In this document: in pieces, positions 1-64,000 of the stretch | How the letters are laid out: the number at the start of each line of letters is the position of its first letter | Numbering within the stretch: position 1 is the stretch's first letter | Assembly: GCF_001425905.1 (NCBI RefSeq) | Contig: NZ_LMDY01000014.1 | Location: 124,001-188,000 of the forward strand | Length of the DNA stretch: 64,000 nt | Origin: Methylibium sp. Root1272 | Lineage (GTDB): Bacteria > Pseudomonadota > Gammaproteobacteria > Burkholderiales > Burkholderiaceae_C | Direction: 5' to 3' | Notes under the pieces: generated by a model | What the model was told of the DNA's origin: nothing | Seen by the model: only the letters and a program-made list of their open reading frames with translations | Database searches by the model: none | Position numbers and translations under genes: made by a program

Positions 1-2259
1 ACGCATCAGGTCGACGCTGGCCTCGTCCTTCGCGTCGGTCGCCAGCAGGTTGGCGAAGGCGATGATGCGGCCTTCGCGCCGCACCACCGCGACCGGCAAC
101 TGCTGCAGGTAGCGCTCGTCGAAGCGGCCGACCGAGAAGCCCTTCTCGCGCGATTTCTGCTGGCCGAGCCAGGCATCGGACACCGCGCGCAGTTCCGGCA
201 GCGCCGCACCGACCGCCGCCGGCGCCAGCACCTCGAAGCTCAGGCCCTCGCGTTCGCCGCGGTTCACGCCGGAGCGCAGGTTGGCGCGCTTGGCGCCCTT
301 GAGGTCGAAGTCGGGCAGGGTGACGTGCGCATGCTCGCCCAGCTTGAAGGCCTGCAGGCCGCAGTCCAGGTAGAGCGGCAGCGCGACCGGTCGCACCTGG
401 TAGAAGGCCGCGCGGCCCCCGTGCGCCGCCGCCAGCTCGACGAAGCGCCACACGAGGTCGGGCCATTCGCGCGCATCGCCCATCGGGCCGAACAGCGACA
501 CCCAGGAGCGGCCCTGCTTTCCGAACATCAGGAAGCTGCGCCCCGACGGCGAGAACAGCAGGTGCTTGTCACCCACCAGCGCATAGCAGCCGTCGGACGA
601 CGGGCTGCCTCGCACCACGGCAGCCGCGCGCTCGATCTCCTCGGCCGTGGCCGGCGCCGCGCCGCCGGCCGGTGGGCGCAGCAACTGCCACAGGCCGAAG
701 GCCAGGCCGATCAGCGCGACGCCCATCAGCGCGCGCAGCGAGCGCGGCGCATGCGCGTCGAGCTCGAACTGCCACCACAGCCGATGGCTGTAGGCGACCT
801 CCTGGTAGGCGAAGAACAGCACCCACGCGCAGGCGGCGATCACACCGCCCAGCGCCAGCAGCCACTCGGGCTCGAGGCGCTGCGCGAACAGCGAGGAAGG
901 TCGGTCGAACTGCCGGCGCGAGATCAGCAGCAGCAGCGCCAGCGTCGACAGCAGCGTCGCCTCGTGCAGTGCAATGCCCTTGGGCAGCGCCAGCACCGCC
1001 GCCACGACCGACAGCACGAGCGCCGCCCACCAGGCGGCATCGAGCCGGTGCAACAAGCCGCGCGCGACCATCAACAGCCCCAGGCCGGCGACGCTGCCGA
1101 GGAAGTGCGAGGCCTCGATCAGCGGCAGCGGCAGGTCGAGCGCGGCGAGCATCTGCCGTGCGTCCTCGGTCACCGGCGTGACGCCCGAGACCAGCAGCCA
1201 CAGGCCGGCCACCAGCGCCAGCGCGGCCATCAGCCGCGGGCTGAGGCGCACCGCCAGGCGGCCGACCGGCGCGGCCACGCCGGAGCGCAGTTCGTAGGAC
1301 GCGAGCAGGGCCGTGGCGAGCACCAGCGGCAGCACGTGGTAGAGGCCGCGGTACAGCAGCAAGGCGCCCAGCATCGCCTCGGTCGGCACGTGCGGGCCGC
1401 TGGCCAGCAGCATCACCGCCTCGAACACCCCCACGCCGCCCGGCACGTGGCTCAGGATGCCGGCGGTGATCGCGATGGCATAGAAGGCCACGAAGGTCGG
1501 CAGCGCGATGCGGTCGTCGGGCAGCAGGAACCACAACGCCGCGGCCGATGCACCGAGCTCGAGCGCCGAGATCGCCAGCTGGCGCAACGCCAGGCCTGCC
1601 GACGGCAACCGCAGCGTCCAGCGCGATCCCAGGTTCAGCACGCGCTGCCGCAGGCACAGCAGCAGGAATACGGCCAGCGCCAGCAGCAGCACCCCGGCGC
1701 CCGCGCGCAGCAGCCCGGGCCGCGTGTGCAGCAGCGACGCCACGTCGTCGGCCCCCCACAGCAGCCCGAGCGCGCCGAAGGCGGTGATGCCCAGCGTGAA
1801 CGCGGCGGCGTTGAAGGCGATCACGCGCGCGATCTGCGGCGGCGCCAGCCCGGCCGCGGCGTACAGCCGCATCCGCACCGCGCCGCCGGTCAGCGGACCG
1901 AGACCGATGGTGTTGGACAGCGCATAGGCGACGAACGAGGTCAGCAGCACCGTGCTGCGCCCGACCCTGGCGCCCGCATAGGCCAGCGACGACGCGTCGT
2001 AACCGGCCAGCGCGAGATAGCTCGTCGCAGTGGCGAGCAAAGCGAGCGCGATGTCCGGAGACGGCGTGGCGCGCATCGCGGCCATGACGTCGGCGTAGCG
2101 CACCTCGCGCAGCAGGCCGTGCAGCGCCAGCGCGACGGCGCTCGCCAGCAGCACGCCCAGCGTGGTGAGCACCCAGGGCCGCAGGCGCAGCCACCACTCG
2201 CCCAGCCAAGGCGCGGGCGGTCGGGGTCCGAGCAGGGACGCTGGGCTGGGCTCGGTCAC
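1..2259 (-). CDS. mprF: MprF-type phosphatidylglycerol lysyltransferase/flippase, C-terminus cut by window edge
   Basis: The frame stays open to the left edge after about 753 codons; MprF proteins are usually about 840-880 residues, so roughly the last 100 are missing. The first ~470 residues are a series of hydrophobic membrane segments (flippase part), followed by a soluble DUF2156-type aminoacyltransferase domain containing GCYALVGDKHLLFSPSG and SWVSLFGP. Family members move an amino acid from aminoacyl-tRNA onto phosphatidylglycerol and flip the cationic lipid outward, reducing sensitivity to cationic peptides. No ATG lies between the in-frame stop at 2311-2313 and the membrane region; GTG at 2257-2259 is chosen, with TTG at 2272-2274 as the alternative. 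It is the last gene of an lrp-rraA-mprF run. The amino acid transferred cannot be predicted from sequence. Confidence 0.85.
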   Translation of the reverse strand, partial: MTEPSPASLLGPRPPAPWLGEWWLRLRPWVLTTLGVLLASAVALALHGLLREVRYADVMAAMRATPSPDIALALLATATSYLALAGYDASSLAYAGARVGRSTVLLTSFVAYALSNTIGLGPLTGGAVRMRLYAAAGLAPPQIARVIAFNAAAFTLGITAFGALGLLWGADDVASLLHTRPGLLRAGAGVLLLALAVFLLLCLRQRVLNLGSRWTLRLPSAGLALRQLAISALELGASAAALWFLLPDDRIALPTFVAFYAIAITAGILSHVPGGVGVFEAVMLLASGPHVPTEAMLGALLLYRGLYHVLPLVLATALLASYELRSGVAAPVGRLAVRLSPRLMAALALVAGLWLLVSGVTPVTEDARQMLAALDLPLPLIEASHFLGSVAGLGLLMVARGLLHRLDAAWWAALVLSVVAAVLALPKGIALHEATLLSTLALLLLISRRQFDRPSSLFAQRLEPEWLLALGGVIAACAWVLFFAYQEVAYSHRLWWQFELDAHAPRSLRALMGVALIGLAFGLWQLLRPPAGGAAPATAEEIERAAAVVRGSPSSDGCYALVGDKHLLFSPSGRSFLMFGKQGRSWVSLFGPMGDAREWPDLVWRFVELAAAHGGRAAFYQVRPVALPLYLDCGLQAFKLGEHAHVTLPDFDLKGAKRANLRSGVNRGEREGLSFEVLAPAAVGAALPELRAVSDAWLGQQKSREKGFSVGRFDERYLQQLPVAVVRREGRIIAFANLLATDAKDEASVDLMR

Positions 2260-2290
2260 GGGGTGGCGGCCCAACGGCAGGCGGTCGCGC

Positions 2291-2848
2291 TCAACCGGCC
2301 GGCGGCGGCATCACGACGATGCCGTCTTCATCGGCATACAGCCAGTCTCCTGCCCTCACCCACACGCCCTGCACCTGCACCGCCACGTCGCGCTGGCCCT
2401 CGTTGCGCTTCTCGGTCGGCAGCGGCATCAGCGCCAGCGCACGGATGCCGACCGCGCTGGCCGCGAGTTCCGCCGCGTCGCGCACGCAGCCGTTCACCAG
2501 CACGCCGGCCCAGCCGTTGCGGGCCGCCGCGGTGCCGATGTTGCCGCCGACCAGCGCACGGCGCAGCGAGGCCCCGCCGTCGACCACCAGCACGCGGCCC
2601 CGGCCGGGTTCGTCGAGTGCGAGCTTCACGAGGCTGTTGTCCTCGAAGCACTTCACCGTGCTCACCGGCCCGGCGAACTTGCCGATGCCGCCGTAGCTGT
2701 GGAACACCGGCGGCAGCACGCGGAAGGCACCGTCGGTGTCGTTCTTGTGCGCGTCGCACAGGTCGCAGGTCGAGAAGGCAAGCCCCTCGCGCGCCTCGGG
2801 GCGGCCCGGCGCCGGGCTCGTGTCCGAGGGGTTGGTCGCTGTCGTCAT
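2291..2848 (-). CDS. RraA family protein (aldolase / RNase E regulator fold)
   Basis: 185 residues. The RraA core is visible: GRGRVLVVDGG, then GGNIGTAAARNGWAGVLVNGCVRD, in which the R-D pair is the conserved metal/substrate motif of the 4-hydroxy-4-methyl-2-oxoglutarate aldolase branch. The family includes both true aldolases and RraA, which binds RNase E, and sequence alone does not separate them. An N-terminal extension of about 25 residues contains a CDLC cysteine pair. The ATG at 2846-2848 overlaps the stop of the upstream Lrp-type regulator (ATGA), implying translational coupling and co-transcription. The mprF start follows about 31 bases after the stop. Confidence 0.82.
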   Translation of the reverse strand: MTTATNPSDTSPAPGRPEAREGLAFSTCDLCDAHKNDTDGAFRVLPPVFHSYGGIGKFAGPVSTVKCFEDNSLVKLALDEPGRGRVLVVDGGASLRRALVGGNIGTAAARNGWAGVLVNGCVRDAAELAASAVGIRALALMPLPTEKRNEGQRDVAVQVQGVWVRAGDWLYADEDGIVVMPPPAG

Positions 2849-3336
2849 GCGTTCTCCACTTTCCTGATCGGTGGTTTCACGTCCTCGCGGCGCGGCGGCA
2901 GCATCGGCTGGTGCTCGCGCGCAGGGTTGAGGATGATGGCGGTCGAGGTCTCGGTGAGGATGCAGAACTTGGTCACCACCGCGTCGAGATGCGCCACGTC
3001 GATCACGGCGATCTCGAGGATCCAGCTGTCCTCGCCGGTCACGTTGTAGGCATTGATGACCTCGGGCGTCTGCTGCACCAGCTTCACCACCCGTGCGTAC
3101 TCGGCGCGGCCCACGCGGATCATCGCGCGGATGCCGTAGCCGAGCGCCTGCAGGTTGACCGTGGCGCGGTAGCCGGTGATGACGCCGGCCGCCTCGAGCT
3201 TGCGCACGCGCTCGGTCACGGCGGGCTGGCTGAGGTGGACGCGACGGCCCAGCTCGGCCATGCTCAGCCGGGCCTCGGCCTGCAGTTCGGCCAGGATGCG
3301 CGTGTCATAGGCGTCGAGACTCATCGCGGCAGACAT
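2845..3336 (-). CDS. Lrp/AsnC family transcriptional regulator
   Basis: About 163 residues. An N-terminal winged helix-turn-helix (DTRILAELQAEARLSMAELG, then HLSQPAVTERVRKLEAAGVI) is followed by an AsnC/RAM ligand-binding domain containing VTGEDSWILEIAV, a typical effector-loop sequence. The start is taken at the ATG at 3334-3336, preceded by a weak AGG; ATG at 3322-3324 (before SLDAYD) is almost as good, and an upstream ATG at 3366 would add an unlikely tail. Unusual for the family is a basic, proline-containing C-terminal tail after the RAM domain. It is first gene of the operon with rraA and mprF and is divergent from the DMT exporter at 3440, so it may regulate both; the effector is unknown. 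Confidence 0.88.
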   Translation of the reverse strand: MSAAMSLDAYDTRILAELQAEARLSMAELGRRVHLSQPAVTERVRKLEAAGVITGYRATVNLQALGYGIRAMIRVGRAEYARVVKLVQQTPEVINAYNVTGEDSWILEIAVIDVAHLDAVVTKFCILTETSTAIILNPAREHQPMLPPRREDVKPPIRKVENA

Positions 3337-3439
3337 GCTGAAGCCTAGCACGCGACTTTCCTGCAAATCAAAGGCGACGACGCCGTCTTTCCTTGATTGC
3401 GCTCTTCAGCCGCCGTGCCCGGCTTCGTAGCATTTCCGC
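3337..3439. promoter_or_regulatory. Divergent promoter region between the Lrp regulator and the DMT exporter
   Basis: This 103-base spacer must hold promoters for both the lrp-rraA-mprF run (minus) and the exporter gene (plus). It is visibly less GC-rich than its flanks. I cannot assign convincing -35/-10 pairs. By analogy with other Lrp-family genes, a binding site for the adjacent regulator is expected here; that is inference. Confidence 0.4.
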
Positions 3440-4363
3440 ATGAGTTCACTGGCCTCTCCCCTGCACCTGCCGCGCCCTGCTTTGTCGCCGCTGGTCCTCG
3501 CCTGCCTCGCCGCCACGTGGCTGGTCTGGGGCTCGACCTACCTCGCGATCAAGTTCGCGCTGATCAGCTTCCCGCCCTTCCTGCAGATGGGCTCGCGTTT
3601 CCTCGTCGCCGGCATGCTGCTCGCCGCGTGGATGCGCTGGGTGAGGCGCGCGCCGTGGCCGAGCGCCCGGCAGTGGCGGCACGCATTCCTCGTCGGCGCG
3701 CTGATGCTCGGCGGCGGCATGGGCGGCACCGCCTACGCCGAGCAGAGCGTGGGCTCCGGCCTCGTGGTCGCGTTCATCGCCGTGGTGCCGGTGATGATGG
3801 CGGCCGGTCTGATGCTGTGGCGCGTGTTCCCGAGCCGGCTCGAGGCGGCCGGCATCGCCGTCGGCCTGGGCGGTGTGCTGATGCTGACCCAGGGCGCCGG
3901 CTTCCAGGCCTCGGCCGCCGGCCTGGTGGCGATCGCACTGGCCTGCCTGACCTGGACCGCCGGCAGCCTGCTGAGCCAGCGCCGCACGCCGCTGGCGCCC
4001 GGAGCGATGGGCTTCGCGAGCGAGATGCTCTGCGGCGGACTGGTGCTGCTGGCGATGGCCGCGGTGCATGGCGAATACGCCACGTTCGCTCATCAGTGGC
4101 CCCCGGCACCGGTCGCCGTGGCCGCCTGGCTCTACCTGGTGGTGTTCGGCTCGCTGATCGCCTTCAATGCCTACATGCTGCTGCTCGCGCAGGCCTCGCC
4201 GGGGCTGGCCTCGAGCTACTGCTTCGTCAACCCGGTGATCGCGCTGCTGCTCGGCGTGTCGCTCGGCGGCGAAACCGTCAGCGGCTACGAGTGGGCCGCG
4301 GCCGGTGTGGTGCTGGTGGGCGTGGTGCTGCTGCTCGCCGGTCGGCGGCCCGCGGCAGCCTGA
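3440..4363 (+). CDS. EamA/DMT superfamily exporter (YedA-like)
   Basis: 307 residues forming ten predicted membrane segments in two EamA repeats. The first begins LVWGSTYLAIKFALISFPPF, a hallmark of YedA/RhaT-like drug and metabolite transporters, and the second ends with the PVIALLLGVSLGGE signature. Members export amino acids or other small metabolites across the inner membrane. Divergent placement next to an Lrp/AsnC regulator suggests amino-acid-responsive control, as seen for other exporter/Lrp pairs, but the substrate is not visible in the sequence. The start is ATG at 3440, directly before the hydrophobic first segment. Confidence 0.87.
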   Translation: MSSLASPLHLPRPALSPLVLACLAATWLVWGSTYLAIKFALISFPPFLQMGSRFLVAGMLLAAWMRWVRRAPWPSARQWRHAFLVGALMLGGGMGGTAYAEQSVGSGLVVAFIAVVPVMMAAGLMLWRVFPSRLEAAGIAVGLGGVLMLTQGAGFQASAAGLVAIALACLTWTAGSLLSQRRTPLAPGAMGFASEMLCGGLVLLAMAAVHGEYATFAHQWPPAPVAVAAWLYLVVFGSLIAFNAYMLLLAQASPGLASSYCFVNPVIALLLGVSLGGETVSGYEWAAAGVVLVGVVLLLAGRRPAAA

Positions 4364-4378
4364 GTCCGGAGCGGGCGC

Positions 4379-4888
4379 TCAGGGCTTCGCGCCGATGCGC
4401 GACGCGCGCAGCAGCACGGCACCGTCGGCATCGGCCAGTGTCAGGAAACCGTGCGGCGGGACGCGTGCGGTGGCGGCACGCTCCAGCGCCGTGAGCACGC
4501 GATCCTCCTGCTCCATCGTCGGGGTGGCGCAGGCCATGCGCGTGGTGACGATGGGGCCGATCTTCAGCGTGTTGCCGCTGAGCGTGTAGCGACCGCGCAG
4601 CGTGTTGCAGCTGCCGTTGCCGGCCAGTTGACCGTCGGGACCGAAGTCGACGCGGGCCGCGCTGCGGTCGAGCAGCGGCTCGCTGCGCGCCTGCTCGATG
4701 CGCCATGCGCCGAGCACGGCCGGGTCGGGCGCAGCGGCCACGTTCGGCGGCGTGGGCGCCGGGACCGGTACCGGCGCCGATGCGGGCGGCGACGGTTGTG
4801 ATGGCGCCGGCGCCGGAATGGGGATCGGCACCACGCAGGCGCCCAGACTGAGACACGCCATCACGGCAAGAGTCGATCGAAGGTGCAT
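4379..4888 (-). CDS. META-domain lipoprotein (HslJ-like)
   Basis: 169 residues. A lipoprotein signal (hydrophobic stretch ending LGAC, acylated Cys about residue 18) is followed by a Pro/Ala linker (PIPIPAPAPSQPSPPASAP) and one META domain (about 58-165) with GNGSCNTLRGRYTLSGNTLKI and a second conserved cysteine in TTRMACATP. META/HslJ proteins are small envelope beta-sandwich proteins; HslJ was linked to heat induction and novobiocin resistance in E. coli, and the biochemical role is unclear. It converges with the DMT exporter, the stops being 16 bases apart, and lies just downstream of the TPP enzyme gene on the same strand. Confidence 0.83.
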   Translation of the reverse strand: MHLRSTLAVMACLSLGACVVPIPIPAPAPSQPSPPASAPVPVPAPTPPNVAAAPDPAVLGAWRIEQARSEPLLDRSAARVDFGPDGQLAGNGSCNTLRGRYTLSGNTLKIGPIVTTRMACATPTMEQEDRVLTALERAATARVPPHGFLTLADADGAVLLRASRIGAKP

Positions 4889-4906
4889 GACAGAACTCCT
4901 CGGGAT

Positions 4907-6601
4907 TCAGGGGTGACGCCGCTGCATCGCGGTGGCGCGGATCGCGCTCAGCGTGCTGCGCGTGGTGCTGATCTCGGTGTCGAGTATCAGGTGCAGCAGC
5001 GTCGGCTCGTCGCGCGCCAGCGCGGCGGCGAAGGCCGATGCGAAGGCTTCTGTGCGCTCGATGCGCTCGGCCGCCCAGCCGAAGGCGCGTGCGAACAGCA
5101 CGAAATCGGGATTCACCAGCTCGCTGCCGCTGACGCGGCCGGGGAACTCGCGCTCCTGGTGCATGCGGATGGTGCCGTAGCTCGCGTTGTCGACCAGCAC
5201 GACGACGAGGCGGGCGCCGTGGGCCCGCGCCGTGGCCAGCTCCTGCGCGGTCATCAGCCCGTCGCCGTCGCCAGTGAAGGCGACGACGCAGCGGCCCGGC
5301 AGCAACAGGCTGGCCGCGATGGCGGCCGGGATGCCGTAGCCCATGGCACCCGAGGTCGGCGACAACTGCGTGCCGAGGCCTCGATAGCGCCAGTAGCGAT
5401 GCAGCCAGCCGCTGAAGTTGCCGGCGCCGTTGGTGACGACGGTATCGGACGGGGCCAGCCGCTGCACGGTCTTCACCACCTCGGCCAGATCGAGCGGCGC
5501 GACCGGCACCGGCACGAGGTTGGCCTGGTAGTCGGCCTGCGCTGCGGCGGCCCAGTCCGACCACGGCACGACGGCCGGCGCGGCGAGCGTCTCCAGGGCG
5601 CGTGCCGCCTGCGGCATCGACGACTGCAGCAGCAGGTCTGCGGCGTAGACGCTGCCCAGTTCCTCGGCCCCGGCGTGCAGGTGGATCAGCGTCTGCCGCG
5701 GTCGCGGCGCCTCCAGCAGCGCATAGCCGCCGGTGGTCATCTCGCCCAGCCGCGGGCCGATGGCCAGCACCAGATCGGCCTCGCGCACCCGCGCTGCCAA
5801 CCGCGGGTTGACGCCGATGCCCACGTCGCCGGCGTAGAGCGGATGGTGGTTGTCGAACAGGTCCTGGAAGCGGAAGGCGCAGGCCACCGGCAGCTGCCAG
5901 TTCTCGGCGAAGCGCTGCAGCGCCTGCACGGCACCGGCGTCCCAGCCGCTGCCGCCGGCGATCAGCAAGGGCCGTTGCGCGGCGAGCAGCCGTGTGCGCA
6001 CCTCGCGCAGCGCGCCGGGCGCGGGCCAGGCCTGGGCCGGCTCGACGCGCGGCAGCACCGGTGCGGCAGTCGGCGTGCGCAACATGTCCTCGGGCAGCGC
6101 CAGCACCACCGGCCCGGGGCGGCCCTGCATCGCGAGGTGGAAGGCCTTCGCCACGTACTCGGGCAGGCGGTCGGCGCTGGCCACCTCGCCCACCCACTTG
6201 GCGAAGCCGCCGCTGTTGGGTCCGAACACCGCGCGGTAGTCGAGTTCCTGGAAGGCCTCGCGGTCGCGCACGTCACCGCCCACCTGGCCGATGAACAGGA
6301 CCATCGGCGTGCTGTCCTGGAAGGCGGTGTGCAGACCGACGGCGGCGTTGGCGGCACCCGGTCCGCGCGTGACGAAGCAGATGCCGGGGCGCCGTGTCAG
6401 CTTGCCCTGGGCGTCGGCCATGAACGCCGCTCCGCCTTCCTGGCGGCAGCTGACGAAGCGGATGCGCCCGGCGTGCTCGAGGAAGCCGTCGAGCACCGGC
6501 AGGAAGCTCTCGCCCGGCACGCCGAAGCAGGTGCCGACGCCTTGAGCGATCAGCGCCTCGACCAGCGCATGGCCGGCCAGACGCGTGACGGGAGTGTGCA
6601 T
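4907..6601 (-). CDS. Thiamine-diphosphate-dependent enzyme, acetolactate synthase large-subunit-like
   Basis: 564 residues with the three-domain ThDP layout: N-terminal pyrimidine-binding domain ([19 protein letters not shown]; catalytic-type Glu in [13 protein letters not shown]), central TPP_enzyme_M domain, and C-terminal PP domain with the ThDP/Mg motif [15 protein letters not shown] and [12 protein letters not shown]. This fits acetolactate-synthase-like or oxo-acid decarboxylase/ligase enzymes; no regulatory small subunit or other branched-chain gene is adjacent, so a catabolic or side-reaction role is more likely than biosynthetic IlvB. The frame stays open upstream to 7234, but ATG at 6599-6601 fits the family N-terminus ([17 protein letters not shown]). 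The META lipoprotein follows after 18 bases. Confidence 0.85.
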
Positions 6602-6660
6602 GGGCGGCACTGTAGCCGCGGCGCCGCGGCCCGCGCTGTCCGCCCGCTGGCGCCTCGGAC

Positions 6661-7929
6661 TCAGGTGGCGAGCGCCGGCACGGCGCGGCCGCGCGCGATG
6701 CGCAGGCCGACCATCGAAGCCGACATCACGCCCAGCAGCATCATCAGCGCCGCGCCGTGGAACACGCTGTTCGGCTGCCCATGGTCGAGCAAGGCGCCGA
6801 ACAGCGGCGCGGCGAGCGCGAACCCGATGTCCAGGCCGGAGTACACGGTGCCGTAGACGCGGCCGGTGGCCCCCGGCGGCGCGGCGCGCTTGATCAGCAT
6901 GTCGCGCGACGGCCCGGCGAGACCGGTCCCGAAACCGGCCAGCGAGGCCGCCGCCGCCGCGGCCAGGCCTGGCAGCCAGCCGGTGCCGGTGAGCAGCAGC
7001 AGGCCGGCCGATGCCGCCATCGCGACGCCGATGGTGCGCTCCAGGCGTTGGATGCGCGTCACCAGGAAGCCGCCGATCACCATGCCGGCCGCGCCGCACA
7101 GCATGTAGCCGGTCACGACGAAGGCGGTCACGGTCAGCGGCAGGCCGTACATCTGCTGCAGCGCCGGGCTGGCGAAGCTCTGGATCGCCGTGAGTGCCGC
7201 CGTGGTCCAGAAGAAGAACGCGAAGCACAGCCACACCGACGGCAGCTTCAGGAAGGCCATCGGGTGCTCGTCGACCAGGCCGGCAGCGCCGGGCTTCTTC
7301 TCATGAGCCCAGGCACTGGCCCGGTCGTCGATCGCCTCGCGGTTCAGCACCTGAACCACCAGCACCAGCAGCGCCACGCCGCCCGCCGCCGCCGCGGCGA
7401 TGCGCCAGGAACCGGTGGCCGCGGTCAGGCCGGCCATGAACACCGGGCCGAAGGCCCAGCCGAGGTTGCCGGTGATGCCGTGGACCGAGAACGCGTGGCC
7501 GAGACGCGGCTGCGAGACGCGCTTGTTCAGGATCGTGAAGTCGACCGGGTGGAAGGGCGAATTGCCGAGCCCGGCCAGCGCCGAGGCCAGCATCAGCCCG
7601 ACGTAGCCGTTGGCCGTGGCCGCCATCAGGGCCGACGCGACGAACAGGCTCAGGGCCAGGAACAGCACCGGCCGCGCGCCGACGCGGTCGACCAGGAAGC
7701 CGGCCAGCGCCTGGCCGATGCCCGAGACCACGAAGAAGGTGGTGACGAGCAGCCCGAGCTCGGAATAGCTGAGGCCGAAGTCGCGGATGAAGGCCGGGAA
7801 CAGCGGCGGCAACAGCATGTGGAAGAAGTGCGAGGTGCCGTGCGCCAAGCCGACCAGGCCGATGGTGCGGGCGTCCTGGCGCAGCGTGGCGCCAGCGGCC
7901 GGCGAAGAAGCGAAAGCTGGAATCTGCAT
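6661..7929 (-). CDS. Major facilitator superfamily transporter
   Basis: 422 residues, 12 predicted membrane segments split 6+6 by a hydrophilic loop (DDRASAWAHEKKPGAAGLVD, about residues 205-225). The loop 2-3 region reads GFLVDRVGARPVLFLAL, matching the MFS signature, and LGNSPFHPVDFTILNKRV resembles the FosR/Fsr and related exporter branch. Substrate unknown. It is transcribed divergently from an AraC-type regulator 64 bases away, a common arrangement for efflux pumps induced by their substrate, and an inverted repeat lies in the spacer. The TPP enzyme gene follows 59 bases downstream and could be co-transcribed. Confidence 0.85.
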   Translation of the reverse strand: MQIPAFASSPAAGATLRQDARTIGLVGLAHGTSHFFHMLLPPLFPAFIRDFGLSYSELGLLVTTFFVVSGIGQALAGFLVDRVGARPVLFLALSLFVASALMAATANGYVGLMLASALAGLGNSPFHPVDFTILNKRVSQPRLGHAFSVHGITGNLGWAFGPVFMAGLTAATGSWRIAAAAAGGVALLVLVVQVLNREAIDDRASAWAHEKKPGAAGLVDEHPMAFLKLPSVWLCFAFFFWTTAALTAIQSFASPALQQMYGLPLTVTAFVVTGYMLCGAAGMVIGGFLVTRIQRLERTIGVAMAASAGLLLLTGTGWLPGLAAAAAASLAGFGTGLAGPSRDMLIKRAAPPGATGRVYGTVYSGLDIGFALAAPLFGALLDHGQPNSVFHGAALMMLLGVMSASMVGLRIARGRAVPALAT

Positions 7930-7965
7930 GCCCCGATGCTAGGTGGGGTCGGCGCGGCGCGCTTA

Positions 7966-7988
7966 CGATAGCGGGACAACTTCTATCG
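7966..7988. promoter_or_regulatory. Inverted repeat (CGATAG-N11-CTATCG) in the MFS/AraC divergent spacer
   Basis: Perfect 6-base arms CGATAG (7966-7971) and CTATCG (7983-7988) separated by 11 bases, just upstream of the regulator start at 7994 and about 37 bases from the MFS start. Position and symmetry suit an operator for the adjacent AraC-type protein, although AraC-family sites are more often direct repeats. No experimental support. Confidence 0.4.
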
Positions 7989-7993
7989 CGATC

Positions 7994-8854
7994 ATGCCAA
8001 GACCTGCCTCGCCCCGCACGAAGCCCGCATCGACCAGCGTCGGCCCGCTGACCCCGCACCTGTTCACGCCGACGGCCGAGCGCCCGCTGCGCGCGAAGCA
8101 GCACACGCTGGCAACCGACACGCGCGTGGCGCCGCACAACCATGCCTGGGCCCAGCTGGCGTGGTCGGCCACCGGTGTGATGCGGCTGACGGCCGAGCGC
8201 GGCACCTATCTCGTGCCGCCCTCGCGCGCGGTGTGGGTGCCGCCCGGCATCGAGCACGCGATCACCGTGGTCGAGACGGCCGAGCTGCGCACGCTCTACC
8301 TGCACCAGCGACCCGGCCGCTGCGGACCGCAGCGCGACGACGCGGTGGGCAGCGACTGGCGGCACTGCCGGGTGCTCGAGGTGTCGGAGCTGCTGCGCGC
8401 GCTGATGCTGGCGCTGCCGACCGGCCCCGATGGCGAGCCGCCGGGCGCGGACGAGCTGGCGCGCGAGAAACTGATCGCCCCGCTGCTGGCCGACGAATTG
8501 AAGCGCGCCGCGCCGGTGCCGCTGGGCGTCGCGCTGCCGCAGGACAAGCGTTTGCGCACGCTGTGCGAGGCGGTGCTCGACGACCCGACGCGCCACGACA
8601 CGCTGGCCGACTGGTCGCGCGATGTCGGCGCCAGCGAGCGCACGGTGGCGCGGCTGTTCCGCCAGGACCTGGGCACGAGCTTCGTGCAGTGGCGCCAGCA
8701 GGTGCTGCTGGCACGCGCGCTGTCCCTCGCTGCGCGCGGCACGCCGATGGGCCAGATCGCCACCGAGCTGGGCTATGCGAGCCCCAGCGCGTTCAGCGCA
8801 ATGGTGAGGCGCTCGGTGGGCGCGCCGCCGAGCCGCTTCTTCGCGTCGGCTTGA
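7994..8854 (+). CDS. AraC family transcriptional regulator with cupin sensor domain
   Basis: About 286 residues. The N-terminal half is a cupin-like AraC ligand domain (HNHAWAQLAWSATGVMRL, then YLVPPSRAVWVPPGIEHAI, a very characteristic motif). The C-terminal half carries two helix-turn-helix motifs: DWSRDVGASERTVARLF and GQIATELGYASPSAFSAM. This architecture matches the YdeC/NimR-like group, whose members often control an adjacent divergent MFS efflux gene, as here. ATG at 7994 is preferred over 7943 because the upstream stretch overlaps the promoter/inverted repeat and lacks domain similarity. Confidence 0.88.
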   Translation: MPRPASPRTKPASTSVGPLTPHLFTPTAERPLRAKQHTLATDTRVAPHNHAWAQLAWSATGVMRLTAERGTYLVPPSRAVWVPPGIEHAITVVETAELRTLYLHQRPGRCGPQRDDAVGSDWRHCRVLEVSELLRALMLALPTGPDGEPPGADELAREKLIAPLLADELKRAAPVPLGVALPQDKRLRTLCEAVLDDPTRHDTLADWSRDVGASERTVARLFRQDLGTSFVQWRQQVLLARALSLAARGTPMGQIATELGYASPSAFSAMVRRSVGAPPSRFFASA

Positions 8855-8880
8855 GATGCAGGAACCCCTTGCGACGACGG

Positions 8881-9426
8881 TCAGTCCTCACAGTAGCCTT
8901 CTGTGGGAAAGGCGGTGGAGGTCCCGGACAAGGCGGCCATGTACTTCATATAGCGCGCCGCACGCTCCGGGGTGTTGGCGGTGATCGCTTCGATCTTCAA
9001 GCCGATGTCATAGGACAGGCGTCGCTCCGGGTCGAAGCTGTCGGCGAGGCAGGCCGTGGCGGCCATGCTGGCGCGGCCCAACTCGGCGACGGCGGCCTTG
9101 TCGTTCACGTTGACCAGCAAGCTGCGCTGCTGGACTCGCGCCGTTTGCTGCGCCGCCTTCCATTGCGCGTCGGTGAGCGAGAGCGCCGCAATATAGGCAT
9201 CGATGTCGTCACGCACGCCGTTGCCGTTGGCATCGGGCCCTCGAACATCTGGGCTGCGATCCAGCTCCGGCACCTTGCCCTGTTGATTCGGCCGTGCTGT
9301 TGCAGTGCGCGATGATTGTGCGGTGTCGGGCGGCACGGGCTGCGCAAGAGCAGCCAGTGATGCGGCGGCCACGAGGAGGCCCCGACGTACAGTGCGTGAC
9401 CAGCGCAAGACCGGATCCATCTTCAT
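8881..9426 (-). CDS. Secreted orphan with an EF-hand-like calcium loop
   Basis: 181 residues; I do not recognise the family. A signal-like N-terminus (RTVRRGLLVAAASLAALAQ) suggests export. Residues 65-76 read DANGNGVRDDID, with acidic/Asn residues at loop positions 1, 3, 5, 9 and 12 and Gly at 6, the pattern of EF-hand/type-3 calcium loops. The rest is mainly helical with a pair of cysteines (TACLAD and C-terminal GYCED). GGGAGGAAGC just before the ATG is a strong ribosome site, supporting the start. It is convergent with the AraC gene (26-base gap) and divergent from nadA across about 200 bases. Probably a real expressed gene; function unknown. Confidence 0.65.
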   Translation of the reverse strand: MKMDPVLRWSRTVRRGLLVAAASLAALAQPVPPDTAQSSRTATARPNQQGKVPELDRSPDVRGPDANGNGVRDDIDAYIAALSLTDAQWKAAQQTARVQQRSLLVNVNDKAAVAELGRASMAATACLADSFDPERRLSYDIGLKIEAITANTPERAARYMKYMAALSGTSTAFPTEGYCED

Positions 9427-9625
9427 GCTTCCTCCCTTTTTGCAAGGCGCCCATGTTGTCGATGCGGGTGCGATCCGACCTACCGCTCCGAGGTGGGAAT
9501 AAGGGGCGTCACTTGATCGGTGGGAGCATTTGGGCAGGGGTTTTGCATCTCCGACGGACGCACGCGCCCTGTGCAGTTAGGCTTGAAGGACAAACAGCCC
9601 TCGACCACTTCTGAACAGCTCGAGA
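9427..9625. other. Divergent spacer upstream of nadA and the secreted orphan
   Basis: 199 bases without a supported gene. It is less GC-biased than its flanks and must contain promoters for both directions; runs such as TTTTTGCAAGG near 9440 and AGGCTTGAAGGAC near 9583 are visible, but no clean promoter pair or riboswitch-like structure can be called by eye. Confidence 0.4.
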
Positions 9626-10741
9626 ATGACCCAACAGATCCTCTACGACTTCACCAAGCAGGACGCCACCGGCGCCAGCTGCACCTCGCAGGCCTGGGCC
9701 AAGGTGCCCGAGCCGCTGACGCCGGCGCGCCGCGATGAGCTGAAGGCGCGTGCCAGGCGTTTGCTCGCCGAGCGCAATGCCGTGCTGGTGGCGCACTATT
9801 ACGTCGACGGCGACCTGCAGGACCTGGCGCTGGAGAGCGGCGGTTGCGTCTCCGACTCGCTGGAGATGGCGCGCTTCGGGCGCGACCACGCGGCGCAGAC
9901 CCTGGTGGTGGCCGGCGTGCGCTTCATGGGCGAGAGCGCCAAGATCCTGTCGCCCGAGAAGACCGTGCTGATGCCCGACTTCGACGCGACCTGCTCGCTC
10001 GACCTGGGCTGCCCGCCCGAGGACTTCGCCGCCTTCTGCGACGCCCATCCGGATCGCACCGTGGTGGTCTACGCCAACACCAGCGCAGCGGTGAAGGCGC
10101 GCGCCGACTGGATGGTGACCAGTTCCTGCGCCGTCGCCATCGTCGAGCACCTGCATGCGCAGGGCAAGAAGGTGCTGTGGGCGCCCGACCGGCACCTGGG
10201 CCGCTACATCGCCGAGCACACCGGCGCCGACATGCTGATGTGGCAGGGCGAGTGCATCGTGCACGACGAGTTCAAGGGCCTCGAGCTCGAGCTGATGAAG
10301 CGGGAGCACCCCGACGCGCTGGTGCTGGTGCACCCGGAATCGCCCAAGCGCGTGGTCGAGCTGGCCGACGTGGTGGGCTCGACCTCGCAGCTGCTCAACG
10401 CCGTGGTGCAGAGTGAGCGCCAGACCTTCATCGTGGCCACCGACAACGGCATCCTGCACCGCATGCGCCAGCTCGCGCCGGGCAAGACGCTGCTGGAAGC
10501 GCCGACCGCCGGGAACAGCGCCACCTGCAAGAGCTGCGCGCACTGCCCGTGGATGGCAATGAACGCGCTGCAGGGCGTGGTCGACTGCCTGGAGCGCGGC
10601 ACTGGCTCCATCACCGTCCCCGAACCGACCCGCGCGCAGGCGCTGGGCTGCATCGAGCGCATGCTGGACTTCGTGAAGGCCAATCCCGGGGCGATCAGCC
10701 AGCCGGCTCGCGGCTTCGTCCCCAACATCGGTGCCGCGTGA
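9626..10741 (+). CDS. nadA: Quinolinate synthase NadA
   Basis: 371 residues, the E. coli-like length class. NadA condenses iminoaspartate with dihydroxyacetone phosphate to quinolinate using a [4Fe-4S] cluster. Cluster-ligand cysteines are visible in [12 protein letters not shown], in the VTSSCAVAI stretch and in the C-terminal [13 protein letters not shown]; the substrate region [16 protein letters not shown] is typical. The stop overlaps the start of nadC by one base (TGATG), so the two are coupled. Together with nadB (12001-13629) this supplies aspartate-to-NAD synthesis. Confidence 0.97.
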
Positions 10742-11613
10742 TGCTTTCCTTCGACATCAACGAGACGCTCGACGAGGCGCGTGCGCGCAATGTCCGCGAT
10801 GCATTGTTCGAGGACCTCGGCCGCGCCGACTGGACAGGCCGCCTGGTGCCTGAAGGCCGGCGGGTGCGCGCGCGCGTGCTGGTGCGCGAGGCGGCGGTGC
10901 TGTGCGGCCGACACTGGTTCTTCGACTGCGTGGTCGCACTCGATCCGCAGGCCGACGTGCAGTGGCACTACGCCGAGGGCGCGCGCATGGACGCCGACAC
11001 GCTGGTGTGCGAGATCGAGGCCGACGCCCGCGCGCTGCTGGCCGCCGAGCGGCCGGCGCTCAATTTCCTGCAATTGCTGTCGGCCACCGCGACACTGACG
11101 CGGCGCCACGTCGACGCGATCGCCGGGGCCTCGCCGAACCCGCGCGGCTGCGCCATCCTCGACACCCGCAAGACCCTGCCCGGCCTGCGCCAGGCGCAGA
11201 AGTACGCGGTGCGCACCGGCGGCGGCCAGAACCAGCGGCTGGCGCTGTGGCACGGCATCCTGATCAAGGAGAACCACATCGCAGCGGCCGGCGGCATTGC
11301 GCAGGTGCTGGCGGCGGCGCGCGAGCTGAACGCGGGTGTCGACATCCAGATCGAGGTGGAGACCCTAGCGCAACTGCGCGAGGCGCTGGACCACGGCGCC
11401 GTCAGCGTGCTGCTCGACAACTTCGACCTGTCGCAGATGCGCGAGGCGGTGGCGGCGAACTCGGGCCGCGCGCTGCTGGAGGTGTCGGGGGGCGTCGCGC
11501 TGGATCAGGTGCGCGACATCGCCGCCACCGGCGTGGACCGCATCTCGATCGGCCGGTTGACCAAGGACGTGACGGCGACCGATTACTCGATGCGCGTGCT
11601 CGGCACCGCCTGA
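10741..11613 (+). CDS. nadC: Nicotinate-nucleotide pyrophosphorylase (quinolinate phosphoribosyltransferase) NadC
   Basis: 290 residues. NadC converts quinolinate and PRPP to nicotinate mononucleotide. Visible family motifs: NFLQLLSATATLTRRHVDA, DTRKTLPGLR, the Arg/Lys phosphate-binding stretch GGGQNQRLALWHGILIKENH, and LLEVSGGVALDQVRDIAATGVDRISIG near the end. ATG at 10741 overlaps the nadA stop; the frame is open further upstream but only as an nadA shadow. Confidence 0.97.
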   Translation: MLSFDINETLDEARARNVRDALFEDLGRADWTGRLVPEGRRVRARVLVREAAVLCGRHWFFDCVVALDPQADVQWHYAEGARMDADTLVCEIEADARALLAAERPALNFLQLLSATATLTRRHVDAIAGASPNPRGCAILDTRKTLPGLRQAQKYAVRTGGGQNQRLALWHGILIKENHIAAAGGIAQVLAAARELNAGVDIQIEVETLAQLREALDHGAVSVLLDNFDLSQMREAVAANSGRALLEVSGGVALDQVRDIAATGVDRISIGRLTKDVTATDYSMRVLGTA

Positions 11614-11697
11614 GCACCGGCCTCGCCGGGCGAAAAGCGGGCGCTCTGCCGCGCAATTCGGCATTTGCCGGCGCTGCACGCTCGTGACAATCAGACC

Positions 11698-11982
11698 ATG
11701 AGTTCCGAATTCGCGGGCATCCGCAACTACCAGGAACGCGCGGTGTTCGAGGCCGTGCGCACGTGGCGCGACCACTACCCGCTGATCAGCGACGATCTGC
11801 TGCCGGACGTGGCCTGCGTGGCACTGAACCGACTGCCCGCACGCTACATCCGCCACGAGGTGGATCTGGTCTTCTACCAGAGCGAGAAGGAACGGCTGCT
11901 GGCCGAGCGCCTGGTGTCCAGCGCGGTCGGTTTCGCGTTCGAGTTCGTGCAGGCGCGCACCGCGATGCGGGCGCGTGCCTGA
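11698..11982 (+). CDS. ComFB-domain protein (late competence development ComFB-like)
   Basis: 94 residues, nearly the whole length being one ComFB domain: helical N-terminus NYQERAVFEAVRTW, then DVACVALNRLPARYIRHEVDLVFY, which contains the family core ALNxLPxxY. ComFB was named from the Bacillus comF operon; ComFB-domain proteins in cyanobacteria have been reported to bind cyclic dinucleotides, so a signalling role is possible. It sits 84 bases after nadC on the same strand and 18 bases from the convergent nadB stop, an odd place for it. No other competence gene is nearby. Confidence 0.8.
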   Translation: MSSEFAGIRNYQERAVFEAVRTWRDHYPLISDDLLPDVACVALNRLPARYIRHEVDLVFYQSEKERLLAERLVSSAVGFAFEFVQARTAMRARA

Positions 11983-12000
11983 ACCCGAGCCGCGCGCGGC

Positions 12001-13629
12001 TCAGGCCGCCCAGGGCGCGGCCTTGCGCTTGGGCTTGCGCGTCAGGATGGTCGGGAAGCTGACCGGTAGCGTCTGCGGGAAATCGCGGCTGTAGTGCAGC
12101 CCGCGGCTTTCGTGGCGGCTGAGCGCCGAACGCACGATGAGCTCGGCGCAATCGACGAGGTTGCGCAGTTCGAGCAGGTCGCGCGTGACGCGGAAGTTGG
12201 CGTAATAGTCGTCGATCTCGCTACGCAGCAGCTTGATGCGATGCAGCGCCCGCTCCAGGCGCTTGGTGGTGCGCACGATGCCGACGTAGTTCCACATCAG
12301 CAGCCGCAGTTCGTCCCAGTTGTGCGAGATGACGACCTGCTCGTCGGCGTTCTCGACCTGGCTTTCGTCCCAGGCCGGCAGGATCGGGCGACCGCTCTCG
12401 TGCTGCGACAGGATGTGCTCGGCGCAGGTCTTGCCCAGCACCACGCATTCGAGCAGCGAGTTGCTGGCCAGCCGGTTGGCACCGTGCAGGCCGGTGTAGG
12501 TGGTCTCGCCCACCGCATACAACCCCGGCAGGTCGCTGCGACCGTCGAGGTCGGTGACCACGCCGCCGCAGGTGTAGTGCGCGGCCGGCACCACCGGGAT
12601 CGGCTGCCTGGAGATGTCGATGCCGAGCGCGAGGCAGCGCGCGAAGATGGTCGGGAAGTGCGACTTCAGGAAGGCCTCGCCGAGGTGCGTGGCATCGAGC
12701 CACACGTGGTCGAGGCCGTGCTTCTTCATCTCGAAGTCGATCGCGCGGGCGACCACGTCGCGCGGCGCGAGTTCGAGCCGCTCGTCGTGGGCCGCCATGA
12801 AGCGTGTGCCGTCCGGCAGCTTGAGCTGCCCGCCTTCACCGCGCAGCGCCTCGGTGATCAGGAAGCTGCGCTCCTGCGGGTGGTAGAGGCAGGTGGGGTG
12901 GAACTGCACGAACTCCATGTTGCCGACGCGGCAACCCGCCCGATAGGCCATCGCGATGCCGTCGCCGGTGGAGGTGTCGGGGTTGGTCGTGTAGCGGTAG
13001 ACCTTGCCGGCGCCGCCGGTGGCCAGCACCACCGCCGCGGCCGGCAGTGTCTCGACGCGCTGGCGGTCGATGTCGAGCGCGTAGACGCCGTAGCAGCGCG
13101 GCGAGCCGTCGGTCTTGAGATGCCGCGAGGTGATCAGGTCGACCGCCATCCAGCGCTCGCGCAGTGTGATGTTCGGATGGCGCTTGACCTCGTCGAGCAG
13201 CACGTCGTGGATGGCCTTGCCGGTCGCGTCGGCGGCGTGCGCGATGCGCCGCACTGCATGACCGCCCTCACGGGTGAGGTGCAGGCCGAGCGGGCCTGCG
13301 GGGTCGGGCGAGAACGGCACGCCGCGCTCGACCAGCCACTCGACCGCCTCTGCGCTGTGCTGGGCGATGAAGCGCGCGGTGTGCTCGTCGACCAGGCCAC
13401 CTCCCGCCTCCTGCGTGTCTCGCACATGGCTCTCGATGCTGTCGTCGCTGCCCAGCACACCGACGATGCCGCCCTGCGCCCAGGCCGTGGCGCCCTCGTC
13501 GAGGTTGCGCTTCGCGAGCACCACGACCGGATGGGTCGGGGCCAATTGCAGCGCCACCGTCAGGCCGGCCAGACCCGCGCCGATGATCACCACGGGAGAC
13601 GGGGACGCAGCTTCGTGGCGGGTCGGCAT
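12001..13629 (-). CDS. nadB: L-aspartate oxidase NadB
   Basis: 542 residues. FAD-dependent oxidation of L-aspartate to iminoaspartate, first step of NAD synthesis and substrate supplier to NadA. The Rossmann dinucleotide motif [17 protein letters not shown] lies at the N-terminus, followed by [21 protein letters not shown], the succinate-dehydrogenase-type capping domain with [13 protein letters not shown], and [21 protein letters not shown], then [23 protein letters not shown] at 13629 is chosen because the extra 14 codons to 13671 precede the FAD fold without similarity. It converges with nadA-nadC-comFB, so all three NAD genes are adjacent but in two transcripts. Confidence 0.97.
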
Positions 13630-13798
13630 GTCGGCAGTTTCAGGACCGGACGCACCGCAGCGGCGCGCCATCTGGCTCGGATTCTATCGACGGCCCCTGC
13701 CATGCCGGCCGGGTGGAAAGATCGGCCCGATCGCCCTCAGGGTGCGCATTACACTTCGTGACATTCACTCCGGATCGCTGCTCAGCCTGGCGTTGTCC

Positions 13799-15097
13799 AT
13801 GAGTTTTTCCTCCGACCCCCACAGCCGATCGAGCCGGCCGCCGACCTCGCCGCCGGCCGCGCACGACTGGGAATCGACGCGCGTGCTGACGCAGATCTCG
13901 CCGCGCTTCGCCAATGGCCAGGCGGGTACCGCGGCGCAAACGGACGACGCGCAGGACATCGGTCGAGCGGTCGGAAATGGCGTGCGCGAACTGTTCGTCG
14001 CGTGCGAGCCGGCCGATGCGATGACGCAGCAGTTCGACCACCTGCAGCCGGAGTTCGTGGCGGTGCACGACCTGGGCACCTCGGCCTCGCGCAAGCTGCT
14101 GGGCGGCATCGCAGCGGCCAGCCAGCGTGCCGTGCAGCGGCTGGTGGTGCGGCGCAACGGTGCCGGCACCGTGCTGGCCACCATCGAATACGTCGACTGC
14201 CCCGCGGCCAACGGCCGCAGCGTGCGGCTCTACAGCACCGAGGTCGACGCCGACACCCACACCCGCCAGACCCTCGGACGCGTGCTGCTGGGGCGTGCCC
14301 GGTTGGGCATCATGATGGTCGGCGATCTGCCGGCCCATGCGCTGACGACGGCGCTGGCGCCGTGGCGCGAGGCCGTGCTGCGCGGCGGCTGGATCTGCCG
14401 CCGCATGCTCTTCATGCCGCTGAGCGCGGGGGCGGCGCTGCCGGCCGAGGTGGCCAAGTTCCGAGCGGCCACCGCGCTGGACGCCACGCCCACGGCCCAG
14501 GTCACCCGCCCGGCCGACGTCTGGGGGCAGCTCTGCCTGGCGTGGAATGCCTGGCAGCGCCAGACCAAGCCCGGCCAGGATGTGGCCTCGCTGCCGCTGC
14601 TGGGTACCGGATCCACGGCCGCTGCCGCGGCCACGGCGGCCAACGCCAGCGCGGCCCGCGCTGCGACCACGGCGCCGATCCCGATGCCGGTGGTCGGCGC
14701 ACCCTCACCGACGCACGACGAGCCGCTCGAACGCTATCTGCACGACCTGAGCCAGCTCACCGGCGTCGTGAGTGCCTGCGCCTTCGACATCATGACCGGC
14801 CAGCCGATCGGCCACGCAGGCGCACGGCCGGGCCCCGATGAGCTGGGGCGCCACGGCAGTTCCGTGCTGGCCACGATGATGAGCGCCAGCCGTGCCCTCG
14901 GGCTGGGTGCGGCGGTACCCGACATGTCGGTCACCCTCGGCCAGCACCACCTGCTGCTGCGACCGCTACCCGGGCACCCGGGCGCGGCGCTGCACGTCGT
15001 GCTCGACAAGCCCCACGTCTCGCTGGCCCTGATGCTGCTGCAGCTGCGCCGGCTCGACGACGCGCTGCTGCTCGCAGCCCGGCTGCCGCGCGGCTGA
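13799..15097 (+). CDS. Orphan protein with C-terminal Roadblock/LC7-like region
   Basis: 432 residues. Three parts can be seen: a Ser/Pro-rich start (about 1-25); a mixed alpha/beta region (30-230) with FVAVHDLGTSASRKLLGGIA and ADTHTRQTLGRVLLGRARLGIMMVGDLPAHAL; an Ala/Pro linker (about 255-300); and a C-terminal segment (310-432) with LTGVVSACAFDIMTGQPIGHAGA, SVLATMMSASRALGLG and HHLLLRPLPGHPGAALHVVLD, which resembles the Roadblock/LC7 fold of MglB-like small-GTPase partners. No signal peptide or membrane segment. Monocistronic, divergent from nadB and convergent with clpB. The exact function is unknown; the Roadblock assignment is by pattern only. Confidence 0.6.
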   Translation: MSFSSDPHSRSSRPPTSPPAAHDWESTRVLTQISPRFANGQAGTAAQTDDAQDIGRAVGNGVRELFVACEPADAMTQQFDHLQPEFVAVHDLGTSASRKLLGGIAAASQRAVQRLVVRRNGAGTVLATIEYVDCPAANGRSVRLYSTEVDADTHTRQTLGRVLLGRARLGIMMVGDLPAHALTTALAPWREAVLRGGWICRRMLFMPLSAGAALPAEVAKFRAATALDATPTAQVTRPADVWGQLCLAWNAWQRQTKPGQDVASLPLLGTGSTAAAAATAANASAARAATTAPIPMPVVGAPSPTHDEPLERYLHDLSQLTGVVSACAFDIMTGQPIGHAGARPGPDELGRHGSSVLATMMSASRALGLGAAVPDMSVTLGQHHLLLRPLPGHPGAALHVVLDKPHVSLALMLLQLRRLDDALLLAARLPRG

Positions 15098-15113
15098 GCG
15101 AGCCGTGCGGCCG

Positions 15114-15131
15114 GGCCCGCCGAGGCGGGCC
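15114..15131. terminator. Possible terminator hairpin between the Roadblock-like gene and clpB
   Basis: GGCCCGC (15114-15120), loop CGAG, GCGGGCC (15125-15131): a perfect seven-base stem in the 51-base convergent spacer. There is no T-run on either strand, so intrinsic termination is uncertain. Confidence 0.35.
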
Positions 15132-15148
15132 GGTCGGCCGGTCGAGAC

Positions 15149-17752
<2,604 letters not shown>

Positions 17753-17779
17753 GGGGGAAATTCCTCCGGATTGCACCGA

Positions 17780-17808
17780 AGATGGGCCCGGCGGTGCGGC
17801 TTTTCAAG
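17780..17808 (-). promoter_or_regulatory. Sigma-32 heat-shock promoter for clpB
   Basis: Read on the minus strand: CTTGAAA (17808-17802), a 15-base spacer, then CCCATCT (17786-17780). The E. coli RpoH consensus is CTTGAAA with CCCCATnT at about 13-17 bases, so both elements match closely. The -10 element lies about 28 bases upstream of the clpB start. The next upstream gene, crcB, stops at 17844, so the promoter sits in the spacer. Confidence 0.85.
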
Positions 17809-17843
17809 CGGGGCCCGGCTTGACCTGCATCAAGCAGGCCCGC

Positions 17844-18245
17844 TCAGCGGGCTGCGAGCCAGGCCTGTGCCAGCGCCCAGCCGAGCGCGGCACAGGCCAG
17901 CGAGCCCAGCACGTGCGCCAACGTGTGCCCCAGCGCCATGCCGTAGGATCCGCGCTGCAGCAACACCAGAGATTCGAGCGAGAACGCCGAGAAGGTGGTG
18001 AAACCGCCGCACAGGCCGGTCACCAGCAGCAGGCGCAGCAGGTCGTCGGGCCGCTGCGACAACCAGGCCGCGGCGGCGCCGATCACGAGGCCGCCCGACG
18101 CATTGATCAGCAGCGTGCCCAGCGGGAAGCCGCTCCAGGCCGGGTTGAGCCACAGGCCGACACGCCAGCGCAGCAGCGCGCCGACCGCCGAGCCGGCCGC
18201 GACGCACAGCGCCTGCAGCAGCGGCGAGGCGACGGCGGCGCTCAT
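17844..18245 (-). CDS. crcB: Fluoride exporter CrcB (Fluc channel)
   Basis: 133 residues with four predicted membrane helices, the usual size for a dual-topology Fluc fluoride channel. Diagnostic motifs: GSAVGALLRWRVGL, PLGTLLINASGG (the conserved N-x-x-G pore helix) and GLCGGFTTFSAFSLE, in which the GGxTTFSTF-like signature contains the phenylalanine/threonine fluoride track. The start ATG overlaps the moaE stop by four bases (ATGA). I see no crcB-type fluoride riboswitch, since the gene begins inside moaE. Confidence 0.95.
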   Translation of the reverse strand: MSAAVASPLLQALCVAAGSAVGALLRWRVGLWLNPAWSGFPLGTLLINASGGLVIGAAAAWLSQRPDDLLRLLLVTGLCGGFTTFSAFSLESLVLLQRGSYGMALGHTLAHVLGSLACAALGWALAQAWLAAR

Positions 18246-18721
18246 GCGTTGCCGTTCGCTGCGATGCCCCAGCGCCGGAGAGCGTCGTCGTCGGCGACGC
18301 GGGCATCGACCCAGCGGGCGCCCTGCGGCGTCTGCTCCTTTTTCCAGAACGGTGCCTGGGTCTTCAGGTAGTCCATCAGGAATTCGCAGGCTTGGAAGGC
18401 CTGGCCCCGGTGCGCGGAACTGACCACCACCAGCACGATCTGTTCGCCCACCTCGAGCGCTCCGATGCGATGGATGACCCGGGCGCCGAGCAGGTCGAAG
18501 CGCTCGAAGGCCGCGTCGATCATGGCCTCGATCGCACGCTCGGTCATGCCGGGATAGTGCTCGAGCTCCATGCGGCTGATCTCAGCGCCGTCGTTGCGGT
18601 CGCGTACGGTGCCGACGAAGCTGGCAACCGCGCCGACGCCGCGCTGATGGGCGCGCAATGCGGCGACCTCGGCGGACAGATCGAAGTCCTCCGTCTGGAT
18701 GGTCACGCGTCCGGTCGTCAT
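18242..18721 (-). CDS. moaE: Molybdopterin synthase catalytic subunit MoaE
   Basis: 159 residues. MoaE pairs with thiocarboxylated MoaD to convert precursor Z (cPMP) to molybdopterin. Visible motifs: GAVASFVGTVRDRNDG, LELEHYPGMTERAIEAM-like helix, RIGALEVGEQIVLVVVSSAHRG and the catalytic-lysine stretch FLMDYLKTQAPFWKKE. ATG at 18721 (MTTGRVTIQ) is preferred over 18739. The partner moaD lies 1.9 kb upstream, separated by the pseudokinase gene. Confidence 0.96.
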   Translation of the reverse strand: MTTGRVTIQTEDFDLSAEVAALRAHQRGVGAVASFVGTVRDRNDGAEISRMELEHYPGMTERAIEAMIDAAFERFDLLGARVIHRIGALEVGEQIVLVVVSSAHRGQAFQACEFLMDYLKTQAPFWKKEQTPQGARWVDARVADDDALRRWGIAANGNA

Positions 18722-18776
18722 GGCACGGGATTCTCGCACCGCCCCATCCCTGGCCGCGTGCGCGGCCCACGAGCGT

Positions 18777-20504
18777 TCAGCCCGGCAGTTCGTCGTTCTG
18801 GCGCAGCCGCACGCACTGCGCGTGCGCGTAGAAGCGGCTCTGTTCGCACTGCACCTGCATGCAGCGGTACAGCGCGAAATTGGTCCGTGGCGCGCAGGCT
18901 TCGGCCGGAGTGCCGGGCACGGGCTCGCGGCGCGCCAGTTCGGCAGCCGGAGCCTGTGTGGGCGGCGCCGGACTGACAGCGGACGGCGCGGACGCGGGCC
19001 GCTCCGGCCGGGTCGTCACCGGCGCCGCAGCGGGCGCCACCGCCGCGGTCGTGGTGCGTCCGGGGTTGACCACGGCCGGCTCCAGCGGACGCGACGGGGG
19101 CGCGGGGGTGGCGGTCGCTTGCGGGAGCGGCGCCAACACAGGATCGGCAGCGGCCGGCGCCGCCATGCCTGCGGCGGACGGATCGTGTTGCACGAGATCC
19201 TGCTCCGCCGACGGCAGCGTGGCCGGCGTGGGCACCGTGCTTGCAAGCCGGGAGACCGGCGGGTAACCGGTCAACTGGTAGGTCGCCAGTCCTGCGACGA
19301 CCAGGGCGCCCAACACGCCGGCCACCGCCCAGGGCCAGCGACGCTGACGCGGCGCGGCTGGCGCCGCAGGCCGCGCTCGTGGGGCGCTGTGCATCATGGG
19401 GTCCGAACGCAGGCCGGCCAGCCCCTGCGGCCGGCTGTCGCGCTCGAGCTCGCCCGGCCCGGACACCGACCACAGCACTTCGCGATCCTGGAAGGGGGCT
19501 GTCAGCACCGGGATGTCGGACAGCGCCAGACCGCGGCGATCCGGTGCGACCAGTGGCTCCCGTGCCACCGCCGCGGCGCCGCCGCCCATCGCCTGCAATT
19601 GCCGCCGGAACGCCGCCACCGACTGGGGCCGCTCGCGCGGGTCGGCGGCCAGTGAACGCTCGAGCACCGACACGAAGCCATGCGCGTAGCGCCCGACCGT
19701 CGAAGCGCCGGTGGCCTGCGGTGTGGCGCCCCCTGCCAGTCGCGGCGCGTTCATGCAGAACTGCACCACGGCGGCCAGAGAGTAGAGATCGGACCAGGGA
19801 CCCGGCGCGTGCTCGCTCGGCGGCTCGGCCAGTTCGGGCGGCCGGAAGCCGGGCTCCGGCCACGCGGGGTGCTGCGGCAGGCGCGCACCGATCGTCGTCC
19901 GCACCGCGGCGGTGTCCAGCAGCATCGGGGTGCCGTCCGGCTGCACCAGGATCTGCCCGGGCCGGACGTTGCCGTGCACCCATCCGGCCTCGTGCAGGCT
20001 CTCCAGCGCATCGAGCAAGGGCCCGATCAGCCGGCGCAGCCAGTCCTCGCTCGGCGCCTCGTTCATCGCGGCGCAGGCTTCGGCGAGCGTGCGCCCTTCG
20101 ACACGCGGCCACAGCCGGTAGGCGGTGCCACGCATCTGCCACACCGCGCCGATGCGCATCAGCGCGGGATGCAGGGGCTTGGCGAGCAGTTCCGACTCCT
20201 GCAGGAAAGCCTGCAGGCCCTCCTCCCACAAGGCAGCATGAGCCGGCGAGCGGGGCCGCAGCAGCCCGGTCGTGTCGCGCAGCGAAACCCCGGCCGGCGC
20301 GAACTCCTCGATCGTGACTTCGCCTCCCGACGCGCTGGCGGTGGCCAGGTAGCGCAGGCCGAACTCGTCCCGCGCCTGCAGCTTCTGCAGAACGAAGCTG
20401 CCCACAGCCGTGCCGGACGGGAGCCGCTGGGGCTCGACGACCGCAGGACGGGCGCTCACCGCGGGTGGACTCGCGGGGTCGGAAGGGCGAGAGATGGGAA
20501 TCAT
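18777..20504 (-). CDS. Membrane-anchored protein-kinase-like protein lacking catalytic residues (pseudokinase)
   Basis: 575 residues. A Ser/Thr-kinase-like fold (about 20-320) has recognisable landmarks but no catalytic set: the VAIK lysine is Glu (VTIEEFAP, about residue 66), the HRD loop reads HGN (WVHGNVRPGQILV, about 176-178), and DFG reads DTA (MLLDTAAVR, about 197); the APE-like FRPPEL and the SDLYSLAAV helix remain. One membrane helix follows (RRWPWAVAGVLGALVVAGLA, about 388-410), then a Pro/Ala-rich presumably periplasmic stretch and a C-terminal cysteine cluster (CAPRTNFALYRCMQVQCEQ, then HAQC). The start is ATG at 20504; upstream codons to 20630 lack similarity. It separates moaD from moaE; no link to molybdenum is evident. 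Probably a regulatory scaffold. Confidence 0.78.
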   Translation of the reverse strand: MIPISRPSDPASPPAVSARPAVVEPQRLPSGTAVGSFVLQKLQARDEFGLRYLATASASGGEVTIEEFAPAGVSLRDTTGLLRPRSPAHAALWEEGLQAFLQESELLAKPLHPALMRIGAVWQMRGTAYRLWPRVEGRTLAEACAAMNEAPSEDWLRRLIGPLLDALESLHEAGWVHGNVRPGQILVQPDGTPMLLDTAAVRTTIGARLPQHPAWPEPGFRPPELAEPPSEHAPGPWSDLYSLAAVVQFCMNAPRLAGGATPQATGASTVGRYAHGFVSVLERSLAADPRERPQSVAAFRRQLQAMGGGAAAVAREPLVAPDRRGLALSDIPVLTAPFQDREVLWSVSGPGELERDSRPQGLAGLRSDPMMHSAPRARPAAPAAPRQRRWPWAVAGVLGALVVAGLATYQLTGYPPVSRLASTVPTPATLPSAEQDLVQHDPSAAGMAAPAAADPVLAPLPQATATPAPPSRPLEPAVVNPGRTTTAAVAPAAAPVTTRPERPASAPSAVSPAPPTQAPAAELARREPVPGTPAEACAPRTNFALYRCMQVQCEQSRFYAHAQCVRLRQNDELPG

Positions 20505-20651
20505 GTGCAGGTGAATGACAGAGTCCGCAGCATAGACCGCAGTTCCCTGCGTTCTGGTTGCAAAGCGTATACCCGGCGACTCCGCGCAGGATCGGTGTAT
20601 CCCGCGTGCCGAACCATCCCTCGAAGACAACGCCGAGGGGCTGCGCCCCGC
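20505..20651. other. Spacer between moaD and the pseudokinase gene
   Basis: 147 bases, less GC-rich than either neighbour (GTATACCCGG and TTGCAAAGCG are visible), presumably containing the pseudokinase promoter on the minus strand. I see no hairpin with a T-run. This suggests that the pseudokinase gene is transcribed separately from the upstream molybdopterin genes. Confidence 0.35.
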
Positions 20652-20906
20652 TCAGCCGCCCGTGACCGGCGGGAAGAAGGCGATTTCGGCGCCTTCATGC
20701 ACCAGCGTGGTTTCATCGTCGACCATCGCCTGGTCCAAGGCCATGCGCAGGGCGCGGCCGCGGCCCAGTGCCTCGGCATGGCGCCCGCCCCGCGCGATGA
20801 GCTGGTCTCGCAGCCCGGACAGGCGCGTGCCGGCGGCGAGTTCGACCGTTTCGCCAGGGCCGAGCGCCTCGCGAACCGAGGCGAAATAGCGCAACTGCAC
20901 CTTCAT
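20652..20906 (-). CDS. moaD: Molybdopterin synthase sulfur carrier subunit MoaD
   Basis: 84 residues, ubiquitin-like fold (KVQLRYFASVREALG to AEIAFFPPVTGG). The C-terminal Gly-Gly, which becomes the thiocarboxylate that donates sulfur, is intact. ATG at 20906 is supported by a GGAGG-like site (GAGACCTCCC reversed) and by the standard MKVQLRYFA N-terminus. It follows moeA by 10 bases and is probably co-transcribed with it. Confidence 0.95.
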   Translation of the reverse strand: MKVQLRYFASVREALGPGETVELAAGTRLSGLRDQLIARGGRHAEALGRGRALRMALDQAMVDDETTLVHEGAEIAFFPPVTGG

Positions 20907-20916
20907 GGGAGGTCTC

Positions 20917-22176
20917 TCATGCAAGCAATTCCGCAAACGGCAGAAAGCGGACGATGTCGCCCCGCACGATGGCCCGGCCCGGCGGGTTGTCGATCAGGCC
21001 CTCGGCCCAGACGGCGGAGGTCAGCACGCCCGAACTCTGGTTGCCGAACAGCTCGAGCCCGCCGTCGGCATTGCGCCGGGCCCGCAGGAACTCGCGCCGG
21101 GCATCCGGCCGTGGCCAGTCGAAATCCGCACGAACCGGCCAGCCAGTCGGCTCCGAGGTCGGCAGGCCCTGCAGGGCCTGCAGGACCGGGCGCACCGCGA
21201 GCAGGAAGGTCACGAAGCTCGACACCGGGTTACCGGGCAGGCCGATGAAGAGCGCCGGCCGATCGCCGTCGACCGAGCGCAGCTCGCCGAAGGCCAGCGG
21301 CTTGCCCGGCTTGATGGCGATCTGCCACAGGTCGAGCCGACCTTCCGCCTCGACGGCCGGTTTCAGATGGTCTTCCTCGCCGACCGACACGCCGCCAGAA
21401 GTGAGGATCAGGTCATGGCCGCTGGCGGCCCGGCGCAGTGCCTCGCGGGTGGCGTCGAGGCGGTCCGGCACGATGCCGAGATCGGCGACCTCGCAGCCGG
21501 CCGACTGCAGCAGCGCCTGCAGCGTGTAGCGGTTGGAGTTGTAGATGGCGCCGGGCTTCAGCGGCTCGCCGGGCATCACCAGTTCGTCGCCGGTCGAGAA
21601 CAGCGCGACGCGCGGTCGGCGCACCACGCTCAGGGCCGCCGCGCCCACCGAGGCGGCCAGCCCGAGCGCCTGCGGCGTGAGCCGGCTGCCGCGCGCCAGC
21701 ACCACGCTGCCGGCGCGCACGTCCTCGCCGCGGCGGCGCACCCACTGGCCGGCCGCCGGCCGGATCTGGACACGCACGCCGCCACCGTCGACCACCTCGC
21801 ACTGCTCCTGCATCACGATCGCATCGGCGCCTTCCGGCACCGGCGCCCCGGTGAAGATGCGCGCGGCCGTGCCGGGCGCCAGCACCGCACCGACCTGCCC
21901 CGCCGCGATGCGCTGGCTGACGGCCAGCAGCGTGCCGGGCTGGGGCACGTCGGCCGCGCGCAGCGCGTAACCATCCATCGAGCTGTTGTCGTGCGGCGGC
22001 ACGTCGAGCTGCGAGGCCACGTCGGCCGCGAGCACGCGGCCGAGGGCCTCGAAGCTGGAGACCGTCTCGGTCTCAGCCAGTGCCGTCGTGCCGGCGAGCA
22101 GCCGCGCCAGGGCGTCGGGCAGGCTCAGCATCGGCCGCGGGGGCGACATAGGCGGCTTCGTTGTCGGCGTCGTCAT
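20917..22176 (-). CDS. moeA: Molybdopterin molybdenumtransferase MoeA
   Basis: 419 residues. Inserts molybdate into adenylylated molybdopterin. Family motifs in order: PPHDNSSMDGYALRAAD, ARIFTGAPVPEGADAIVMQEQ, RRRGEDVRAG, the MoCF-binding domain RVALFSTGDEL with LILTSGGVSVGEEDH, and GLPGNPVSSFVTFLL. Its annotated ATG (22174-22176) lies 104 bases inside the 3' end of mobB; ATGs at 22149 and 22131 (MLSLPDALARLL) would reduce the overlap and fit the usual family N-terminus equally well. Confidence 0.95.
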   Translation of the reverse strand: MTTPTTKPPMSPPRPMLSLPDALARLLAGTTALAETETVSSFEALGRVLAADVASQLDVPPHDNSSMDGYALRAADVPQPGTLLAVSQRIAAGQVGAVLAPGTAARIFTGAPVPEGADAIVMQEQCEVVDGGGVRVQIRPAAGQWVRRRGEDVRAGSVVLARGSRLTPQALGLAASVGAAALSVVRRPRVALFSTGDELVMPGEPLKPGAIYNSNRYTLQALLQSAGCEVADLGIVPDRLDATREALRRAASGHDLILTSGGVSVGEEDHLKPAVEAEGRLDLWQIAIKPGKPLAFGELRSVDGDRPALFIGLPGNPVSSFVTFLLAVRPVLQALQGLPTSEPTGWPVRADFDWPRPDARREFLRARRNADGGLELFGNQSSGVLTSAVWAEGLIDNPPGRAIVRGDIVRFLPFAELLA

Positions 22177-22696
22177 AGGGGGACCGGTAGTCGTGGCGCG
22201 CGGCCTGGCAGAGCAGAAAGGCCGTCACCGCATCAGCGTCGTTCAGGTCGAGCACCGGAAGCAGCGTCGGCGACGGCAGGGCTTCGGGGCTGTCGGTCGC
22301 GATCGCGACCACGAAGGGGTCGTGCGGGTACTGGACGCGCTGCCCCGTCTCGGCACGCCAGATCTCGATTTTCAGCAGGTCGGCATGCTTGAAGCCCTCG
22401 ACCAGCACCCAGTCGGCGTCGGACAGCTCGGCGATCAGCTGGTGCGGATTCGGATCGGCCTCGATGTCGTACTCGCGGATCTTCGCGAGGCGCCGGTTGG
22501 AGGCAATCACCACCTCGTAGGCGCCGGCGGCGCGGTGGCGGTGCGAGTCCTTGCCAGGCTGGTCGATGTCGAAGTCGTGATGGGCGTGCTTGACGACGGA
22601 GACGCGGTGCCCGGCGAGGCGCAGGCGCGCCACGAGCTGCTCGACCAGCGTGGTCTTGCCCGAACCCGAGTACCCGCAGAAACCGACGACCTTCAT
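22073..22696 (-). CDS. mobB: Molybdopterin-guanine dinucleotide biosynthesis adapter MobB
   Basis: 207 residues. P-loop GTP-binding protein (MKVVGFCGYSGSGKTTLVEQL) with the MobB-specific VVKHAHHDFDIDQPGKDSHRHRAAGA and WVLVEGFKHADLLKIEI. It assists MobA in attaching GMP to molybdopterin. It is about 35 residues longer than E. coli MobB, and that hydrophilic tail is coded by the DNA shared with the moeA start. ATG at 22696 follows thrC by 13 bases, so it belongs to the alaA-hom-thrC run. No mobA is visible in the window. Confidence 0.92.
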   Translation of the reverse strand: MKVVGFCGYSGSGKTTLVEQLVARLRLAGHRVSVVKHAHHDFDIDQPGKDSHRHRAAGAYEVVIASNRRLAKIREYDIEADPNPHQLIAELSDADWVLVEGFKHADLLKIEIWRAETGQRVQYPHDPFVVAIATDSPEALPSPTLLPVLDLNDADAVTAFLLCQAARHDYRSPYDDADNEAAYVAPAADAEPARRPGAAARRHDGTG

Positions 22697-22709
22697 CCGG
22701 CGACAGCCC

Positions 22710-24122
22710 TCATATCGAGCAATTCTCGACGATGTAGGCCTGCACCGTCGGTGCGCTGGCCGGCATGACCTTGAAGCGCCTGGGGAGCTGCTCCAGCCCG
22801 TCGAGCCCGGCCGGCCTCGGGGGCTCGTGGCCGAGCGCCTCGAGGATGGTGGCGGCGAACTTGATCGGCAGCGCGGTCTCCAGCACCAGCAGCGGCGTGC
22901 CGGGCTTCGCGTATGCACGGCCCACCTTCAGGCCGTCGGCGGTGTGCGGATCGATGGTGACGCCGAAGCGCTGCTGCGTGTCGCGGATGGTCGCCACGCG
23001 GTCGGCGTGCGTGCTCTTGCCGGACACGAAGCCGAACTCGCGCACCCGCGCGAACTCGGCGGGTGTCAGCGTGAAGCCGCCGTGCCGTGCGATGTCGTCG
23101 CCGAACAGCTGGCGGGTGCGCGCCGCGTCGCGACCCAGCAGGTCGAACACGAAGCGCTCGAAGTTGCTGGCCTTGGAGATGTCCATCGACGGGCTGGAGG
23201 TCTCGTGCGTGTCGGCTGCGCCGCGCACGCGGTAGCTGCCGGTGCGGAAGAACTCGTCGAGCACGTCGTTCTCGTTGGTGGCGACCACCAGCTGCTCGAT
23301 CGGCAGGCCCATCATGCGCGCCACATGACCGGCGCAGACGTTGCCGAAATTGCCCGAGGGCACCGCGAAGCTCACTCGCTCGTCGTTCGTCTTCGTGGCC
23401 TGGAAATAGCCGGCGAAGTAATAAACCACCTGCGCCAGCAGACGCGCCCAGTTGATGGAGTTGACCGTGCCGATGCGCCAACGGCGCTTGAACTCCAGGT
23501 CGTTGGACACGGCCTTGACGATGTCCTGGCAGTCGTCGAACACGCCCTCGACCGCGAGATTGTGGATGTTCGCATCGGGCAGGCTGAACATCTGCGCCTG
23601 CTGGAACGGGCTCATGCGGCCGTGCGGGCTGAGCATGAAGACGCGCACGCCCTGCTTGCCGCGCATCGCGTACTCGGCCGCACTGCCGGTATCGCCGGAG
23701 GTCGCGCCCAGGATGTTCAGCGTCTCGCCGCGGCGCGCCAGTTCGTACTCGAAGAGCTGGCCGAGCAACTGCATGGCCATGTCCTTGAAGGCAAGCGTCG
23801 GGCCATTCGACAGGGCCTGCAGCGCGACGCCCGGCTCCAGCGGCTTCAGCGGGGTGATCTCGGCCGTGCCGAAGACTTGGCGTGTGTAGGTCTTGCGGAC
23901 CAGCGTGCGCAGGTCAGCGGCGGGGATGTCGGCGATGTAGAGCGACAGGATCTCGCAGGCGAGGTCGGCGTACGACAGGCCGCGCCAGCGCGCCAGCGTG
24001 GCCGCATCGACACGCGGATAGCGCTCCGGCAGGTAGAGACCCCCATCTGGCGCCAGGCCTTCGAGCAGGATGTCGGAGAAGCCGCGCGGCGTGGTATCGC
24101 CGCGGGTGCTGAGGTAGTTCAT
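22710..24122 (-). CDS. thrC: Threonine synthase ThrC
   Basis: 470 residues, matching the long gamma-proteobacteria-like class. PLP enzyme converting O-phosphohomoserine to threonine. Motifs: MNYLSTRG start, GVALQALSNGPTLAFKDMAMQ with the PLP lysine, LGATSGDTGSAAEYAMRGKQGVRVFMLSPHGRMSPFQQAQM, and FAVPSGNFGNVCAGHVA. It lies downstream of hom, from which it is separated by a 129-base spacer with repeat-like sequence. Confidence 0.97.
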   Translation of the reverse strand: MNYLSTRGDTTPRGFSDILLEGLAPDGGLYLPERYPRVDAATLARWRGLSYADLACEILSLYIADIPAADLRTLVRKTYTRQVFGTAEITPLKPLEPGVALQALSNGPTLAFKDMAMQLLGQLFEYELARRGETLNILGATSGDTGSAAEYAMRGKQGVRVFMLSPHGRMSPFQQAQMFSLPDANIHNLAVEGVFDDCQDIVKAVSNDLEFKRRWRIGTVNSINWARLLAQVVYYFAGYFQATKTNDERVSFAVPSGNFGNVCAGHVARMMGLPIEQLVVATNENDVLDEFFRTGSYRVRGAADTHETSSPSMDISKASNFERFVFDLLGRDAARTRQLFGDDIARHGGFTLTPAEFARVREFGFVSGKSTHADRVATIRDTQQRFGVTIDPHTADGLKVGRAYAKPGTPLLVLETALPIKFAATILEALGHEPPRPAGLDGLEQLPRRFKVMPASAPTVQAYIVENCSI

Positions 24123-24251
24123 GGACGATTCAGACTCACAACGAGCGTGCCGCCACGGCCCCTTCCAGCAGCCGCCGAGGCTCCGGCTTCGCCGGGCCGA
24201 TGGTGGCGCCCCCTCGAGGGCGAGCGGCGAGGCCGCAATGGGGGTGGACCA
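24123..24251. repeat. Repeat-like intergenic element between hom and thrC
   Basis: 129 bases. From about 24176 it consists of interlocking short inverted repeats (GGCTCCGGCTTCGCCGGGCC; CGCCCCCTCGAGGGCGAGCG; GGGGGTGGACC), a composition often seen as dispersed intergenic elements in comamonad-like Burkholderiales genomes. Only one copy is present here, so dispersal is inference. It may act as a transcript-processing or attenuating structure between hom and thrC. Confidence 0.45.
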
Positions 24252-25568
24252 TCAAGACAGTTCTTCCTTGCGGATGCGCACGATGGGCGCCAGCACGGTC
24301 GGCAGCGCCTGCATCTGCGCCAGCGCCGCGTTCATCTTCCCTTCGAGCGTGTCGTGGGTCAGGATGATCAGGTCGGTCTGGCTTTCGCCCTCGGCCGACT
24401 CGCGTTGCAGCACGGCGTCGATCGAGATCGCATGGTCGGCCAGGATGCGGGTGATGTTGGCCAGCACGCCGGCCTTGTCGGCCACCTGCAGGCGCAGGTA
24501 GAAGGCGGTGACGACCTGTTCGATGGGCAGGATCGGCGTGGCAGCCACCGCATCGGGATGGAAAGCCAGGTGCGGCACCCGGTGATCGGGGTCGGCGGTG
24601 ATGAGCCGGGTCACGTCGACCAGGTCGGCCACCACGGCCGAGGCCGTCGGCTCGGCACCAGCGCCCTTGCCGTAATAGAGCGTCGAGCCGACCGCGTCGC
24701 CCTGCACCACCACGGCATTCATCGCCCCTTCGACGTTGGCGATCAGGCGCGTGCCCGGGATCAGCGTCGGGTGCACGCGCAGCTCGATGCCCTGCGCGTC
24801 TTCGCGGCGCTTGGTGATGCCCAGCAGCTTGATGCGGTAGCCCAGCTGCTCGGCGTAGCGGATATCGGCCGCCTGCAGCTTGGTGATGCCTTCGATGTAG
24901 GCGTGCTCGAACTGCACCGGCGTGCCGAAAGCGATCGCGCTCATGATCGTCGCCTTGTGCGCGGCGTCGATGCCCTCGATGTCGAAGGTCGGGTCGGTCT
25001 CGGCGTAGCCCAGGCGCTGGGCTTCCTTCAGCACGGTGCCGAAGTCCAGGCCCTTGGAGCGCATCTCCGACAGGATGAAGTTGGTGGTGCCGTTGATGAT
25101 GCCGGCGATCCAGTTGATGCGGTTCGCGGTCAGGCCCTCGCGCAGCGCCTTGATGATCGGGATGCCGCCGGCCACCGCCGCCTCGAAGCCGACCGCCACG
25201 CCGCGCTCGCGCGCCGCCGCGAAGATCTCGGTGCCGTGCACCGCCAGCAGCGCCTTGTTGGCGGTGACCACCGGCTTGCCGGCAGCGATGGCGGCCAGCA
25301 CCAGCTCGCGGGCCCGCGTCGTGCCGCCGATCACCTCGACGACCACGTCGATGTCGGGGCGGCGCACCAGCGCGTCGAAGTCGTCGGTCAGCACCACCTC
25401 GCTGCCGAGCGTCGCGCGCGCCTTGGGCACGTCACGCGCGGCGACCGCGGCAACCTCGATGCCGCGGCCGGCGCGGCGCTGGATCTCGGCCCGGTTGCGC
25501 CGCAGCACCTGCACCACGCCGCCGGCCACCACGCCCGCGCCGAGCAGGCCCACTTGGATCGGTTTCAT
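24252..25568 (-). CDS. hom: Homoserine dehydrogenase
   Basis: 438 residues: NAD(P)-binding domain (KPIQVGLLGAGVVAGGVVQVL), catalytic domain with GGIPIIKALREGLTANRI and TNFILSEM, then a C-terminal ACT domain (about 350-430, LRLQVADKAGVLANITRILA) expected to give threonine feedback inhibition. It converts aspartate semialdehyde to homoserine, feeding thrC downstream. ATG at 25568 agrees with the family; the frame extends further only by chance. alaA ends 19 bases upstream. Confidence 0.97.
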   Translation of the reverse strand: MKPIQVGLLGAGVVAGGVVQVLRRNRAEIQRRAGRGIEVAAVAARDVPKARATLGSEVVLTDDFDALVRRPDIDVVVEVIGGTTRARELVLAAIAAGKPVVTANKALLAVHGTEIFAAARERGVAVGFEAAVAGGIPIIKALREGLTANRINWIAGIINGTTNFILSEMRSKGLDFGTVLKEAQRLGYAETDPTFDIEGIDAAHKATIMSAIAFGTPVQFEHAYIEGITKLQAADIRYAEQLGYRIKLLGITKRREDAQGIELRVHPTLIPGTRLIANVEGAMNAVVVQGDAVGSTLYYGKGAGAEPTASAVVADLVDVTRLITADPDHRVPHLAFHPDAVAATPILPIEQVVTAFYLRLQVADKAGVLANITRILADHAISIDAVLQRESAEGESQTDLIILTHDTLEGKMNAALAQMQALPTVLAPIVRIRKEELS

Positions 25569-25587
25569 CTTCAATTCGGACACGGTG

Positions 25588-26817
25588 TCAGACGCTGTGG
25601 CGCTTGCGGTAATGGTCGAGGAAACGAGCGATGCGGCCGATCGCATCGCTCAGGTCGTCGGAGTTCGGCAGGAACACGACGCGGAAATGGTCGGGCTGAG
25701 GCCAGTTGAAGCCGGTGCCCTGCACGATCAGCACCTTCTCCTCGGCCAGCAGCTCGAAGGCGAACTGCTGGTCGTCCTGGATCGGATAGAGCTTCGGGTC
25801 GAGCCGCGGGAACATGTAGAGCGCGGCCTTGGGCTTGACCACGCTCACGCCGGGAATCTGGCTCAGCAGTTCGTAGGCCATGTCGCGCTGGCGTGCCAAC
25901 CGGCCGCCTGGCGCGACCAGGTCCTTGATGCTCTGGTATCCGCCCAGCGCCGTCTGGATCGCGAGCTGACCCGGCGTGTTGGCGCACAGGCGCATCGACG
26001 CGAGCATGTTGAGCCCCTCGATGTAGTCCTTGGCATGGCGCTTGTCGCCCGACACCACCATCCAGCCGGCGCGGTAGCCGCAGGCACGGTAGTTCTTGCT
26101 GAGGCCGTTCAGCGTCACGCACAGCACGTCATCGGCCAGCGAGGCGATGCTGGTGTGGGTGTTGCCGTCGTACAGCGTCTTGTCGTAGATCTCGTCGGCG
26201 AAGATGATCAATTGGTGCTGGCGCGCGATTTCGATGATCTCGCGCAGCACGCTCTCCGGGTACAGCGCGCCGGTCGGGTTGTTCGGGTTGATGACGACGA
26301 TGGCACGCGTGTTCGGCGTGATCTTGCGGCGGATGTCGTCGAGGTCCGGATACCAGTCGCTTGCCTCGTCGCACAGGTAGTGCACCGGGTTGCCGCCCGA
26401 CAGCGACACCGCCGCGGTCCACAGCGGGTAGTCGGGCGCCGGCACCAGCACCTCGTCGCCGTTGTCGAGCAGCGCGTTGAGGCTCATCACGATCAGCTCG
26501 GACGCGCCGTTGCCGAGGTAGACGTCGTCGACCGTCACGCCGGAGATCGACTTCTCCTGCGCGTAATGCACCACCGCCTTGCGCGGTGCGAACAGGCCCT
26601 TGCTGTCGGTGTAGCCCGCGGTCTGCGACAGGTTGCGGATCATGTCCTGCACGATCTCGTCGGGCGGATCGAAGCCGAACACCGCCAGGTTGCCGATGTT
26701 GAGCTTGATGATCTTCTGGCCCTCTTCTTCCATCGCGCGGGCCTTGTCCAGCACTGGACCACGGATGTCGTAGCACACGTTGGCGAGCTTGCTGGACTTG
26801 GCGATGGGCTTGGGCAC
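25588..26817 (-). CDS. alaA: Alanine transaminase AlaA (class I/II aminotransferase)
   Basis: 409 residues, closely resembling E. coli AlaA/YfbQ throughout: SSKLANVCYDIRGPVL start, GNGASELIVMSLNALL, PAPDYPLWTAAVSLSGG, INPNNPTGALY, FADEIYDKTLYDG and the PLP-lysine motif NGLSKNYRACGYRAGW. It makes alanine from pyruvate and glutamate. The start is a GTG (26815-26817) preceded by AGGAG at good spacing. First gene of the run alaA-hom-thrC-mobB-moeA-moaD; divergent from the Mth938-domain gene. Confidence 0.94.
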   Translation of the reverse strand: MPKPIAKSSKLANVCYDIRGPVLDKARAMEEEGQKIIKLNIGNLAVFGFDPPDEIVQDMIRNLSQTAGYTDSKGLFAPRKAVVHYAQEKSISGVTVDDVYLGNGASELIVMSLNALLDNGDEVLVPAPDYPLWTAAVSLSGGNPVHYLCDEASDWYPDLDDIRRKITPNTRAIVVINPNNPTGALYPESVLREIIEIARQHQLIIFADEIYDKTLYDGNTHTSIASLADDVLCVTLNGLSKNYRACGYRAGWMVVSGDKRHAKDYIEGLNMLASMRLCANTPGQLAIQTALGGYQSIKDLVAPGGRLARQRDMAYELLSQIPGVSVVKPKAALYMFPRLDPKLYPIQDDQQFAFELLAEEKVLIVQGTGFNWPQPDHFRVVFLPNSDDLSDAIGRIARFLDHYRKRHSV

Positions 26818-26925
26818 GAGAACTCCTGCATCTCAATGGAACGACCGCGGCGGCACTGCGCGCAGAGCCTAAAATTAGACCACAGCGCTCGCCTTCGAGC
26901 CCGCCCCGCCACACTCCCGCGCCCC

Positions 26926-27303
26926 ATGAAACTGCAGCCCGACCGCATCGCCGTCGCCAACGTGATCAGCGGCTACACGCGCAGCAGCGTCCAGATCGGC
27001 GAGCGCACCTGGCGCGACAGCGTGGTGCTGCCCTGGCAGGGCGATGTGACACCCTGGCACGGCGCACGTTTCGACGCACTGGGGCCCCAGCATTTCGAGG
27101 TGCTCGCGGCTCTCGGTCCGGAGCTGGTGCTGTTCGGCAGTGGCAGTGCACTGCGCTTTCCTCGCCCCGAATGGCTGCGCCCGCTGATCGAGCGGCGCAT
27201 CGGCTTCGAGACGATGGACACCGCAGCGGCCTGCCGCACCTACAACCTGCTGGTGGCCGAGGGCCGCAGCGTGATCGCCGCACTGCTGATCGATCCGCCG
27301 TGA
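26926..27303 (+). CDS. Mth938/NDUFAF3-domain protein
   Basis: 125 residues, a single Mth938 domain: IAVANVISGYTRSSVQIGERTW, then ELVLFGSGSALRFPRPEWLRPLIERRIGFETMDTAAACRTYNLL. The family is widespread in proteobacteria and its mitochondrial relative NDUFAF3 helps assemble complex I; the bacterial role is not established. ATG at 26926 gives the usual MKLQxDR start; the long open frame upstream is a shadow of alaA/hom. Divergent from alaA across about 108 bases. Confidence 0.88.
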   Translation: MKLQPDRIAVANVISGYTRSSVQIGERTWRDSVVLPWQGDVTPWHGARFDALGPQHFEVLAALGPELVLFGSGSALRFPRPEWLRPLIERRIGFETMDTAAACRTYNLLVAEGRSVIAALLIDPP

Positions 27304-27357
27304 GCCCGGCCCGCCGCCGCGGCGGGGCAACCGCAGTGTGTGGGGTGGCGGCATCGC

Positions 27358-27376
27358 TTGACAGCGCCTTTATAAT
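27358..27376 (+). promoter_or_regulatory. Promoter elements upstream of bcp
   Basis: A perfect TATAAT (27371-27376) 44 bases before the bcp start marks a likely -10. A perfect TTGACA (27358-27363) lies only seven bases upstream, too close to be its -35 partner; a properly spaced -35 is weak. A hairpin with GC-rich arms near 27309-27326 (CCCGCCG/CGGCGGG) precedes it and may end the upstream transcript. Confidence 0.4.
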
Positions 27377-27420
27377 CAACAGTTAGCCTTACTCGAGGCG
27401 CCTACTCAGCAGCACCCTTC

Positions 27421-27897
27421 ATGACGCCCGCCCTCAATAAAGCCCTCCCGGAATTTGAAGCGCAGGCCACCGGTGGCGTGAAATTCACGCCCCAGGCCTA
27501 TCTGGGTCAGACGGTCATCCTGTACTTCTACCCGAAGGACAATACCCCCGGATGCACCACCGAAGCGATGCAGTTTCGCGATCGCCACAAGGATTTCGTC
27601 AAGGCGGGCGCGGTGGTGTTCGGCGTGTCGCGCGACAACATGGCCTCGCACGACAAGTTCAAGCAGAACCTCGAACTGCCGTTCGAGCTGATCGCCGACA
27701 CCGAGGAAAAGCTCTGCCACATGTTCGGCGTGGTCAAGAACAAGATCATGTACGGCAAGAAGGTCAAGGGCATCGAGCGCAGCACCTTCCTGATCGACCC
27801 CAATGGCGTGCTGGTCGAGGAGTGGCGCGGCATCAAGGTGGCCGGCCATGTCGACGAGGTGCTGAAGTCGGTCAAGGCGCTGAAGAAGGCTGCCTGA
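27421..27897 (+). CDS. bcp: Thioredoxin-dependent peroxiredoxin Bcp (PrxQ)
   Basis: 158 residues. Thioredoxin-fold peroxiredoxin reducing H2O2 and organic peroxides. The peroxidatic Cys45 is in NTPGCTTEA. In E. coli Bcp the resolving cysteine is at position 50; here 50 is Met. Another cysteine, Cys99 (EEKLCHMFG), is present, so the protein either uses an alternative resolving residue or works as a 1-Cys enzyme, as many PrxQ members do. Downstream lies the promoter/hairpin unit before phoH. Confidence 0.95.
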   Translation: MTPALNKALPEFEAQATGGVKFTPQAYLGQTVILYFYPKDNTPGCTTEAMQFRDRHKDFVKAGAVVFGVSRDNMASHDKFKQNLELPFELIADTEEKLCHMFGVVKNKIMYGKKVKGIERSTFLIDPNGVLVEEWRGIKVAGHVDEVLKSVKALKKAA

Positions 27898-27930
27898 GCC
27901 CGACGTAACCAAGGCGTCACACAGCGGAGA

Positions 27931-27958
27931 TTGAAGTCGGGCATGCAGTGTGCATAAT
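27931..27958 (+). promoter_or_regulatory. Promoter for the small unit/phoH leader
   Basis: TTGAAG (27931-27936), 16-base spacer, CATAAT (27953-27958): a good sigma-70-type match starting 33 bases after the bcp stop. Predicted transcription start near 27965. It faces an intrinsic terminator about 30 bases downstream. Confidence 0.5.
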
Positions 27959-27964
27959 GGATTC

Positions 27965-28023
27965 ATGCCCGTGAGTCATTCACCGCATCCGAGCAAGCCG
28001 CACAGGCGACTGTGCGGCTTTTT
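27965..28023 (+). ncRNA. Candidate small RNA or phoH leader of about 60 nt
   Basis: Between the promoter at 27931-27958 and the terminator ending at 28023 lies a discrete unit of about 60 nucleotides. It could be a free-standing small RNA or an attenuated phoH leader. The same stretch contains an open frame of 22 codons (ATG 27965, stop TAA at 28031-28033) rich in His, Ser and Pro; it has no obvious ribosome site. I do not recognise a known RNA family. Confidence 0.35.
27995..28023 (+). terminator. Intrinsic terminator between bcp and phoH
   Basis: AAGCCGCACAG (27995-28005), loop GCGA, CTGTGCGGCTT (28010-28020), then a T-run: a perfect 11-base stem with a tetraloop, a textbook Rho-independent terminator. 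It ends 24 bases before the phoH start at 28048, so phoH needs read-through or its own start downstream. Confidence 0.88.
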
Positions 28024-28047
28024 CACTTCTTAAGGCCCTCGAAGTCC

Positions 28048-29736
28048 ATGCCCCTGCCCAAACCGCCCGCCAAGAAAGCCTCCCTCCTCAGCGCCAGCGA
28101 CTTCGATTCCCAGGCCGCACCCAAACCGGGCACCCGCGCCACCAAACAGGACAGCCCCGGCCCCGCCCTGCTCGACCTGTTCGACCCGCACCCCAAGACA
28201 CCGGCGGCCAAGGCGCCTGTGCCGGCACCGGCCGCCGCGCCGCGCACGGCGCAGACCCCGGTCGCCGGCTACCTGCCGGTCAAGGCCGTCAGCCGCGGCA
28301 CCGCCACGGAACCGCGCCCGCGCAAGCCGCGCGCCAGCGGCCCGCCCAAGCTGTTCGTCCTGGACACCAACGTGCTGATGCACGATCCGATGTCGCTGTT
28401 CCGCTTCGACGAGCACGACATCTACTTGCCGATGATCACGCTCGAGGAGCTCGACGGCCACAAGAAGGGCATGAGCGAGGTCTCGCGCAACGTGCGCCAG
28501 GTCAGCCGCGAGCTCGACGCGCTGGCCGGCGGCGCCGACAGCGCGAAATTCGATCCGGCGGCCGGCGTGGCGCTCGCGAAGACCGGCCACAAGGAAGCCG
28601 GCGGCACGCTGTTCTTCCAGACCACCTTCCTCGACGCCAAGCTGCCGGCCGGGCTGCCGCAGGGCAAGGCCGACAACCAGATCCTGGGCGTGGTGCAGGG
28701 CCTGCGCGAGCAGCACCCCGCACGCGACGTGGTGCTGGTGTCCAAGGACATCAACATGCGCATCAAGGCCCGTGCGCTGGGCCTGCCGGCCGAGGACTAC
28801 TTCAACGACAAGACGCTGGAAGACGGCGACCTGCTCTACACCGGTGTGCTGCCGTTGCCGGCCGACTTCTGGGAGCGCCACGGCAAGACGATGGAGAGCT
28901 GGCAGCAGGGCGGCTCCACGTTCTACCGCATCGCCGGCCCGCTGGTGCCGGTGCTGATGGTCAACCAATTCGTCTACCTCGAGACCCCGGGCGCCGCGCC
29001 GCTGTACGCCAAGGTCACCGAGATCACCGGCAAGACCGCGGTGCTGAAGACGCTGAAGGACTACTCGCACGCCAAGAACGCCATCTGGGGCGTGACCGCG
29101 CGCAATCGCGAGCAGAACTTCGCGCTGAACCTGCTGATGGACCCGGACTGCGACTTCATCACCCTCACCGGCACCGCCGGCACCGGCAAGACGCTGATGA
29201 CGTTGGCCGCCGGCCTGTCGCAGGTGATGGACGACCGCCGCTACAGCGAGATCATCGTGACCCGCGTGACCGTGCCGGTCGGCGAGGACATCGGTTTCCT
29301 GCCCGGCACCGAGGAAGAGAAGATGGGCCCGTGGATGGGCGCGCTCGACGACAACCTCGAGGTGCTGTCCAAGAACGACTCGGGCGCCGGCGAATGGGGC
29401 CGCGCCGCCACCAACGACCTGGTGCGCAGCAAGATCAAGATCAAGAGCCTGAACTTCATGCGCGGGCGCACCTTCCTGAACAAGTTCGTGCTGATCGACG
29501 AGGCGCAGAACCTGACGCCCAAGCAGATGAAGACGCTGATCACGCGAGCCGGCCCGGGCACCAAGATCGTCTGTCTGGGCAATCTGGCGCAGATCGACAC
29601 GCCCTACCTCACCGAGGGCAGTTCGGGCCTCACCTTCGCGGTCGACCGCTTCAAGGGCTGGCCGCACAGCGGCCACGTGATGCTGGCGCGCGGCGAGCGC
29701 TCGCGGCTGGCCGATTACGCGTCGGACGTGTTGTAG
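28048..29736 (+). CDS. PIN-PhoH fusion ATPase (PhoH2 type)
   Basis: About 562 residues. After a basic, Pro/Ala-rich N-terminus (1-95) comes a PIN RNase domain (KLFVLDTNVLMHD, LEELDGHKKG, VVLVSKDINMRIKA, conserved acidic residues present) and then a C-terminal PhoH ATPase domain with Walker A GTAGTGKTLMTLAAG, PVGEDIGFLPGTEEEKMGPW and the Walker B-like NKFVLIDEAQNLTPKQMKTLITRAG. PhoH2 proteins combine RNA unwinding and cleavage and are cytoplasmic. The start at 28048 is preferred to 28012 because the latter falls inside the terminator stem. The upstream terminator implies conditional expression. Confidence 0.92.
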   Translation: MPLPKPPAKKASLLSASDFDSQAAPKPGTRATKQDSPGPALLDLFDPHPKTPAAKAPVPAPAAAPRTAQTPVAGYLPVKAVSRGTATEPRPRKPRASGPPKLFVLDTNVLMHDPMSLFRFDEHDIYLPMITLEELDGHKKGMSEVSRNVRQVSRELDALAGGADSAKFDPAAGVALAKTGHKEAGGTLFFQTTFLDAKLPAGLPQGKADNQILGVVQGLREQHPARDVVLVSKDINMRIKARALGLPAEDYFNDKTLEDGDLLYTGVLPLPADFWERHGKTMESWQQGGSTFYRIAGPLVPVLMVNQFVYLETPGAAPLYAKVTEITGKTAVLKTLKDYSHAKNAIWGVTARNREQNFALNLLMDPDCDFITLTGTAGTGKTLMTLAAGLSQVMDDRRYSEIIVTRVTVPVGEDIGFLPGTEEEKMGPWMGALDDNLEVLSKNDSGAGEWGRAATNDLVRSKIKIKSLNFMRGRTFLNKFVLIDEAQNLTPKQMKTLITRAGPGTKIVCLGNLAQIDTPYLTEGSSGLTFAVDRFKGWPHSGHVMLARGERSRLADYASDVL

Positions 29737-29810
29737 GCCCACCTGCCCGGGTAGGGGCCCCATCGGGAGGCCGGAGCACAATTGACGCTCTGCACAAAAG
29801 GAGACCTGCG

Positions 29811-31001
29811 ATGACCACTTCCCGAGACGTCTTCGTCGTCGGTGCCGCGCGCACCGCCATCGGCACCTACGGCGGCACGCTGAAGGACACGCCCCTGGCC
29901 GATCTGGCCACGCTGGCGGTCAGGACGGCGATCGAGCGCAGTGGCGCCGCGGCCGGGAGCATCGGCCACCTGGCGATGGGCAACGTGATCCCGACCGAGC
30001 CGCGCGACGCCTACCTGAGCCGTGTCGCCGCGATCAACGCCGGGCTGTCGAAGGAGACGCCGGCCTTCAACGTGAACCGCCTGTGCGGTTCCGGCCTGCA
30101 GGCCATCGTCTCGGCGGCGCAGTCGGTGCTGCTGGGCGACTGCGAGCTGGCCATCGGCGCCGGCGCCGAATCGATGTCGCGCGGCCCCTACCACGTGAAC
30201 TCGGTCCGCTGGGGCGCGCGCATGGGCGACACGGCGATGGTCGACTACACGGTGGGCATCCTGCACGACCCCTTCCACAAGATCCACATGGGCATCACCG
30301 CGGAGAACGTGGCCGAGCAGTTCGGCATCACCCGCACGATGATGGACGAGCTGGCGGCCGAGAGCCACCGCCGCGCCGCCAAGGCGATCGCCGAAGGCCG
30401 CTTCAAGAGCCAGATCGTGCCGGTGGAGATCGTCACCCGCAAGGGCACGCTGAGCTTCGACACCGACGAGCACGTGAAGGCCGACACCACGGTCGAGACA
30501 CTCGCCAAGATGAAGCCCGCCTTCAAGAAGGACGGCGGTCTGGTCACGGCCGGCAATGCCTCGGGCATCAATGATGGCGCGGCGGCCGTGGTGCTGGCCA
30601 GTGCCGAGGCCGTCAAGGCCGGTGGCCTGAAGCCGCTGGCGCGTCTGGTGGCCTATGCCCATGCCGGTGTGGACCCCAAGATCATGGGCATCGGCCCGGT
30701 ACCGGCAACGCAACTCGCACTGAAGAAGGCCGGCCTCAAGGTGCAGGATCTCGACGTGATCGAGTCCAACGAAGCCTTCGCCGCGCAGGCCTGCGCCGTG
30801 GTGCGCGAACTCGACCTCGACCCCGCCAAGGTCAACGCCAACGGCTCGGGCATCTCGCTCGGCCACCCGGTGGGCGCGACCGGCGCCATCATCACCACCA
30901 AGGCCCTGTACGAACTGCAGCGCACCGGCGGCCGCTACGCGCTGGTGACGATGTGCATCGGCGGCGGTCAGGGCATCGCCGCGATCTTCGAGCGCGTCTG
31001 A
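29811..31001 (+). CDS. bktB: Acetyl-CoA acyltransferase, BktB-like beta-ketothiolase
   Basis: 396 residues, close over its whole length to Cupriavidus BktB. Acyl-enzyme cysteine about 92 in [18 protein letters not shown]; catalytic His in [15 protein letters not shown] and second Cys in [17 protein letters not shown]. It condenses or cleaves acyl-CoA with acetyl-CoA; BktB handles C4-C10 ketoacyl-CoAs, including for polyhydroxyalkanoate or fatty-acid metabolism. ATG at 29811 follows AAAGGAG. No PHA synthase or reductase is adjacent, so pathway assignment is inference. Confidence 0.93.
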
Positions 31002-31016
31002 ACCGCGCGCTCGGCA

Positions 31017-31043
31017 GATGAAGCCCAGAGGATGGGCTTCATC
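31017..31043. terminator. Bidirectional hairpin between the convergent thiolase and monooxygenase-like genes
   Basis: GATGAAGCCCA (31017-31027), loop GAGGA, TGGGCTTCATC (31033-31043): a perfect 11-base stem centred in the 56-base convergent spacer. No T-run follows on either strand, so efficiency is uncertain, but position suggests shared termination. Confidence 0.6.
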
Positions 31044-31057
31044 CGCCGGGGCCTGCC

Positions 31058-31423
31058 TCAGCGGCGCAACCCGCCGCTCTGAAGAACGAAGTACTGCGGG
31101 TTCAGGCCCTTCAGCGGCTCGCGCAACTGCTCGATGTCGGCCGCCGTCGCGTGCACTTCGACCCGCGTCACCTCAGCGATCTTCAGTGCCTCGCCCAGCA
31201 GGGCACCGACATTTTCCAGGTGGGCCAGCAGGCCTGCCGCACCGTCATAGCCTTCACGGCAGTGCGCCGCGTCGCCATCGAAGCTGAAGGCGTAGTACGC
31301 GCACTTGGGCTCGCTGCGTGTCTTCTCGATGAAGCGCGCTGTCAGCGCCTTGAACTCATCGAGCTTGCCGGGCGCCACCTTGAAATAAGGCGCGATGCTG
31401 CAGCAGGTATCGGGGGTGCTCAT
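31058..31423 (-). CDS. Antibiotic biosynthesis monooxygenase (ABM)-domain-like protein
   Basis: 121 residues. Dimeric alpha/beta-barrel pattern: CCSIAPYFKVAPGKLDEFKALTARFIEKTRSEPKCAYYAFSFDG, then AHCREGYDGAAGLLAHLENVGALLGEAL, as in YgiN/ABM and related quinol monooxygenase-like proteins. Function is not predictable beyond small-molecule binding or oxidation. A CC pair lies near the N-terminus. ATG at 31423 follows AGGAGA, supporting the start; the much longer open frame upstream is a shadow. Confidence 0.72.
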   Translation of the reverse strand: MSTPDTCCSIAPYFKVAPGKLDEFKALTARFIEKTRSEPKCAYYAFSFDGDAAHCREGYDGAAGLLAHLENVGALLGEALKIAEVTRVEVHATAADIEQLREPLKGLNPQYFVLQSGGLRR

Positions 31424-31569
31424 CAATGTCTCCTGGGACAGGGTGTGGTGCGGAATGCAAGCGCGAGCGTGCCGGCCTTCACCCTCGCCGCACACCGGAT
31501 GAACCCGTAAGCCAATCCCGGGGTCCTCCGCCGACGGGGATCCGCATGGGGCGGAACTGCGCACATGGA

Positions 31570-31589
31570 TACTGTATTTATGTACAGTA
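31570..31589 (+). promoter_or_regulatory. LexA (SOS) box for imuA-imuB-dnaE2
   Basis: TACTGTATTTATGTACAGTA: CTGT, eight bases, ACAG, embedded in a wider inverted repeat. It matches the beta/gamma-proteobacterial LexA consensus and lies 25 bases upstream of the imuA start, where it would repress the cassette until DNA damage. Confidence 0.9.
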
Positions 31590-31613
31590 TTCATCTCCGT
31601 CCGCTCCTCCGCC

Positions 31614-32402
31614 ATGCTCTCCGACCTCGCCGCCACCGCACCGTCGCCGCCACCGCGCGGCCTGGCCTCCTTCATGGACCGCCCCGGGGCCGCGCTGTGG
31701 CGGGCCGGCACGCTGGCCCGGCCGCCGCTGCCGACCCTTCCCACCGGATGGCCGGCGCTCGACGAGCAGCTGCCGGGCGGCGGCTGGCCTGCGAGCGGCC
31801 TGACCGAACTGCTGGCCACGCCGGCCAGCGGCGAGCTGGCGTTGCTGGCGCCGTGGCTGCGCAGCCTGGGGCAGCGCCAGGACGCTGCGCAGGAGATGGT
31901 CTGGATCACCCCTCCGGGTCGGCCTTGCCTGAGCGCACTGCTGGCCCTCGGCCTGGACGGCTCGCGGCTGCTGTGCCTGGCGCCGCAGACACCGACCGAT
32001 GCCGCCTGGGCCGCCGAGCAGGCGGTGCGCGCCGGCAGTTGCGCCGCCGTGTTGTGGTGGAGTGAACGGCCGGTCGCCCGTCCCGTGTTGCGCCGCCTGC
32101 ATCTGGCGGCGCAGGCTGGCCTCACGCCACTGCTGACCGTGCAGGCGCCCGCGGCCCGTTCGCTGAGCAGCCCGGCCCCGCTGCGCCTGGCCTGCCAGTC
32201 GCTGCCAGGCCACGCCCTGGCGGTCGACGTGTTCAAGCGCCGCGGCCCGCCGATGGCGAGGCCCCTGCAACTGGCCCTTCCCTGGCCGGAATCGGCACGC
32301 CGTGCGCCGTCGATTGCAACGAGTCCCCACGATGCTGTGGATCGCCCTCTACCTGCCCCAGCTGCCGCTGCAAGCCCTGCCCTGGTCGCACACCGGGCTT
32401 GA
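31614..32402 (+). CDS. imuA: Translesion synthesis accessory protein ImuA
   Basis: 262 residues, RecA/SulA-like fold: LPTGWPALDEQLPGGGWPASGLTELLATPASGELALLAP, then EEMVWITPP-like and LCLAPQTPTDAAWAAEQAVRAGSCAAVLWW. ImuA works with ImuB and DnaE2 in error-prone bypass. The start at 31614 lacks a clear ribosome site, and ATG at 31674 (MDRPGAALWRAG) is a possible alternative. The 3' end overlaps imuB by 71 bases. Directly behind the LexA box, so damage-inducible. Confidence 0.9.
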   Translation: MLSDLAATAPSPPPRGLASFMDRPGAALWRAGTLARPPLPTLPTGWPALDEQLPGGGWPASGLTELLATPASGELALLAPWLRSLGQRQDAAQEMVWITPPGRPCLSALLALGLDGSRLLCLAPQTPTDAAWAAEQAVRAGSCAAVLWWSERPVARPVLRRLHLAAQAGLTPLLTVQAPAARSLSSPAPLRLACQSLPGHALAVDVFKRRGPPMARPLQLALPWPESARRAPSIATSPHDAVDRPLPAPAAAASPALVAHRA

Positions 32403-33822
32403 GGCCGCACTGCCGGTGGCGGTGGCCGAGCAGCACGTGCTGCTCGGCGCCAACCGCGCGGCGCACGCCCTCGGCGTGCGGGCCGGGCAGAGCGTGGCCA
32501 CGGCCTTGTCGCTGCTGCCGCAGCTCGTCGTGATCCCGCGCGAGCGGGCCTGCGAGGCCGCGCTGGTCGAGCGACTGGCCCTGGCGCTCGGTGCGCTCAC
32601 GCCCCATCTGAGCCTCGCTCCGGACGGCGTGCTGCTCGAGGTGCAGAGCACGCTGCGGTTGTTCGGCGGCATCCATGCCTTGCTGCACCGGGCGCAAGCC
32701 CTGGCGCACGCGAGCGGTGTGCAGGCGCGCACGGGTTGTGCGCCGACCCCCGGCGCCGCCTGGCTGTTCGCCACCAGTGGCCTGGCCCGGCCACATGCGC
32801 TGAAAGCCCGGAGCAGCGCTCAGCAGCTGGACCGGCTGCCGGTGGCGAGCCTGTCCCGCCTGCTGCCGCCGAGCCCCCGTCAGAGCGAGTTGCTGCAGGC
32901 GCTGGGCATCCAGACCCTCGGTGCGTTGCGGGCCCTGCCGCGCGCCGGCCTGCAGCGCCGGCTCGGCGTGGACCTGGGGCTGGCGCTCGACCGCAGCTAC
33001 GGCGACGCACCCGACCCCCGCCCGTGGTTCGCACCGCCCGAGCACTTCACTGCCCGGCGTGAGCTGATGCAACGTGCCGACGAAGCCGCAGTGCTGGTCG
33101 CCGCGGTCGAGGCCCTGCTGCCGGCCTTGCGCGGCTGGTTGCAGCTGCGCTGGCAGGCCGTCACGGAGCTGGCGCTGAGACTGCGCCACGAGCATGGCCG
33201 CGAGCCCCGCCCCGACACACGGCTGCGCTTGCGGCTGTCGGCCCCGAGCCGCGACATCGGCCAGCTCGCGCTGCTGTGGCGCGAGCGTCTGCAGCGCCAT
33301 GCGCTCGCCACGCCGGTGTACGAGATCGCGCTCGAGCTGGAAACCGCCGTGCCGCACGGCGGCACGCCCGGTGAACTGCTGCCCGCGCCGGGCCGGCAAG
33401 ATGGCGAGCACGCCGCGCTGCTCGACCGGCTGGCCGCGCGGCTGGGGGGCGACCACGTGCAGCGCTGGGTGCCGCAGGCCGATCACCGGCCCGAGCACGC
33501 GCAGCGCGCCCGAGCGGCCGGCGAGCCCCCCCCTGCTTCCATCGCGATCCCGGCGGCCGCTCCTGCCGCCCCCCGGCCGCTCTGGCTGCTGCCCCTCCCG
33601 CTGCCGCTGGTCAGCGATGCACTGGGCCGGCCGCGGCATGGCGGCCCCTTGCGGGTGTGCTCGCGGGCCGAGCGCATCGAGGCCGGCTGGTTCGACGGCG
33701 CGCTGGTGCGACGCGATTACCACGTGGCCGAGGGCGCCGACCACCGGCTGCGCTGGATCTATCGAGAACACCCCAGCGATGTCTCGTCGGGGGGCTGGTT
33801 CCTGCACGGCTGGTTCGGGTGA
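32332..33822 (+). CDS. imuB: Y-family-polymerase-like mutasome protein ImuB
   Basis: 496 residues. It has the Y-family layout (palm/fingers then little finger), but the catalytic acidic motif of DinB (IDMDCFYA) is replaced by WIALYLPQLPLQAL, so it should be polymerase-inactive, as known for ImuB, which acts as beta-clamp adapter for DnaE2. DGVLLEVQSTLRLFGG and LKARSSAQQLDRLPV-SLSRLLPPSPR follow the family. The Ala/Pro-rich tail contains the last ~100 residues seen in ImuB. It starts inside imuA and ends 4 bases before dnaE2. Confidence 0.92.
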   Translation: MLWIALYLPQLPLQALPWSHTGLEAALPVAVAEQHVLLGANRAAHALGVRAGQSVATALSLLPQLVVIPRERACEAALVERLALALGALTPHLSLAPDGVLLEVQSTLRLFGGIHALLHRAQALAHASGVQARTGCAPTPGAAWLFATSGLARPHALKARSSAQQLDRLPVASLSRLLPPSPRQSELLQALGIQTLGALRALPRAGLQRRLGVDLGLALDRSYGDAPDPRPWFAPPEHFTARRELMQRADEAAVLVAAVEALLPALRGWLQLRWQAVTELALRLRHEHGREPRPDTRLRLRLSAPSRDIGQLALLWRERLQRHALATPVYEIALELETAVPHGGTPGELLPAPGRQDGEHAALLDRLAARLGGDHVQRWVPQADHRPEHAQRARAAGEPPPASIAIPAAAPAAPRPLWLLPLPLPLVSDALGRPRHGGPLRVCSRAERIEAGWFDGALVRRDYHVAEGADHRLRWIYREHPSDVSSGGWFLHGWFG

Positions 33823-33826
33823 GGCG

Positions 33827-36800
33827 ATGCCGCAGCCGGCCCATCCCAAGACGCCGCAGCCGGCGTCGCCCCCGCCACCGCCGCTGCACTGGACACGACC
33901 GGGGCTGCCGGCCTACGCGGAGCTGCATTGCCGCTCGAACTTCAGCTTCCTGACCGGCGCCTCGCACCCGCAGGAGCTGGTGGAGCGCGCCGCCCAGCTC
34001 GGCTACGCGGCGATCGCGATCACCGACGAGTGCTCGGTGGCCGGCGTGGTGCGGGCGCATGCGGCGCTGAAGCGGCTGCGCGAGAACGGCGACCCGTCGC
34101 TGCCGGCCCTGATCATCGGCAGCGAGTTCACGCTCGCCGCCTCATCCACCGCGCCCGGCTGCCGCCTGGTGCTGCTGGCGAAGAACCGCGAGGGCTACGC
34201 CCAGCTCTGCGGTCTGATCACGCTCGGCCGCGGCCGCAGCGCCAAGGGTCACTACCAGCTGAGCGTCGACGACCTCGATGCGCCGCTGGCCGGCCAGGGC
34301 CGTGCCGCCGGCGTACCCGACTGCCTGGCGCTGCTGATCCCGCGCCGCGAAGAGGACCACGGCACCCTGCTCGCGCAGGCCCGCTGGCTGGCGGGCCGCT
34401 GCGGCGAGCGCGCCTCGATCGCGATCGAGCTGCTGCGCTGGGCCGACGACGAGTCCTTCATCGAACGCCTGCTCGAGGTGTCGGCCGCCTCCGGCCTGCC
34501 ACTGGCGGCGGCGGGCGACGTGCTGATGCACGTGCGCTCGCGCAAGCCGCTGCAGGACACGCTGACCGCGATCCGCCTGAAGCGCCGCGTCGCCGACTGC
34601 GGCTACGCGCTGATGCGCAACGCCGAGCAGCACCTGCGCTCGCGGCTGGCGCTGGCGCGGCTCTGCCGTCCCGAGTGGCTGCAGCGCAGCGTGGACCTCG
34701 CACGGGCCTGCGACTTCTCGCTGGAGCAGCTGAAGTACGAGTACCCGGACGAGATCGTGCCGGCCGGCGAGACGGCGGCCAGCCACCTGCGGCGCATGAC
34801 CGAGGACGGCGCACGCAAGCGCTATTCCGGCGTGGTGCCCGACACGGTGAAGGAGCAGATCGAACGCGAGTTCACGTTGATCTTCCAGAAACGCTACGAG
34901 GCCTTCTTCCTCACCGTCTTCGACGTGGTGACGTTCGCCCGTTCCCGGGGCATCCTGTGCCAGGGTCGCGGCTCGGCCGCCAATTCGGCGGTCTGCTACT
35001 GCCTGGGCATCACCGAGGTCGACCCGACGCAGACCACGCTGCTGTTCGAGCGCTTCATCAGCGAGGAGCGCAACGAGGCCCCCGACATCGACGTCGACTT
35101 CGAGCACGAGCGGCGCGAGGAAGTCATCCAGTACATCTACGGCAAGTACGGCACGCACCGCACCGCGCTCGCCGCCGCACTGGCGACCTACCGCGTGCGC
35201 GGCGCGGTGCGCGAGGTCGGCAAGGCGCTGGGGCTGGACGAGCAGCGCATCGCCCGTCTCGCGAAGAGCCACCAGTGGTTCGATGGGCGCGAGGCACTGC
35301 CCGCTCGCCTGAGCGAAGCCGGCTTCGACCTGGACGCCCCGGTCACCCGGCAGTGGCTGGAGCTGAGTTCCACGCTGATCGGCTTCCCGCGGCATTTGTC
35401 GCAGCATGTCGGCGGTTTCGTCATCGCGCGCGACGAGCTGTCGCGCATGGTGCCGATCGAGAACGCCGCGATGAAGGACCGCCGCGTGATCCAGTGGGAC
35501 AAGGACGACCTCGAGTCGCTGGGGCTGCTCAAGGTCGACGTGCTGGCGCTGGGCATGCTGAGCGCGCTCAAGCGCGCGCTCGCGCTGCTCACCGACTGGC
35601 GCGGCCCGCCGCCCGGCGCCAACGGCGGCGCGCCTGCACCCCCGTCATGGCAGATGCAGGACATCCCGCGCGAGGACATCGCCACCTACGAAATGATCCA
35701 GAAGGCCGACACCGTGGGCGTGTTCCAGATCGAGAGCCGAGCCCAGCAGAGCATGCTGCCCCGGCTGAAGCCCCGCGAGTTCTACGATCTGGTGGTCCAG
35801 GTCGCGATCGTGCGGCCGGGCCCGATCAGCGGCGGCATGGTGCACCCCTACCTGAAGCAGCGCGAGCTGCAGCGCCAGGGCCTGCGCCCGCCCCCCGTCT
35901 ATCCGGCCCTCGAGAAGGCGCTCGAGCGCACGCTGGGCATCCCGATCTTCCAGGAACAGGTGATGCAGATCTGCATGATCGCAGCCGATTTCAGCGGCGG
36001 CGATGCCGACGAGCTGCGCCGTGCGATGGCGGCCTGGAAACGCAAGGGCGGCTTGCAGCACTTCCACCAGCGCATCGTCGATCGCATGGTGGCAAAGAAC
36101 TACGACCGCGAGTTCGCCGAGCGCATCTTCGAGCAGATCAAGGGCTTCGGCGACTACGGCTTCCCGGAGAGCCATGCCTACAGCTTCGCGCTGCTGGCCT
36201 ACCTGAGCGCCTGGCTCAAGTGCCACGAGCCGGCGATCTTCCTGGCCGCGCTGCTGAACTCGCAGCCGATGGGCTTCTACGCACCGTCGCAGCTGGTGCA
36301 GGACGCACGGCGCCACGCGGTCGAGGTGCGTCCGGTCGACGTGGGCCATAGCGGCTGGGACTGCACGCTCGAAGCGGCGTCACCCGGCAGCATGCCCTCC
36401 GACGCACGGCGGCCACAGCCCGCCGTGCGCCTGGGGCTGCGCCTCGTCTCCGGCTTCAGCAAGGCCGCCGCCGACCGCATCGTGGCCGCCCGTCATGCGG
36501 CGGCCTTCGCCAGCCTCGACGACCTGGCGCGGCGCGCCGGGCTCGATCCCCAGGCGCTGCAGGTGCTGGCCCGCGCCGACGCGCTGCAAGGCCTGGCCGG
36601 CCACCGCCGGCAGCAGGCCTGGCAGGCGAGCGGCCAGCCCCGCCGCACCGCCCTGCTCGCCGATGCACCGCATCGCGAGGACCCGCTCGCCCTTCCGGCG
36701 CCGCCCGAGGCCGAGGAGATCACGCTCGACTACGCCAGCCTCCAACTCACGCTGCGTCGCCATCCGCTGGCGCTGCTGCGCCCGCGGCTCGCGCAACGCG

Positions 36801-37126
36801 GCTGGCGCAATGCGCGGGAGCTCGGCGCCCTGAAGGATGGCAGCCGCGTCTGGGCCTGCGGCATCGTCGTCGGCCGCCAGCAGCCCGAGACCGCCAAGGG
36901 CACGATCTTCGTCACGCTGGAGGACGAGACCGGCTCGGTCAACGTGATCGTCTGGAAGGGCGTGCGCGAGCGGTTCCGCCAGGCGCTGCTGGCTTCACGC
37001 CTGCTGGCCGTGGCCGGGGAATGGCAGCGCTCGCCGGAGGGCGTGATGCACCTGCTGGCGCGACGGCTGGTCGACATGACGCCCTGGCTGGGCCGGCTGG
37101 CGACGAGTTCGCGGGACTTTCACTGA
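33827..37126 (+). CDS. dnaE2: Error-prone DNA polymerase III alpha subunit DnaE2
   Basis: 1099 residues, about the usual 1050-1100 for DnaE2 (E. coli DnaE 1160). N-terminal PHP domain (AYAELHCRSNFSFLTGASHPQELVERA), polymerase core with GRGSAANSAVCYCLGIT and the catalytic acidic motif APDIDVDFEHERREEV, tandem HhH (about 880-935) and C-terminal OB domain (GTIFVTLEDETGSVNVIVW). ATG at 33827 follows the imuB stop by four bases, so the three genes form one operon; the open frame runs upstream through imuB as shadow. Performs SOS mutagenic bypass. Confidence 0.96.
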   Translation: MPQPAHPKTPQPASPPPPPLHWTRPGLPAYAELHCRSNFSFLTGASHPQELVERAAQLGYAAIAITDECSVAGVVRAHAALKRLRENGDPSLPALIIGSEFTLAASSTAPGCRLVLLAKNREGYAQLCGLITLGRGRSAKGHYQLSVDDLDAPLAGQGRAAGVPDCLALLIPRREEDHGTLLAQARWLAGRCGERASIAIELLRWADDESFIERLLEVSAASGLPLAAAGDVLMHVRSRKPLQDTLTAIRLKRRVADCGYALMRNAEQHLRSRLALARLCRPEWLQRSVDLARACDFSLEQLKYEYPDEIVPAGETAASHLRRMTEDGARKRYSGVVPDTVKEQIEREFTLIFQKRYEAFFLTVFDVVTFARSRGILCQGRGSAANSAVCYCLGITEVDPTQTTLLFERFISEERNEAPDIDVDFEHERREEVIQYIYGKYGTHRTALAAALATYRVRGAVREVGKALGLDEQRIARLAKSHQWFDGREALPARLSEAGFDLDAPVTRQWLELSSTLIGFPRHLSQHVGGFVIARDELSRMVPIENAAMKDRRVIQWDKDDLESLGLLKVDVLALGMLSALKRALALLTDWRGPPPGANGGAPAPPSWQMQDIPREDIATYEMIQKADTVGVFQIESRAQQSMLPRLKPREFYDLVVQVAIVRPGPISGGMVHPYLKQRELQRQGLRPPPVYPALEKALERTLGIPIFQEQVMQICMIAADFSGGDADELRRAMAAWKRKGGLQHFHQRIVDRMVAKNYDREFAERIFEQIKGFGDYGFPESHAYSFALLAYLSAWLKCHEPAIFLAALLNSQPMGFYAPSQLVQDARRHAVEVRPVDVGHSGWDCTLEAASPGSMPSDARRPQPAVRLGLRLVSGFSKAAADRIVAARHAAAFASLDDLARRAGLDPQALQVLARADALQGLAGHRRQQAWQASGQPRRTALLADAPHREDPLALPAPPEAEEITLDYASLQLTLRRHPLALLRPRLAQRGWRNARELGALKDGSRVWACGIVVGRQQPETAKGTIFVTLEDETGSVNVIVWKGVRERFRQALLASRLLAVAGEWQRSPEGVMHLLARRLVDMTPWLGRLATSSRDFH

Positions 37127-37161
37127 CCGGTGAAAGCGCCCCGCCCCCGGCGCCTTCTCCG

Positions 37162-37356
37162 CTACTCGCTCTTGAGTCGCTTCACGACCGCAGCCGTGGT
37201 CAGCAGTTCCAGCTGGGCTTCGAGCCGGATCACGCGGCCCGTCAGATCCTCGATCTTCTGCTGCTGCAGTTTCATCGCGTCGGACTGCCGGTTGACCTTG
37301 TCCTCGAGCTTGATCATCGAGGTGAGCGCGCCCCAGACGCGGTCGGTGACGCCCAT
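37162..37356 (-). CDS. Small coiled-coil protein, second gene of a two-gene unit
   Basis: 64 residues; family not recognised. After MGVTDRVWGALTSMIKLEDKV the sequence is one amphipathic helix (KLQQQKIEDLTGRVIRLEAQLELLTTAAVVKRLK) with heptad-like hydrophobic spacing, suggesting a short coiled coil. Its ATG overlaps the stop of the RHH-like gene by one base (TGATG), so they are translationally coupled. It converges with dnaE2, stops 35 bases apart, that spacer containing an imperfect GC-rich hairpin. Confidence 0.65.
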   Translation of the reverse strand: MGVTDRVWGALTSMIKLEDKVNRQSDAMKLQQQKIEDLTGRVIRLEAQLELLTTAAVVKRLKSE

Positions 37357-37679
37357 CAGGCGGCCTTGCGCACCGCCGTCCGGCCGGAGGCGGACTTCGG
37401 CAGTCGGGCCGCCTTCGCCTCCATCGCGGCGATGCGCTTGTTGCTCGCGTCGATGAAGCTCAGCGCATCGTCGATGGCGGCGCCGGCGCGATCGGCGGCA
37501 TCGCGCGCGGCATCGGCCAGCACTCCCAGCTCCTGGTCCGCCTCCTTGGCCTCGTAGGCGAAGGCGCCGCGGCGCATCAGTTCCGACACGGGCAGGTCCA
37601 GGCGTTTCGCCTTGGCGGCGATCGCCTTCTTGTCCTGAGAAGTGGCTTGCACCACGATGCGTTCGACGGCTGCGGCCAT
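37356..37679 (-). CDS. Ribbon-helix-helix-like protein with helical tail
   Basis: 107 residues. Residues 5-42 (ERIVVQATSQDKKAIAAKAKRLDLPVSELMRRGAF) show the strand-helix-helix pattern of ribbon-helix-helix DNA-binding proteins, with the typical xxLPVSELMRRG second helix. The rest is helical, alanine-rich (ADAARDAADRAGAAIDDAL) and ends in a basic tail (KSASGRTAVRKAA). ATG at 37679 is preferred over 37748, whose extension covers the promoter and operator. A palindrome at its own promoter suggests autoregulation. It could be a toxin-antitoxin-like regulator, but the partner does not resemble any toxin. Confidence 0.68.
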   Translation of the reverse strand: MAAAVERIVVQATSQDKKAIAAKAKRLDLPVSELMRRGAFAYEAKEADQELGVLADAARDAADRAGAAIDDALSFIDASNKRIAAMEAKAARLPKSASGRTAVRKAA

Positions 37680-37708
37680 GTCGTCACTCCGATCGGGGCC
37701 CATCGCCC

Positions 37709-37748
37709 CTGTCCATGGACAGTGTATGTACATGGAAGCGACTGTCAA
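37709..37748 (-). promoter_or_regulatory. Promoter with overlapping 14-base palindromic operator for the RHH/coiled-coil pair
   Basis: On the minus strand: TTGACA (37748-37743), 16-base spacer, TACACT (37726-37721), then CTGTCCATGGACAG (37722-37709), a perfect palindrome starting at the end of the -10 and covering the expected transcription start. This is a classic repressor geometry; the RHH-like product is the obvious candidate. Confidence 0.65.
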
Positions 37749-37775
37749 GCCGCCGCCCGGAGACCCTGCCGGGCG

Positions 37776-39191
37776 TCAGTAGTCGCTGCCGCTGCTGCCC
37801 GGCGCAAGGTTGTCGAACTTGGTCAGCGGCTTCAGGAAGGTGAGCTTCACCGTACCGACCGGGCCGTTACGCTGCTTGCCGATGATGATCTCGGCGACGC
37901 CCGGCTCCTTGGTGTCCTTGTTGTAGTACTCGTCGCGGTAGATGAACATGATGACGTCGGCGTCCTGCTCGATCGCGCCCGACTCGCGCAGGTCGCTCAT
38001 CATCGGCCGCTTGTCGGTGCGCGTCTCGACGCTGCGGTTGAGCTGCGACAGCGCAATCACCGGGCACTTCAGTTCCTTGGCCAGCGACTTCAGACCGCGC
38101 GAGATCTCGCCGATCACGGTGGCGCGGTTCTCCTCGCTCGAACTGGAGCCGCTCATCAGCTGCAGGTAGTCGACCACGATCAGGCCGAGCTGGCCGCACT
38201 GGCGCGCCTGACGCCGGGCGCGGGCACGCAGCTCGCTAGGCGTCAGTGCCGCGCTCTCGTCGATGAAGACGCTGGCCTTGCCGAGCTTGTCGACCGCCTC
38301 GGTCAGGCGCCCCCACTCATCGTCGCGCAGCCGGCCGGTGCGCAACCCCGACTGGTCGATGCGGCCGAGCGAGCCCACCATCCGCAGCGCCAACTGCGAG
38401 GCGCCCATTTCCATCGAGAACACCACCACCGGCAGGCCTTCCTGCACCGCAACGTGCTCGCCGATGTTGAGCGCGAACGCGGTCTTGCCCATCGACGGGC
38501 GCGCCGCCAGCACGATCAGGTCGCCCGGCTGCAGGCCGGCGGTCATGCGGTCGAGGTCGTAGAAGCCGGTGCGCACGCCGGTCACTTCCTCGGCACCGTT
38601 CTCGGCCAGTTCGGTCACGCGGTCGATCAGTTGCACGACCAGGGTGTCCATGCCCTGGAAGCCCTGCTTGGTGCGCGAGCCGGCCTCGCCGATCTTGAAG
38701 ATCTTGCCTTCGGCCTCGTCGAGGATCTCCGAGACCGCGCGACCACGCGGGTTGAAGGCGTTGGTGGCGATCTCGTCGCTGGTAGCGACCAGATCGCGCA
38801 GGATCTTGCGCTCGCGCACGATCTCGGCATAGCGGCGCAGGTTGGCCGCGCTCGGCACGCTCTGCGCGAGCTGGTTCAAGTAGGCCAGCCCACCCACCTC
38901 CTCGGCCTTGCCGAGCGACTGCAACTGCTCGTAGACGGTGATCACGTCGGCCGGCTTACTCGCGTTGATCAGCTTGCCGATGGCGCCGTAGATCAACTGA
39001 TGCTCATGGCGGTAGAAATCGCCGTCGCTCAGCAGGTCGCCGGCCCGGTCCCAGGCGCCGTTGTCGATCAGCAGGCCGCCCAGCACGCTCTGCTCGGCCT
39101 CGATGGATTGCGGCGGGATGCGCAGGCGGGCGACTTCGTCGTCGCCGCGGGCGTCAGGGCGCGCGCCGCCCCCGGAGAAAATGGCTGACAT
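37776..39191 (-). CDS. dnaB: Replicative DNA helicase DnaB
   Basis: 471 residues. N-terminal helical domain (RIPPQSIEAEQSVLGGLLID), linker, then RecA-like helicase domain with Walker A AARPSMGKTAFALNI, Walker B LGLIVVDYLQLMSG and the arginine/loop region SQLNRSVETRTDKRPMMSDLRESGAIEQDADV. Hexameric fork helicase. No intein: the usual insertion site around the P-loop is continuous. It lies after rpsF-priB-rpsR-rplI but beyond a strong terminator, so it probably has its own promoter in 39192-39262. Confidence 0.98.
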   Translation of the reverse strand: MSAIFSGGGARPDARGDDEVARLRIPPQSIEAEQSVLGGLLIDNGAWDRAGDLLSDGDFYRHEHQLIYGAIGKLINASKPADVITVYEQLQSLGKAEEVGGLAYLNQLAQSVPSAANLRRYAEIVRERKILRDLVATSDEIATNAFNPRGRAVSEILDEAEGKIFKIGEAGSRTKQGFQGMDTLVVQLIDRVTELAENGAEEVTGVRTGFYDLDRMTAGLQPGDLIVLAARPSMGKTAFALNIGEHVAVQEGLPVVVFSMEMGASQLALRMVGSLGRIDQSGLRTGRLRDDEWGRLTEAVDKLGKASVFIDESAALTPSELRARARRQARQCGQLGLIVVDYLQLMSGSSSSEENRATVIGEISRGLKSLAKELKCPVIALSQLNRSVETRTDKRPMMSDLRESGAIEQDADVIMFIYRDEYYNKDTKEPGVAEIIIGKQRNGPVGTVKLTFLKPLTKFDNLAPGSSGSDY

Positions 39192-39262
39192 CGTTCGATC
39201 TTATGCCGGTCGCCGACCCGCCGTTGTGGGCAAGTCTGTGGAAATCCGGTGGGTGGCCTGGG

Positions 39263-39285
39263 GGCGGCGCTGTACAAGCGCCGCC
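39263..39285. other. GC-rich hairpin upstream of dnaB
   Basis: GGCGGCGCT (39263-39271), loop GTACA, AGCGCCGCC (39277-39285), a perfect nine-base stem immediately downstream (minus sense) of the rplI terminator and about 72 bases before the dnaB start. Without a following T-run it may be a back-up terminator or a 5' leader structure of dnaB. Confidence 0.55.
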
Positions 39286-39287
39286 GC

Positions 39288-39316
39288 AAAAACAAAGGCC
39301 GGCGAATGCCGGCCTT
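39288..39316 (-). terminator. Intrinsic terminator after rplI
   Basis: Minus strand: AAGGCCGGC (39316-39308), loop ATTC, GCCGGCCTT (39303-39295), then TGTTTTTG. Perfect nine-base stem plus T-rich tail, 23 bases after the rplI stop. Separates the ribosomal-protein operon from dnaB. Confidence 0.88.
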
Positions 39317-39338
39317 CGTCGCGAGCGGAACGGAAGAC

Positions 39339-39791
39339 TCAGTCGGTCTCGCCGACCACCGTCACGTTCACGTCGACCACCACGTCGGTGTGCAGCGCCA
39401 CCGTCACCGGGTGCTCGCCCACGGTCTTCAGCGGACCGTTGGGCAGGCGCACCTGCGACTTCACGACCTTGAAGCCGGCCTTGCCCAGCGCTTCGGCGAT
39501 GTCGTGGTTGGTGACCGAACCGAACAGACGGCCGTCGACACCGGCCTTCTGCGTGATGCTGATGGCCTTGCCGTTGAGCTTCTCGCCCTCGGCCTGGGAG
39601 GCGGCCAGCTTCGCAGCTGCGGCCTTTTCCAGTTCGATGCGCTTGGCTTCGAATTCCTTGACCGCCGACTCGGTGGCACGGCGTGCAGCACCGCTGGGGA
39701 TCAGGAAGTTGCGTGCGTAGCCGTCCTTGACCTTGACGACCTCACCGAGGTTGCCGAGGTTGGCCACCTTCTCGAGCAGGATGATTTGCAT
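39339..39791 (-). CDS. rplI: 50S ribosomal protein L9
   Basis: 150 residues. N-terminal L9 signature [32 protein letters not shown], a long connecting helix ([25 protein letters not shown]) and C-terminal domain ([16 protein letters not shown]). ATG at 39791 follows GAGGAG. Last gene of the rpsF operon, ten bases after rpsR. Confidence 0.99.
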
Positions 39792-39801
39792 GGCGGGCTC
39801 C

Positions 39802-40092
39802 TCAGGACTTGTGCTGGTCGCTGTACGGCAGCAGGGCCAGGAAGCGGGCGCGCTTGATGCAGGTCGACAGCTGACGCTGGAAGAAGGCACGCGTGCCGGT
39901 CAGGCGTGCGGGCGTGATCTTGCCGTTCTCGGCAATGAAGTCGCGCAGCGTGTCGACATCCTTGTAGTCGATCTCGGTGACGCCGGTGACCGTGAAGCGG
40001 CAGAAGCGCTTGCGACGGAACAGCAGCGATTGGGTGTTGCGCTTCGGGCGCTTGTCCTTGCCGAAACGGCCTTTACCACGGGGCGGGGGCAT
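39802..40092 (-). CDS. rpsR: 30S ribosomal protein S18
   Basis: 96 residues. The S18 core [41 protein letters not shown] with [18 protein letters not shown] is complete; N-terminal extension is basic. Binds S6 on the 30S platform. Between priB and rplI. Confidence 0.99.
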
Positions 40093-40122
40093 AGTGAACT
40101 CCTGAAATCTGAAACGGGTTGC

Positions 40123-40422
40123 TCAAAGCGAAGCGGGCTGGGCGTCGAATTCGGTGATGTGCAGCAGCACGCCCTTGCCGTTGCGGTGGGACCCGAGAAA
40201 TCCGGCGAATCCGGCGGTGTCTCCCACCGCCAGCTTGCCGAGCTGCTCGGCCACCGCCCCGATCCCCACGGCCCGGATCTCCAGAGAGACCCGGCGCGGG
40301 TGCCCGGCTTCCGTCACTTGCGACTCGTGCCTCAGGCTCAAGTCGAGTGCCGGCAAACCGGCGGGCGTGTAGCGCATCACGCCCCGCTCCACCAGCTGCG
40401 CCTGAAGAACCACGCGGTTCAT
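40123..40422 (-). CDS. priB: Primosomal replication protein N (PriB)
   Basis: 99 residues, single OB-fold: MNRVVLQAQLVERGVMRYTPAGLPALDLSLRHES, GHPRRVSLEIRAVGIG and GFLGSHRNGKGVLLHITEFDAQP. PriB stabilises PriA on restart structures. Its place between rpsF and rpsR is conserved across beta/gamma-proteobacteria. Confidence 0.96.
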   Translation of the reverse strand: MNRVVLQAQLVERGVMRYTPAGLPALDLSLRHESQVTEAGHPRRVSLEIRAVGIGAVAEQLGKLAVGDTAGFAGFLGSHRNGKGVLLHITEFDAQPASL

Positions 40423-40456
40423 GCAGGCGCCTGCGGCAGGCAGGGCTTCACCGGAA

Positions 40457-40825
40457 TCAGGCAGCGGCTTCCTGCGGCTGCGGCGCCTTGCGCGATTCCT
40501 CGCGCTCGACGGCCTTCATCATGATCGAGGGCGCGGTCTCGGCCTTGCTCTTGACCACGGTGAGGTGGCGCAGCACGGCGTCGTTGAACTTGAAGCCGGT
40601 CTCGAGCTCGAGCAGCGTCTCCTTGCTGCACTCAATGTTGAGGCACAGGTAGTGCGCCTTCGCGAGCTTGTTGATCAGGTAGGCCAGTTGGCGGCGCCCC
40701 CAATCCTCGACACGGTGCAGCTTGCCACCGGCAGCGGTGACCAGGCCCTTGTAGCGTTCCAGCATGGCCGGAACCTGCTCGCTTTGATCCGGGTGGATCA
40801 GCAGGACGATTTCGTAATGACGCAT
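40457..40825 (-). CDS. rpsF: 30S ribosomal protein S6
   Basis: 122 residues. [52 protein letters not shown] and the Lys/Glu-rich tail ([16 protein letters not shown]) are typical; the last part is where E. coli RimK adds glutamates. ATG at 40825, following AAGGAG. First gene of the operon, with a structured leader upstream (40889-40917). Confidence 0.99.
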
Positions 40826-40888
40826 CGGTACTCCTTGTGGGTGTCCGCCTCGCGGCCGTGCAGGCACGGTGATCGGTCGGCGGGGAAG

Positions 40889-40917
40889 CCGTCCCCTAGC
40901 GTCAACAAGGGGTACGG
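40889..40917 (-). promoter_or_regulatory. Candidate rpsF leader hairpin (possible S6:S18 autoregulatory element)
   Basis: Minus-strand RNA: CCGU, bulged A, CCCCU, ten-base loop, AGGGG, ACGG, 64 bases before the rpsF start. Many bacteria control this operon by S6:S18 binding to an rpsF leader hairpin. The hairpin is seen; its role is inferred, and I cannot confirm the exact consensus. Confidence 0.45.
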
Positions 40918-40932
40918 CAAGGTAAGCCCAAG

Positions 40933-40938
40933 ATTATA
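40933..40938 (-). promoter_or_regulatory. -10 element of the rpsF operon promoter
   Basis: Perfect TATAAT on the minus strand (40938-40933), about 108 bases upstream of rpsF and just before the leader hairpin. A convincing -35 is not visible; the upstream bases are part of the terminator of the symporter transcript. Confidence 0.6.
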
Positions 40939-40944
40939 GCCGGA

Positions 40945-40980
40945 CAAAAAGAAGCGGCCCTCCGTCACCGGGGCGCCGCT
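40945..40980 (-). terminator. Intrinsic terminator after the symporter gene
   Basis: Minus strand: AGCGGCGCCCC (40980-40970), loop, AGGGCCGCT (40961-40953), then TCTTTTTG. The stem has one bulge; the T-run is clear. It ends the DUF4212-symporter transcript 45 bases after its stop, immediately before the rpsF promoter. Confidence 0.8.
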
Positions 40981-41024
40981 CGCTCGCCGTCGCGGGCCGG
41001 CCGGAGCCGGCGCCGCTCTGGGGG

Positions 41025-43166
41025 TCAGGTGCCGAGGCTCTTCACCGTGTCGCCGCGCAGGTTCGGGTAGCGAACATGCTCGATCAGCTCCTGCACCTTC
41101 TTGTTCGGTGCTGGCGTGAACAGGCTCACGATGATGATCACTGCGAAACCGATCGGCACGCCGAAGGTCGCCGCCGAGATCGGCAGGATGCCGAACCACA
41201 GGCTGACGGGCTCGGTGATGCCGAACACGCCGCGCAACCAGGGTTGGTTGTGGATCATGTAGTACATGGTCGTCCCCAGGCCGGCGATCATGCCCAGCAC
41301 GGCACCGGCGCTGGAAGCGCGCTTCCAGAAGATGCCAAGCACCAGGGCCGGGAAGAAGCCCGCCGCCGCGAACGAGAACGCCGCCGAGACCAGGAACAGG
41401 ATGTCCGCGGGTTTCTGCGAGGCCACGTAGGCCGCCGCCAGAGCCACGACCAGCAGGAGGATCTTCGAGACCGTCACGCGACGGGAGGTCGACGCGTTCG
41501 GATCGATCATCTTGTAGTACAGGTCGTGCGACAGCGCGTTGGCGATCGTCAGCAACAGGCCGTCCGCGGTCGACAGCGCCGCGGCCAGACCGCCCGCGGC
41601 CACCATGCCCGATACCACATACGGGAGCCCACCGATCTCCGGCGTCGCCAGCACGATGATGTCGCCGCCGAGCTTCATCTCGCCGAGCTGCAGGATGCCG
41701 TCCTTGTTGATGTCGGTGACCGACATCAGCGTCGGATCGACCCGCGCCCAGTTGGCAATCCAGGCGGGCAACTGGTCGAACGGCGTGCCGACGACGTTGT
41801 TGAACACCTCGAATTTCACCAGCACGGCCAAGGCCGGCGCGGTGAAATACAGCAGGAAGATGAAGAACAGCGACCAGGTCACCGACTCGCGCGCCTCCTT
41901 GACCGAGGGCGTGGTGTAGTAGCGCATCAGGATGTGCGGCAGCGCCGCCGTACCGACCATCAGACAGAACACCAGCGCCAGGAAGTTGCGCCGCGACTCG
42001 TTGAAGGTCTTCTGCGCCTTCTCGTCGCCGTTCGGGTCGCCAGCGTACTGTTGCGCATGGGGCGGCATGCCGGCCAGCGGCTTGGCACGTGCCTCGTTCG
42101 CACTCTTCGCGGCCGCATAAGCCTTCTTGGCGTCGGCTTCCGTCGCCGGCAAGGCGGCCAGCGCCTTCTCGGCAGCCTGCACGTCGGCCAGCGGCGCATT
42201 CGCGCCCTTCAGGTCGGCGAGCTTCTGCTCGGCCGCCATCTTGTCGGCCGCCATCGCGGCCGGCACGTCCTTCAGCTTGGCATCGGCGCCTTCTGCGCGT
42301 TGCTTGAAGGCCGCGATGACCTCCAGCTCCTTCGGATCGGCCTTGAGCTGGGCTTCCTTGGCGGTGATCTTCTGCAGTTGGGCGCCGTAGATGGCCTGCG
42401 GCACCGGCACGCTCGTCTGCTTCACCGACAGCCACACCACCGGGACGAGGTAGGCAATGATCAGGATGATGTACTGCGCCACCTGCGTCCAGGTGACGGC
42501 GCGCATGCCGCCCAGGAACGAGCACACCAGGATGCCGCCGAGTCCGACGAACACGCCGATCTCGAACGCCAGCCCGCTCAGGCGCGCCGTGATCAACCCC
42601 ACGCCGTAGATCTGCGCCACCACGTAGGTGAACGAGCACAGGATGGCGGCAAAGATGCCGATGAATCGGGCCAGATTGCCGCCATAGCGTTCACCCAGAA
42701 AATCTGGAATGGTGAACTGGCCGAACTTGCGCAGATAGGGTGCGAGGAACAGCGCCACCAGGCAGTAGCCGCCGGTCCAGCCCATGATGAAGGCGAGACC
42801 ACCGTAGCCGGTGAGGTACAGCGTACCGGCCATGCCGATGAAGGACGCGGCCGACATCCAGTCGGCGCCGGTGGCCATGCCGTTGTAGATGGCTGGCACG
42901 CGACGGCCGGCCACGTAGTATTCGGCCGCATCGGTGGTGCGGCTCATGATGCCGATGCCGGCATACAGGGCCACGGTGGCCAGCAGGAAGATGAAGCCGA
43001 TGTAGCTGCGCGGCAGCCCCATCTGCTCGAGCACAGCCAGCACGATCACGAAGGCAATGAAGCCGCCGGTGTACCAGGTGTAGACCTTGTTCAGTTGCGA
43101 CTTGAAGGCCGCATTGGCGGCGCGACTGCTGCCCGCGGCAGTCGCATTCGGTGTGATTCCAGCCAT
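41025..43166 (-). CDS. Sodium/solute symporter large subunit (VC_2705/ActP-like)
   Basis: 713 residues. SSS-family core with motifs YYVAGRRVPAIYNGMATGADWMSAASFIGMAGTLYLTGYGGL, FTIPDFLGERYGG and GLAAALSTADGLLLTIANALSHDLYY. Around residues 250-395 it carries a long Lys/Ala/Glu-rich, coiled-coil-like insert (QLQKITAKEAQLKADPKELE on) between membrane segments, and near residue 484 a canonical 12-residue EF-hand loop, DINKDGILQLGE. These features match the longer VC_2705-type symporters, which occur with a DUF4212 small subunit, present here one base upstream. Likely monocarboxylate (acetate-like) uptake; substrate is inferred. Confidence 0.9.
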   Translation of the reverse strand: MAGITPNATAAGSSRAANAAFKSQLNKVYTWYTGGFIAFVIVLAVLEQMGLPRSYIGFIFLLATVALYAGIGIMSRTTDAAEYYVAGRRVPAIYNGMATGADWMSAASFIGMAGTLYLTGYGGLAFIMGWTGGYCLVALFLAPYLRKFGQFTIPDFLGERYGGNLARFIGIFAAILCSFTYVVAQIYGVGLITARLSGLAFEIGVFVGLGGILVCSFLGGMRAVTWTQVAQYIILIIAYLVPVVWLSVKQTSVPVPQAIYGAQLQKITAKEAQLKADPKELEVIAAFKQRAEGADAKLKDVPAAMAADKMAAEQKLADLKGANAPLADVQAAEKALAALPATEADAKKAYAAAKSANEARAKPLAGMPPHAQQYAGDPNGDEKAQKTFNESRRNFLALVFCLMVGTAALPHILMRYYTTPSVKEARESVTWSLFFIFLLYFTAPALAVLVKFEVFNNVVGTPFDQLPAWIANWARVDPTLMSVTDINKDGILQLGEMKLGGDIIVLATPEIGGLPYVVSGMVAAGGLAAALSTADGLLLTIANALSHDLYYKMIDPNASTSRRVTVSKILLLVVALAAAYVASQKPADILFLVSAAFSFAAAGFFPALVLGIFWKRASSAGAVLGMIAGLGTTMYYMIHNQPWLRGVFGITEPVSLWFGILPISAATFGVPIGFAVIIIVSLFTPAPNKKVQELIEHVRYPNLRGDTVKSLGT

Positions 43167-43167
43167 G

Positions 43168-43425
43168 TCAGTCCTCCTCGGCGACGCCGTGTTCTTGATC
43201 GAGGCGATTCATCGTCCTGGCGTAGTACCAGATGATGATCACGTAGATGATCAGTGAGCCCTGGGCCGCCATGTAGAAGCTGAAGGGCCAGCCGAAGAAC
43301 GAGAAGCTGAGCTCTCGCGCGAAATACGCCATCACGTAGGTCACTACGAACCAGATCGCCAGCAGGATCGCGGTGAGCCTGAGGTTCTTCTGCCAGTAGA
43401 GCCGCTGCTGTTCAGTCACCTGCAT
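43168..43425 (-). CDS. DUF4212 small subunit of the sodium/solute symporter
   Basis: 85 residues, two membrane segments: RLTAILLAIWFVVTYVMAYF and FPFSFYMAAQGSLIIYVIIIWY-like, with the DUF4212 hallmark QQRLYWQKNLRLT at the N-terminus and YYARTMNRLDQEHGV at the C-terminus. Always found with the VC_2705-type large subunit; the stop is one base from the start of that gene. ATG at 43425 follows AGGAGC. Confidence 0.94.
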   Translation of the reverse strand: MQVTEQQRLYWQKNLRLTAILLAIWFVVTYVMAYFARELSFSFFGWPFSFYMAAQGSLIIYVIIIWYYARTMNRLDQEHGVAEED

Positions 43426-43546
43426 CGCTGTGCTCCTGTCCTTGTTGTCTCCGACCCCGTCGGGGGGTCACCGGTCTTGCTGATACCGCCGCTGCTCGCG
43501 TTCTTCGACGCGATGCCTGCTGCTCCTGGCCGGGATCGATCGGGCT

Positions 43547-44158
43547 TCAGTGCCCGCCGGCCGGCGAGCCGAGCAGTCCGGTTTCCCGCTCGAGCTGAGC
43601 GGCCACCTTGGGCTCGAATCCCTGGAGATGGCGAATGATCTTCACCGCCTCTTCGGGTTGCTGACGATCGACATGAACCCGCGCAAGCTGATACCAGCCG
43701 TGCGGACTCATGGGCTGCAGTTCGGTGTTGCGCTTCAACGCGGCGACGGCCTCGTCGTAGCGGTGTTGACGGATCAGCGTCAGCCCCAGGCCGTACCACG
43801 CTCGGTCGAGCTTGGGTTCCAGGTGGAGCGCATTGCGAAACGCGTGTTCTGCCTCGTCGAGCGAGCCCTGCTGCTCCAGCAGGAAGCCAAGGTTGAACCA
43901 GGCATGGGCATGCTCGGGCTGCACGTCGATCAGCCGGCGGAAATCGGCCATCGCCGCATCGGCCTGTCCGGATTGCGCCAGCACGTGAGCTCGACTGGCA
44001 AGCGCGTACGCGTCGTCGGGCCACAGCGCCAGCATCTCGTCGAACGTCTCGAGTGCCCGTCTCTGCCGACCTGCGACCAGCAGCGTCTGCGAGCGCCACT
44101 TCATCAGCAGATGTCGCCATCGCCCCGAGCGACTCGGTATCGTCGCGCTCACTGGCAC
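43547..44158 (-). CDS. Tetratricopeptide-repeat protein
   Basis: 203 residues from a GTG start (44156-44158), or 185 from ATG at 44104. About four TPR units: RALETFDEMLALWPDDAYALASRAHVLAQSGQADAAMADFRRLIDVQPEHAHAWFNLGFLLEQQG and so on, each with the W/L-G-Y-A-P pattern. No signal peptide. TPR proteins mediate protein-protein contacts; no partner is evident. The GTG start overlaps the 3' end of the small membrane-protein gene by ten bases, suggesting coupling, with AGGGG before it. Confidence 0.82.
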   Translation of the reverse strand: MPVSATIPSRSGRWRHLLMKWRSQTLLVAGRQRRALETFDEMLALWPDDAYALASRAHVLAQSGQADAAMADFRRLIDVQPEHAHAWFNLGFLLEQQGSLDEAEHAFRNALHLEPKLDRAWYGLGLTLIRQHRYDEAVAALKRNTELQPMSPHGWYQLARVHVDRQQPEEAVKIIRHLQGFEPKVAAQLERETGLLGSPAGGH

Positions 44159-44448
44159 AGCCCCTGACCCGGCACCGCCCGGCAGAGACTGACCTTCTCG
44201 ATCACCATGAACACCCAGATCCAGCCGAGCGCGACGAAGGTCAGCAAGGGAATGTGGCGATCTATCACCACCTTCGGCGTGATGGTCCGGAATGCAGTCG
44301 TGAACGGGCGGGTCAGGCCGTTGAGGAGCTGATAGAAGAAATTCTGCTCACGCTTGGCACCCGCCAGGACGCCGAGCAGCCACCGCCCGGCCAATGCGCA
44401 GAGGGCGATCTCGGCAATGAGCTTGATCGAGGCGATGAGCAGCAGCAT
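44149..44448 (-). CDS. Small membrane protein upstream of the TPR gene
   Basis: 99 residues, two predicted membrane helices (LLLIASIKLIAEIALCALAGRWLLGVLAG and PLLTFVALGWIWVFMVIEKVSLC) with a basic cytoplasmic loop (REQNFFYQLLNGLTRPFTTAFRTITPKVV). Family not recognised by name. It is translationally overlapped with the TPR gene, and the two probably act together. Confidence 0.7.
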   Translation of the reverse strand: MLLLIASIKLIAEIALCALAGRWLLGVLAGAKREQNFFYQLLNGLTRPFTTAFRTITPKVVIDRHIPLLTFVALGWIWVFMVIEKVSLCRAVPGQGLCQ

Positions 44449-44630
44449 GGGATGTCGTAACGGTTGGTTTCATTGTGAAAATCCACCTTACGCTAGGCTG
44501 ACATTTCCTGACGAACTACTGATATCCCCCGTCCGGGCTTACCCGGATCCTTGACGCCCGCAAAGACTAACGGCCCCGATCGGGGCCGTTTCGAGAGTCG
44601 GGGACGACCCCGCGGTTGCGAATGTCGAAC
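44449..44630. other. Spacer between the small membrane protein and ppsA
   Basis: 182 bases with two hairpins: TCCGGG/CCCGGA (44532-44547) and the ppsA terminator (44569-44590). The part next to the membrane-protein start (44449-44520) is AT-richer than its surroundings and should hold that gene's minus-strand promoter; no clean pair called. Confidence 0.4.
44569..44590 (-). terminator. Terminator after ppsA
   Basis: AACGGCCCCGAT-CGGGGCCGTT-type perfect 22-base palindrome (44569-44590). On the minus strand it lies 40 bases after the ppsA stop and is followed by TTAGTCTTTG; on the plus strand it is followed by TTTCG. It can fold as an 9-11-base stem with a tight loop. Confidence 0.75.
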
Positions 44631-47036
<2,406 letters not shown>

Positions 47037-47257
47037 GGGAAAACTCCGTGATGTGATGAAACCGGGGCGCACGCATGCGGCCGCTGAGGCCTCCAGTCGG
47101 CCGCGCTCACGCCTGTTCGTCTTGTTCTCGGCGCGGGGCTCATGGCTGGGGTCAGGTGGGATGGGCCTGGTGCAAACTGGTTTAATTGTACGGCTCCAAG
47201 AGGACTCGAACCTCTCTTCCCTCACCCCCTAAAGCCGCGACGCGGCGCGGCCCAGAC
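47037..47257. promoter_or_regulatory. Divergent ppsA-ppsR regulatory region with a tRNA T-arm-like stem-loop
   Basis: 221 bases, promoters for both genes. At 47201-47217 (plus AGAGGACTCGAACCTCT; minus AGAGG, TTCGAGT, CCTCT) there is a perfect 5-base stem with a 7-base loop equal to a tRNA T-arm. The rest of a tRNA cannot be folded around it. TACAAT on the minus strand (47189-47184) could be a ppsA -10. Confidence 0.45.
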
Positions 47258-48076
47258 ATGCCAAATCGCACAGTGTTCTTCGTTTCGGACGGCACCGGCA
47301 TCACCGCCGAGACCTTCGGCAACTCCATCCTGGCGCAGTTCTCCGCCAAGCCCCGCCACGTGCGTCGGCCCTTCATCGACACGCCCGACAAGGCCTACCA
47401 GGTGGTGCGCGAGATCAACGACACCGCCGGGCGCGAGGGCAAGCGCCCGATCGTCTTCATCACACTGATCGACACCGAGGTGCGCAGCATCATCCGCAGC
47501 GCCCATTGCCTGGTGCTGGACATGCTGGGCACCTTCGTCGAGCCGCTGGAGGCCGAGTTCGGCATCAAGTCCAACCACCGCGTCGGCCGCTTCGACGACA
47601 TCTCCAAGAGCCAGGAGTACACCGATCGCATCGAGGCGATCAACTTCTCGCTCGCCCACGACGACGGCCAGTCGTCGAAGAATCTCGACATCGCCGACGT
47701 GATCCTGGTCGGCGTCAGCCGGTCCGGCAAGACACCGACCTCGCTCTACCTGGCGATGCAGCACGGCATCAAGGCGGCCAACTACCCGCTGATCCCCGAG
47801 GACTTCGATCGCGGTGCCCTGCCCTCGGCCCTGCTGCCGCACAAGAAGAAGTGCTTCGGCCTGACCATCGCCCCCGAGCGACTGCGCGAGATCCGCCACG
47901 AGCGGCGCCCCAACAGCAAGTACGCCTCGCTCGAGAACTGCCGCCACGAGGTGTCGGCAGCCGAGTCGATGATGGGCCGCGAGGGCATCGCCTGGCTCAG
48001 CTCGACCCACAAGTCGATCGAGGAGATCGCCACCACCATCCTGCGCGACATCCGGCCGGACCGGCTGATCTACTGA
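47258..48076 (+). CDS. ppsR: PEP synthase regulatory kinase/phosphorylase PpsR (DUF299)
   Basis: 272 residues. Bifunctional ADP-dependent kinase and Pi-dependent phosphorylase of the PEP-synthase regulatory threonine. Motifs: FFVSDGTGITAETFGNSIL, the P-loop-like GVSRSGKTPTSLYLA and LRDIRPDRL end. ATG at 47258 gives the usual MPNRTVFFVSDGTG start. Divergent from its target ppsA, as in most betaproteobacteria. Confidence 0.97.
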   Translation: MPNRTVFFVSDGTGITAETFGNSILAQFSAKPRHVRRPFIDTPDKAYQVVREINDTAGREGKRPIVFITLIDTEVRSIIRSAHCLVLDMLGTFVEPLEAEFGIKSNHRVGRFDDISKSQEYTDRIEAINFSLAHDDGQSSKNLDIADVILVGVSRSGKTPTSLYLAMQHGIKAANYPLIPEDFDRGALPSALLPHKKKCFGLTIAPERLREIRHERRPNSKYASLENCRHEVSAAESMMGREGIAWLSSTHKSIEEIATTILRDIRPDRLIY

Positions 48077-48107
48077 GCCACACCGCCATGGCCTTCCTCG
48101 GGGTGCC

Positions 48108-49139
48108 ATGAGCGATCTGGTCGTCGTGCGCAAGGAGGGGCTGTACTGCGCCGCCGGCGACTTCTACATCGATCCGTGGCGGCCGGTGGCACGCGCCGTG
48201 CTGACCCACGCGCACGCCGACCACGCCCGCCCGGGACACGGCCGCTACCTTGCAGCGCTGGCCGGAGCGACGCTGGTGCGCACGCGGCTGGGCGACGTGA
48301 GCCTCGACACGCTCGAGTACGGCGAGCGCGTCACGCACCACGGCGTGACGCTGTCGCTGCACCCGGCCGGCCACGTGCTCGGCTCGTCGCAGGTGCGCCT
48401 CGAGCACCGCGGCGAGGTGTGGGTGGTGTCGGGCGACTACAAGCTCGCGCCGGACGCCAGCTGCGCACCGTTCGAGCCGCTGCGCTGCGACACCTTCGTC
48501 ACCGAGTCGACCTTCGGCCTGCCGATCTACCGCTGGGACCCGCCCGAGCAGGTGTTCGCCGGCGTCGACCGCTGGTGGCGGGACAACGCCGACGCGGGCC
48601 ACGCGAGCGTGCTGTATTGCTATGCCCTCGGCAAGGCGCAGCGCGTGCTGCTCGGCGTCGACGCCTCGATCGGCCCCATCGTCTGCCACGGCGCGGTGCA
48701 GACACTCAACGAGGCCTACCGCGCCGCCGGCGTGGCGCTGCCGCCCACGATCACGGTCGATCAGATCGGCGACCCCGCCGACGTGCGGCGCGCGCTCGTG
48801 CTGGCCCCACCATCGGCAGCCGGCTCGCCGTGGCTGAAGCGCTTCGGCGACTACCGCGACGCCTTCGCGAGCGGCTGGATGCGCCTGCGCGGCACGCGGC
48901 GGCGGCGTGGCGTCGACCGAGGCTTCGTATTGTCCGACCACGCCGACTGGCCGGCCTTGCTGGAGGCGATCGGGGCGACCGGCGCCGGGCGCGTCGTGGT
49001 GACCCACGGCGAGACCGGCCCGCTGATCCGCTGGCTGTGCGAGCAGGGCCTCGACGCTGCCGCCTTCCAGACCGAGTACGGCGACGAAGACGAGACCGCC
49101 GCGCCGGCCCCGCCGCCCGAGGAAGCCGGCAGTGCGTGA
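48108..49139 (+). CDS. Ligase-associated DNA exonuclease (metallo-beta-lactamase fold, Exo)
   Basis: 343 residues. MBL-fold nuclease: HxHxDH in LTHAHADHARPGHGRY, AGHVLGSSQVRLEH, VSGDYK and FVLSDHADW, VVVTHGETGPLIRW. It belongs to the Mpe-Lhr-Lig-Exo repair cluster studied in Pseudomonas putida, where Exo is a Mn-dependent DNA nuclease. The 3' end overlaps the ligase start (GTG) by eight bases. It follows ppsR by 31 bases on the same strand but is probably the first gene of a separate operon. Confidence 0.94.
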   Translation: MSDLVVVRKEGLYCAAGDFYIDPWRPVARAVLTHAHADHARPGHGRYLAALAGATLVRTRLGDVSLDTLEYGERVTHHGVTLSLHPAGHVLGSSQVRLEHRGEVWVVSGDYKLAPDASCAPFEPLRCDTFVTESTFGLPIYRWDPPEQVFAGVDRWWRDNADAGHASVLYCYALGKAQRVLLGVDASIGPIVCHGAVQTLNEAYRAAGVALPPTITVDQIGDPADVRRALVLAPPSAAGSPWLKRFGDYRDAFASGWMRLRGTRRRRGVDRGFVLSDHADWPALLEAIGATGAGRVVVTHGETGPLIRWLCEQGLDAAAFQTEYGDEDETAAPAPPPEEAGSA

Positions 49140-50760
49140 GTTCGCCGGCCTGTATGCGGCCCTCGACGCAACGACCTCGACGCTCGGCAAGCTCGAGGCG
49201 CTGACGGCCTACTTCCGTGCCGCGCCGGCCCGCCATGCCGCCTGGGCCGCCTATTTCCTGGCCGGCGGCAAGCCGCGACAGGCGGTGCCGTCCGCACTGC
49301 TGCGCCAGCTCGCCGCCGAGCGCGCCGGCCTGCCGTCCTGGCTGTTCGACGCCTGCTACGAGGCGGTGGGCGACCTGGCCGAGACGATCTCGCTCGTGCT
49401 TCCGCCCCCGGTGCGCGACAGCTCACTGGGGCTCGACGAGTGGATGCGCGAGCGCATCGGCCCCTTGCGTGGCGCGCCGCCCGAGCAGGTGCGCACGGCC
49501 CTGTTCGACGCCTGGGACGAGCTCGACACCGCCGGGCGCTTCCTGCTCGGCAAGCTGATCGGCGGCGGCTTTCGCGTCGGCGTCTCGCGGCTCCTGCTCA
49601 CGCGCGCGCTGGCCCAGGTCGCCGGCCTCGACGCCAAGCTCGTCGCCCAGCGGCTGATGGGCTGGACCGACAAGGGCGCGCAGCCGACGGCCGAGGCCTA
49701 CGCCTCGCTGCTGGCGTCGGAGGCGGCGCCCGGCGGCGCCTCGCCCGGCGGCCAGCCCTACCCTTTCTTCCTGGCGCATCCGCTGCAGGCCGAGCCGCAG
49801 TCGCTCGGTGCACTCGACGACTGGCAGGCCGAGTGGAAGTACGACGGCATCCGTGCCCAGCTCGTGCGGCGCGGCGGCCAATCCTGGCTCTGGTCGCGCG
49901 GCGAAGAGCTGATCACCGACCGCTTCCCCGAGCTGTCGGCTCTGTCCCTGCCCGACGGCACGGTGCTCGACGGCGAGATCGTGGTCTGGCAGGACGGCCG
50001 CCCCGCCCCGTTCGCGGCCCTGCAGCGGCGCATCGGCCGCAAGACCCTCGGAGCGCACCTGCTGAAGGAGCTGCCGGCGGTGCTGATCGCCTACGACCTG
50101 CTGGAGCAGGAGGGTGCCGACCGGCGCAGCGAGCCCCAGCACCTGCGGCGCACGCGTCTCGAGCAACTGATCGCCGCGACCGCCGACCCCGGGTTGCAGC
50201 TCGCGCCGCAGGTGCAGGCCCCCGACTGGGCTGCTCTGGCCGTCCTGCGCGACACCGCCCGCGAGCGCGGCGTCGAGGGCCTGATGTTGAAGGCACGCGA
50301 GGCGCGTTACGGCGTCGGTCGCACCAAGGACGTCGGCGTGTGGTGGAAGTGGAAGGTCGACCCCTACGCCGTCGACGCGGTGCTCGTCTACGCCCAGGCC
50401 GGCCATGGGCGGCGCGCCTCGCTCTACACCGACTACACCTTCGCGGTGTGGGACGACGCGCCGGACGGCACCGCCGGCGAGCGCCGTCTCGTACCGTTCG
50501 CCAAGGCCTACTCCGGCCTCAGCGACGCCGAGATCGCCTGCGTCGACGCGGTGATCCGCAAGACGACGATCGAGAAGTTCGGGCCGGTGCGCAGCGTGCG
50601 GCCGACGCTGGTGTTCGAGATCGGCTTCGAGGGCATCGCTCGCTCGACGCGCCACAAGGCCGGCGTGGCGGTGCGCTTCCCACGCATCCTGCGGCCACGC
50701 CCCGACAAGCCGGTCGAGGAGGCCGACACACTCGCCACGCTGAAGGGCCTGCTCGCATGA
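49132..50760 (+). CDS. ATP-dependent DNA ligase of the Lhr/Exo cluster
   Basis: 542 residues. DNA-binding N-domain, nucleotidyltransferase with motif [11 protein letters not shown] (Lys about 236 takes AMP), motif III-like LDGEIVVWQ, motif [10 protein letters not shown] and V WWKWKVD, and C-terminal OB domain. No NAD-ligase zinc or BRCT domains. Start GTG at 49132 ([20 protein letters not shown]), overlapping exo; the end overlaps lhr (ATGA). In relatives this ligase has been linked to crosslink (cisplatin) damage response. Confidence 0.94.
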
Positions 50761-53234
50761 GCCGGCGCGCGCCGCCGGCGGCGGCACTCGACGACTGGTT
50801 CACCGCACGCGGCTGGCAGCCGTTCGCGTTCCAGCGCCGGGTGTGGGCGGCCGCTGCGCACGGCCGCAGCGGCCTGCTGCATGCCACCACGGGCGCCGGC
50901 AAGACCTATGCGGTCTGGTTCGCCGCCCTCGGCCGCGCGCTGCGGCAGCGGGCCTCGGGCGCCGACGACGGCCGCGACCTGCGGGTGCTGTGGCTCACGC
51001 CGATGCGCGCGCTCGCCGCCGACACCCAGCGCGCGCTCGAGGCACCGCTCGCCGAACTGCTGCCGAGCTGGCGTGTGGGCCTGCGCACCGGCGACACGCC
51101 GAGCGCCGAACGGGCGCGCCAAGCGAAATCGCCGCCCGCGGCCCTGGTGACGACGCCAGAGAGTCTGTCGCTGATGTTGAGCCAGGCCGACGCGGCACAG
51201 CGGCTGCGGCACGTCGACATGGTGATCGTCGACGAATGGCACGAGCTGATGGGCAACAAGCGCGGCGTGCAGACGCAGCTCGCGCTGGCGCGGCTGCGGC
51301 ACTGGCAGCCACGCCTCGTCGTGTGGGGCCTGTCCGCCACGCTCGGCAACCTGCCGCGCGCGCGGCAGGTGCTGCTCGGCGACGCCGACGCGCAGGGCGT
51401 GCTGGTGCAGGGCCGTCTGCCCAAGCGCGTGGTGGTCGACACCCTGGTGCCGTCGAACCCGTCGCGCTTCCCCTGGGGCGGCCACCTCGGCATCGAGATG
51501 CTGCAGCCGGTGATCGACGAGATCGACCGGCACGCGACCACGCTGGTCTTCACCAACACCCGCTCGCAGGCCGAGATCTGGTACCAGAAGCTGCTCGATG
51601 CGCGTCCCGACTGGGCCGGCGTGCTCGCGCTGCACCACGGCTCGCTCGATCCCGCACTGCGCGGCTGGGTCGAGGAGGGTCTGAAGTCGGGCCGGCTGAA
51701 GGCGGTCGTCAGCACCTCCAGCCTGGACCTGGGCGTCGACTTCCTGCCCGTCGAGCGCGTGCTGCAGATCGGCAGCCCGAAGGGCGTCGCACGGCTGCTG
51801 CAGCGCGCCGGCCGCAGCGGCCACGCGCCCGGCCGGGTCTCACGGCTCACGCTGGTGCCGACGCACAGCCTCGAGCTGCTCGAGGCGGCCGCGGCGATCC
51901 GCGCGGTCGCCGCGCGCCGCATCGAGTCGCGGCGCGCGCCGGACAAGCCGCTCGACGTGCTGGCGCAGCACCTCGTCACCGTCGCTCTCGGCGGCGGGTT
52001 TCGCGCGTCGGACCTGCTGGCGGAAGTGCGCCGCACCGATGCCTACCGCACGCTGACCGACGCCGAGTGGCAGTGGGCGCTCGACTTCGTCGCCCGCGGC
52101 GGCCAGAGCCTGGTCGTCTACCCCGAGTACCGGCGTGTGCTACCCGACGACGACGGTGTGTACCGCGTGCCCGATGCGTCGATCGGCCGCCGCCACCGGA
52201 TGGGCATCGGCACCATCGTCTCCGACGCCGCGATGCAGGTGCGCTTCCTGAACGGCACGCGGCTCGGCAGCATCGAGGAGTCGTTCATCGCGCGGCTGCG
52301 TCGCGGCGATCACTTTCTGTTCGGTGGCCGCCGGCTCGAGTTCGTGCGCGGTCACGAAATGACCGCTTACGTGCGGCCCGCTACCGGCCGGCGCGGCGCG
52401 GTGCCGCGCTGGCAGGGCGGCCAGATGCCGCTGTCGTCCGAGCTGGCGCACGCGGCGCTGGAGCGGCTGCAGCAGGCCGCGCGCGGCCGCTTCCCCGGCC
52501 CCGAGATGCGGGCGCTGCGCCCGCTGCTCGAACTGCAGGCACGCTGGTCGGCGCTGCCGGCGGCCGACGTGCTGGTGGCCGAGTCGATGCGCAGCCGCGA
52601 GGGCCAGCACCTGTTCCTCTACCCTTTCGCCGGCCGCCTCGTGCACGTCGGACTCGCCGCGCTGCTGGCCTACCGCGTCGGCAGGCAGCAGCCGGCGAGC
52701 TTCTCGATCGCCGTCAACGACTACGGCTTCGAGCTGCTGTGCGCCACGCCTGTGGACTGGTCGGCTCTGCTCGCAACGCCCGAGGCCGCGCAGCGCCTGC
52801 TGACGACCGACACGCTGCTGGACGACGTGCTGGCCGGCCTGAACGCCACCGAGCTGTCGCGCCGGCGCTTCCGCGAGATCGCCCGCGTCGCCGGCCTGGT
52901 GTTCCAGGGCTACCCGGGCCAGGCGCGCAGCGCACGGCAGTTGCAGGCGTCGTCGAGCCTGTTCTTCGACGTGTTCCAGCGTCACGACGCCGGCAACCTG
53001 CTGCTGGGCCAGGCCGAGCGCGAAGTGCTGGAACAGGAACTAGAGCTCGGCCGGCTGCGCGAAACGCTCACCGAGCTGGCGCAACGACGCCTCGCCTTCG
53101 TGGAGCTGCATCGCGCCACCCCGTTCGCCTTCCCTCTGATGGTCGAGCGGCTGCGCGAGGCGCTCAGCACCGAGGCGCTGACGGACCGCGTCGCGCGGAT
53201 GCTGCGCGAGCTCGAGCGAGCCGCCACCCCCTGA
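50757..53234 (+). CDS. Lhr-type DEXH-box DNA helicase
   Basis: 825 residues. Lhr-Core helicase: Walker [14 protein letters not shown], motif Ia [16 protein letters not shown], DExH box [22 protein letters not shown] motif GLSATLGNL, motif [21 protein letters not shown], motif [15 protein letters not shown], then winged-helix and beta-barrel domains. About half the length of E. coli Lhr (1538), as expected for the ligase-linked form. ATG at 50757 overlaps the ligase stop. Confidence 0.95.
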
Positions 53235-53884
53235 TGGCCATGCAGATCGACATCGCCGGCGAAGCCCTGGAACTGCTGCCCGCCCGCGCCGTCTGGTGGC
53301 CGCGCGAGCGGTTGCTGATGGTGGCCGACGTGCACTTCGGCAAGGCCGCCGCCTTCCGCGCCGGCGGCCTGCCGGTGCCGCGTGGCACGACCTCGCAGAA
53401 CCTCGCGGCGCTGGACGCGCTGCTGGCATCGCGGCCGGCGCGCGGCATCGTCTTCCTCGGCGACTTCCTGCACGCACGAGCCGCGCACGCCGGCGCCACG
53501 CTCGCGGCGCTGCGGGCCTGGCGTCTGCGCCACAGGGACCTGGCGCTGACGCTGGTGCGTGGCAACCACGATGCGCACGCCGGCGACCCGCCGGCCGACC
53601 TGGGTCTCGCGGTCGTGGACGAGCCCTGGCATCTCGGCCCCTTCGCGTTCGGCCATCACCCGCGCGAGACGGCCGGGCCGCACCTGTTCTGCGGCCATCT
53701 GCATCCGGTGCATCACCTGGGCTGGGGTGGCGAGCGCCTGCGGCTGCCCTGCTTCGTGGTCGGCCCGCACCGCACCGTGCTGCCGGCGTTCGGCGCCTTC
53801 ACCGGCGGCCACCCGGTGACGCCGGCCGATGACGACCGCCTGTTCGTCGCCACCGACGACGCAGTCTTCGCGGTGCCGCGCTGA
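53234..53884 (+). CDS. pdeM: Ligase-associated metallophosphoesterase PdeM (Mpe)
   Basis: 216 residues. Calcineurin-like phosphoesterase: VADVHFGKAAAFR, GDFLHAR, LVRGNHDAH and CGHLHPVHHL carry the metal ligands. Fourth component of the cluster, reported as a Mn-dependent DNA endonuclease. ATG at 53234 overlaps the lhr stop by one base; the adjacent ATG at 53240 is an alternative. The cluster ends here, 12 bases before the convergent MFS stop. Confidence 0.93.
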   Translation: MAMQIDIAGEALELLPARAVWWPRERLLMVADVHFGKAAAFRAGGLPVPRGTTSQNLAALDALLASRPARGIVFLGDFLHARAAHAGATLAALRAWRLRHRDLALTLVRGNHDAHAGDPPADLGLAVVDEPWHLGPFAFGHHPRETAGPHLFCGHLHPVHHLGWGGERLRLPCFVVGPHRTVLPAFGAFTGGHPVTPADDDRLFVATDDAVFAVPR

Positions 53885-53896
53885 GAAGACCGCGGA

Positions 53897-55102
53897 TCAG
53901 CCGGTCGCGGCCAGCCGGCGCGCCGGCCACGCGCCCGCGCCGACCATCGCGCTCATCAGCCAGAACACGCCGGCCGCACCCAACGTGGCGCCGGCCAGGC
54001 CGAAGCCCAGCGGCATCAGCGCGCTCGACAGGTTGATGGTCATCGAGCGCAGCGCGATCGCCTCGCCGTGGCGCGCCTGCGGCGTGATCTGGTGCAGCGT
54101 TGACATGATCATCGGCTGTACCGTGCCGAGCGCAAGGCCCAGCACCACCGCGCACGCGCCCATCGCCGGCGCGGCGTGCGCCAGCGGGTAGACGGCGAAC
54201 ACGGCGGCCGTCAGCAGCATGGCCCCGGCCAGCACCGCCCCCTCGCGCAGCCGGTGCGCCAGCAGCGGGATCACGAGGCGCACGCCGGCCACCGCGAGCG
54301 CGAACGCACCGAGGATCAGCCCGATGGCCGACGCGCTGAGCCCGCGCTCGTGGCCCAGCACCGGCACGACGAAACTGTGCACGTCCCAGCTGCTCGACAG
54401 CAGCCAGTTCACCAGCAGCAGCCGGCGCATCGGCGGCGCCATCAGCAGCTCCCAGGAAGCGCGGTGGCTGCGCGGTGCGGTGGCGGCCGCGGTCGGCGGA
54501 GCTTCCAGCGCAACCCGGCGCGACCACACCAGGCTCGTGAGCGGCAGCAAGGCCAGCACCGCGAAGGCGGCGCCGAAGCCGGCCGTGTCGATCACCACAC
54601 CGGCAATCACCGGGCCGACCACGTTGCTCAGCGCCGGTGCCAGGCCGAGCCAGCTGAACACGCGCTTCAGTCCGGTCGGGTCGCTGACCAGCCGCCCGGC
54701 CGTGCGCTGGATGGCGATCAGGCCGAAGTTCGCGCCGCCACCGCACAGCATCGCTGCGGCACACAGCACCGGGTAGTGCCAGCCGACCGGCAACAGCGTC
54801 GCCAGCGCGGCCAGCAACGCGCCGCCGAAGGCCAGCGCCACGGCCCAGCGCACCGGACGGTGGTAGCCGTGACGGTCGGCCATGCGCCCGGCCGGCAGGG
54901 CGAGTGCGATGGGCGCGACGGCGAACAAGGCCAGCAGCCCGCCGACAGCCGCCGCGCTGTGGCCCTCGTGCAGTGCCAGCAGCGGCGCAGCCATGCGCAG
55001 ACCGGTCATCGCGGCGTGCAGGCAGAGCTGGCCGCCGATCAGCGGCAGCAGCCGCAGCGCCAGCGCGCGAGATCCACCGGCAACCGGCGCGTCCTCAGCC
55101 AC
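53897..55102 (-). CDS. Major facilitator superfamily transporter
   Basis: 401 residues, 12 membrane segments. The loop 2-3 signature GRMADRHGYHRPVRWAVAL and the second-half LGLALGTVQPMIMSTLHQITPQARHGEAIALRS are MFS-like drug-exporter patterns. Substrate unknown. The start overlaps the rmuC stop by eight bases, so it is co-transcribed with rmuC, an uncommon coupling. Confidence 0.85.
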   Translation of the reverse strand: MAEDAPVAGGSRALALRLLPLIGGQLCLHAAMTGLRMAAPLLALHEGHSAAAVGGLLALFAVAPIALALPAGRMADRHGYHRPVRWAVALAFGGALLAALATLLPVGWHYPVLCAAAMLCGGGANFGLIAIQRTAGRLVSDPTGLKRVFSWLGLAPALSNVVGPVIAGVVIDTAGFGAAFAVLALLPLTSLVWSRRVALEAPPTAAATAPRSHRASWELLMAPPMRRLLLVNWLLSSSWDVHSFVVPVLGHERGLSASAIGLILGAFALAVAGVRLVIPLLAHRLREGAVLAGAMLLTAAVFAVYPLAHAAPAMGACAVVLGLALGTVQPMIMSTLHQITPQARHGEAIALRSMTINLSSALMPLGFGLAGATLGAAGVFWLMSAMVGAGAWPARRLAATG

Positions 55103-56582
55103 GGCTGTCGCGCGGGACGGGCTCTCTCTCCTCGTCCTCCGTGGCCTCGAAGCCGCCCGGCAGCAGCGCCTGGGCCCGCGTCTCGTCCAGCGCCTCGACC
55201 GACTTCAGCTTGCGCTGCATCATGTTCGTGCGGGTCTGCGCCGCGTCGATGGTGCTGGCGGCCTCGTCGAGCTTCTTGCGGGTCTTGGCGAGCACCTCGC
55301 CGAACTTGCCGAACTCCAGCTTGACGGCGCCCAGCACCTCCCACACCTCGGCCGAGCGCTTCTCGAGTGCCAGTGTGCGAAAGCCCATCTGCAGGCTGGT
55401 CAGCGTGGCCAGCAGCGTGGTCGGCCCGGCCAGCATGACGCGGTGCTCGCGCTGCAGCGCCTCCAGCAGGCCCGGTCGGCGCAGGGCCTCGGCGTACAGA
55501 CCCTCGGTGGGCACGAACAGGATCGCGAACTCGGTGGTGTGCGGCGCGGCGATGTACTTGTCGCGGATCGTGCGGGCCTCCAGCCGCAGCCGCTGCTCGA
55601 TGGCCTTGGCGGCCGCCTCGGCCGCCGGCGCGTCGGCCCGGTCCTGAGCGTCCAGCAGGCGCTCGTAGTCCTCACGCGGGAACTTCGCGTCGATCGGCAA
55701 CCAGGTCGGCAGGTCGTCGTCGCGGCGGCCCGGGAACTTGACCGCGAACTCGACGCGCGCGCCGCTGCCGGGCACCGTCTCGACGTTGACACCATACTGC
55801 TCGGGCGTGAACACCTGCTCCAGCAGACCGGCGAGCTGCACCTCGCCGAACACGCCGCGCGTCTTGACGTTGGTCAGCACGCGGTTGAGCGAGCCCACGT
55901 CGCGCGCCAGCACCTGCATCTCGCCCAGGCCGCGGTGCACCTGTTCCAGCCGGTCGGCCACCTGCTTGAAGCTCTCGCCGAGGCGCTGCTCGAGCGTCGC
56001 GTGCAGCTTCTCGTCGACCGTCTGGCGCATCTGCTCGAGCTTCTTCTCGTTGTCGGCCTGCAGCGCCAGCAGGCGCGTCTCGACGGTGCTGCGCACCTCG
56101 CCCAGGCGGCGCTCGTTGGCGTCCGACAGCGCCTTGAGCTGCTCGCCCAGCGTCTCGCCGAAGCGGCGCAACGCGCCGTCCTGGGCCTCGCGCGCCGCCA
56201 GCGACGACTGCGTCAGCGCGCCCGTGCTGGTGCGCAGCGTGTCAGCCAGCGATTGCTGCGTGGCCGCCAGCTGGGTGCGGAAGGAATCGATCTGCTCGTT
56301 CTGCGTTCGCGCCACGTCGCCGCCCTGCGCCAGCAACGTCTGCTGGAACAGTGTCAAGGCCTGCGCCAGTTCCTGGCGGGTGCCGCTCGCGCTCTGCTGC
56401 ACCTCGCCGCGCAGCTCGCGCTCCAGGCGCTCGGCGTCGGCCTTGGCGGTCTGCTGCAGCCGTTCGCCGAGCTCGCGCAACGGCGCGTCGTCCGGCCGGC
56501 GCAGCGCCAGCCACAGCAGCAACACGAGATTGAGCGCCAGCAGCGCGAGGATCAGGAGGGGCGACCAGTCGGGCAGTTGCAT
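55095..56582 (-). CDS. rmuC: DNA recombination protein RmuC
   Basis: 495 residues. One N-terminal membrane anchor (LLILALLALNLVLLLWLAL), long coiled coil (about 35-230, with repeated LxxxFxxxLxxQ patterns), then RmuC nuclease-like domain VKTRGVFGEVQLAGLLEQVFTPEQY, LPIDAKFPREDYERL, AILFVPTEGLYAEAL. RmuC limits DNA inversions and is linked to genome stability. ATG at 56582 gives a standard anchor start. Confidence 0.95.
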   Translation of the reverse strand: MQLPDWSPLLILALLALNLVLLLWLALRRPDDAPLRELGERLQQTAKADAERLERELRGEVQQSASGTRQELAQALTLFQQTLLAQGGDVARTQNEQIDSFRTQLAATQQSLADTLRTSTGALTQSSLAAREAQDGALRRFGETLGEQLKALSDANERRLGEVRSTVETRLLALQADNEKKLEQMRQTVDEKLHATLEQRLGESFKQVADRLEQVHRGLGEMQVLARDVGSLNRVLTNVKTRGVFGEVQLAGLLEQVFTPEQYGVNVETVPGSGARVEFAVKFPGRRDDDLPTWLPIDAKFPREDYERLLDAQDRADAPAAEAAAKAIEQRLRLEARTIRDKYIAAPHTTEFAILFVPTEGLYAEALRRPGLLEALQREHRVMLAGPTTLLATLTSLQMGFRTLALEKRSAEVWEVLGAVKLEFGKFGEVLAKTRKKLDEAASTIDAAQTRTNMMQRKLKSVEALDETRAQALLPGGFEATEDEEREPVPRDSRG

Positions 56583-56631
56583 CGTGCCGCGATTGTGTCA
56601 GCCTGTCCCGGCCTCGCGACCGGTCAGGAAC

Positions 56632-57177
56632 TCAGCGCGCCGGCAGCATGCGGCGCAGCGTGTTGTCGCGCAGACGGTAGTGATGGAACAGCGCGGCGCC
56701 TGCATGCAGCGCGATCACGCCGTACGCGATGCGGCCCACGTCGCCGTGCCAGCCGCGCAGCCACTTGCCCAGGTCCTTGTTCTCGGCCGCCAACGGCGGC
56801 AGCTCGATGCCGAAGAACGGCACCGGGTCGCCACGCAGGCTCAGCATCAGCCAGCCGACCAGCGGCATGCCGATCATGAAGGCGTACAGCAGCAGGTGCA
56901 CCGCGTGCGCGGCCAGCCGCTGCGCGGGTGGCGGCGCCGGCACGATGGGCGGCGTGCCGCCGCGCCATCGGCCCCACAGGCGCAGCAGCACCAGGACCAT
57001 CACCGTCAGACCGATCGAGAAATGCGCGTGTCGCAAGAACTCGCGCATTGGCGTGCCGCGCTCGAACAGCACGCGCAGTTCGATGCACAGGTAGGCCAGC
57101 GCGATCAGCGCGAGCATCAGCCAGTGCATCGTGACGGACAGCCGCCCGTAGGTGGAAGGCGCGTGGGTTCGACTCAT
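56632..57177 (-). CDS. Cytochrome b561 family protein
   Basis: 181 residues, four membrane helices, with the paired histidine haem ligands: TMHWLML (about 18), LRHAHFSIGLTVM (about 52), and C-terminal WHGDVGRIAYGVIALHAGAALFHHY. Inner-membrane di-haem electron carrier, probably quinol to periplasmic acceptor. Eight bases downstream of the TonB receptor gene, hence likely the same transcript. Confidence 0.92.
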   Translation of the reverse strand: MSRTHAPSTYGRLSVTMHWLMLALIALAYLCIELRVLFERGTPMREFLRHAHFSIGLTVMVLVLLRLWGRWRGGTPPIVPAPPPAQRLAAHAVHLLLYAFMIGMPLVGWLMLSLRGDPVPFFGIELPPLAAENKDLGKWLRGWHGDVGRIAYGVIALHAGAALFHHYRLRDNTLRRMLPAR

Positions 57178-57185
57178 GGTGCGGC

Positions 57186-59477
57186 TCAGAAGCTGAAGCG
57201 CGCGCCGGCGAAGAGCTGGCGCGGCGCCCCGGCGAACGCGCCGTTGACCCGGCTGACGAGGTAGCGCTTGTCGGTCAGATTGGTGGCGCTCAAGTACAGC
57301 GTCACGCCCTGCGGCTTCAGGCGGTAGTTGAACGAGGCGTTGAGCGTGGTGTAGCTCGGGATCACGCCCGACTGCCCGTCCGCCGCCGGCGCCTGCGTGT
57401 TGAGCGCGTCGCTGTACTGCTCGCTCACATGCGTGAGGCCGATGCGGGCGTCCCAGGTGGAGCCGTGCTCGTAGCCCAGCCCCGCCGACAGCAGGTGGCG
57501 CGGTGCGTACGGCAGGCGCTTGCCGCGCGCATTTCTGAACACGGTGGTCTCGTCCTCACCCGGCGCGAAGTCGGGCGTCAGCAGGTCGCTGTCGAACCTG
57601 GCGGTGAACAGGCTCGTGTAACTCAGCGTCAGATACGGGTTGTGGGGCGTGCCCTGGAGGCGGCCGAAGTCGATGCGCGAACCGAGCTCGAGGCCGCGGT
57701 TGAGCGTGCGGCCGGCGTTCGCGAAGGTCTGGCCCAGCCCGACCGCGTAGCCCGGCAGGATCTGGTTCTTGAAGTCGATCTGGAACAGCGTGGCCTCGAG
57801 CTGCACGCCCTGCACCGGACGGTGGCGCATTCCGAGCTCGACATTGGTGCTGAGCTCCGGATCGACCTTCTGAAGATCGGCGTCCCCGGGCGGCAGGTTG
57901 GCGTCGGGCCGCGGCGGCGCGATGCCCCGGTGGATGCCGGCGAACAGCGTGGTGTTGGGCAGGCCGAAATAGGTCAGCCCGAAGCCGGGCAGCACCTCGT
58001 TGTTGCGTTGCGAGGTCTCGACGCCGGGCGTGACCGGCGCGAACTCGTCCTGCGTGATGCGGTTCTTCTGACGGTAGCTCTCGTAGCGCACACCCGGCGT
58101 GAAGGACCAGTTGCCTGAATAGAAGGTGTTCTGCACGTAGACGGCGACGGCGTCGGTCTCGATGTCGAACTCGTCGCGCAGCCCGGTGCCGGGCGAGTTC
58201 TCTCGCGCAGTGGGCGTCGCGCCGTTGTAGCGCTTGCGGTTCACCTTCTCCTGATGCAGGCGCACCCCGGCCACCAGTTCGCTGCGCAGGCCGAAGGCGC
58301 CATGCTGCATCTCGAGGCGCGGCTCGATGCCGTAGAACTCGTAGCTGCGCGGGCGCATCTGGTTGCCGCACAGGCTGGCGAACTGCTCGAAGCCGTTCGG
58401 CACGCTGTAGTCGATGTCCTCCGGACAACCGGCGACGAGGCCGCCGCCGTCGGCCCCGACCTCGTCGAAGCGCAGGCCCTCTCGCTCCTTCTCGGCTTCC
58501 ACGCCATCGGCCTCGGCCTCGACGACCGCATCGAGTTGCCGGTAGGAGGCGCGATCGGTCTTCTGGTAATAGACCTGGGTCGCGAGCCGGGTGGTGTCGG
58601 AGAAGTCGATGCGGTGCACGGCCTGGAAGGCGGTGCGCTCGAGCTCGAAGACGTCGTTGCGAAAGGCGTTCTGGAACGGGTCGGCGTCGTAGCGGGCCTG
58701 ATCGAGGCCGCCCTCGCCGAACTTCGAGTCCTCCTCGTAGTAGCCGAACTTGAGGCGCAGCGACTGCTTGTCGCCCAGGTCGAACTCGGTCTTCAGCGAC
58801 ACGTCGCGGATGCGATGGAAGCTGCCGTCGCGGCTGCCGTTGCCGCGGCGCAGCGCCGCCTCGGCGAGCCAGCCGCCCCAGTCGCCACCGCTGCCGACCG
58901 CGCCGGCGGCACGGCTGAAGTTGCGGTCGCCGACCGACAGGTCCACTTCGCCGCCGAAGCTGCGCCGCACCGGCTTGGTCACGAAGTTGATCACGCCGCC
59001 CACCGTCTGCGGGCCGTGGACGATCTGGCCCGAACCCTTGATCACCTCAACCCGCTCAATGCGCTCTAGCGGCGTGTGGTAGTGGGCTGTCGGGTCGCTG
59101 TAGGGCGCCAGATGGATCGGCATGCCGTCCTCCAGCAGCAGCGTGCGGCTGGTGCGGCGCGGGTCGAGGCCGCGGATGCCGATGTTCAGGTTCAGTCCGA
59201 AGGCGTCCTCGCCGACCACGTGCACACCGGGTACGGCCTGCAGTGCCTCCCGGATCGAATAGGGCCGCTCGGCCTCGAGCTGCCTGGCGCCGACCACCGC
59301 GCTCGATCCCGGTACGGCTTCCAGCCGATCCGGCAGCGTGCCCGTCACGGTCACGCTCGGCAGGGCCGAGATCGCGCGCCGGTCGGGCGCGATTTCCTGC
59401 GCCGAACCGAACGAGGACAGACAGGCCAGCGCCACGCCGGGCGAGAGCCGGCTCGAGGTCTTCTTGGAGGGGGTCAT
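57186..59477 (-). CDS. TonB-dependent outer-membrane receptor (FecA/siderophore-like)
   Basis: 763 residues. Signal peptide (TPSKKTSSRLSPGVALACLSSFGSAQ), TonB-box-like ISALPSVTVTG, plug domain (SIREALQAVPGVHVVGEDAFGLNLNIGIRGLDPRRTSRTLLLEDG, QIVHGPQTVGGVINFVTKP) and a C-terminal barrel ending LFAGARFSF with a terminal Phe. Most like ferric-dicitrate/siderophore receptors. ATG at 59477 is preferred, just before the signal peptide, over 59534. No Fur box that I can recognise; a leader hairpin lies at 59508-59529. Iron or other metal chelate uptake, substrate inferred. Confidence 0.9.
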   Translation of the reverse strand: MTPSKKTSSRLSPGVALACLSSFGSAQEIAPDRRAISALPSVTVTGTLPDRLEAVPGSSAVVGARQLEAERPYSIREALQAVPGVHVVGEDAFGLNLNIGIRGLDPRRTSRTLLLEDGMPIHLAPYSDPTAHYHTPLERIERVEVIKGSGQIVHGPQTVGGVINFVTKPVRRSFGGEVDLSVGDRNFSRAAGAVGSGGDWGGWLAEAALRRGNGSRDGSFHRIRDVSLKTEFDLGDKQSLRLKFGYYEEDSKFGEGGLDQARYDADPFQNAFRNDVFELERTAFQAVHRIDFSDTTRLATQVYYQKTDRASYRQLDAVVEAEADGVEAEKEREGLRFDEVGADGGGLVAGCPEDIDYSVPNGFEQFASLCGNQMRPRSYEFYGIEPRLEMQHGAFGLRSELVAGVRLHQEKVNRKRYNGATPTARENSPGTGLRDEFDIETDAVAVYVQNTFYSGNWSFTPGVRYESYRQKNRITQDEFAPVTPGVETSQRNNEVLPGFGLTYFGLPNTTLFAGIHRGIAPPRPDANLPPGDADLQKVDPELSTNVELGMRHRPVQGVQLEATLFQIDFKNQILPGYAVGLGQTFANAGRTLNRGLELGSRIDFGRLQGTPHNPYLTLSYTSLFTARFDSDLLTPDFAPGEDETTVFRNARGKRLPYAPRHLLSAGLGYEHGSTWDARIGLTHVSEQYSDALNTQAPAADGQSGVIPSYTTLNASFNYRLKPQGVTLYLSATNLTDKRYLVSRVNGAFAGAPRQLFAGARFSF

Positions 59478-59507
59478 CGTCGAATCCGTGAAAGTCAGAA
59501 TGAAGAA

Positions 59508-59529
59508 GGACGCGCTCGAAGGCGCGTCC
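59508..59529 (-). other. Hairpin in the TonB-receptor leader
   Basis: GGACGCGC (59508-59515), loop, GCGCGTCC (59522-59529), a perfect eight-base stem 31 bases upstream of the receptor start. It may be a leader structure or the end of the upstream dehydrogenase transcript; there is no long T-run. Confidence 0.4.
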
Positions 59530-59624
59530 GTCATTCAAACTGACAACAAGCTGTCGACGACCAGGAAAAGCTCCCGCTCTGTTTGCGGGAAAACGCCGAG
59601 GCGGCCTCGCGTGAGGCGCTCCGA

Positions 59625-60617
59625 TCAGCGCGGCGCCAGAACCTCCGGGTTCACCGGCGTCGGCGGTCGGCCGGCCTGCGGCCCGCAGCCCAGCGCCGCG
59701 ATCAGGTTGTCCACCGCCAGGCTCGCCATCGCGCGGCGCGTGGCGACGGAGGCGCTGGCGATGTGCGGCGTCAGCACGACGTTGGGCAGTTCCAGCAATG
59801 CCGGGTTCAGCTTCGGTTCGCCCTCGAACACGTCGAGCCCGGCCGCGGCGATGCGGCGCGCCTTCAGCGCTTCGGCGAGCGCAGCGTCGTCGACCACGCC
59901 GCCACGCGCGATGTTGGTGAGCGTGGCGGTCGGCTTCATCTGCGTCAGTTCGGCCGCGCCGATCGCATGGTGCGAAGCCGCCGAGTACGGCAGCACCAGC
60001 ACCAGGTGATCGGATTCGCGCAGCAGCGTGGCCTTGTCGACGTAGCGCGCGTTCAGGGTGGCCTCGATCTCCGGCGCGAGCCGCGAACGGTTGTGATAGA
60101 TCACGGTCATGCCGAAGCCGAGCGCTCCACGTCGTGCGATCGCCTGTCCGATGCGGCCCATGCCGAGGATGCCGAGCGTGGCGCCGTGCACGTCCGAGCC
60201 GACGAGCTGGTCGTAGTGCCACTTCGTCCATTCGCCGCGCCGCAGGTAGTGTTCCGATTCCGCGATGCGCCGCGCGGCCGCCATCATCAGCGCGAAGCCG
60301 AAGTCGGCCGTGGTCTCGGTCAGCACATCGGGTGTGTTGGTGATGATCACGCCGCGCGCCGTGCACGCGGCCACGTCGACATTGTTGTAGCCGACCGCCA
60401 TGTTGCAGACCGCGCGCAGCTGCGGGCAGGCCGCCAGCACCTCGGCGTCGATGCGCTCGCTGCCGGTGGTGAAAGCGCCGGCCTTGCCTTGCAGGCGCGC
60501 GATCAGCTGCGCCTTGTCGAACACCGTGTCGCTCGGGTTGTCCTCGACGTCGAAGTGCGCGCGCAGGCGATCGACGATGTCGGGGAAGGCGGCGCGCGCC
60601 ACCAGGACCTTGTCCAT
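59625..60617 (-). CDS. D-2-hydroxyacid dehydrogenase (glyoxylate/hydroxypyruvate/2-ketogluconate reductase-like)
   Basis: 330 residues. NAD(P) Rossmann motif LGILGMGRIGQAIARRG, NTPDVLTETTADFGFALMMAAARR, NIARGGVVDDAALAEAL, GLDVFEGEPKLNPALLELPNVVLTPHIASAS contain the catalytic Arg, Glu and His of the family. Most like GhrB. Downstream of the NhaD-like antiporter, 12 bases apart. Confidence 0.92.
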   Translation of the reverse strand: MDKVLVARAAFPDIVDRLRAHFDVEDNPSDTVFDKAQLIARLQGKAGAFTTGSERIDAEVLAACPQLRAVCNMAVGYNNVDVAACTARGVIITNTPDVLTETTADFGFALMMAAARRIAESEHYLRRGEWTKWHYDQLVGSDVHGATLGILGMGRIGQAIARRGALGFGMTVIYHNRSRLAPEIEATLNARYVDKATLLRESDHLVLVLPYSAASHHAIGAAELTQMKPTATLTNIARGGVVDDAALAEALKARRIAAAGLDVFEGEPKLNPALLELPNVVLTPHIASASVATRRAMASLAVDNLIAALGCGPQAGRPPTPVNPEVLAPR

Positions 60618-60629
60618 GCGTTCTTGCTC

Positions 60630-62066
60630 CTAGAGAAACCAGATGAGGGTCATCACCGCGAACAGCGGCAGCAGGATGCCGCAGCTCCAGGCCATGTAGC
60701 CGAAGAAGCTGGGCATCCGGAGCCCACGGTCCTCGGCGATCGCCTTGACCATGAGGTTGGGCGCGTTGCCGATGTAGCTGTTCGCGCCCATGAAGACCGA
60801 GCCGGCCGAGATGGCCGCCAGCACCGGTGCCAGCGTCGTCATCAGCACCTGCGGGTCGCCGCCGGCCAGATTGAAGAACACCAGGTAGGTCGGCGCGTTG
60901 TCGAGGAAACTCGACAGCAACCCCGAAGCCCAGAAGTACATCGCCGGGATCGGCTGTCCGTCGGGCGCGGTGACGAGCCCGACGATCGGAGCGAACACGC
61001 CCGTCGGGCCGGCCTTCAGCATGGCCAGCACCGGTGCGATGGTCAGGAAGATGCCGGCAAAAAGCTTGCCCACCTCCAGCATCGGCGCCCAGTTGAACTG
61101 GTTGCTGTCGTGCACGCCGAGCGGCGTGAGCTTCAGCGACAGCAGGGCCACGCCGACCAGCGCCACGTCGCGCACCAGTTGCGGCAGGCCGACCGGCGTG
61201 CCGAACACGACGAACTCGACGCCCGGCTGCCAGGTTCCGCTCATCAGCACCAGCGCGACGATGACGCCCAGCAACAGCAGGTTGACCTTGCCCTCGATCG
61301 CGAAGCTCGGCGTGTCGGGCGTCGGGTCGACCGGGCACACGCCTTCCTTCACGTAGTAATGGCGGTCGATCAGGTAGAACAGAGCCAGCAGCGCGCCGAC
61401 CAGGAACAGCGTCTCGGGAAAGATGTGCTTCACGGTCCAGAAGAAGTCCACCCCCTTCAGGAAGCCGAGGAACAACGGCGGGTCGCCCAGCGGCGTCAGC
61501 GAACCGCCGGCGTTCGAGACGATGAAGATGAAGAAGATGACCACATGCGCCGAGTGCCGGCGGTTGTCGTTGGCGCGGATCAGCGGCCGGATCAGCAGCA
61601 TCGATGCACCGGTGGTGCCCATGAAGCTCGCGAGCACCGCGCCGATGCCCATCAGGACGACGTTGAAGCCCGGGCTGCCATGGAAGTTGCCGCGGATGTG
61701 GATGCCGCCCGCCACGGTGAACAGTGCGGTCAGCAGGATGATGAACGGGATGTACTCGGCCAGGGCGGCATGGACCAGCGCGGCGGCAGCGACGCCGACA
61801 CCGACCAGGGCGGCGAAGGGCAGCATGAAGGCCGCCGCCCAGCCAAGCGCGACCTTGCCGTAGTGGCGGTGCCAGAAGCCCGGCGCCAGCAGCGGCACCA
61901 GGGCGATCGACAGCAGGATGCCGGCGAAAGGAAGGGCCCAGGCCACACCGAGCGCGCTGCCGTCGATCTCGGCCGCCCCCGCCGCGACGGGCAGGCAGCC
62001 GACCAGCGCCAGCAGGGCGCGACGGCATCGCGCGACGCGACGCAGGTGGAGAGTGGTGTTCGCCAT
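60630..62066 (-). CDS. NhaD/ArsB-superfamily sodium:proton antiporter-like protein
   Basis: 478 residues. N-terminal signal-like helix then 11-12 membrane segments; motifs VSNAGGSLTPLGDPPLFLGFLKGV, MGTTGASMLLIRPLIRAND and LSSFLDNAPTYLVFFN, AANSYIGNAPNLMVKAIAE-like, characteristic of the NhaD/citrate (ArsB) ion-transporter fold. Start ATG at 62066. Could exchange Na+/H+ or transport an organic anion; its location before a 2-hydroxyacid dehydrogenase is suggestive of an organic acid but not proof. Confidence 0.85.
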   Translation of the reverse strand: MANTTLHLRRVARCRRALLALVGCLPVAAGAAEIDGSALGVAWALPFAGILLSIALVPLLAPGFWHRHYGKVALGWAAAFMLPFAALVGVGVAAAALVHAALAEYIPFIILLTALFTVAGGIHIRGNFHGSPGFNVVLMGIGAVLASFMGTTGASMLLIRPLIRANDNRRHSAHVVIFFIFIVSNAGGSLTPLGDPPLFLGFLKGVDFFWTVKHIFPETLFLVGALLALFYLIDRHYYVKEGVCPVDPTPDTPSFAIEGKVNLLLLGVIVALVLMSGTWQPGVEFVVFGTPVGLPQLVRDVALVGVALLSLKLTPLGVHDSNQFNWAPMLEVGKLFAGIFLTIAPVLAMLKAGPTGVFAPIVGLVTAPDGQPIPAMYFWASGLLSSFLDNAPTYLVFFNLAGGDPQVLMTTLAPVLAAISAGSVFMGANSYIGNAPNLMVKAIAEDRGLRMPSFFGYMAWSCGILLPLFAVMTLIWFL

Positions 62067-62080
62067 TGATATATCAGTTG

Positions 62081-63022
62081 TCAGGAAGGTGCGAGCATAC
62101 GCCGCGCGACGTGGGCGGCCGCCAGATCCCAGGCCGCGTGTCCGACGGTCTTGAGCACCGCGGCAGGCCTGGGATCGGGCCGCGCGTCGAGGTGGTCGAC
62201 GAGCTCGGTGACGCCCGACCATTCGATCGCTGCCTGGATCAGGTCGCCGGCTTCGTGGCGGGCGCCATCGAGTGCATCGACGACGACGCGACGCGAGCGC
62301 AGCAGCGCCCGTGGCAGCTCGGCCATCTGCGGTGTGAAGGCCCCGACGCCGATGACCAGCAGGCCGGCCGGCAGCTCATCCGGCAGCACCGGGCGCAGGC
62401 TCGTGGTCAGCGTCACGACGGCCTGCGCTGTACGGAGGGCGTCGGCGAGATGGGCGTGTGCCGTGAGCTCGACGCCGCCCAACTCGGCCGCCAGCCGATC
62501 GGCGAAGGCGTCGGCCTGCGCCGTCGTCCGGCCCACGACATGCAGCGCCCTCACCTCGCCCAGTTCAGCCAGCACGCGTGCGTGCGCCAGCGCCTGCGCG
62601 CCGGTACCCAGCAGGGCCACCGACCGGACCGGCTTGGTCGAGAGCACGCGCAGGCCGAGCGCCGTGACGGCAGCGGTGCGGCGCGCGGTGAGCGTCGGGC
62701 CGTCCAGCAGCATCAGCGGCCGGCCGTCGCGCGTGTCGGCCACGACGACCTGTCCCTGGATCGTCGGCAGGCCACGGGCCGCATGGCCGGGATGAACGGT
62801 GACCAGCTTCGTGATCGCCAGTCGGTCGTCCGCGGCCGGCATGACCAGATAGCTGCCGCCCTCGGGCAGCGGTATCACGCATCGTTCAGGTGCTGTCAGG
62901 CGTCCCGCCCGCCGGGCGCGCATTGCTTCCGCGACGGCGTCGAGCAGCGCGGCCGCCGGCAGCAGCGCACCGGTGGCCTCGGCATCGAAGACCTGCAGGG
63001 CCGCGGACGGCTGTCCGGTCAC
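62081..63022 (-). CDS. Ornithine cyclodeaminase/mu-crystallin family protein
   Basis: 313 residues. NAD-binding domain with SVALLGTGAQALAHARVLAEL; start GTG at 63022 after AAGGGA, giving GVTGQPSAALQVFDA. Conserved active-site stretch LTARRTAAVTALGLRVLS. Family members are ornithine cyclodeaminases, ketimine reductases or alanine dehydrogenases; the exact reaction is not decidable here. Fourteen bases after it comes the antiporter gene. Confidence 0.86.
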   Translation of the reverse strand: MTGQPSAALQVFDAEATGALLPAAALLDAVAEAMRARRAGRLTAPERCVIPLPEGGSYLVMPAADDRLAITKLVTVHPGHAARGLPTIQGQVVVADTRDGRPLMLLDGPTLTARRTAAVTALGLRVLSTKPVRSVALLGTGAQALAHARVLAELGEVRALHVVGRTTAQADAFADRLAAELGGVELTAHAHLADALRTAQAVVTLTTSLRPVLPDELPAGLLVIGVGAFTPQMAELPRALLRSRRVVVDALDGARHEAGDLIQAAIEWSGVTELVDHLDARPDPRPAAVLKTVGHAAWDLAAAHVARRMLAPS

Positions 63023-63044
63023 GCCGCGTCCCTTCGCCTGCGCG

Positions 63045-63497
63045 TCACTGCAGCGCTTCCAGCGCCTGTCGCAGCATCGCCGGCAGTTCGACCGGACGGC
63101 GTGTCGCACGGTCCACGTAGACATGCACGAAGTGGCCGTGCGCGGCGCTCGTCGCTTCGCCTCGGGCGAACAGGCCGACCTCGTAGCGCACGCTGGAGCG
63201 GCCCAGGGTCGCGACACGCAGCCCGGCCTCGACCGTCTGCGGGAAGGCCAGCGGCGCGAAATAGCGGCATTGCGTCTCGACCACCAGGCCGATCACCGGG
63301 CCGGCGTGGATGTCCAGCACCCCCGCGTCGATCAGGTAGCCATTGACCGCCGTGTCGAAGTAGCTGTAATAGACGACGTTGTTGACATGGCCGTAGACGT
63401 CGTTGTCCATCCAGCGGGTGGCGATCTCGCGGAAACGGCGGAAGTCGTCGCGCGGTCGCGGCGCGGGGCGGTCTGGATGCGGCGGTGTCTCGGGCAT
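63045..63497 (-). CDS. Acyl-CoA thioesterase, 4-hydroxybenzoyl-CoA thioesterase (hot-dog) family
   Basis: 150 residues. [32 protein letters not shown] is the hot-dog 4HBT motif with the catalytic Asp ([13 protein letters not shown]); [24 protein letters not shown] and SVRYEVGLF follow. Likely hydrolyses short or aromatic acyl-CoAs. ATG at 63497. Between the histone-deacetylase-like gene and the cyclodeaminase-like gene. Confidence 0.9.
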
Positions 63498-63505
63498 GCG
63501 AACGA

Positions 63506-64000
63506 TTATCGGAGGCCTGACGCCGCCGCCCGTGCCTGCCAGACCGACCAGCCGACGAGCGCCTCGCGATAGCTGGCCAGTTGCACCGCCACGGTGTCCT
63601 CGATGTTCACGCCGTAGCCGCCGCCCATGGTCATGACGACGGGGATGCCACGCTCGGCGCAGGCAGCGAAGACGCGCCGATCGCGCTCGGCCATCCCGGC
63701 CGCGCTGAGCCGCAGTCGGCCGAGCCGATCGCCTTCGTGCGGGTCGGCCCCGGCCAGGTAGAACACCAGGCCGGGCGGCGCATCGCGGTGCCGCGCCCAC
63801 AAGGTGGCAAGGGCCCCGTCCAGTGCCGCCAGGTAGGCCGCGTCACGGCAGCCGTCGGGCAGCTCGACGTCGAGGTCGCTCGCCTCCTTGTGGAACGGGA
63901 AATTCTTCTCGCCATGCAGCGAGAGCGTGAAGACGGTCGGGTCGTCGCGGAAGATCGCCGCGGTGCCGTTGCCCTGATGCACGTCGAGATCGATCACGGC
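63506..64000 (-). CDS. Histone deacetylase family (AcuC-like) protein, N-terminus beyond the window
   Basis: Cut at the right edge; only the C-terminal ~165 residues are visible. The frame is open to the edge and the visible stretch begins inside the catalytic core: [16 protein letters not shown]-like (Asp-His charge relay), then [20 protein letters not shown] with the Zn-binding Asp and [13 protein letters not shown]. These are class I/II HDAC-type or acetylpolyamine amidohydrolase motifs. Nine bases upstream of the thioesterase start. Confidence 0.9.

Follow-up and report, generated by a model that had tools for sequence, protein, structure and literature searches.

The gene at positions 18777..20504 of the window (the whole 64,000-nucleotide stretch of the Methylibium sp. 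Root1272 genome analysed here) encodes a membrane-anchored pseudokinase. With a probability of roughly two in three, we regard it as a true pseudokinase that derives from PpkA-type membrane kinases bearing a four-cysteine tail, and that works as a non-catalytic, membrane-anchored adaptor coupled to a periplasmic module. The gene with its parts, moaD and moaE lie on the minus strand. Its product consists of 575 amino acids plus a stop codon, with an ATG start (MIPISRPSD) and the stop codon at 18777-18779. The N-terminal MIP recurs in the orthologues of genomes G003, G004, G005 and G135; the start of the G001 orthologue differs.

The kinase-like domain (residues 25-310; 19575..20432) is a member of the protein kinase superfamily by both sequence and fold homology. 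Its nearest solved relative is PpkA (5hnv), described as the Ser/Thr kinase of type VI secretion system (T6SS) threonine phosphorylation. A phmmer search aligned residues 26-299 with the solved PpkA kinase domain (E 5e-34), and the first Foldseek match of the predicted domain structure was again 5hnv (E 3e-14, TM 0.48, rmsd 12), although the domain model, built with five sequences, is of modest to low confidence (pLDDT 61, pTM 0.50). PpkA is thus the closest solved Ser/Thr kinase in alignment and in structure prediction, the latter at low confidence; from the full-length AlphaFold model (pLDDT 46) no conclusions were drawn. The Pfam Pkinase profile scored 30.0 bits, slightly below its cut-off of 31.7. 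Several other database matches were discarded: a Pfam match to PqqD (E 0.0012) is below the cut-off and was taken as chance, and NCBIfam matches to LanL, MAD6 and PknB-PASTA are far under their cut-offs. An anti-phage kinase was also rejected, because the PADLOC matches to MkoA, PD-T4-6 and mad6 were interpreted as generic kinase-domain similarity and the named neighbours include no defence genes.

In the alignment with PpkA, IAIKEYMP is replaced by VTIEEFAP, HRDISLDN by HGNVRPGQ, and DFG by DTA. Accordingly, Glu66 (20307..20309) stands at the position of the VAIK lysine, as it does in all five orthologues located at the moa genes and in the G135 orthologue; HGN occupies the HRD position (residues 177-179; 19968..19976) and DTA the DFG position (residues 197-199; 19908..19916). 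The catalytic-loop Asn has been changed to Gln (NVRPGQ), and the glycine loop is degraded to QARDEFGLR (residues 43-51; 20352..20378), in contrast to forms such as LGxGGFGxV found in most relatives. The alpha-C Glu is retained (Glu103). The original prediction, which had been made from the sequence alone, stated that all three catalytic positions are changed; all three motifs are indeed altered, but the aspartate of DFG is itself kept as Asp197, so the metal-binding residue has not been lost. Among the features of an active Ser/Thr kinase, the protein therefore lacks the Lys, the HRD Asp and the glycine loop and retains the DFG Asp.

These losses are not peculiar to one protein. Five of the six Methylibium genomes (that of the window, G003, G001, G004 and G005) carry the pseudokinase gene between moaD and moaE; in G005, it lies on two contigs of one metagenome-assembled genome (MAG), with moaD followed by the N-terminus on L093 and the gene followed by moaE on L089. 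A sixth orthologue, with VLIEEFA, HGNVRPGQ and DTG, is present in G135, a genome of another genus. The six orthologues form one clade (support 100/100), in which the G135 protein is placed next to those of the window and G003, and the stem branch of this clade is long (0.94 and 0.89 changes per column). When the orthologues were surveyed for intact catalytic residues, all six, the window protein included, were found to have Glu in place of the VAIK Lys and to lack the HRD Asp, and in all six the glycine loop and the catalytic-loop Asn are also gone. In the five moa-linked proteins, the HRD Asp has become Asn (four) or His (one) and DFG is DTA, DPA or DSG; with the DTG of G135 included, the DFG motif is altered in every orthologue and its Asp is kept in every one. 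The five moa-linked orthologues show no variation at Glu66, Glu67, Glu103, His177 or Asp197.

Beyond the kinase-like domain, the architecture corresponds to what had been predicted. One clear hydrophobic helix (residues 391-411; 19272..19334) was found as the hydropathy maximum at a matching place in all six orthologues; it scores 1.8 on the Kyte-Doolittle scale, as compared with 0.98 for the best segment elsewhere, and basic residues precede it. The following Pro/Ala-rich spacer (residues 413-531; 18912..19268) evolves rapidly. The cysteine cluster that terminates the protein (residues 532-575; 18780..18911) proved to be a regular motif, C537-x10-C548-x4-C553-x10-C564. Judging from the single transmembrane helix and the basic residues before it, the protein is likely to adopt an N-in/C-out topology, which would place the tail in the periplasm, where its four cysteines would probably be disulfide-bonded.

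To examine selection, dN/dS was calculated by the NG86 method for each segment. Between the window protein and its G003 orthologue, the ratio is 0.10 for the kinase-like domain (N-lobe 0.04, C-lobe 0.13), 0.21 for the linker, 0.19 for the transmembrane helix, 0.63 for the spacer and 0.07 for the cysteine tail, and the controls MoaE and MoaD gave 0.07 and 0.12, respectively. The G005-G004 pair yielded 0.12 for the kinase-like domain (0.12-0.13 for both lobes, N-lobe 0.13), 0.57 for the linker, 0.16 for the helix, 0.32 for the spacer and 0.08 for the tail. The low values at both ends of the protein in these close pairs indicate that the pseudokinase is maintained. Higher ratios were obtained for the distant pairs, in which dS is about 0.9: 0.28 and 0.37 for the kinase-like domain and the tail between the window and G135, and 0.54 and 0.26, respectively, between the window and G001. 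Constraint thus appears to be weaker or shifted over longer times, which counts against the reading as a maintained adaptor.

This pattern bears on the view that the gene is a decaying kinase pseudogene or a functionless hitch-hiker. The loss of catalytic residues, the failure to find the gene in the Methylibium genome G002, the long stem branch and the ratio of 0.54 for the kinase-like domain between the window and G001 would fit such decay. However, the frame is open in all six orthologues, and the ratios in two independent close pairs (0.10-0.12 for the kinase-like domain and 0.07-0.08 for the tail) are near that of MoaE, which makes decay very improbable. The combination of losses in every orthologue with purifying selection in two close pairs is that of a bacterial pseudokinase. 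Because the parts needed for phosphate transfer are mostly lost while the fold and the tail are under selection, the protein is probably a signalling adaptor rather than an enzyme, in keeping with the signalling or scaffold role proposed in the original prediction.

We propose that the ancestor was one of the membrane-anchored Ser/Thr kinases of the PpkA type that, in this bacterial family, terminate in the four-cysteine tail. The cytosolic kinase fold of its descendant would no longer transfer phosphate and probably would not bind ATP, and it would serve as a protein-binding platform, that is, as an adaptor, a scaffold or an allosteric partner. The periplasmic four-cysteine module would set the state of this cytosolic part through the one membrane helix. 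The retention of Asp197 and Glu103 in all five moa-linked orthologues counts against a dead pocket, because neither residue would be needed if the pocket were quite dead. An alternative explanation is an atypical enzyme whose pocket has been repurposed, with Asp197, Glu66 and Glu103 taking part in some other ATP-dependent or non-ATP chemistry. SelO and SidJ, as presented in a review of bacterial pseudokinases (PMC12599244), provide precedents for other activities of pseudokinases. The invariance of Asp197, Glu66, Glu67 and Glu103 and the dN/dS of 0.04 for the N-lobe, the lowest of any segment between the window and G003, point in the same direction, although the low N-lobe value was not repeated between G005 and G004 (0.13). 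On the other hand, SidJ uses its retained Lys, according to the same source (PMC12599244), whereas this position is Glu here; the glycine loop, the Lys and the catalytic-loop Asn have disappeared from all six orthologues; and the DFG Asp is not kept in the tailed-group pseudokinases of G051, G022 and G244 (LLGP). Such an enzyme is thus unlikely, and we continue to favour the non-catalytic adaptor.

The genomic position of the gene might suggest a role related to its neighbours. Upstream of it is moaD of the ThiS family (20652..20906; Pfam ThiS, E 1e-14), and downstream is moaE (18242..18721; Pfam MoaE, E 9e-39); the identities of both were taken from Pfam and their start codons were read from the sequence. 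The surrounding genes are crcB, moeA and mobB, identified by Pfam like moaD and moaE, and clpB, thrC and hom, read from translations. A scan of the locus detected three terminator-like sites, as compared with 0.6 expected, and no sigma-70-like promoter site; none of our conclusions draws on it. We surveyed 30 moaE loci from the 93 genomes with a match, including 24 loci from other genera. In 16 of the 24, moaD and moaE overlap or are at most 100 bp apart; in G012, no moaD could be detected within the 14 kb around moaE, and the G057 locus is at a contig end. In Methylibium G002, in which the pseudokinase was not found, the two genes are 59 bp apart; a five-protein tree placed this genome with support of 65/68, which does not separate loss from original absence. 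The pseudokinase is therefore an extra gene at a usually closed junction, as had been predicted.

In six other-genus loci (G008, G009, G010, G015, G020 and G025), 1.0-2.1 kb separates moaD from moaE (L083, L086, L082, L088, L084 and L087, respectively), and no similarity to the pseudokinase was found when it was looked for in these six inserts. That of G010 is an ORF for a GGDEF-type protein of 564 amino acids, and others contain opposite-strand ORFs, including small ones and, in three cases, a DapA-like one, all as read from translations. Across genera, the moaD-moaE junction behaves as a variable insertion site, and its acceptance of other genes weakens a functional link between the pseudokinase and molybdenum cofactor.

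This bears on the explanation that the protein is a molybdenum-cofactor factor: the MoaD-MoaE step would be tethered to or controlled at the membrane by it, or it would act as a sensor of molybdate or of the redox state. The same-strand insertion between moaD and moaE in five of the six Methylibium genomes is what such a factor would lead one to expect. However, the G135 orthologue has no moa genes as neighbours, none being detected by tblastn in the 19 kb around it; G002 has the closed junction without the pseudokinase; the other pseudokinases examined (those of G051, G022, Rhizobacter and G244) are not at moa genes; and the six other-genus genomes carry different genes, such as that for the GGDEF-type protein, at the junction. 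A molybdenum-cofactor function is therefore improbable, and the tie to this pathway that the gene order might suggest is not borne out: the association is probably incidental. For the adaptor that we favour, the position would be an insertion of convenience, possibly with shared transcription and no functional link. As read from translations, the neighbours of the G135 pseudokinase gene are ExoD-like, CIA30-like, ferric-reductase-like and TonB-receptor genes.

Homologues of the protein are widespread in related genomes. They were detected in 91 of the 100 relatives searched, and a profile search that scored three candidates per genome found matches with E <= 1e-30 in 366 of 399 genomes of the family. 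In an alignment of 60 homologue rows (58 distinct), which comprise best matches and are hence a non-random sample, 46 rows retain the Lys, the Asp of H-x-D and D-F/L-G. Many of these 46 have the four-cysteine tail, so that the intact ancestral type is still visible. The remaining 14 rows are not intact; in nine of them, the Lys and the HRD Asp are missing and DFG is abnormal. A row from G051 has kept the Lys and has HGA and GPN. Tailed kinases of G313, G140, G375 and G240 (L100, L102, L103 and L106) have kept the Lys and have HRE, together with DLS, DFN or DFS in place of DFG in three of them and DYG in one. These HRE proteins may represent a half-way stage of catalytic loss or may be kinases with altered chemistry. 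A further row, from contig C22 of G140, has the Lys with HGG and GLG. When the eleven strongly degraded rows were constrained to one clade, the AU test rejected the topology (p = 0.0208), using a tree of 33 hand-chosen rows of the 61 domain rows that contains long branches and in which the group was defined after the first tree. This rejection is moderate evidence that catalytic loss probably occurred more than once.

The tail has a wider distribution than the pseudokinase. The C-x10-C-x4-C-x10-C motif is present in all 26 aligned tails (that of the window protein and 25 others); because these rows were picked by the pattern C-x9-11-C-x4-C-x9-11-C, the invariance of the four cysteines results from the selection, but the similarity of the flanking residues does not. 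The alignment captured 26 of 27 loci, with L109 outside the G-[PA]-W-[ST]-D filter, and L015, which has one extra residue, was omitted. A profile of the 26 tails matched 34 of 60 genomes of the family to which the window belongs and none of 40 genomes of the other families of the order (E <= 1e-6). In a class-wide draw of 369 genomes with up to 20 candidates scored per genome, the only match was the genome of the window itself, and, at E <= 0.001, 12 of 13 chosen genomes had a match. No Pfam profile matches the tail of the window protein at E values up to 1. It is absent from 11 of the 60 homologue rows and hence is not universal among such PpkA-type kinases. It appears to constitute a separate module.

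Other proteins also end in this tail. A PknB-type kinase with intact motifs on contig C14 of G007 (L147:2634-4430, + strand) terminates in it (E 4e-13), and its gene adjoins an ORF that reads as an adenylyl cyclase plus FHA. Weaker matches were found in zinc-ribbon-like membrane proteins with N-terminal CxxC pairs in G135 (E 1.4e-5; L145:3324-4640, - strand) and G244 (E 1.5e-5; L146:2645-3904, - strand), the coordinates being stop to stop. Each of the two is encoded beside a transporter gene of PnuC-like type and a small ORF that resembles a septum protein, as read from translations. We tentatively raise a broader idea: the tail may be a previously undescribed module for periplasmic signal input, confined mostly to this bacterial family, that is joined through a transmembrane helix and a Pro/Ala spacer to differing cytosolic outputs (PpkA-type kinases, PknB-type kinases and zinc ribbons), and whose kinases have repeatedly turned into pseudokinases that act as non-catalytic co-receptors of active kinases or as stand-alone adaptors.

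Candidate partners for a co-receptor are present in several of the genomes. Tailed PpkA-type membrane kinases with intact motifs occur in the genome of the window (G000; L043) and in G003 (L042), G004 (L035/L038) and G005 (L036/L037). As exemplified by the kinase at C14:201329-202810 of G000, they have the same order of kinase domain, transmembrane helix, spacer and four-cysteine tail as the window protein, but retain the catalytic residues that it has lost. A constant active tailed partner is not universal, however: the paralogues looked at in G135 and G051 are intact PpkA-type kinases without the tail, and G001 yielded only a cytosolic kinase and more distantly related kinases, with no intact tailed paralogue; this also counts against the favoured reading. 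A constant pairing of one active with one dead receptor is thus conceivable but not required. In the genome of the window, the intact tailed paralogue adjoins genes for a ferredoxin reductase-like protein and a TonB receptor (L043:1881-7814, + strand), and genes of the same two kinds, read from translations, lie near the G135 pseudokinase (L122:3791-10647). The cytosolic PpkA-like kinase type was matched in all ten genomes searched; in that of the window, its gene is directly before an ORF for a PP2C-like phosphatase (L131:7269-9168, + strand).

Comparison with known systems sets the protein apart. It differs from PpkA in lacking the catalytic residues and in having a C-terminal part composed of the Pro/Ala spacer and the four-cysteine tail, and, in contrast to PpkA of T6SS, which is encoded together with T6SS genes and phosphorylates Fha, its neighbourhood genes include no T6SS cluster. 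The review names seven families of bacterial pseudokinases (PMC12599244). The GLW family is proteobacterial and has a transmembrane region, with GLW in place of HRD and Leu or Trp in place of the beta-3 Lys (PMC12599244), whereas the six orthologues described here have HGN or HGH and Glu. CP1 proteins have no transmembrane region and a linked COG3899 domain (PMC12599244), whereas the window protein has a transmembrane helix and no second domain above the Pfam cut-off. The DLHK and DYD families keep HRD and/or DFG, both of which are changed here, and ActPs1-3 are actinobacterial with constraint patterns of their own (PMC12599244). As far as the described features are comparable, the window protein therefore matches no published family. 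Its best functional analogue, likened by description, is EssB/YukC, a one-pass membrane protein and scaffold of the type VIIb secretion system (T7SSb) of Firmicutes, whose cytosolic pseudokinase is degraded in all motifs (LDMR, Ytfvlapd and TRG) and in the glycine loop (PMC12599244); the gene neighbours differ. In the limited open-access literature, of which we had a partial view, we found neither a paper on a Methylibium pseudokinase nor a title or abstract opening that describes this group.

Related genomes thus contain proteins of one receptor-like architecture whose catalytic motifs are intact, half-degraded (HRE) or strongly degraded, which makes the step from enzyme to adaptor testable. 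What replaces catalysis in such pseudokinases can be addressed in the same group of genomes, and the four-cysteine tail that these proteins have in common points to an unnamed periplasmic module for sensing or anchoring.
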